DNA from: a virus
Strand: one strand, 5' to 3'
Virus record (IMG/VR): IMGVR_UViG_3300008448_007924
Span: 1 to 29,103 of that record
DNA: 29,103 nucleotides
Below are positions 1 through 29,103 of the stretch, piece by piece. A model generated the notes under the pieces. It was not told the origin of the DNA and did no database searches. It was given only the letters and a program-made list of their open reading frames with translations. Position 1 is the first letter of the stretch. Each line of letters opens with the position of its first letter. The position numbers and the translations under genes were made by a program.

Positions 1-238
1 GTGGTGTGTGGCTCAAGCTCACACGCTGACGTGGGGGCTAACGCTAGCGCTGTGGGGGTGTGGGGGTTGTAGCAAGTGCGGTCAAGGGTTGGCAAGTGAT
101 GGTTGTGAGGCTGTGTGCTAATGCTGGTGGTGGTAGGTAGTTAGGGGCGTGGGAAAATGTCGGTTTGTGCTTGACGAAAAGCGCCTTTTTGGCGGACATG
201 GTGTGCGTGCCGTCTATCCCGCCTGACCGCTCACTGTC
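1..238. other. G/T-rich leader without a recognisable gene
   Basis: No convincing gene is seen before the sulfatase start at 239. The plus strand is strongly G/T biased over roughly the first 160 bases, with three GGGGG runs (33-37, 54-58, 62-66), a GGG at 85-87 and a later GG/GGGG cluster around 126-153. An imperfect palindrome near 6-24 reads GTGTG ... CACAC around GCT-CA-AGC. A short CGCC-TTTTT-GGCG stem-loop lies near 182-194. Two plus-strand frames are open from the left edge (to 72 and to 120) and could be the tail of an upstream gene, but neither has recognisable composition. This is probably an intergenic or regulatory region ahead of the operon; its role is not established. Confidence 0.5.
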
Positions 239-1705
239 ATGACCAAACCTAACATCATTGTGTGGGCGCCGGACGACTTCGGCATGGATGCTTGGGCGTT
301 GTACATGGACAGGTATTCGCTGCCTGCGTACAGCTCCACCTTAGGCAACATTCCTACGCCAAACTTGGATGCGCTTGTGCAGCGTGGCGTCAAGTTCACG
401 CGAGCGTACTCGCAGCCGTTTTGCTCGCCCACACGTGCGCAGTGGATGACAGGCCGGTACGGGTTCAAGACTGGGATTGGTGCGCTCGTAGATACCAATG
501 ACCAGGCATTGCTAGACCTAGAGGTCGGGTTGGCGCGTGGACTCAAAGAAGCCACGTCGTATGCCTACAAGTGCGGAGTGTTTGGCAAGTGGCACCTGTC
601 AAACTACAGCTCGATGGGCGGCATTGCATCGCATCCGATTACAGTCGGGTTCGATGAGTTCTATGGCACGCAAGGCAACGTTGACTTCCAGGGCTACTAC
701 TTCTTCGAGGGATGGCACTCTAAGAAGACAGCTAACGGTGTCAGCGTCTCGATGGAGCGGGTTGACCGCTACTTGCCTGAGTGGACGATTGAGAAGGCTC
801 TGGAGTGGATCAACCGCCAGACCCAGCCTTGGTTTGCCTACATGCCGGTCAACTTGCCGCATGGGCCTCTGCATCGGCCACCGGCTGACCTGTACGACAC
901 AACGAGGTATGTGCTGCCGGAAGATGGCATCAACACCAACCCCACCCAGCTTACAGCTCGCACGTTCTACTCAGCCATGGTGCAGTCCATGGACACGTTG
1001 TTCGGTCGGTTCTTAGACGGCATCCCGCAAGAGACCTTGGCCAACACCGTCATCATCGTCTGGTCAGACAACGGAACCGAATACGTAGCTGACGGACTAG
1101 ACTCTGCTAAAGGCAAATACAGCGCGTACGACCTAGGCATCAACGTACCCATGGTCGTTGCTGGCCCTGGTGTCTCTACCCCTGGCCGCTCCAGCAGCGT
1201 TCTAATCTCGCCTTCGGACTTGTTCGCAACCATCGTTGACATCGGTCAAGGAAACCTCGCGCTGGTTTCCAATCCGCCGAACCACGGCACTGGGGATTTT
1301 ACTGGCACGCTCAATACCATTTCCTTCTGGGGCGTATGCCAAAGCCCTACGTACTCGGGACTAAGGACTAGTCTCCTAGCAGACAAATTTGCATACAACA
1401 TCCCACACCTCAACGCGACCCAGATTGGTTTGCGTGCGGTGGTCACGTTGTACAGCGGCAAGTACTACAAGCTAATCAGGTTCAATGGGACTGGCACTAC
1501 GTTCACTGGAATGACGCAAGGGCCGGTTGGAGTGTGGACTCCCAACGTTCGCACAGATGCTGATGCGTTCTACGATCTCGAGGCCGATCCTCGAGAAGAT
1601 GTCAACTACCTGCGAATCACCAGTCCGTTAACGTTGACTACAACCCAGAAACTTGCTTACGATCAAGCTAAAGCACAGTTCAGCTCCTTACAGACAACGT
1701 ACTGA
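239..1705 (+). CDS. Family S1 (formylglycine-dependent) sulfatase
   Basis: A 488-aa sulfatase of the alkaline-phosphatase superfamily, expected to hydrolyse sulfate esters from sugars or aryl compounds. Every hallmark of the active site is visible: the metal-binding DD pair (residues 12-13), the CSPTR formylglycine motif (Cys62) followed by TGRYG (71-75), GKWH (116-119), PHGP (207-210), SDNG (276-279), and a Lys (about 293) before the DLGINVP segment. The C-terminal FYDLEADP segment is typical of arylsulfatases, so the gene looks complete. The N-terminal half resembles the arylsulfatase A/B-like branch. No signal peptide is seen: the core begins within ten residues, so the enzyme is cytoplasmic or packaged or attached to the virion. 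Cys62 must be oxidised by a host maturase (FGE or anSME). There is no clear Shine-Dalgarno; ATG 239 is the first plausible start. It is the first gene of a tight string, one base before the next ATG. The natural substrate cannot be told. Confidence 0.93.
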   Translation: MTKPNIIVWAPDDFGMDAWALYMDRYSLPAYSSTLGNIPTPNLDALVQRGVKFTRAYSQPFCSPTRAQWMTGRYGFKTGIGALVDTNDQALLDLEVGLARGLKEATSYAYKCGVFGKWHLSNYSSMGGIASHPITVGFDEFYGTQGNVDFQGYYFFEGWHSKKTANGVSVSMERVDRYLPEWTIEKALEWINRQTQPWFAYMPVNLPHGPLHRPPADLYDTTRYVLPEDGINTNPTQLTARTFYSAMVQSMDTLFGRFLDGIPQETLANTVIIVWSDNGTEYVADGLDSAKGKYSAYDLGINVPMVVAGPGVSTPGRSSSVLISPSDLFATIVDIGQGNLALVSNPPNHGTGDFTGTLNTISFWGVCQSPTYSGLRTSLLADKFAYNIPHLNATQIGLRAVVTLYSGKYYKLIRFNGTGTTFTGMTQGPVGVWTPNVRTDADAFYDLEADPREDVNYLRITSPLTLTTTQKLAYDQAKAQFSSLQTTY

Positions 1706-1706
1706 T

Positions 1707-1913
1707 ATGGCACACGGCAAACGCGAAGGTAAGTACGAACGAGGCGAAGGTCCGCGCCATGAGCGCAGAGAAACGCGGGGCTATGAGAAAGGCGAACGAT
1801 TGCGCGAAGCGCTGTCCGCCAACACAGCCAGGCGTCGCCGCGATGCAATGAACTCCGCAATGCAGGCACCAGCCGGTGCCATGCGCATCAGCGGTAAAAC
1901 CAAAAGGAAGTGA
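1707..1913 (+). CDS. Small highly basic protein (68 aa)
   Basis: A 68-aa protein dominated by Arg, Lys, Glu and Gly, with a run of KRE/YER/HER/YEK-type repeats in the first 30 residues and an ARRRRD patch in the middle. It has no membrane segment and no recognisable domain. The start at 1707 lies one base after the sulfatase stop (TGA-T-ATG), and the same spacing recurs at the next gene, which suggests translational coupling; a frame extension upstream to 1653 would overlap the sulfatase and is unlikely. The composition suggests nucleic-acid binding or a small virion component (inference only). Confidence 0.6.
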   Translation: MAHGKREGKYERGEGPRHERRETRGYEKGERLREALSANTARRRRDAMNSAMQAPAGAMRISGKTKRK

Positions 1914-1914
1914 T

Positions 1915-2082
1915 ATGAAGGGTTCATCCTGCAAGAGTGGCGGCAAAATGTACGGTAAGGCTTCTGGTCCCAAGCGCATGTCGGCGGCGAAAGCTGGCGG
2001 TGCTGCGAAGAAGGCTATGATGCCGAAGGGCGCCAAGACTGGCAGCGCCATGAAGATGAAGAGCGGCGGCATGGGTCGCTGA
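1915..2082 (+). CDS. Small Lys/Gly/Met/Ser-rich protein (55 aa)
   Basis: A 55-aa basic, low-complexity protein with KSGGKMYGK-like and KMKSGGMG segments and an AAKAGGAAKKA stretch. Short Lys/Gly/Met-rich proteins of this style recur in phage structural regions, but no function is assigned. The start at 1915 is preceded by AAGGA about six bases upstream and lies one base after the previous stop. In-frame codons further upstream (to 1876) would overlap the previous gene without an RBS. A compact DNA-binding or virion-packaged role is possible but not shown. Confidence 0.55.
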   Translation: MKGSSCKSGGKMYGKASGPKRMSAAKAGGAAKKAMMPKGAKTGSAMKMKSGGMGR

Positions 2083-2084
2083 TC

Positions 2085-2546
2085 ATGGGCACGAAGGGCG
2101 ACGACCTAACGTCGGATGAGCCTTACGTGCCCAATATGAGTCTTGATGACGCCGACGCGCTCATGCGTTACAGCAACTCACGTGGCCGGCAAGACTACGA
2201 ACGGCGCATGCAAGGCAGAAAGCACATCTGGGTGAGACCTGATAGCAACGGCGGACAGGGCGACCAAAGCAGCTATGTCGGTGCAGCCGACACGAGCTTC
2301 CTTGAACGCATCGCTGAGATCGAGAAGAAACTCGACGCCGGCATCCCGCTCTCTGAAGCGGAAGCCGAGTACATGGTGTCACGTACGATTACGCGCATCT
2401 TGAAAACGTCCCGCCGGCCCACGCATGTGCTGAAGGCCATCGAGATGCTACAACAGGCGCGAGCCAAGAAGCTGGTCTCGAAGATGATTGAGGCGCAAAT
2501 CTCCGAGCCTAAAGAACCTCCGCCTCCGCAACTGAATCTCCCATGA
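2085..2546 (+). CDS. Hypothetical protein, mainly helical (153 aa)
   Basis: A 153-aa protein that I do not recognise. The N-terminal third is acidic and polar, followed by a Gly/Ser/Gln-rich patch. The region from about residue 70 to 140 is predicted by eye to be helical and charged (FLERIAEIEKKLDAG, then a helix rich in Arg/Lys). It ends in a Glu/Pro-rich tail with PPPP. No catalytic motif or membrane segment is visible. The ATG follows the previous stop by two bases and the stop overlaps the next start (ATGA). A DNA-binding or packaging accessory role would suit the neighbourhood but is not supported by a motif. Confidence 0.65.
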   Translation: MGTKGDDLTSDEPYVPNMSLDDADALMRYSNSRGRQDYERRMQGRKHIWVRPDSNGGQGDQSSYVGAADTSFLERIAEIEKKLDAGIPLSEAEAEYMVSRTITRILKTSRRPTHVLKAIEMLQQARAKKLVSKMIEAQISEPKEPPPPQLNLP

Positions 2547-2761
2547 ACATCCAAGCCATCCTTGCCAAGATCGTTGGTAGCTCGACCTGGTGGGTCAGCA
2601 TCCTCCTGCCCATTCTGAAAGTGCTGCTCGAGAAGATCGGCATCATCATCCCGTGGGAAGTGGTGATGGCCGGCCAAGGCGCATACGGCGTGAAGGAAGC
2701 AGCCTCGAAGCTGCAGCCTGTCGTTGCTGCCAAGCTCGCCGAAGTCAAGAAGGCGGAGTGA
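2543..2761 (+). CDS. Small hydrophobic protein, holin-sized (72 aa)
   Basis: A 72-aa protein with a hydrophobic stretch from about residue 13 to 48 (STWWVSILLPILKVLLEK, then IIIPWEVVMAGQG) and a charged, Ala/Lys-rich helical C-terminus. The size, the one or two possible membrane segments and the basic tail fit a holin or another small membrane protein, but no endolysin is found beside it, so lysis function is only a guess. Its start overlaps the previous stop as ATGA (2543-2546), which implies translational coupling. It is the last plus-strand gene before a convergent minus-strand gene, and a hairpin follows directly at its stop. Confidence 0.65.
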   Translation: MNIQAILAKIVGSSTWWVSILLPILKVLLEKIGIIIPWEVVMAGQGAYGVKEAASKLQPVVAAKLAEVKKAE

Positions 2762-2957
2762 CTTGCGGCGGTGCCTTGCGCACCGTCATGCAAGTGTTGG
2801 TCAGACTGGGATTCAGCAAACGTGGCTCCCAGTCTCCTTCCGTTCCCCAGCGCCTAGCTGCCGCATCACAGGCGTCTAGCCGCGTCTCGAATGGGCCGTA
2901 AGCCTGGCTGTGGTAGACGATGATCCACACGTCAGGTGGACGCTGCCTTTGCTGCAT
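2745..2957 (-). CDS. Hypothetical protein (70 aa), minus strand
   Basis: A 70-aa protein of unknown function. The first 45 residues look like a folded small protein (VWIIVYHSQAYGPFETR, then DACDAAARRW), and the last 15 are Pro/Thr/Lys-rich. The start is supported by GGAGG seven bases upstream on the minus strand, one of the best RBS matches in the window. The start lies inside the end of the upstream replication-like gene (26-base overlap), so the two probably share a transcript. Its 3' end overlaps the last bases of the convergent 72-aa gene and contains two inverted repeats. Confidence 0.55.
   Translation of the reverse strand: MQQRQRPPDVWIIVYHSQAYGPFETRLDACDAAARRWGTEGDWEPRLLNPSLTNTCMTVRKAPPQVTPPS
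2761..2795. terminator. Two-step hairpin at the convergent gene junction (candidate terminator)
   Basis: ACTTGC (2761-2766) pairs with GCAAGT (2790-2795), and inside it CGGTGC (2769-2774) pairs with GCACCG (2780-2785) around a five-base loop. The structure starts at the stop codon of the plus-strand gene and faces a gene on the other strand. No T-run follows on either strand, so it does not meet the classic intrinsic-terminator rule. It could be a bidirectional terminator, an RNA 3'-end stabiliser, or chance within the 70-aa gene. Confidence 0.35.
2803..2835. repeat. Nine-base perfect inverted repeat
   Basis: AGACTGGGA (2803-2811) is matched exactly by TCCCAGTCT (2827-2835), with a 15-base loop. 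It lies eight bases beyond the two-step hairpin, inside the C-terminal part of the minus-strand 70-aa gene. Together the two structures make the convergent junction unusually rich in secondary structure. No T-tract follows. Confidence 0.45.
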
Positions 2958-3855
2958 TCTTCTTCCTCCAGATCTCCCTGAGCATCTCGATGTCCTGCTT
3001 GGCCTGCTCTGAGCCTACCCACGGAGGAATCGCGTTGCGTACCCTCGAGTTCCACTTTTCCCATTCGTCGCGCAATTCGTCATCGGAGCTGCGCGGAGGC
3101 TGACCCACTGTAACGCGCTGTGCTGCGTTCTGCGGGGACTTGGCGACCAGTTGGTTCCATTGGCCCAACAAGGTGGTCAACGACGCCCTAGCGGCCATCC
3201 AGGCGTCTTGGTGGTCAAGCATCAGCTCGGCCCTGCGCTTCACCTCGTCCATCGACGCAGCCTTGAGGAGCTTGTTGGCGCTCACCGCGTCCTTGGCTTG
3301 GATCAGGTACTCGGTCCCCCGTGCCTGCTTCCAGCGTGCCTTCCACCAGTCGAGAAATTCACGCTGGGTCGCCGCCGAGACTTTTGGCTCGGCCCCCTCG
3401 GGAGAGGATGGAGAGGGGGTGAGGGGAGAGGAGTTAATAGGGGGTGTGGGGGAAAGAAGAGGAGAGGGAGAGGGGGGAGGAAGGTCACGCGATGTCACGC
3501 GTGACACGGCGTGACAGGACTTCGCATCCTTGCTGCGCTTCTTCGACTGGCGCTGCCGAGCCTCCTCCTTCGCCTGGTTCTCCGCCTCCATGACCTGCGC
3601 CACGAACGGCGACACAAAGCCCTTGTCCGTCCGAGCCAAGATGCCCGTCACCTCGGCCCATGACGCATGAAAGTCAGTCGAGCATAATCGACCGTACAGC
3701 CGCTCAAAGTACAGCGGGTCGTCGGGGATGAAACCTTGCTCGAGCTGCCACATGACCAGCTCCATGAACAGACCGCGAGCCTCCATGCTCAACGATGCAA
3801 CTTCAGGGTTGCGCCATAGTTGTGTGGTCATACTGCTCCATTTTGATTTTGCCAT
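2932..3855 (-). CDS. Replication-initiator-like protein with DUF1376-like N-terminus
   Basis: A 307-aa protein. Residues 9-105 resemble the winged-helix-like N-terminal domain of phage replication proteins (DUF1376/YdaU type): a NPEVASLSMEARGLFMEL helix, then a GFIPDD turn, then helices ending in a Lys/Arg/Gln-rich stretch. A Pro/Ser-rich linker follows (about residues 125-155), then a helical charged C-terminal part with repeated Trp residues (DWWKARWK, DEWEKWNSR). This layout of DNA-binding head, flexible linker and helical tail is usual for phage initiators that recruit host replication factors. The linker-coding DNA holds a purine tract and a symmetric repeat array, listed separately. An alternative start at residue 9 (3831) has GGAG four bases upstream, while the 3855 ATG has no SD; I keep the longer form. 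The assignment rests on pattern, not a catalytic motif. Confidence 0.65.
   Translation of the reverse strand: MAKSKWSSMTTQLWRNPEVASLSMEARGLFMELVMWQLEQGFIPDDPLYFERLYGRLCSTDFHASWAEVTGILARTDKGFVSPFVAQVMEAENQAKEEARQRQSKKRSKDAKSCHAVSRVTSRDLPPPSPSPLLSPTPPINSSPLTPSPSSPEGAEPKVSAATQREFLDWWKARWKQARGTEYLIQAKDAVSANKLLKAASMDEVKRRAELMLDHQDAWMAARASLTTLLGQWNQLVAKSPQNAAQRVTVGQPPRSSDDELRDEWEKWNSRVRNAIPPWVGSEQAKQDIEMLREIWRKKNAAKAAST
2965..2969 (-). promoter_or_regulatory. Shine-Dalgarno GGAGG deciding the 2957 start
   Basis: On the minus strand GGAGG is followed by seven bases and then ATG at 2957. This is the main reason to accept the 70-aa minus-strand gene as real and not as chance reading through the end of its neighbour. 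Confidence 0.6.
3400..3484 (+). repeat. 85-base C-free purine-rich tract
   Basis: On the plus strand this stretch has no C and only seven T, with an uninterrupted 37-base run of purines at 3448-3484 and a central TTAATA (3434-3439). It encodes the Pro/Ser linker on the minus strand, and directly abuts the GTCACGC array. Such strand-asymmetric tracts can form triplex or unwound structures; a Pro/Ser-rich linker alone would also give much of this bias. Confidence 0.6.
3484..3516. repeat. Symmetric four-copy GTCACGC array (candidate origin or operator)
   Basis: Four copies of a seven-base half-site occur in 32 bases: GTCACGC at 3484-3490 and 3494-3500, and its complement GCGTGAC at 3499-3505 and 3509-3515. 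The inner pair fuses into the perfect 14-base palindrome TGTCACGCGTGACA (3493-3506). Outer copies are separated from the inner ones by three bases on each side, so the whole array is symmetric. The copies fall in different codon positions, so a repeated peptide does not explain them. It sits inside the linker-coding part of the initiator-like gene. Confidence 0.55.
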
Positions 3856-3884
3856 AAAACTATCTTGCGTGGGACTGGTCGGCA

Positions 3885-4172
3885 GTGTACGATTCGCGTC
3901 GTAAGAGTCAAGCCCCCATCCCTAGGAAGTGCGCAGTAGGCTCGCCCATGAAAAAGCGTTTCTCGAAAAAGGTCACCTCCGCCAAGACTGGTCGCACCCG
4001 CACCGTGAAGTACGGGCAGGCTGGTTCCGAGATTCGCCCTGGCACCCCCAAGGGCGATGCCTACTGCGCTCGATCCGCCAAGATCGGTGGGGACTGGAAG
4101 TCAGACCCCAACTCTCCCAACAACTTGTCGCGCAAGAAGTGGCGCTGCCGTGGCAGCAAGTCAATGCGCTGA
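3885..4172 (+). CDS. Small basic Cys-containing phage protein (95 aa)
   Basis: A 95-aa Lys/Arg-rich protein with a C-terminal block (PGTPKGDAYCARSAKI, GDWKSDPNSPNNLSRKKW, then RCRGSKS) that I recall as a recurrent uncharacterised phage family; its function is unknown. Three Cys are present (KCAVG, YCARS, RCRGS). The reading frame begins with GTG at 3885, 29 bases from the divergent minus-strand gene and without an SD. ATG at 3948 (KKRFSKK) is an alternative start that keeps the conserved part. It may be a nucleic-acid-binding protein (inference from charge). Confidence 0.65.
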   Translation: MYDSRRKSQAPIPRKCAVGSPMKKRFSKKVTSAKTGRTRTVKYGQAGSEIRPGTPKGDAYCARSAKIGGDWKSDPNSPNNLSRKKWRCRGSKSMR

Positions 4173-4183
4173 AGTACCGTCAG

Positions 4184-4210
4184 CCAGGACTCTCTGTGTA
4201 GAGGGACTGG
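4184..4210 (+). other. Hairpin in the 83-base gap before the zinc-finger-like gene
   Basis: CCAG (4184-4187) pairs with CTGG (4207-4210) and CTCTCT (4190-4195) with AGAGGG (4200-4205) around a GTGT loop. In addition GGACTGG (4204-4210) has an exact complement CCAGTCC at 4248-4254, just before the ATG at 4256. The two pairings are mutually exclusive, so this could be a switch-like leader or a processing site. No T-run follows, so it is not a classical terminator. Confidence 0.35.
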
Positions 4211-4255
4211 CAGAGAATCTTGGCCGGCGGCGATGAGTCGTCGGCCACCAGTCCA

Positions 4256-4642
4256 ATGAGCAACAACACACAAATCTCTGACCTCGACCGTCGTGAACGC
4301 CTCCGCCAGTACATGCGCGAATATCGCCAGCGCATGAAGGAAGGCGGCAAGTGCGTGCAGTGCGCCAAGCCGGTGCACGATGACACACGCATGTGCGAGT
4401 ACCACCTCAACAAAGCACGCGAGCGCAACCGCCGCTCGTACCGCTTCAACTCACTTGCTCGCTCGCAGCATGTGTCCGCCATCGTTGATCTGCTGGAAGA
4501 GCGCCGCAAGGCTACGCAGCAGTTCAATGAACAGGTAGACCAGATGCTCAGTGGCATCGCAGAGATTGATGGTCGCATGGCCGCGATGATCAACTCAATG
4601 TTCGAGCGTGCCCAGTCGCTACAGCAGACCATTCAAAAGTGA
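4256..4642 (+). CDS. CxxC/CxxH zinc-finger-like coiled-coil protein, possible small terminase
   Basis: A 128-aa protein. It begins with a basic helix (DRRERLRQYMREYRQRM), followed by a probable zinc-binding knuckle, CVQC then CEYH separated by eleven residues, and another Arg-rich segment. The second half (from about residue 75) looks like a long coiled coil (ERRKATQQFNEQVDQML, then an SMFERAQSLQQ end). The gene ends three bases before the terminase ATPase, the normal place of a small terminase subunit, and DNA binding plus oligomerisation would fit that role, but typical small terminases lack a zinc knuckle. The frame is open back to a TTG at 4220; ATG 4256 is preferred although no strong SD precedes it. 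Confidence 0.6.
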   Translation: MSNNTQISDLDRRERLRQYMREYRQRMKEGGKCVQCAKPVHDDTRMCEYHLNKARERNRRSYRFNSLARSQHVSAIVDLLEERRKATQQFNEQVDQMLSGIAEIDGRMAAMINSMFERAQSLQQTIQK

Positions 4643-4645
4643 CAC

Positions 4646-6031
4646 GTGGCGTTCAAAGCACCCAAAGCTGCCGATCTCTCCGCGCTGCAAAAGCGCGTTG
4701 ACGAAACCAGCGAGGATGTGCAGGTACGTGACAACTACCTGTACTCGGGGCTGTTTGATCGCAACTTCGGTGTCTACGGTGACAGCGCTCCCGCGCCTGA
4801 GTTCGTTCGCTCAGAGTCAGGCGTGTCGCTTGTGCGCACGCGCCTCTCGCGCCGTGAGTGGATCGAGCGCTACTTCCCCATTCGCGACAAGGCCGGCAAG
4901 ATCCATCCACTGAAGCTCAACCGCGCACAGCGCCGGCTTGAGTCGTGGATCATGCAGATGGAGATGGCCGGCGTGCCGGTGCGCATCATCATCCTCAAAG
5001 CTCGCCAGATGGGCTTCTCCACGTACGTGCAGGCGTGCATGTTCGAGAAGCTCCTGCGCGAGAAGAACTTTCGCGGACTGATCATCGCCGACAACAAAGA
5101 CCGCTCGAAGCTCCTGCTGCAAATCGCAGATACCGCTCGTACGTCCATGGTCAAGACGTACAACCCGCAGACCAACGAACCCGTGACATGGGACTTCAAG
5201 ATGAAGTCCAAGGCAACCAGCTCACTTGTATGGACAGACCCGATCCGAGGCGAGATCCACGTAACGTCCGCAGAAACTCCAGAGCCAGGGCGGGGCGGAA
5301 CGAGGACAATGGTGCATTTGTCAGAAACCGCGCACTGGCCCGACGCAGAACGAAAGCAAGCTGGTGTGATGGCTTCTTTGCCTACATTGCCAGGTACGTA
5401 CGGATTCGACGAGTCCACCGCGAATGGCGACCAAGGGAAATTCCGTGACGACTTCTGGCGTGCGTGGAAGCAGCGCGATGTCAACCTGCTAGAGCGCAAC
5501 GATCCGTGGCACGCGGTCTTCTTCGCCTGGTGGGAACACGACGAGTACCGCTGGACGCGCACGTACGGATCCAATCGCGAGATCCCCGCCAAGCTCCTCG
5601 AGCAAGTGAATGCATCGCTCGACGAAGAAGAACGCTGGCTTGTCAAGCAAACTTACATCCGCCGTTTCACTCCTGCTGACAAGTGGGTGAGCGTAGTAGT
5701 CAAGCAAGGGCGCAAGCTGGTGTTCAACGCAGACGGATCATTCACGATCAAGACCTGTGCACCTGAGAAGAAGTCCAAGCTCGTGCGCATGAACGTTGGC
5801 CTGCAAAGCGTTGGCATCGATCAACTGCTGTGGCGCCGGCAGAAGATCCAAGACAAAGAGATCGCCAACGATCTCGCGCTGTTCAACCAAGAGTATCCTT
5901 CGCGTCCACAGCTCGCGTTCATGTCAACTGGACGGCCTGTGTTCGACATCGAGAAGATCGACTACCTGCTCGCGAAAGCTCGCGACAATCAACCCAAGTT
6001 CGTCGGCAGCATGAGAGTGGAAGCTCAATGA
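4646..6031 (+). CDS. terL: Terminase large subunit, ATPase part
   Basis: A 461-aa DNA-packaging motor ATPase. After a roughly 65-residue N-terminal extension come an adenine-binding-like LNRAQRRLE (91-99), a Walker A-like KARQMGFST (118-126), a Walker B MVHLSE with catalytic Glu227, and an ESTANG coupling motif (256-261). The end (STGRPVFDIEKIDYLLAKA) matches the linker that normally leads into the nuclease domain, yet a stop follows at 6029-6031. The nuclease is found in a separate ORF 239 bases downstream. The start is GTG at 4646, three bases after the previous stop. The stop overlaps the next start as ATGA. With portal and small terminase it would translocate DNA into the prohead; the cut would need the separate nuclease subunit. 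Confidence 0.92.
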   Translation: MAFKAPKAADLSALQKRVDETSEDVQVRDNYLYSGLFDRNFGVYGDSAPAPEFVRSESGVSLVRTRLSRREWIERYFPIRDKAGKIHPLKLNRAQRRLESWIMQMEMAGVPVRIIILKARQMGFSTYVQACMFEKLLREKNFRGLIIADNKDRSKLLLQIADTARTSMVKTYNPQTNEPVTWDFKMKSKATSSLVWTDPIRGEIHVTSAETPEPGRGGTRTMVHLSETAHWPDAERKQAGVMASLPTLPGTYGFDESTANGDQGKFRDDFWRAWKQRDVNLLERNDPWHAVFFAWWEHDEYRWTRTYGSNREIPAKLLEQVNASLDEEERWLVKQTYIRRFTPADKWVSVVVKQGRKLVFNADGSFTIKTCAPEKKSKLVRMNVGLQSVGIDQLLWRRQKIQDKEIANDLALFNQEYPSRPQLAFMSTGRPVFDIEKIDYLLAKARDNQPKFVGSMRVEAQ

Positions 6032-6273
6032 CATACAAACTTGACGGCCTCGATGATGCACTGCTCGGGTTCTCATGGGTTGGCCCCGAAGAACTTGTTG
6101 CTGTGTACAGCTACGAGAAGTGCATCGAAATCTTCATGACTCGAGATGGCATGACGTATGGAGATGCGATTGAATACATGGACTTCAACGTTGTGACGAA
6201 CCGAGATCGCAAGTCAATGCCGCTCATGGTTCACACATCGCGCTATGTCTTTGGTGACGAAGACGCCGAATGA
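6028..6273 (+). CDS. Small phage protein lying between the two terminase pieces (81 aa)
   Basis: An 81-aa acidic protein (LDGLDDALLGFSW, then AVYSYEKCIEIFMTRDGMTY and DAIEYMDFNVV). I recall similar small proteins as free-standing, uncharacterised phage genes with the same start, the central EK-I-E-I-M helix and an EY-DFN motif. It is not an endonuclease, intein or transposase by any visible motif. It overlaps the ATPase stop (6028-6031) and the nuclease start (6270-6273) by four bases each, so all three are probably translated in series. Its position exactly at the domain boundary of the terminase is remarkable; a role in linking or regulating the two halves is only a hypothesis. Confidence 0.8.
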   Translation: MTYKLDGLDDALLGFSWVGPEELVAVYSYEKCIEIFMTRDGMTYGDAIEYMDFNVVTNRDRKSMPLMVHTSRYVFGDEDAE

Positions 6274-6971
6274 ACTTCAAGTTCGAGCCTTACGCACGCG
6301 GAGGACTTCAGATCTGGAAAGATCCTGAAGAGGGCCGCAAGTATGTGTGCGCGTCCGACACCGCCGGCGGACTTGCTCGAGGTGACTTTGCTGTTGCAGT
6401 CGTGATCGAAGGCGAAACCTGCGAGATGGTCGCACGCTGGAAAGAGCGCGATGACCCGCACGTGTGGGGGCCGAAGTGCGCCTGGCTGTCGTGGTACTAC
6501 AACGAAGCGCTGCTCGCGTTCGAGACCTATCCTTCAGCCCACGGCTACACCGCTTGCATGGAAGCCATCAACAAGGGCTACAAGAAGATCTACAAGCGAC
6601 AGCGCCAGGACACGATTTCCAAACAAGTTTCCGAGGTGCTTGGCTGGCACACAAACAGCACAACCAAGCCTCTCCTGATCGACCGCATCAAGCGTGCGTT
6701 CGATGACAACTGTGTCATCTATGACGAGGAATTGCTGTACGAATTGCGCGATCAGCGCTGGAACGGCAAGGGCGAGATGGAGTCTCGCGGTCACGATGAC
6801 ATGGTAATTGCATATGGCATTGCACTCGCTGTCCGTGATCAGTCATGGACACGTGGCCTATTGCGTCCTGAGCCAGCAATGCCTAAGACGGAATCAGAAC
6901 GCTACTGGGCGCGGTACGACCAACGTCAATCTGCGCCACGACCCAAGAGGCGTCTCTTCAATGGCAACTGA
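6270..6971 (+). CDS. terL: Terminase large subunit, nuclease part
   Basis: A 233-aa protein matching the C-terminal RNase H-like nuclease of large terminases, here as its own ORF. Acidic metal-binding residues are visible in order: Asp30 in ASDTAGG with Asp39 in GDF, Glu85 in FETYPSAHG, and Asp176/Asp177 in the GHDDMVIAYGIAL helix. The start MNFKFEPYARGGLQIW continues naturally where the ATPase ORF ends, so no part of the linker seems lost. It would cut concatemeric DNA at initiation and after headful packaging, presumably in complex with the ATPase. Starts with ATGA overlap to the 81-aa gene; the last 11 bases overlap the next gene. Confidence 0.9.
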   Translation: MNFKFEPYARGGLQIWKDPEEGRKYVCASDTAGGLARGDFAVAVVIEGETCEMVARWKERDDPHVWGPKCAWLSWYYNEALLAFETYPSAHGYTACMEAINKGYKKIYKRQRQDTISKQVSEVLGWHTNSTTKPLLIDRIKRAFDDNCVIYDEELLYELRDQRWNGKGEMESRGHDDMVIAYGIALAVRDQSWTRGLLRPEPAMPKTESERYWARYDQRQSAPRPKRRLFNGN

Positions 6972-7239
6972 CATGTTGAATGGCTGGGAGTTCGGAGTGT
7001 TGGTGATGACCGCGCTGATGTGCGCATTGCCTATTGTGGCAGTGTGCTGGTCACTTGTGCGCGTAAACCTACGCTTGGCAGAGCAGAATCGCGACCTCAT
7101 GAAGGCGATGCTCGCGCTCTCAGAGAAGCCACAAGCCGCTTCGGTTGCTGGAGCTATGGAGATCACAGATCGAGAGAAGGTCTCGACTGAGCCGATTGCG
7201 CGAGCATACATGGCACGTCGCCCAGCAGGAGCGGGATGA
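6961..7239 (+). CDS. Small single-pass membrane protein (92 aa)
   Basis: A 92-aa protein with one clear membrane helix (residues about 8-29, FGVLVMTALMCALPIVAVCW), then a short amphipathic helix (NLRLAEQNRDLMKAMLALSE) and a polar tail. ATG 6961 has AGAGG ten bases upstream and overlaps the nuclease by 11 bases; ATG 6973 is a possible later start. It overlaps the portal start (ATGA at 7236). No family is recognised. Holin, superinfection exclusion or spanin-like roles are all conceivable, none shown. Confidence 0.65.
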   Translation: MATDMLNGWEFGVLVMTALMCALPIVAVCWSLVRVNLRLAEQNRDLMKAMLALSEKPQAASVAGAMEITDREKVSTEPIARAYMARRPAGAG

Positions 7240-9281
7240 TCAATACCAACGAAGGTGACTTGATTCAGATGATCGACAAGCGTGTCGGTCTGCATGAATC
7301 ACGTCTTGAAAGACTCGCACTCGAAGAGTCGTGGATCTCCAACGTCGCCTTCTGGTCAGGAAAGCAACGCTTCTTCTTCGAGCAGGGCAAGCTCTACGAC
7401 GCTGCGCTCGATAACCCCGACGAAGCGATCCAGTACAAGATCAACCTCATTCGCTCACGCACTCTCGCTGCATGTGCGAAAGTGCTCGCGGTCAATGCGA
7501 AGTTCCGCGTTCGTCCGCCCACCGGCACTAGCCGCGACCGCGAACTAGCGCAGCTATCGGAGAAGGTCTTTGACCACGTCCGCGAAGTGACGGACTTCGA
7601 TTGGCATCTCACGATGGCCACGTTGTGGAAGGCCGTGTGCGGCACTTCGTTCCTCAAGGTCCAATGGGATCCTTTCAAGGGCGAGCCGGATCGTTTCTAT
7701 CTCAGCGATGCTCAAACCAAGCGCGTGATTCCTGAGCAGATGCTCACGAAGGCTATGCGCACAGAGAAAGACCAAGCAGGTCTATTCGAGGACTATGCAT
7801 CAGGCGATATTAGCTTTAGCGTCCTGTCGCCGTTTGCCGCGTTCCAGGATAGCAGCAGCCGCGACGCGCAGATGATGGGGTGTCAGTGGTTCGCAGAGAA
7901 GCACTACGTCGACATCGACCGCATCGCGGAGAGATTCGATATCGACCCCAAAGACATCCAGCCGATGGAAGCAGACGCTGGTCTGCGCAACTACGAAGAA
8001 GCCATCGCGTTCATGTCGAACGGGTCTGGTCTGTCGCTCGTTGACTGGGCACAGCCGGAAGACAAGCGCGGCAAGCGCACGCAGTACGTTGAGCTTTGGC
8101 AGCGCCCCAGCAAGCAATACCCCAAGGGTATGCGCGTTGTGTACGCCGGTGGCCGCATCCTCAACTTGAATCGCGCTGGTGGTCTTGACAACCCCTACGC
8201 TGCTGACCGCACAGGCTGGGCGCACATCCCCTACGTCAAGGACGACTGGTGCCCTCACATGGGCCGGTTCTGGGGCGCGTCGCTGGTCGAGGACTTGATC
8301 GGACCGCAGTACTACTTGAACGCATCGCGCACGGTGATGATGCAGTTCATGGAGACGTTCGGTCTGCCCAACACCTACGTTGGCGATCAGTCCGGCATCG
8401 ACACGAACAACATGCCTGTTGGCGGTGGCCGCATCTACCAAGTCAACGAGGTGTCCTCGTTCAAGGTGCAGCATGGTCCGCCGCCGCAGATCCCGCCGGA
8501 TGTTGCGCGGTTCATGGACACGTGCGAAGCCGACCTCAACAAGGCCGCTGCGCAATCCGAGATCAACGCCGAAGGACTGCCTGGCCAGCTCCGTTCCGGC
8601 AGTGCAGTGCGTGCCATCAACGAAGAGCGCTTCATCACGCTAACCGTTCCAGGCAAGTCCACGCTGCGTACCGTTCGCGACGCCGGCAAGATCTCGCTTG
8701 CGCTCGGCAAGCTGTACTACGGCGAGAAGCGTTTGATGCGCTACCTCGGCGAAGACAACGAGTGGGTTGTGCAGGAGTTCAGCGGCGCTGATCTGCTCAA
8801 CGACTTTGTTATCGTTGGCAATCCGTCGGTTGCAGACACCGTGGCCTCTGGACGCGAAGAGATGCTCGACGCCTTGCAGGCCGGTGCATTCAACCCGCAG
8901 TTCGACGATCAGACACGAGCGTTGATCTTGAAGGGCTTGCACTACAACACGAGCGACGAGTTCATCAAGCGCACACTACAAGCCGAGCGTAACCAAGAGC
9001 GCGAGATCCAAGAGATGATCAAGGATCCGCTGAAGTACGGCGACGAAGGCTATCCCGTCATGGAATGGGAAGACCACGTCAAGGAATCCGCCGTGCTCAT
9101 CGCCTACATGTACACGCCAGAGTTCAAGCGACTCTCTGTACAGACGCAGGCGCTCATCACCGACCACTGGAAGAAGCATCAAATGTTCATCCAGCAAGCC
9201 CAGATGCAAGCCATGCAAATGGCTGAAGCAGTCAAAGGCACCCCAGGCCAAAAAGGCCAAGCGTCCCAACCTACTTTCTAA
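7236..9281 (+). CDS. Portal protein
   Basis: A 681-aa podovirus-type portal, the dodecameric ring at the capsid vertex through which DNA enters and leaves. The N-terminal part shows the usual pattern: a helix with ESWISNVAFWSGKQRFF, then KINLIRSRTLAACAKVLA, a RVRPP strand, a SEKVFDHVREVTDFDWH helix, and LWKAVCGTSFLKVQWDP. The middle holds the WGASLVEDLIGPQYYLNASRT helix common in portals, and the C-terminus is a Gln/Met-rich helix (barrel-like). Located after terminase and before scaffold, as in T7-like phages. AGGAG four bases upstream supports the start, which overlaps the previous stop as ATGA. Confidence 0.9.
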   Translation: MINTNEGDLIQMIDKRVGLHESRLERLALEESWISNVAFWSGKQRFFFEQGKLYDAALDNPDEAIQYKINLIRSRTLAACAKVLAVNAKFRVRPPTGTSRDRELAQLSEKVFDHVREVTDFDWHLTMATLWKAVCGTSFLKVQWDPFKGEPDRFYLSDAQTKRVIPEQMLTKAMRTEKDQAGLFEDYASGDISFSVLSPFAAFQDSSSRDAQMMGCQWFAEKHYVDIDRIAERFDIDPKDIQPMEADAGLRNYEEAIAFMSNGSGLSLVDWAQPEDKRGKRTQYVELWQRPSKQYPKGMRVVYAGGRILNLNRAGGLDNPYAADRTGWAHIPYVKDDWCPHMGRFWGASLVEDLIGPQYYLNASRTVMMQFMETFGLPNTYVGDQSGIDTNNMPVGGGRIYQVNEVSSFKVQHGPPPQIPPDVARFMDTCEADLNKAAAQSEINAEGLPGQLRSGSAVRAINEERFITLTVPGKSTLRTVRDAGKISLALGKLYYGEKRLMRYLGEDNEWVVQEFSGADLLNDFVIVGNPSVADTVASGREEMLDALQAGAFNPQFDDQTRALILKGLHYNTSDEFIKRTLQAERNQEREIQEMIKDPLKYGDEGYPVMEWEDHVKESAVLIAYMYTPEFKRLSVQTQALITDHWKKHQMFIQQAQMQAMQMAEAVKGTPGQKGQASQPTF

Positions 9282-9284
9282 GTT

Positions 9285-9941
9285 ATGACCGAAACAAACC
9301 CCATCAAACCCCGCAGCATGAAGCGTGAAGAACACGCTGACGCTGCATCCATTGGCGCACAGCTCAAGGAGCTGTCGTCGTCCCGCGCTGCTGTCGCTGA
9401 GAGCACGGCACGCCTAACGCCTCTGTTCCCCATCGATGGTGAGAACGAGATCGAGGCGTACAACGTCGAGGCGTTGCTCGAGAAGACGACCAAGGAGATC
9501 AAGGAGCGCACTGAAGCAGAGAAGGCCAAGGAGAACGAGATCTACATGTTCTTCGTCAAGTGCCGCGTTCCGCACCCTGAAGGCCAACCGTCGCATGGTG
9601 TGTACCTGAAGATCAACCCCAATCGTGGCGTGGTTGGGCCTAATGAGTGGAACTCGGCTTACAAGCCGAAGCACGAAGCTCCGTGGTACGAAGAGGTCGT
9701 GTGCCAAGTCTGCTTGCGCTACTACGGCCAGCGTACTCCGTTGCCGGTATCTATGATCGCCGGCAAGCCTGGCTCGTTCACGGTTGAGCCGCGTTGGCTG
9801 TGGCGTCGCCCTCGCGACACCAAGCGTGCCCAGATCGAAGGCGAGACACGTGCCAATGAACTTGCATCCCCCGTTCAGAACCAAGGCCGCAGCGAAGCCA
9901 GCGCTCGTGCAGCCGCAGCCGGATATGAGGTGATCCCGTGA
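9285..9941 (+). CDS. Hypothetical protein between portal and scaffold (218 aa)
   Basis: A 218-aa protein that I do not recognise. The first 90 residues are charged and likely helical (KTTKEIKERTEAEKAKE). The middle looks like a compact alpha/beta domain with aromatic residues (IYMFFVKCRVPHPEG, GVYLKINPNRG, APWYEEVVCQVCLRYYG), and the tail is Ala/Arg-rich. Two close Cys (CQVC) are present with no second pair, so a zinc knuckle is not evident. The GTGA overlap with the scaffold gene implies coupling. The position suggests a role in prohead assembly or a capsid component, but this is inference. Confidence 0.7.
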   Translation: MTETNPIKPRSMKREEHADAASIGAQLKELSSSRAAVAESTARLTPLFPIDGENEIEAYNVEALLEKTTKEIKERTEAEKAKENEIYMFFVKCRVPHPEGQPSHGVYLKINPNRGVVGPNEWNSAYKPKHEAPWYEEVVCQVCLRYYGQRTPLPVSMIAGKPGSFTVEPRWLWRRPRDTKRAQIEGETRANELASPVQNQGRSEASARAAAAGYEVIP

Positions 9942-10732
9942 GCGAACAACCGCAGCAACCCGCAGCTCCGATCAACTACGCACAAGACAATGCAGTCGTC
10001 CGCCTGAAGGTGGATGGCCGCGAAATGGACACGACAGTTGCCGACTTGCGCCGCAGCGCACAGATGGCATCTGCCGCAGAGAAACGTTTGCAGGAAGCGA
10101 ACTCGCTGAAGCAGCAGCATGCCGGCGCTATCGAGTTCGCCCAGCAGATGGAAACTCTGATGAGAACCAACCCCGAAGCAGCTCTTGCAGAAGTACAGAG
10201 ACGTGCGTCTCAACTGCACGGGCGCCCGATCGGGGCTGGACAAACCGATGCAAGTTTCGATGACTCCGATCTGGATCCTGTCACCAAGCAGACCAGATCA
10301 GATCTCATGCGAATCCAGAGCCAGCTCGCGGATCTCACAAAGTTCCGCGACGAGTTGACCACCAAGTCGCACATGGATCGCATCAAGTCCGTGGTTGGAG
10401 CAATGCCGCTATACCAAGGCAACGCGAAGGCACGGGAACAAGCGGAGGTTGTGGTCGCGGCTTACCAAATGGCTAACCCCAATAAGCCGCTGGAGGAGGT
10501 TGCTGCCGAGCTGCACGCGATGCAAGCCGACATGCTTTCCGACTTCATGTCTTCGCAACGTGACCAACGGGCTGCAAACACATCCCAACTAGCTGGTATC
10601 CCGCCTACAGCCGGCACCCCTGGCCTCACTAGCAACGCTCCTCAGAAGCCTTCCGCCAAGGAGCTACAGAGTGGACAGTGGCGCTCAGGCTTTAAGAACT
10701 TCGTGAGCCAGCTAAAGAACGGTGTGCAGTAG
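9938..10732 (+). CDS. Capsid scaffolding protein
   Basis: A 264-aa acidic, helix-rich protein with features of podovirus scaffolds: a Gln/Pro-rich N-terminus, a long coiled-coil-like stretch (ADLRRSAQMASAAEKRL onward), a flexible Pro/Thr/Ser linker (about residues 215-240), and a short basic C-terminal helix (WRSGFKNFVSQLKNG), comparable to the coat-binding end of P22-type scaffolds. It lies directly before the major capsid gene. Start is GTG at 9938, overlapping the previous stop as GTGA. Assignment is by composition and position. Confidence 0.8.
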   Translation: MSEQPQQPAAPINYAQDNAVVRLKVDGREMDTTVADLRRSAQMASAAEKRLQEANSLKQQHAGAIEFAQQMETLMRTNPEAALAEVQRRASQLHGRPIGAGQTDASFDDSDLDPVTKQTRSDLMRIQSQLADLTKFRDELTTKSHMDRIKSVVGAMPLYQGNAKAREQAEVVVAAYQMANPNKPLEEVAAELHAMQADMLSDFMSSQRDQRAANTSQLAGIPPTAGTPGLTSNAPQKPSAKELQSGQWRSGFKNFVSQLKNGVQ

Positions 10733-10758
10733 CTCACAACCAAACTAAGGACTGATCC

Positions 10759-12171
10759 ATGTCTGTGACAGCCGACAACGGCGTAAAGTACGCATCAGGA
10801 CAAGCGTACTACGACCATCTCCTAACTAACTACTTCCTTCAACTCCTGCCGGACGCCCGCAACAACTCGACTGTGCTCTTGAGCATGATCGACAAGCGTC
10901 CGACCCAAGCGGTCTCGGGCCGTTTCATCGTGTTCCCCGTGCGGCACGGTCGCTCGACCGGCCTCAACAACGTGGGCTACGGTGGCATCATCCCTGACCC
11001 TGGTTCGCAGAATGCCAAGACCTACTCGACCATCACCCGCAAGGGCATGGCGCGTATCGCTTTGGACGGCGACACCATCCGTCACGGTAAGACCAACGGT
11101 GGTGCCTATGCCGAAGCGATGCAGATCGAGATGGAAGGCATCGTGGACGACATCATGATCGACCGCGCTCGTCAGGTCCACAATGACGGCTCGGGTCGTG
11201 TCGCTGAAGTCAAGTCAATCTCTACCCCCAACATTACCCTCAGGGTGAACTCGTCGATTGAAGGCGCTGCGACCACTCGCGGTGCCGGCACGCTCGACAA
11301 GTACATCGAAGTGGGCATGCGCTTGGCTGCGTTTGACAACGCACCTAGCGGTACTTTGGGTGCGCAGGCCTTTGCCACAAGCACTTACCAAGTCTACGTG
11401 ACCTCGGTCACGACCAGCGGAGCTGACGTGGTCATTCAAGTCAGCGCCACACCTGGTGGCTCGGCTTTGGCAATTTCCGGCGGAACGCTTGCTACGGGCC
11501 ATTGGCTTGTGCGTTGCTCGTCCTCAACTGGCGCAGCGACGAACCGTGCCGACTCTGGCTACCGCAACGAGATGATGGGCATCGCTGGCGTGTTCAGCGA
11601 CGCAAACGTCTTCGATGGCGTTGGCCTTAGCGGCTCGCAGCAGTCTGGCTCTGAAAGCGTTACGGACGTTGCTGCGAGCTTCCAAGGTCTTGCCTCGACG
11701 CAAGACTTCAACAAGGCAATCGTGCTCGACAACGGTGGCGCGGGTAACCGTCCGCTGACTGAAGAGCTGATGCAGCAGGCCATCTCGGACGCCGAAGAAA
11801 TCAACAACGCCAATGTGGAGTTGCTGCTCTCGTCGTTCCCGACCTACAACTCGTACGTCAAGTTGCTGACGCCGGACAAGCGTTACAACAACACGCTCGA
11901 GTTGGCCGGTGGCCACAAGACGCTGACCTTCAACGGCATTGGCTGGGTGAAGGATCGCTTCTGCTACCAGAACCGCGTGTACTTCATGGCCTTGGACCAG
12001 TTCCACATCCTCGAGACTGCCCCGCTCCAGCCGTTGGTTGGCGGTGACGTCACGACGTGGGAGCGTCTCCAAGACCTCGACAAGTACTGGCGTGGCTGGA
12101 CGTGGGAAGACAACATGATCGTGGAAGTCCGCAACCGCACGGGTGCAGTTCTGACCGAACTGGCATCCTGA
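10759..12171 (+). CDS. Major capsid protein (HK97-like fold expected)
   Basis: A 470-aa major capsid protein by position and pattern. The N-terminal region (YYDHLLTNYFLQLLPDARNN, RFIVFPVRHGRSTG) and the EGIVDDIMIDRARQVHNDGSG helix resemble podovirus capsid proteins. A beta-rich insertion of about residues 150-270 follows, with Thr/Ser-rich strands, then GYRNEMMGIAGVF and a helical C-terminal half ending in a WEDNMIVEVRNRTGAV strand. This matches the usual axial-domain insertion of this capsid class. AAGGA seven bases upstream supports ATG 10759. Preceded by scaffold and followed by a gene with an even stronger RBS. Confidence 0.9.
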   Translation: MSVTADNGVKYASGQAYYDHLLTNYFLQLLPDARNNSTVLLSMIDKRPTQAVSGRFIVFPVRHGRSTGLNNVGYGGIIPDPGSQNAKTYSTITRKGMARIALDGDTIRHGKTNGGAYAEAMQIEMEGIVDDIMIDRARQVHNDGSGRVAEVKSISTPNITLRVNSSIEGAATTRGAGTLDKYIEVGMRLAAFDNAPSGTLGAQAFATSTYQVYVTSVTTSGADVVIQVSATPGGSALAISGGTLATGHWLVRCSSSTGAATNRADSGYRNEMMGIAGVFSDANVFDGVGLSGSQQSGSESVTDVAASFQGLASTQDFNKAIVLDNGGAGNRPLTEELMQQAISDAEEINNANVELLLSSFPTYNSYVKLLTPDKRYNNTLELAGGHKTLTFNGIGWVKDRFCYQNRVYFMALDQFHILETAPLQPLVGGDVTTWERLQDLDKYWRGWTWEDNMIVEVRNRTGAVLTELAS

Positions 12172-12178
12172 AAGGAGG
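12171..12178 (+). promoter_or_regulatory. Very strong Shine-Dalgarno AAAGGAGG
   Basis: AAAGGAGG starts on the last base of the capsid stop codon and lies six bases from ATG 12185. It is close to a perfect anti-SD match, the strongest in the window, and suggests that the gene it serves is made in large amounts, as a capsid decoration or fibre protein would be. Confidence 0.75.
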
Positions 12179-12184
12179 ACGTCC

Positions 12185-13297
12185 ATGACTTCAACCTTCA
12201 ACCGAAATGCGGTTGCAAAAGGCGGCTATCGAGGATCTCTGCGAGAGTCTTGCAGAATCACGATGCCGGCTCATGCTCCGCAAGGACTTGTCAGGACGGC
12301 AACTTGGGACTCCCTGAAGTCTGTAGAGACAGCAGGGGTCGTTACTACGGCAACGATTAACCAGCCCATTCTGTTGAACTTGTCATTGGTGGCGCAATCA
12401 ATTGCGTCTCCTCTTGGCAAGCGCATCGGAACGACTGCTAACTCTACGTGGTACATGGCCGTCCCGTCGACTGTTGACTTCACCGTCAGCAACAACTTAG
12501 ACACGTTTAGCTACACCATTGAAGGAACCGATGCTTTCGGTGATCCTTTAACGGAAAACGGCGCTAAAACCGCAACAACCTCTGCTGTCTGCCGTTCGAT
12601 GTTTGTGTTCTCCACGATCACTCGCATCACGGTTACTCCGACTGTTGCTACCGGCGGCACCTCGACGGCTACTTTGGCTGTTGGACGTGACATGCTTGCA
12701 GCTCCAGCAGGGCAGCGGTTCCACCTTCCGTTCAAATTGGACACTGCGAGTTATGTCGTAGGACTCCAAATGATGGAGGTGCCCGTTGGCTGGACTACAG
12801 ATCTGTCAATGAGCCTGTCTCGTACCGTCTCTACGGCTACCACAACCATCACTTCAACAACTGTTGTTGATGGCGGTGCAAACCCGTGGGGTGCTGGCAT
12901 TACCTTAGACTCCAGCTTCGTCGGCCAATATCTTTGGACCGCATCCGCTTACGGCATCATCACAGCCGTAAACGACGGAACAAAGACGATTACGGTCGGT
13001 GGTGGCTGGGTCTCTCGTGCTGACCCGAATACAACGGCTACGACTCCTTCCAACGGAACTACAGTGCAGGTGACTTACACGTACCAGAAAGTGGTGCGTG
13101 GCATCCAAGGTGATGCAAGTCAACCGCAAAACGCTGACACAGCAATTGCAAACAACAACGTGTATGCCGTGACACCTAATATCCTAGCTCGTACTGGGGT
13201 AGGGGCGTTCATTTCATCTCAGTTGTTTACAACTGCTGGTGTCGGAAATCCTGAAGCTCGTTGGATTATCGTTCCAGGCGGGTTCTTGGATAGATGA
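12185..13297 (+). CDS. Thr-rich beta virion protein, probable capsid decoration or head fibre
   Basis: A 370-aa protein that is almost entirely short beta-like stretches rich in Thr, Val, Ser and Gly. It has no catalytic motif, signal peptide or membrane helix. Residues about 60-190 look like one beta domain (SLVAQSIASPLGKRIG on), and about 220-300 hold a TTVVDGGANPWGAG ... YGIITAV ... TITVGGGWVS module common in phage virion proteins; a similar module is present in the giant tail protein. Its location right after the capsid gene, and a near-perfect SD, suggest an abundant outer-capsid protein. Function not proved. Confidence 0.7.
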   Translation: MTSTFNRNAVAKGGYRGSLRESCRITMPAHAPQGLVRTATWDSLKSVETAGVVTTATINQPILLNLSLVAQSIASPLGKRIGTTANSTWYMAVPSTVDFTVSNNLDTFSYTIEGTDAFGDPLTENGAKTATTSAVCRSMFVFSTITRITVTPTVATGGTSTATLAVGRDMLAAPAGQRFHLPFKLDTASYVVGLQMMEVPVGWTTDLSMSLSRTVSTATTTITSTTVVDGGANPWGAGITLDSSFVGQYLWTASAYGIITAVNDGTKTITVGGGWVSRADPNTTATTPSNGTTVQVTYTYQKVVRGIQGDASQPQNADTAIANNNVYAVTPNILARTGVGAFISSQLFTTAGVGNPEARWIIVPGGFLDR

Positions 13298-13791
13298 GAA
13301 AGCGCGTCGAACTACAGTCTGAAGTAGCTCGGCGCACCATTCGGTGGAGGCCGCAGGATCCCGTCTGGGCGCCTGTGGCCTCCCTCGAGCGTGCTCGCCG
13401 CGCACTCAGGGACTACGATCCTTGCCTGTCCATCTGGTGGTCGCCTGTGCGTAGGCACAACGACGAGCAGCCTGGGCGTTGGCGGGTCGTGCGATATTCA
13501 TTCAACACCGGCGAATGGGATACGGTCTTCTATTGGGAGGGCGACAACGGGGAGTTCCTCGGCTCGTTCCACAAAGAGACCCTTCTTGCGCGGGTGCAGG
13601 CGTGTGACCTGACGAAGCAGGGCAAGAACCTGCAACAGGTCTCAGATGAGGTGGATCACCACAACGACCGCATCAAAGCCAAGCAGAAGTCTGAGGCTGC
13701 GGAGCGTGCGTGGCGTGTGGCCCACGAGAAGGCAGAGCATGCGACCGGCTTGAAGCGCACATACGCGACAAGCAAGGTTGACGCGCAGTAG
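13294..13791 (+). CDS. Hypothetical protein in head-completion region (165 aa)
   Basis: A 165-aa protein. The first 100 residues look like a small beta domain with many Trp/Arg (SIWWSPVRR, GRWRVVRYSF, DTVFYWEGDNGEFLG) and the last 60 are a charged helix (EAAERAWRVAHEKAEHATG). I believe proteins of this pattern occur in other podovirus genomes without known role. It overlaps the previous stop as ATGA, and precedes the head-tail adaptor. A head-completion or neck role is possible but not shown. Confidence 0.7.
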   Translation: MRKRVELQSEVARRTIRWRPQDPVWAPVASLERARRALRDYDPCLSIWWSPVRRHNDEQPGRWRVVRYSFNTGEWDTVFYWEGDNGEFLGSFHKETLLARVQACDLTKQGKNLQQVSDEVDHHNDRIKAKQKSEAAERAWRVAHEKAEHATGLKRTYATSKVDAQ

Positions 13792-13821
13792 CCTTTCTCG
13801 CTACAACACTAAGGGGGTACT

Positions 13822-14802
13822 ATGAACGTCAGCCAATTCATCGCCGAGGTTCAGGATGTGCTCGATGATCCGAGCGCAGCAAAGTACCCCATTGCCTCCA
13901 TCGTGCGACACGGTGACCGCCAACTGCGCGGCCTGTATCGCACGATGGTGGAGGCGAACAAGGAGTACTCCAACTTCACCATGTGTGTGGATGGTGCATC
14001 AGCGACCCAACTGATGACCAATGTGTGGGAGTATCGCCTGCCGACTTGGGTCATGGCGTGCTGCCGCGTGTATCGCCGCGATTCGGATCCGGCATCGACA
14101 CCGACCTTCAGCCCGTACAAGTGGTCGCCGCTGGGTAGTGTGCGCCAGGGGATGGAGATCCCGAAGTGGGTGGCCAACGACCGTCTATCGCACTGGTCGT
14201 GGGAGGGCAACAACACCCTTCGGCTATGGAACCAGAGCACCGCTCAGGACTTGATCCTACGTGTTGCTGTCCGTCCGCCTAAGATGTTCAAGGGGCGCAT
14301 CGCTACGGTGTCTGCGACCACGACCATCCTGTACCTGCCGGCGCCGATCTACGGCGAGGTAGAGCCGGAAGAGGGCGCGTACATCAACAGCGACTGGCAG
14401 GTCACCAGCACCTTTAACATCAACGCTACGCACTTCGGCGACGTGCGGCGCTGCATCTACAGCACGGCGACAGCCTTGGTGTCCGGCACTCGGCAGCACG
14501 AGCTGACGTTCGATTCCGCGTTCACCAACGCCCTTGCAGAAAATGACACGGTCGAGACGATGGTCATGCTGCCTGACCAGCACTGCCGCTATCTGGTGCT
14601 CCGCACCGCGCAGGCGTGCTTGCAGAAGAAGAACAACATCCCTGGCATGAGGGCTATCCAGCCTGAGCTTGCCGAGGAAGGATCAAAGTTCATGACGTAC
14701 GCTGGTGGGCCACGAGATGCGCGTGGGCCGTCGGTGTATAAGCGAACCTTGCACAATCGCGGACCTTTCGACCCTGATCGCATCAACTACTGGTGGTACT
14801 GA
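13822..14802 (+). CDS. Head-tail adaptor (T7 gp11-like tail tubular A position)
   Basis: A 326-aa protein with an N-terminal helical part (NVSQFIAEVQDVLDD, then ASIVRHGDRQLRGLYRTMV) as in podovirus adaptor proteins that sit beneath the portal. The middle is beta-rich (YRLPTWVMACCRVYRRD; TILYLPAPIYGEVEPEEGAY), and the C-terminal part has a helix (CRYLVLRTAQACLQKKN) typical of neck adaptors. It comes just before the nozzle gene, the T7 gp11-gp12 order. GGGGG four bases upstream supports ATG 13822. The name is by position and fold pattern, with moderate certainty. Confidence 0.75.
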   Translation: MNVSQFIAEVQDVLDDPSAAKYPIASIVRHGDRQLRGLYRTMVEANKEYSNFTMCVDGASATQLMTNVWEYRLPTWVMACCRVYRRDSDPASTPTFSPYKWSPLGSVRQGMEIPKWVANDRLSHWSWEGNNTLRLWNQSTAQDLILRVAVRPPKMFKGRIATVSATTTILYLPAPIYGEVEPEEGAYINSDWQVTSTFNINATHFGDVRRCIYSTATALVSGTRQHELTFDSAFTNALAENDTVETMVMLPDQHCRYLVLRTAQACLQKKNNIPGMRAIQPELAEEGSKFMTYAGGPRDARGPSVYKRTLHNRGPFDPDRINYWWY

Positions 14803-15230
14803 TGACTAGCTTCCGTGACAGCGCAGCAACGCGAGTGATGTATGTAGTTGCATCTGATGTGAACCCGTTTTGGCCTACAGGAGCAGCGCTCGGCGACGTA
14901 AAAAATGCATCACCGCTTGAGCGGTTTAGTGTCGGCGATACGCGCACAACACCATCGTCAAGTGTTCCGGCTGGATCCGTGTTTCAGCTTGGTAGCAATC
15001 GCAAGGCGGTCATTCACCGTATTTTCGTAGCTAGCGGAACCGCGACGTCAACCATTCAGCTCGTGTCTGCTCAAGACACAACCGAAGTGTTGACTCCCGC
15101 CTACTCAGCGGCAACCACTGGAACTGTGTACGACTTCTCGCCTGGTTTCATTGTGCAAGGCGGCTTTGCCGTCTTCATGGGGACAGCGAGTTCTACTGTT
15201 CACATCGTCTACAGTCTCCTCGAGAACTGA
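14802..15230 (+). CDS. Small beta-rich structural protein (142 aa)
   Basis: A 142-aa Ser/Thr/Val/Ala-rich protein of likely beta structure (KAVIHRIFVASGTATSTIQLV; GGFAVFMGTASSTVHIVYSLL), consistent with a small virion or attachment component. ATG 14802 shares bases with the adaptor stop (TGATG), and a GTG at 14793 is a less likely start. Its stop lies one base before the giant gene's GTG. No family is recognised. Confidence 0.7.
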   Translation: MTSFRDSAATRVMYVVASDVNPFWPTGAALGDVKNASPLERFSVGDTRTTPSSSVPAGSVFQLGSNRKAVIHRIFVASGTATSTIQLVSAQDTTEVLTPAYSAATTGTVYDFSPGFIVQGGFAVFMGTASSTVHIVYSLLEN

Positions 15231-15231
15231 T

Positions 15232-18200
15232 GTGGCAGCACAGAACTTTGATCGGCCTGAGTATCGTGAAGTCCGGCAGAAGGATCTGTCGGGCGGCGTC
15301 AATGACTACCTGAACGAAAACGTCATCAAGGACACGGAGACGCCGAATGCGCTCAACGTGGACTTTGATCGAGCTTCAGTAGACACCGCGCAAGGGTCCA
15401 TCAAGTTCAACAACCAAACTGCGCCTTCTGCTGCAATTCGCACGAAGAGCCTAAAGGGACAGCAGCCGCTGACGGTATTGTCTGCCCCTCTGCAAAAGGT
15501 CATTGCGGGTTCACTCGATACGCGCAACATCGATGTGCCCATGCGCGGATACGGCTACTTGCCGTACACGCAAGAGACAGACATCGGCGGTGACTTCTTC
15601 GAGAACCGCACGAGTGCAGCGGTGACGACAGTCATTGCTAGCCAGTATCACTTCTATGCTCGGCGTGGTCGCAGCTTTGAATTCAATGTTAGCGTCCGCA
15701 TCCCTGAGCACGAGAAGCTGTTTGACGTAGAGGTCAAGGGTGCTAACGCACCGGCTGTTCCAGCGCTTCCGATGATCCCGCCAAACGGGTTCGATGAAGC
15801 GCTCGACGAAACCTTTATCGTTCTCCAGAAGGGGGGTGATCGTCTAGCTCCGATGTCTTGGGCTTTAGGCATTACCAATATCGGTAATGGCTATGGCCTC
15901 AAGCTGGCGCAACAGCCGCGTCCCACAAACTACGCGCTGGTATTCATGTGGTACGACAACGCCCAGTGGGGTTGCGTCGATCCACAGAAGGTCAAGTACA
16001 ACCTCACCTCTGGCCAAAACAACACTGGCGCTGCCACGCAGAACGCCACGATGGCGTATCGAGCGGTCGTCATTCACCGCTACGTTGAGCCTGGTAAGAG
16101 CTATCACATTGCTGTTCAGTTGTCGCGTGATAGTGGAACGCCAGCAGACTTGAACGGCACAACGCATACCGCCGGCACTTGGAACGCAGACGGCAAGTTT
16201 GCTGTCCATGTGACGGATGACTACGGCAACTTCACCAGCCATACCTACACGGACACAGCTCCTCCCTCACAGGTTGGTCTTGAGGTTTGCCGTGGGCCGT
16301 TGGACTCGCTGTCGTACTTGTGCCGCTACGGCATCCGCTTCAGTGGTCGCGACGCAATGTTCCTTGGCTTGGGCATGCGGTTCACGCCGTGGGACCATGC
16401 CGGATTCATTCCGTTTGGTCACGACTCCGCCTGTATGCGAAGCGGCGGTATGGCTTTGACGGATCGTTCTGCGCAGACATACGCCACCTTGCTGTCGACT
16501 CCGACAACTGGCTATGTCGGTGTTCAGCATACGTCTGGCAACTCGTACATTGATTTGCCAGCGGCTGATCCGTACATGCAGATCGGTACGGGTGTTGGAA
16601 GCCGCGATCCAATGGCTGTTGCGGATACGACAACGGCCAATCTGTATACCGTTTGGACTGGACTTCAGTACAACCTGAATGCACTGCGCGGCTACAGGCT
16701 AGTAACAGGTGCTTCGTATACGGGTGGATCCGGCGCTCGTCTTACGATCTTGGATGCAACAGCACTTGGGCAGGTCAACATCCTTGATGGAGCTGACACA
16801 TCCAAGTTTGGAAACTTTGGTGGTTCCGGCGCCCCCAACACCTGTGCTGTTCAATGTTTCCGCTGGAACCAGCGTGATCTAGATATCGGCAATGTGCGCA
16901 TCTACAGCACGCTGCGCGACTACACCAGCATTACGACGCTCAACGGGATTGCCGTATACACAGACGTGGTGACACGCACGCGACGGAGTCTTGGCATGAG
17001 CCTAGACCTTCGCGACGATCTCGAACCGAACGTTGCGAACTTGATTGCCTATTGGCCGTGTGACGACTCAGGCGGCGCAGTGCTGCACGAGAAAGTCATT
17101 GGCGGGTTGCGGCACGGATTCCTGTGCCCGATGCAAAACGCTATTGTCCCGTCTGGCCAGCGTGGATCAAACATGCTATTCATGTCCGGCGAGGGCGAAG
17201 CAATGGTGCTCGACCTGTCGGAGAACGAGACGTTCAAAACTCAGATCCGGCGCATGCTAACGCAGCCTGATCAAGGGTTTGGCTTCGAGGTTAGCCTTGT
17301 CGAGACTGAGGCGTTCTACGGGGTCTACACCCGAGAGGCTGCATCTCAGTTCTCTGATGACAGCACTTTGACGTCTGCCATCTTCATGCGCCCAGTCGGT
17401 ACACCTGACTTGGTGCAATGGGATGTCAAGGACAGCGACACTGGTCGCACATCTCGGCCTCGTCAACTGTTGACGTTGAGCCATCGCGCTGTGCTGCCAG
17501 AGAACAGCAATACGCCATGTGAGTTTGCTCAAGGCTTTGGCGTAGAAGTCGCGTCATTCTCTGACAGCCAAGACTACAACCCGTCGCAGCCACACGCGCT
17601 CGCTCCTTGGTATCTGCCGTTCAGCGTGGGAAACTTGGCAATGACCAACCGCTACGACAAGTACGCTGGTTGGGTTGGTAAGCGCATCACGATCCAGGTT
17701 GGCATTCAGAACTACAATGCCACTGCGGACACGTACGATGTGTACATCGCACTGTCGCCCAAGTCGACGATCAAGCCGGTCTCAGGTGATCCTGACGATG
17801 TTGAGTTCTCGTACTGGACTGACACGGAGGCCAACAGTTCTGGTGGCACTTACAACGTGCAGTTCTTGGATGGTCCGCAGATGCGGATCTCAAAGAAAGA
17901 TCTTGAGCGCACAGTCCTGACCGTTGGCGGTCGATGGGATTGCAAGCCCAAGCCTAGCGCAACCAAAGCACTAGGCATTCACGAGATCAGTGCTCGTTTG
18001 CTCGTAGATGAAGTTCGCTGGTTTGCTACGACTCCTGCTGGCGCATTGTCATCTGTTACCGGCCAAGCAATCACGGCTCGCAATGGAAAGCTCCAAGGGG
18101 TCAACTGCCTGCCACAGCGGTTGCTTACCGATGAGGATCTGCGCGGCTCGTTAGGGTCCGGCGCTTCTACCGTCACGGTCACGCAAGGAACTCGAATCGT

Positions 18201-21200
18201 CAATGTGACGTCCAGCTCTGTGGCCAATGGCTCGACTGCAGCGTCTAGCCAGCAAAGCGTGCTTGGCAGCTACCTGTACGTAGATGGCGACACCCGTCCT
18301 GTGAGCGTCGAAGAGACAATCGCAGAACCACTCAGCGACTTCTATTACATTGACGCGGTTAACGCGAGCGGGTCTGAACTGACAATCGCTACTGCTTACC
18401 GTGGAAGCGGTAAGACACGCGCCGCTGCCGGTGCCTTCCGAGTTGTCGGATACACCGCGTTTGAGGATGACATCCAAGACAGCCGTCTATACATCGGCAA
18501 GGGCAAGGGCTACGACCCGTCAGTTACGACCCTTGATGATGTTCAGCTAACGCAGGATCTGTGGGCTAACCGTGCAGTGGTTGGTGGGTATTGGAAACTG
18601 CGTATCTACAGCCCGTTCTCGATTGTCTCCAGTGAAGACGTCGCTCCGTCGTGGGTGCGTGGCGTAGTCAACGAGCGGCGCTTTGTGGATGACGGCGTGC
18701 TGGGATTGTATGGGTTCAACGAGCGCATCTACGCAGGTGTGCGCGGAAGCCTGTATGAAGTTGATGATCGCTGGCGGCAGGATGGCCCGAGTGAAGAACT
18801 GAGCACGTGCTTGGAGTTCAGGGCCAAGGATCTGTATGGCCGAGCTAGGCAGCCGCTGCAATCTGACCGCGTTGAGTTTGACCAAGTTCGGTCTGAGACG
18901 TTCCAAGTTTCCTCGACCGATGCATACGCTACGGTTTGGGATTACTGGGCCAACCTCAACGGTATCAACGAATACCAAGGTGTCATGTGGTGCGGCCACA
19001 AGTCGTACCCCTTGGACAGTGGCGCATGGCGCAGCGTAGTTAGCTCAACGGCTGCTGCGACCACATACGGAACCACGACTGTTCAAGACACAACTCCATG
19101 GTCGCTTGCAGGCGTGTCGCCAGGCATGTGGGTGCAGGCAGGAACCGTCTACGGTCAGGTTGTTTCAACCTCTGGATCGACGATCACTGTCTCTGGTTGG
19201 GTCAGCGTACCGCAGATTACCAGCACTACGGTGTCAAGTACTCTTGGCCAAGCGGTTACTCCGACAGCGGGAACTCAAGCTGTGGTGTTTGTGCCAGGGC
19301 ACAAGACGCAGTTCCAAGTGCGCTACAACCAAGGTCTGCCGCAGATTGCGTTTGGCAGTACTGGACAGGTCAGTGCGGGAGTGCGCCCTGAAAAAGGTCT
19401 ATTCGTTGCAACCGCAGACATCGTTGTGTCTACGGACGAATGGCACCACGTGCGCTGGGTAGCGCCGACAATCACAAGCGGTAGTCAGTATCTGAAAGTG
19501 CCGCTGTGCTATGTCAACGGCAAGAAGGTTCCAGTCCGTGTCAACGCATCGGAGTTAAGTGCGCCGGCAGGTGCATGGATCAGTACAGCGAACCTTGTCT
19601 CGCTTGCCGGTAACTCGGCTCAGAACTCGACGATGGCGATTGGCGCTCTTCGCGACTCGTACTCGGTAGCCGATCCATCGCAGTCGAGCTTCTCTTCTAG
19701 CCTGAAGGTTGTTCAGCCGGCACGCTACACAGGTTGGGTTCACAGCCTAGATGGAACGCTTGGCCGTTCGACTATCTACCGCAAGCCGTGGACTGGAACG
19801 GACTACTCGAACTTCGATCCGTACAGCGTCACATACCAAGACCCTGGTAGCTCAACTTCGTTCTTGATCTTCGACATTGATCAAGGCGTCGGACATAAGG
19901 TTCGTAACGAAGCAGCTCAAAGCTATGGCATCATCTACAGCCATCCGTTCATCTCGCTGACACATTCGACTGGCGACTATTCCAACCAGTGGACGTTCGC
20001 TGAAAACGGATCCCAAGTCTACGCCACTAACGGCGGTCGTCCTGTTGTCGTCATCGACACCGACAAGAAGAAGACGCCATATGCCCTTGAGTCTGGAGTC
20101 CCTGCTCCTAACGTAGAGCTGGACTTTACGACAACACGCTTCCCGCTGTTTGCATACAGCAGCCAAACGCCGACAGAGCAGAAGGATCCTCTGCCTGCCG
20201 GCAAGGACGTGTTCATCGTCAACAACATCGGCAACTCGTATCTAGAGCAAAACCTAGGTACAGCGATGACGTGGTCATCCGGCTCGTTCTTCTACTTCAA
20301 AGCGCTGTGGACGCCCAAGGAGACGTCTGGCCGCATCAACCTGTTCCGGCGTGGTAGCGATGCCAACAACGGAGGACCGTTCATCGAGTGCGTCGATGGC
20401 AAGCTGCGCTACGGTTGGTACGACCTAGCCCAGAAAGATGAGGTCTACATCGAGACCTCGGATGCGGTCGTCACGCCTGGTCGCCTGCACTACATCCACA
20501 TTCGCCACCGCTATCCAGCGAAGGATGTAATGTGGGGCAACTGGCGCAATGCATACTTTGCCAATGGCCACTACCGTAGGTTCACTGGGGCCGCTGGTAT
20601 TGGCGCTGCGGCTGTTGCTGTTGGCGATACCTTGTATGGATGGAATGGCGCAAACCAAGGCCAGTACCGCGTTGTCAAGATTAGCGGATCTACGGCTGCT
20701 GGCGGATTCTTGGTGATTGAAGCCGTACGCATCAACATCACAGAGCCTAACCTCCTTACCTCGGCAGGTTCGCAACTAAGGACAGCAGCCGGTGGTGGTG
20801 GAGATTTGGTGATGGAGCATACGGTAGCTCGGCCATTCACCTCTGTGCGGCCCATGCCCGACATGTTTGTCGTGCAATCGTTCAGCAATACACGGGCAAG
20901 CACAACGAACCCGTACCCGCGTGATCCGCTAGAAGTCACGCACGCCGATAACTACCAGTGGAACCAAACCGTCTACGGTGCTCGCACCGCAACTACGGAT
21001 GCTGAAGAACGCACCTACCTTTCGTTGACAACAAACGATGGGTTGACTACGGCTGGATCGACATTCAAAGCAACTGGGCTTGTCAGCGTACCGTGGCTGA
21101 CATACTCCACGATTGCCGCCACGAATGAGATTGAGGTCAACGTATCTAGCATCCAGGAGTTTGGGTGCTTCCATTGGTTGCAGGCAGTGGGCTGCGTGTT

Positions 21201-23466
21201 TGAGTTCTTAGACGACTCGTCTACGACAGCAGCATTGCGCGGCAAGCAGTACATCATCACTGAGGTCAAGGACAGCGGAGCGGCTGCGGCAGATCGCCTT
21301 AAGCAGATTGAGGTTGTCAACCTAGATGGAACCACACCATCGTTTGCCGCTGGTAGCGGCTACGGCGGTGTGTTCACGGGACGAACGCTGGTCAAGAGTT
21401 CTGGCTTTGACACCAGCGATGGTCCAGACATCACGCAAACTAAGATTGAGTTGTTTGGCAACAGCGAACAGACAACCTTCCAGCCATTCAATGGAAAGGT
21501 GCATTCGTTCGGGTATGGAGTTGATGCTGTAGCTTCGGCTACCGATCTAGCTCAAACGTTTGAAACGTTCGATACATCGCTAGATACTGTCTACGCAACA
21601 CGTGCATCTAATGACGGCGTGTTCACGGGTATGGACAGATTCCAAAGCCCGTACAACTTCAATGGTGCCGGCATCGTTGGAACCTTGCAGTACGAGGCCA
21701 GCGCCCAGTACATCCAAGTCAACGGAGCTACATGGCTTGTTCCGACAACGTTTGTCACAATCCAGCCGAACACACAGCTTGAGGTCAACAACACATCGAC
21801 TGTGACCAGCACAGGCGGTATTGAGTCCAAGTGCACGTGGCGCTACTTGCAGTCAGCGCAGAAGTGGCTCGGCAAGCGCTTCGTTGCGGTTGGCTTCTAT
21901 GATCCCGTTCAAGGCATTGCTGGTAACCCTGGCCCCGTGCTTGAGGTTAGCCCTGCTGGTAATGACGTAGCCAATGATGCTGGTCCCGTTGCAATCAACC
22001 TGACCAACATCCCTACTGGCCCTGATGGCTGCGAAGTGTGGATCTATGCATCAGTCGCCGACGGCAACGCAGCGACCATGTATCGTGTGGCACGGTTGGT
22101 CAATGGAACGGCTACCTACCAAGTGTCGTTCCCTGAAGACCAGATTGTGTCTGGTCCGCCGGCTGAGTTCGTAAACGACCGTCCGCCTCGCTGTGAGATC
22201 GTTGCTTCGTCCAAGGGGTCAATGATCTATGCAGCGCTGCAAAGCCAGCCAGATGGCGTTGCGCCGTCACGGCCTGTGTCGCCTGGGCAGGTTGACTTCA
22301 GCAAGTTCTTCCGCATTCAGGGCGGCAGCGGAGACAAGATCACCGGCGCCATTGAATTCGATGGACTGCTGGTAGTTGCAAAGCGTCGGCTGATTGCCAG
22401 CGTGGAGTTCGTTGGCGGCAACTTCGCGGTGCCACAAATCGTTTCGTCTGGCGTTGGCTGCGTATCGCACAGCACGCTAATCGCGAAGGACAACACCCTA
22501 TTGTTCCTTTCCGACCGTGGCTTGCAGGCGACTATGCGTCGAGGTGTAACGAACCTCAATAGCCCTGAGTACATCGGCGACAACATCAGTACATTCGTGC
22601 AGTTCTCTGTGGACCGCCGGTACATGGACACTGCGTACGCCACGATGAATCGCAAGCGCAGCCAGTACACCTGCGTTGTGCGCACCATCGATGAGGACAA
22701 GCAGAACTATCGGTTCACCTGTGATCTCACGCAGGAAGGGCCGGTGTACAGCCTGTACCGCTTGCCGAACCTGACGTCTGTTGCTTCGGTGCGGACCAAG
22801 GACGGACAAGACGAGGTGCTAGTTGGCGGGACGGAAGAAGGCTTTGTGGTCTGGCTTGACAGAGCAGACACAACCGCCGGATTGATGGGGCAGGACATCG
22901 TTGTCTTTGGCCAGCCGACGCTGACCAACTTCAATCCGAGCACCGCCTCTGCCATGTCTCTCAGCCCTGGTGCTTACTCGAACCAGACTGACTACGCCCT
23001 TGAAGGCATGCGTGGCGTAACAGCTACGTACCTTGATGCCGAAGGTGTGTTGCGGGAAGCGGTGGTCCTGTACTCCTCGTACTACTGGATCCAGTTTGAA
23101 AGCGCACTTGAGGCTGCAATCCCTGACAGCGCTACGGTCGCATTCGGCGTGCAAAAGGTGCACTACGAAACGCCGTGGATGGACATGGGCAATGCCGAGC
23201 GGCGCAAGCTCCTGTGCTACCTGAACCTTGTGTTTGGCCGTGAACAGGCCGGCGAGGTTGTGGTGCGCGTGTACACAGATTGGGACTCCACAAACGTCAA
23301 GGCTGAATCGACACTTGACCTGACAAACGCAGAGCAAGAAGTTAGCCTAGGGGCAGTGGAGGGCAACTGGTTCAAGATGACGCTGGACTCAGTAGACGTA
23401 AGCCCAGGCTTGCGGTTCACGTTGTCTAGCATCGTGTGGCGTCTGGACGATACGGATCAGGTGTAA
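15232..23466 (+). CDS. Giant nozzle-like tail protein with LamG/ConA-like insertions (2744 aa)
   Basis: A 2744-aa virion protein. The first 60 residues (VRQKDLSGGVNDYLNENV, ALNVDFD) match the start of T7 gp12/P22 gp10-like nozzle proteins, and residues about 2325-2744 look like a propeller (GSMIYAAL, LLFLSDRGLQA, YTCVVRTID, DEVLVGGTEEGF). Between are large additions: a first LamG-like domain from LIAYWPCDDSGG (604) to about 940; a blade-like part (YGFNERIYAGVRGSLYEVDD, about 1160); a second LamG (about 1224-1530, WHHVRW at 1404, YVNGKKV); a third (about 1670-2100, HYIHIRH near 1750); a linker domain about 2200-2320. Small beta modules sit inside loops of the second (about 1272-1357) and third LamG. 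It would close the channel and also bind surface glycans. GTG 15232 is chosen; TTG 15151 would overlap the previous gene by 80 bases. Confidence 0.8.
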   Translation: MAAQNFDRPEYREVRQKDLSGGVNDYLNENVIKDTETPNALNVDFDRASVDTAQGSIKFNNQTAPSAAIRTKSLKGQQPLTVLSAPLQKVIAGSLDTRNIDVPMRGYGYLPYTQETDIGGDFFENRTSAAVTTVIASQYHFYARRGRSFEFNVSVRIPEHEKLFDVEVKGANAPAVPALPMIPPNGFDEALDETFIVLQKGGDRLAPMSWALGITNIGNGYGLKLAQQPRPTNYALVFMWYDNAQWGCVDPQKVKYNLTSGQNNTGAATQNATMAYRAVVIHRYVEPGKSYHIAVQLSRDSGTPADLNGTTHTAGTWNADGKFAVHVTDDYGNFTSHTYTDTAPPSQVGLEVCRGPLDSLSYLCRYGIRFSGRDAMFLGLGMRFTPWDHAGFIPFGHDSACMRSGGMALTDRSAQTYATLLSTPTTGYVGVQHTSGNSYIDLPAADPYMQIGTGVGSRDPMAVADTTTANLYTVWTGLQYNLNALRGYRLVTGASYTGGSGARLTILDATALGQVNILDGADTSKFGNFGGSGAPNTCAVQCFRWNQRDLDIGNVRIYSTLRDYTSITTLNGIAVYTDVVTRTRRSLGMSLDLRDDLEPNVANLIAYWPCDDSGGAVLHEKVIGGLRHGFLCPMQNAIVPSGQRGSNMLFMSGEGEAMVLDLSENETFKTQIRRMLTQPDQGFGFEVSLVETEAFYGVYTREAASQFSDDSTLTSAIFMRPVGTPDLVQWDVKDSDTGRTSRPRQLLTLSHRAVLPENSNTPCEFAQGFGVEVASFSDSQDYNPSQPHALAPWYLPFSVGNLAMTNRYDKYAGWVGKRITIQVGIQNYNATADTYDVYIALSPKSTIKPVSGDPDDVEFSYWTDTEANSSGGTYNVQFLDGPQMRISKKDLERTVLTVGGRWDCKPKPSATKALGIHEISARLLVDEVRWFATTPAGALSSVTGQAITARNGKLQGVNCLPQRLLTDEDLRGSLGSGASTVTVTQGTRIVNVTSSSVANGSTAASSQQSVLGSYLYVDGDTRPVSVEETIAEPLSDFYYIDAVNASGSELTIATAYRGSGKTRAAAGAFRVVGYTAFEDDIQDSRLYIGKGKGYDPSVTTLDDVQLTQDLWANRAVVGGYWKLRIYSPFSIVSSEDVAPSWVRGVVNERRFVDDGVLGLYGFNERIYAGVRGSLYEVDDRWRQDGPSEELSTCLEFRAKDLYGRARQPLQSDRVEFDQVRSETFQVSSTDAYATVWDYWANLNGINEYQGVMWCGHKSYPLDSGAWRSVVSSTAAATTYGTTTVQDTTPWSLAGVSPGMWVQAGTVYGQVVSTSGSTITVSGWVSVPQITSTTVSSTLGQAVTPTAGTQAVVFVPGHKTQFQVRYNQGLPQIAFGSTGQVSAGVRPEKGLFVATADIVVSTDEWHHVRWVAPTITSGSQYLKVPLCYVNGKKVPVRVNASELSAPAGAWISTANLVSLAGNSAQNSTMAIGALRDSYSVADPSQSSFSSSLKVVQPARYTGWVHSLDGTLGRSTIYRKPWTGTDYSNFDPYSVTYQDPGSSTSFLIFDIDQGVGHKVRNEAAQSYGIIYSHPFISLTHSTGDYSNQWTFAENGSQVYATNGGRPVVVIDTDKKKTPYALESGVPAPNVELDFTTTRFPLFAYSSQTPTEQKDPLPAGKDVFIVNNIGNSYLEQNLGTAMTWSSGSFFYFKALWTPKETSGRINLFRRGSDANNGGPFIECVDGKLRYGWYDLAQKDEVYIETSDAVVTPGRLHYIHIRHRYPAKDVMWGNWRNAYFANGHYRRFTGAAGIGAAAVAVGDTLYGWNGANQGQYRVVKISGSTAAGGFLVIEAVRINITEPNLLTSAGSQLRTAAGGGGDLVMEHTVARPFTSVRPMPDMFVVQSFSNTRASTTNPYPRDPLEVTHADNYQWNQTVYGARTATTDAEERTYLSLTTNDGLTTAGSTFKATGLVSVPWLTYSTIAATNEIEVNVSSIQEFGCFHWLQAVGCVFEFLDDSSTTAALRGKQYIITEVKDSGAAAADRLKQIEVVNLDGTTPSFAAGSGYGGVFTGRTLVKSSGFDTSDGPDITQTKIELFGNSEQTTFQPFNGKVHSFGYGVDAVASATDLAQTFETFDTSLDTVYATRASNDGVFTGMDRFQSPYNFNGAGIVGTLQYEASAQYIQVNGATWLVPTTFVTIQPNTQLEVNNTSTVTSTGGIESKCTWRYLQSAQKWLGKRFVAVGFYDPVQGIAGNPGPVLEVSPAGNDVANDAGPVAINLTNIPTGPDGCEVWIYASVADGNAATMYRVARLVNGTATYQVSFPEDQIVSGPPAEFVNDRPPRCEIVASSKGSMIYAALQSQPDGVAPSRPVSPGQVDFSKFFRIQGGSGDKITGAIEFDGLLVVAKRRLIASVEFVGGNFAVPQIVSSGVGCVSHSTLIAKDNTLLFLSDRGLQATMRRGVTNLNSPEYIGDNISTFVQFSVDRRYMDTAYATMNRKRSQYTCVVRTIDEDKQNYRFTCDLTQEGPVYSLYRLPNLTSVASVRTKDGQDEVLVGGTEEGFVVWLDRADTTAGLMGQDIVVFGQPTLTNFNPSTASAMSLSPGAYSNQTDYALEGMRGVTATYLDAEGVLREAVVLYSSYYWIQFESALEAAIPDSATVAFGVQKVHYETPWMDMGNAERRKLLCYLNLVFGREQAGEVVVRVYTDWDSTNVKAESTLDLTNAEQEVSLGAVEGNWFKMTLDSVDVSPGLRFTLSSIVWRLDDTDQV

Positions 23467-23468
23467 CT

Positions 23469-24218
23469 ATGGACTTGTTCGGTCAAAAGCAAAGCGGCGG
23501 ATTCTCTCCCGAAGAGCTTAAGCAGCTTGAGCAGATCCTTGGGGTTGCTCAAGGCGGCGACGTTGGCTTTGGCGGCGGAAGCCTGCTGCAAGGCTTGATG
23601 CAGAAGATGAAGGCCAAACAGGACAACTCCCTACTCAACCAAGCCAAAGCTAGTGCTGGTGAGCAGTACGGTTTTGACGTGGGTGCTGCTGGCATCTATG
23701 GCGTGCCGGATGCGATGCCTAAGGGGTTGGCGCTTGGTAAGTACGGATTGCCGGCGGTGTATGGCTACATCACGCAGGGATCGCAGCAGGCTCAAGGTTC
23801 GTTGATGGATGCATACCGTTCGGCGTATGCACAACGCGCTGCCGGCATCGCTGGTTCGTACGGCTTGCAGATGGACCAGCTTGCCTCCGACATGGCAGGT
23901 CAGGGACTGAGCGCCGACCTCGTGCGTCGTATGCGTGCTGGGCAGCAAGGCGCCACGCTTCAGCAACTGGGTGAAGCCCAAGGCCAAGCAGCGAACGAGT
24001 ACTACACAACGCTGGCTCAATTGCAGAAGGGCACGGGCACCGAGCTTGCAGCCGCAAAGCAGGCAGAGATCGAGCAACTCTTGGCTCCGCACATTGCCAA
24101 GATCTCCGGCGATGCTGCTATCAAAGCAGGAAAGGCGCAGGGCAAAGGCTCCTTGCTTGGTGGCCTTGTCGGTGGAATTGGTCAAATCGCAGGTGCATCC
24201 ATCCTCGCAGGAGTTTGA
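23469..24218 (+). CDS. Internal virion/ejection protein, T7 gp14-like position (249 aa)
   Basis: A 249-aa Ala/Gly/Gln/Leu-rich protein with helical central repeats (QRAAGIAGSYGLQMDQLASDMAGQG; QQLGEAQGQAANEYYTTLAQL) and a Gly-rich hydrophobic C-terminus (SLLGGLVGGIGQIAGASILAG), which could insert into a membrane. Small Ala-rich proteins with such a tail right after the nozzle gene are usual first ejection proteins of T7-like podoviruses. AGGT six bases before ATG 23469 and two bases from the previous stop. No enzymatic motif is visible. Confidence 0.75.
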   Translation: MDLFGQKQSGGFSPEELKQLEQILGVAQGGDVGFGGGSLLQGLMQKMKAKQDNSLLNQAKASAGEQYGFDVGAAGIYGVPDAMPKGLALGKYGLPAVYGYITQGSQQAQGSLMDAYRSAYAQRAAGIAGSYGLQMDQLASDMAGQGLSADLVRRMRAGQQGATLQQLGEAQGQAANEYYTTLAQLQKGTGTELAAAKQAEIEQLLAPHIAKISGDAAIKAGKAQGKGSLLGGLVGGIGQIAGASILAGV

Positions 24219-24226
24219 GGTAACCA

Positions 24227-26476
24227 ATGGTTGAGTTTCAGTTCTACCGTCCGCAAGCCAACGCACTCGAACAGCTCTGGTCTCAGTACGCGCAAGCGCG
24301 AGGCCAGCAAGGAGGTGCGTTTGAGCGAGGCTTTACGCCTGGCATGATGGCTGGGTTTGAAGGGATCGCCAAGGGTTTGACAGGGAAGGCTGAGATTCAA
24401 GCTCGGGCAACAGAGCGCGAAGAAGACCGCAATTTCCAGCGCGGCCTGATTGCCGAGAAGAATGCTGCTGAAGAAAACCAACGCAAGCAGCTTGCCGCTG
24501 ACAACGTAAATCAGGCAATTCAGGTGTTCAGCGCCGCTGGTGAAAATCCGCATGATGCGTATATGCGCGGCACGTACGCCAAAACACCTCAGCAAGCTGC
24601 GGCGGTCATTGCTACGGAGCGTGCGACCACAGAACAGAATGCAAAACAGGCCGCAGCGGAGGCAGAGGCTGCTCGAGTAAAGACACAGACTCAAAGAGCA
24701 GATGCGATGGCAACTACTCTGCAAGCTAATCCATATGTAGACCAACTTGAAGTATCTAGGAACTTAGAGCTGGTACATAGTGGAGATCCAGATCAAAGGC
24801 TGAAAGGCATGGAAGGCTTGTATGCAGTGACGCAGCAAGGCAACCAGTTTTCAGAGACAGTAAAGGATATTGAATATTTCCTTGGGATGCCTGATGCAGC
24901 TACCTCGGCGGCAATGGGCAAGCCAATTATTCGCCCAGGGCAAGAAGATGCGTTCAACGAACAGCGTGCGGTACTGATTGGCGCACAAGCGGTCTTGTCC
25001 AATCCCAAGAAATGGGGGGCTATGCCGCCTGCCGAACGCCAGCGTATTGTGTCCAGTGCACGCGATGCTCTCGACAAGATGGTGATGATGACGGCTGGCA
25101 ATCCACGCCAAGACCCGAAGATGCGCCAGAAATACATGGAGGCTGGCTATGGCCCAGTTATGGAGCTGGGAGATCAAAAGGCCACGGTCGTATTCCACCA
25201 AGGCGCTGTTGCTGGAGTTACCCCTCAACAGCGTGTTGCCATTGAAAGGCTAGTGAACGAGGAACTTAGCCGTGACGTGCTCTTTCGCAGCTTGTTGCGC
25301 GACCAAGGATATGACAACGCTCAAATCCAAGCAGCGTTGATGTCAGACAATGTAGACGCAATGATGGCATCTCTTGGTACTCAGACACCGACAGGGGGAG
25401 ACGTTCGCACGCTGTACTCTGAAGCGTATGCCCGTGTAACTAAATCCGTTCTTGATCGCTTTGAAATCAAGTCGATTGATTTCATCCCGCCCGAAGGCTA
25501 CTCCGTAGTCCAGTCCATGACGCCGCAGCAGCAAGGCGAAGTGGCTAGGACTGTTCAATCATTCGCCAACGATGTCCGCCAGAAGATGGGCCGCGAGGCA
25601 ACTGAGCGGGAGATTGCCGATCACCTAGCGTCTAAGAACATCTTGGACCTTCGATTCGTGGCGAGCGGTGATTACGGTCAAGCCGCTTCTCAAGGCAAGG
25701 GGATTGACGCAACGAAGCTGCCAGGCTTCCCCAAGTACGACACAACCAAAGACCGTAAAGCTGGCGCTGAGAAAACATCGCAGCTCCCGCCTGAGTACAA
25801 GACTGCACGAGACCTTGAGAAGGAACGTCTCGCTACATCGCCGGCGCCTAAAGAACTAGGCGACTCCGCGAAGAAGGTTCTTGCCGATGCAGAGCAGCAG
25901 GTCAAGGAGTACCAAGACTTGTTGGGCCGCAAGAATCTCAACGACAAACAAAAGAAGCGCATCAAGGAACTGGAAGCCAAGATGCCGTCGCTGTTTAAGG
26001 CGATCAAAGATCCACAAGCTGTAGTCAAGGAACGAGCGCAGGCTCAAAGCGGAGTGGCCGCTGGACCTGAGCTACCTCGAGCGTCGATTGCTCCGCCTGG
26101 TGTCAACATGAAGGCTGGCATTCGAGATCCATTGGCAGGCATGTCTGAAGCAGAGCGCCGCACATACCTTGACAATGCTTTTGGCATTGATCGTCGGAAG
26201 AATCAGAAGTACACGCTTCTGGATGTGGCAACGACTGCTGCGCCAAAGCCTGGGCAGACGCTGTCGGCAGTTGACTTGCTGCAACGCATGGCCAAGGGCA
26301 CGCCAACTGGGCCGACATCAGGCCCGTCGATGATTGGTCCTCCTGCTCCTGCGGGAGCTGCTGCTCCTGCTCCGACCTACAACCCGCTTCAGTTGCCTGG
26401 GTCCAATGTGATCTATGCGCCTGCTGGTAGACCGCCCGTGATCAATGTGCCGCCTGGTGGATTTAGGATCCGATAA
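24227..26476 (+). CDS. Internal virion/ejection protein, T7 gp15-like position (749 aa)
   Basis: A 749-aa protein with a long Ala/Gln/Glu/Arg-rich coiled coil in the N-terminal quarter (residues about 60-165), a mixed helical middle (about 180-520), a second Lys/Glu-rich coiled coil (about 550-615), and a Pro/Ala/Gly-rich tail (about 685-749, with SMIGPPAPAGAA-like segments). It lacks recognisable catalytic residues. The size and place, second in a three-gene block after the nozzle, match T7 gp15-like inner-core proteins. GAGG(T) lies five to six bases before the ATG. The next gene begins three bases after its stop. Confidence 0.75.
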   Translation: MVEFQFYRPQANALEQLWSQYAQARGQQGGAFERGFTPGMMAGFEGIAKGLTGKAEIQARATEREEDRNFQRGLIAEKNAAEENQRKQLAADNVNQAIQVFSAAGENPHDAYMRGTYAKTPQQAAAVIATERATTEQNAKQAAAEAEAARVKTQTQRADAMATTLQANPYVDQLEVSRNLELVHSGDPDQRLKGMEGLYAVTQQGNQFSETVKDIEYFLGMPDAATSAAMGKPIIRPGQEDAFNEQRAVLIGAQAVLSNPKKWGAMPPAERQRIVSSARDALDKMVMMTAGNPRQDPKMRQKYMEAGYGPVMELGDQKATVVFHQGAVAGVTPQQRVAIERLVNEELSRDVLFRSLLRDQGYDNAQIQAALMSDNVDAMMASLGTQTPTGGDVRTLYSEAYARVTKSVLDRFEIKSIDFIPPEGYSVVQSMTPQQQGEVARTVQSFANDVRQKMGREATEREIADHLASKNILDLRFVASGDYGQAASQGKGIDATKLPGFPKYDTTKDRKAGAEKTSQLPPEYKTARDLEKERLATSPAPKELGDSAKKVLADAEQQVKEYQDLLGRKNLNDKQKKRIKELEAKMPSLFKAIKDPQAVVKERAQAQSGVAAGPELPRASIAPPGVNMKAGIRDPLAGMSEAERRTYLDNAFGIDRRKNQKYTLLDVATTAAPKPGQTLSAVDLLQRMAKGTPTGPTSGPSMIGPPAPAGAAAPAPTYNPLQLPGSNVIYAPAGRPPVINVPPGGFRIR

Positions 26477-26479
26477 GAC

Positions 26480-29103
26480 ATGGATGGCCAAAAAGGAATT
26501 CTCGGTCAAGCGTACGAAGCAAACCTTCGCGCTCGTGGCGTAGTCAGTGAGCCTAGTGACACTGCGTCTACGTATCTACGCAACGTCGGTATTGACCCGA
26601 AGGTTGACACGAGAACTCCAGCCGAGAAGTTTCTGGCTGGCCTTGACTACTACATCCCGCCTACGCAGGTAAATGCTCCGCCTCCGCCTGGCTCCAATCC
26701 GGCTGCGATGACGGGTGAAAACCCGACGTTCTGGGAATACGCGGCAGGCATTGGTGATGCGCTGGTGTCGAGCGCAGCTAGCAGCACCGACCAGATCCAA
26801 GAAGCCCTCTTTAAGTATGCGCACGACTTCATGCTCAACCGCAACATTCCGTTGTGGGACCGCGATGACAAGTATCGCGCAGAGATCGATGGCCTTGCAG
26901 CGGCTAAGTACGGCGGAGACAAGAACAAGGCCCAGCAAGAAGCATGGGACTTGTTCGGTCGTAAGAAGTTCGAGGAGACTCGTGCTCGTTTCTCTGCTCT
27001 AGGTGTTACGGCTACTGCCTTTGACTTTGCCACAGGCGCTCAAACACATAAAGCCGTAAATGACGGATTGAAGTACGCTATGGAGACGACGTCAAAACGT
27101 CTCCAGAATCGCTCGCCTGTTGTACAAGAGTTCTGGGTTACTCACCTCGCCGGCACTGTTGGTGGTACATCTCCGTACTTGGCGCTTGCTGTTATTCCTG
27201 GTGGCTACGGAGTAGCACTCAGTTCAGGCGGAGCGATGCTTGCGCAATCGAACGAGGCATATACACAGGCCCGTCAAAAGGGCGCCAGTTTTGAAGATGC
27301 ACTTGGTGGCGGTGTAATTGCCGCTGGGCCAGCAGCGTTTAGCGGCGTTGTCAGCAAGTATTTGATTGGAGACAAGATTGGCGAGACCCTTGCCACTTTC
27401 CTAGGTCGCTGGAACAAGGTGTCTGGCGGCAAACTTGAGAAGATGATGGACTCGCTGAACAGCCACGTTGCTGGACGGCTTGCCACTGCTGGCGCGGCTG
27501 AAGGTTTCCAAGAACTAGTCGAGCAGCTCTTCGTCAAGTTTGGCGTTGCTTACGCCACCGACCAAGAACTGCTTGAGCTTGAAGGGCTGGCCAAGGAACT
27601 GGCTAGCGCCGGCAGAGGCGGAGCAGAAGCTGGTGTGTTCTTCCGTGCATTGACAGAGGCTATCACCAAGGGCCGTGCACGTGGAGATAAAGATTTGTCG
27701 CCGAAGGTTGGCGATGAGCCGGTCTTTGACGAAGAGACTGGCGAGATGCGTTCGCTCACGAAGCTCACGCCTGAACAAGCAGCTAGGATCTCGGGTTCAA
27801 TCCCGACGTCTCTGGCCGGCGGCATCGAGCCTGAGCCGCAGCGTTACATCGATGCGCAGTTCTCTGCGATGATGAACCCTGACACCAAGAAGGACGCTGT
27901 GTTCGTTGCGGAGAACAGTCCGCAGCCGACAAGCACCTTGGTCTCAGCCGCTGCTGGACTACAAGCGGTCAAGATTCGCGGCAAGGAAGCTGGCGTCAAC
28001 GGCGTTGTATACACGCAGAATCCGACGATTGCGGATGCGCTGCGGCAGATGTCCGCCACGGAAGAAGGCGTGACCCAGGCTGCTCTTGACCAAGTCCTGT
28101 ACAGCATGGGCAAGGGCAAGCCGACAAGCCCCGATGCTGTGGTCGTGCAGCGCAAGGACGGTGAAGGCAACGTCATTCTGTCGCGTGCTACTGACATCGC
28201 TGACCTTGCGGCGGTGACGGCTGAGTTTGAGCGGCAGATCCCATCTGGCACGACGGCAGTTGTCTCAGTGGCTGAAGAGCTGACGCAGCGCATCAATGCA
28301 CGCAAGCCTGACGTCAAGCAGCAGACGATTGCTGACAAGTACTTTGACCAAGCGCTGAACGAGAGAGCTTTGCCTCGTGACGTGCCGGTCAATGAACTGG
28401 CCGCGATCATCGCAGCCGAAGAGAAGATCGACATCGGCATCGCTACGGCGGTGGCGCGTAATGTGCGCGGTCGCTTGGATCAAGGTACGCCGGTTGAACC
28501 GCAGTACACCAAGATCGTCACGGTTGTTCCGACGGATCCGAACACGTGGCCGAAAGATGTTGCCAGCCAAGAGCAGGCGACTGAGCTTCTTCGTTCGCAG
28601 CAGAGAGACTACCTAGATCAGTACTCTGCCTACCAAGCAGCCAGTGGCCTGACGCCTGAAGAGACCGCGCAGCAGCGGCTAGAGGGAGTCGTCGGTGGGC
28701 CAGAGGCTGAGGCCCAACGGACAGCACGCACGAAAGAGATTAAGACAGCGGCAAAGGCAAGCGCCGAGAGAGCGCGTAAAGACTCTGATCGTGCTGTTGG
28801 TGAATCATATCGTAAGTACCAAGACGAGCTGCGCGAGGCAGATCTCCGTACCCAAGCAAAAGTTCTTGCTCTTGAAAAGTCACCCGATGCGACCGAGCGC
28901 GATGTAGCTCTTGCATACAGGGAGCTAACTGAACAATACAAGCTGTCCCCTCAAGACCGCGAGGCAGAACAGAAGAGACAAGAAGAAGACTACCAGGGTT
29001 TGCTTGGCAAGCTGCGAGCTGCTGAAGCTGAAGCTGAGAAGGCAACCGAAGGTGCCGCGAAGGAGCAGGAAACTAAGGCTCTAGAAGAGTACATGCGGCA
29101 GCA
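26480..29103 (+). CDS. Large internal virion/ejection protein, partial (at least 874 aa)
   Basis: An open frame from ATG 26480 to the right edge, with no stop, so the C-terminus is missing. The N-terminal part is polar, with a Pro run (APPPPG, near residue 70). Residues about 223-320 are Gly/Ala-rich and hydrophobic (GTVGGTSPYLALAVIPGGYG; ALGGGVIAAGPAAFSGVV), followed by an EGFQELVEQLF helix, a pattern usual in membrane-active ejection and polyvalent phage proteins. From about residue 580 on it is helical and charged, with long Glu/Ala/Lys coiled coils (AEAEAEKATEGAAKEQE at the end). It corresponds to the third ejection protein (T7 gp16-like position). Enzymatic domains such as a transglycosylase are not seen in the visible part. 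No strong SD precedes ATG 26480. Confidence 0.75.
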   Translation, partial: MDGQKGILGQAYEANLRARGVVSEPSDTASTYLRNVGIDPKVDTRTPAEKFLAGLDYYIPPTQVNAPPPPGSNPAAMTGENPTFWEYAAGIGDALVSSAASSTDQIQEALFKYAHDFMLNRNIPLWDRDDKYRAEIDGLAAAKYGGDKNKAQQEAWDLFGRKKFEETRARFSALGVTATAFDFATGAQTHKAVNDGLKYAMETTSKRLQNRSPVVQEFWVTHLAGTVGGTSPYLALAVIPGGYGVALSSGGAMLAQSNEAYTQARQKGASFEDALGGGVIAAGPAAFSGVVSKYLIGDKIGETLATFLGRWNKVSGGKLEKMMDSLNSHVAGRLATAGAAEGFQELVEQLFVKFGVAYATDQELLELEGLAKELASAGRGGAEAGVFFRALTEAITKGRARGDKDLSPKVGDEPVFDEETGEMRSLTKLTPEQAARISGSIPTSLAGGIEPEPQRYIDAQFSAMMNPDTKKDAVFVAENSPQPTSTLVSAAAGLQAVKIRGKEAGVNGVVYTQNPTIADALRQMSATEEGVTQAALDQVLYSMGKGKPTSPDAVVVQRKDGEGNVILSRATDIADLAAVTAEFERQIPSGTTAVVSVAEELTQRINARKPDVKQQTIADKYFDQALNERALPRDVPVNELAAIIAAEEKIDIGIATAVARNVRGRLDQGTPVEPQYTKIVTVVPTDPNTWPKDVASQEQATELLRSQQRDYLDQYSAYQAASGLTPEETAQQRLEGVVGGPEAEAQRTARTKEIKTAAKASAERARKDSDRAVGESYRKYQDELREADLRTQAKVLALEKSPDATERDVALAYRELTEQYKLSPQDREAEQKRQEEDYQGLLGKLRAAEAEAEKATEGAAKEQETKALEEYMRQ

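Follow-up and report, generated by a model that had tools for sequence, protein, structure and literature searches.

Introduction

The DNA-packaging motor protein of phages, the large terminase subunit (TerL), is nearly always a single polypeptide. Two-gene large terminases are known from phages of Arthrobacter cluster AY (BillyTP) and from the Gordonia Nyceiraevirus group (Dogfish, Nyceirae) (PMC11920828), and terL is split by an intron or an intein in the Jug phages, in ICP1 and in Campylobacter phage IBB_35 (PMC12363816, PMC10448857, PMC3322345). Here we analyse a virus DNA of 29,103 nucleotides (IMG/VR record IMGVR_UViG_3300008448_007924; this whole stretch is referred to as the window), where the ATPase half and the nuclease half of TerL are encoded by separate ORFs with a small gene, S, in between (Table 1).

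Table 1. Genes and slot borders of the packaging region in the window
Feature	Coordinates	Strand	Evidence and remarks
140-aa ORF upstream, in small-terminase position	4220..4642	+	
TerL ATPase half	4646..6031	+	GTG start, 461 aa; phrog_2 terminase large subunit, E=1.4e-9
ATGA stop-start overlap ATPase/S, left slot border	6028..6031	+	sequence
81-aa cargo gene S	6028..6273	+	phrog_13182, E=6.6e-14
ATGA stop-start overlap S/nuclease, right slot border	6270..6273	+	sequence
TerL RNase H-like nuclease half	6270..6971	+	233 aa; phrog_38407, E=2.9e-14; phrog_24361 terminase, E=2e-7
Portal protein, P22-like, downstream	7236..9281	+	PF16510, E=9.9e-13; phrog_156, E=6.9e-28

ATPase and nuclease of the large terminase are encoded by separate ORFs

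The Walker A motif KARQMGFST as well as the HLSE and STANG motifs are located in the ATPase ORF and align with those of fused TerLs. The Walker B/catalytic segment reads MVHLSE, with S-E instead of D-E, a feature found in many of the aligned relatives, too. In the nuclease ORF residues D30, E85, and D176/D177 occupy invariant or near-invariant acidic columns of the alignment with fused relatives. These alignments confirm the first-pass annotation, which had placed the Walker and coupling motifs in one ORF and the RNase H-like acidic residues in another. A profile built from 18 fused relatives and both halves matches T4 gp17 (3ezk) across both domains with E=5.8e-54, and the same family profile also matches structures of TerL nucleases. 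Pfam matched neither the ATPase half nor the nuclease half, and an AlphaFold2 model of the ATPase, calculated from 8 sequences, reached a pLDDT of 43.6 and was set aside. The genome is incomplete; no second TerL was found in the window or in the ~17 kb beyond it that are covered by a sister contig.

In a fused relative (L057) the linker reads GRPVF followed by VGNLVEKDGRVQFVEQKKGYLSIW, whereas in the window GRPVF is followed by FVGSMRVEAQ and a stop, and the nuclease resumes with MNFKFEPYARGGLQIW. From GRPVF to IW the split pair has 34 + 16 = 50 residues and the fused protein 47, so no part of the linker is missing. Judged from this spacing, the break sits in the presumed linker turn and no residues have been lost, in agreement with the earlier proposal that the split occurs at the normal interdomain linker. 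The new ends, GSMRVE in the C-terminal strand of the ATPase and MNFKFEPY in the N-terminal strand of the nuclease, are invariant among the aligned members of the clade.

S fills the gap between the halves with an ATGA overlap at both joints, just as the first-pass annotation had described. Four-nucleotide overlaps (ATGA, GTGA or TTGA) form all ATPase/cargo and cargo/nuclease joints, and an overlap of the same kind is present in every relative spanning the junction; the single longer overlap lies between the two cargo genes of one contig (L015). This arrangement suggests that translation of the terminase halves and their cargo is coupled. Such overlaps are common in the window genome (five of the adjacent gene pairs examined), and by itself the overlap therefore says little about selection.

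Several features surround the terminase genes. Family searches with the 140-aa upstream ORF gave no match above the curated cut-off. The interval between nuclease and portal (6973-7239) encodes a small protein that probably spans the membrane with its one hydrophobic stretch, and a look-alike is found 3' of the nuclease in a very distant contig (L090, 5293-5598); a hydrophobic small protein after the nuclease is possibly a conserved component of the packaging region. The window further carries a gene for a 488-aa sulfatase (239-1702, plus strand; PF00884, E=4e-37), an enzyme encoded here in a phage genome. The sulfatase region aligns with L290 and L282 at ~74% identity over positions 1-1189, with 1190-1697 unaligned. 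Close relatives are likewise unaligned at 11327-11628 and 12178-13295, with flanks that are 96-99% identical, and the latter segment coincides with a 370-aa gene 3' of the capsid gene.

S belongs to a conserved family of phage proteins

S matches phrog_13182 over the conserved core ADGFDDAIIG...YDYDKC...RDGM...EFNVVGAYVGE.TP (alignment of 51 members). The family comprises phage proteins mostly 75-125 aa in length; relatives were found at no fewer than 452 places in IMG/VR and in 44 phage records, mostly from Bacillus phages. From the 51 family members AlphaFold2 predicts a small alpha/beta fold with a pLDDT of 86.8. All matches of this fold in the PDB had E>0.4, and among viral structures the fold matched uncharacterised phage proteins only; searches with PADLOC and NCBIfam gave no functional assignment. 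Between close contigs S differs by 1-3 SNPs, which cause zero amino-acid changes. The phrog_13182 match, the conserved family with its confidently predicted fold and the silent SNPs together argue that S is a real gene. As the first-pass annotation had stated, S is a free-standing phage gene lacking intein, homing endonuclease gene (HEG) or transposase features; family searches placed it in phrog_13182 and yielded neither HEG nor intein.

In one contig (L187, 1171-1695) an S-family domain follows in frame after an apparent fragment of a DnaG-type zinc-finger primase; this joint could reflect a fusion or else an artefact of the contig.

The slot between the terminase halves is polymorphic

For a comparison of the slot we used 20 IMG/VR contigs spanning the junction, that is, the window and 19 further contigs of the same clade, an estuarine phage group. 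Amino-acid identities within the clade range from 81 to 100%, and the next relatives abruptly drop to 35% or less. ATPase and nuclease have an ORF each in every one of the 20 contigs, which reach down to 77% nucleotide identity, and in none are both domains on one polypeptide. The slot is empty in five contigs (L001, L002, L004, L011, L024), where the halves are consecutive and still in different frames. It contains S alone in the window, L025 and L026; S together with a 275-aa PAPS-reductase-like gene in L007 (PF01507; phrog_424, 4.9e-53); a 71-aa gene, K, which is unrelated to S and for which family searches gave no known family, in L009 and L010; and a K homologue plus an S homologue (~40% identity) in L015. 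The remaining eight contigs (L012, L013, L014, L018, L019, L021, L022, L023) carry a gene for a C5-cytosine methyltransferase of 345-525 aa (phrog_116; PF00145 at ~1e-54 in the three scanned). The methyltransferase is also present in L032 and L035, which end before the nuclease and are not counted among the 20. Of the three-gene order pointed out in the first-pass annotation, the split recurs throughout these other phages, and the complete order ATPase-S-nuclease is present in the window, L025 and L026.

L001, L002 and L004, contigs 98-99% identical to the window, lack S although both of their terminase halves match those of the window at 99-100% protein identity. All three are collinear with window positions 1698-11327 at 97-98% identity, each over the part it covers, and within this region the sole difference in gene content is a 241/242-bp insert (6028-6269). 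The boundaries of the insert are exact, and it is flanked by a 5-nt direct repeat, AATGA, with its left copy at 6027-6031.

Plotted on the trees of ATPase, nuclease and both combined alike, slot content of the 20 contigs changed state at least seven times, a small count for which recombination between the shared flanks may matter. In three subclades, empty contigs have filled neighbours that are 96-99% identical to them. Both halves are under purifying selection within the clade, with low dN/dS values of 0.08-0.25 (ATPase) and 0.02-0.13 (nuclease). The GC content of S is 49.6% as compared to 56-58% in its neighbours.

Some further observations concern the cargo and the contigs carrying it. The PAPS-reductase-like gene (L007, 2136-2963) also matches PADLOC SspD (4.6e-16), a component of DNA phosphorothioation defence, and could be involved in counter-defence or DNA modification. 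The variable length of the methyltransferase among close contigs stems from a repeat-like region that separates the catalytic part from a conserved C-terminus and looks as if target-recognition modules had been shuffled. Three contigs (L003, L008, L016) end at the slot or at most 100 bases away, as expected if mixed populations are polymorphic at this site and assemblies break there. Among GTDB genomes no relatives (prophages) could be confirmed.

Beyond the clade, the ATPase profile recovered 70 relatives, 66 of them with a fused TerL, and the nuclease profile recovered 56, of which all full-length ones are fused. The distant contig L090 is a single case in which the ATPase is followed by a 51-aa ORF with an ATGA overlap and then by the nuclease, a split that apparently arose independently of that in the window clade. 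Searching for further relatives of this split returned L090 itself as the sole close match.

Discussion

TerL of this clade is split at its linker turn, and we consider it highly probable that two coupled genes replace one chain and that the stop-start junction serves as a permissive slot for cargo. The split is fixed in the clade, and ATPase and nuclease subunits would together do the job of a one-chain TerL. Both halves would assemble non-covalently, perhaps re-forming the linker strands FVGSMRVE and NFKFEP, which are part of one chain in fused relatives. Genes of other function, i.e. the methyltransferase of anti-restriction type, the PAPS-reductase-like gene and small proteins, have entered, left and replaced one another at the slot, and the (A/G/T)TGA overlaps around each cargo would allow the nuclease still to be translated by termination-reinitiation. 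Exchange of cassettes may occur by recombination, either between the flanks, which are highly similar, or at short TGA-containing repeats.

The first-pass annotation had regarded S as the third part of the packaging motor, i.e. as a required subunit or a linker between ATPase and nuclease. The position of S and its ATGA overlaps, its conservation and well-defined fold, and the small ORF in the independent split of L090 are all in line with this idea. It is nevertheless very unlikely and we abandon it, as S is missing from three contigs with near-identical halves and replaced by unrelated genes in others. Moreover, S homologues are widespread in phages away from the terminase, e.g. among the small genes of Bacillus phage Grass, and the 51-aa ORF of L090 matches no family. 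As the slot is empty or differently filled in close relatives, S is exchangeable cargo and not a required motor part, leaving a motor of at most two parts. Removal of the insert as a group I intron or an intein, restoring one TerL chain, is the normal cause of split terL in the Jug phages, ICP1 and IBB_35 (PMC12363816, PMC10448857, PMC3322345), but is highly improbable here: the window contains zero Rfam introns, the insert is entirely coding, and family searches detected no intein or HEG domain. Where the insert is precisely absent, as in L001, a stop codon still separates two different frames, so splicing out S cannot yield one polypeptide. The natural empty sites, which retain two ORFs, exclude this outcome, which the first-pass annotation had held to be decisive against its view.

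A further scenario is that terL was once split by a HEG that later gave way to other cargo, and that HEGs acting in trans still drive turnover of the slot. HEGs are enriched beside terminase genes (PMC10448857), HEG sites are often located in essential genes, as is the slot, and in E. coli phage Bas95 a HEG comes immediately after a related TerL. As none of 22 slot contigs contains a HEG, with S, K, the PAPS-reductase-like gene and the methyltransferase all checked, and as the borders are start and stop codons and not a shifted target site, we regard this history as unlikely. A frameshift or chimera introduced by sequencing or assembly is exceedingly improbable: all contigs are metagenomic and three of them end at or near the slot, yet the same layout was assembled independently in many samples at 77-100% nucleotide identity, and contig ends at this place are consistent with real polymorphism of the population. 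The error that might have joined the ORFs according to the first-pass annotation need not be invoked, since the split recurs in 20 independent contigs. It is possible that empty-slot contigs, and only these, make a rare ATPase-nuclease fusion product by -1 frameshifting, the nuclease frame being open for 87-584 codons upstream; against this, the junction has no obvious slippery heptamer and the cargo-bearing states would break the fusion.

Taking the two-gene terminase with its cargo slot as the preferred reading, the likeliest role of S, which we put forward tentatively, is that of a moron, i.e. a counter-defence or host-takeover protein, because it shares the slot with the methyltransferase and the PAPS-reductase-like gene. 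It is conceivable, if rather doubtful, that fission turned the terminase into a permanent plug-in site. Any ATG...TGA gene would fit the (A/G/T)TGA word in any frame, keeping the halves intact and coupled, and counter-defence or metabolic genes could be swapped repeatedly without a recombinase of the phage's own. The locus would be natural evidence that ATPase and nuclease of the gp17 type need no covalent link, and an example of a gene fission point serving as slot for counter-defence-type genes. Natural phages that are near-isogenic but have an empty slot, S, or S plus PAPS reductase, together with empty/methyltransferase pairs, form a test set for the effect of an inserted gene. For annotation they call for caution, as a split terL is not necessarily due to an intron or a frameshift.

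Comparison with known systems

T4 gp17 has the same motifs in the same order, on one chain as opposed to the two ORFs and the intervening gene found here. The terminases of cluster AY and Nyceiraevirus are similar in that ATPase and nuclease are separate genes in TerL order (PMC11920828) and, like the window clade, they have fused relatives (Streptomyces phiSASD1, Brevibacterium AGM phages). Since such two-gene terminases are annotated, a single chain is the rule for large terminases but no strict part of their definition. They differ in belonging to another terminase lineage, in having adjoining halves with a 17-20 nt overlap or a 10-nt gap and nothing in between, and in showing no cargo exchange in the listed records. 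The Jug phages, ICP1 and IBB_35 likewise have terL in fragments around other sequence, but splicing at the RNA or protein level rejoins these into one chain, whereas here the empty site keeps two frames. As in the window, an essential gene is divided by a small ORF, there one without known homology, in the case of another gene described in PMC10580990, and the passage on it reports no empty or alternative cargo states. Morons, auxiliary genes and HEG-islands are also non-essential genes of foreign composition within essential late operons (PMC10448857); in contrast to these, the slot in the window interrupts a sequence that relatives have as a single gene, contains no HEG and has 4-nt stop-start borders. 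In the literature we found no description of a two-gene terminase in which cargo is exchanged repeatedly at the point of fission. Precedent exists for the split terminase as such; new is the cargo slot at this point, with its seamless stop-start borders.
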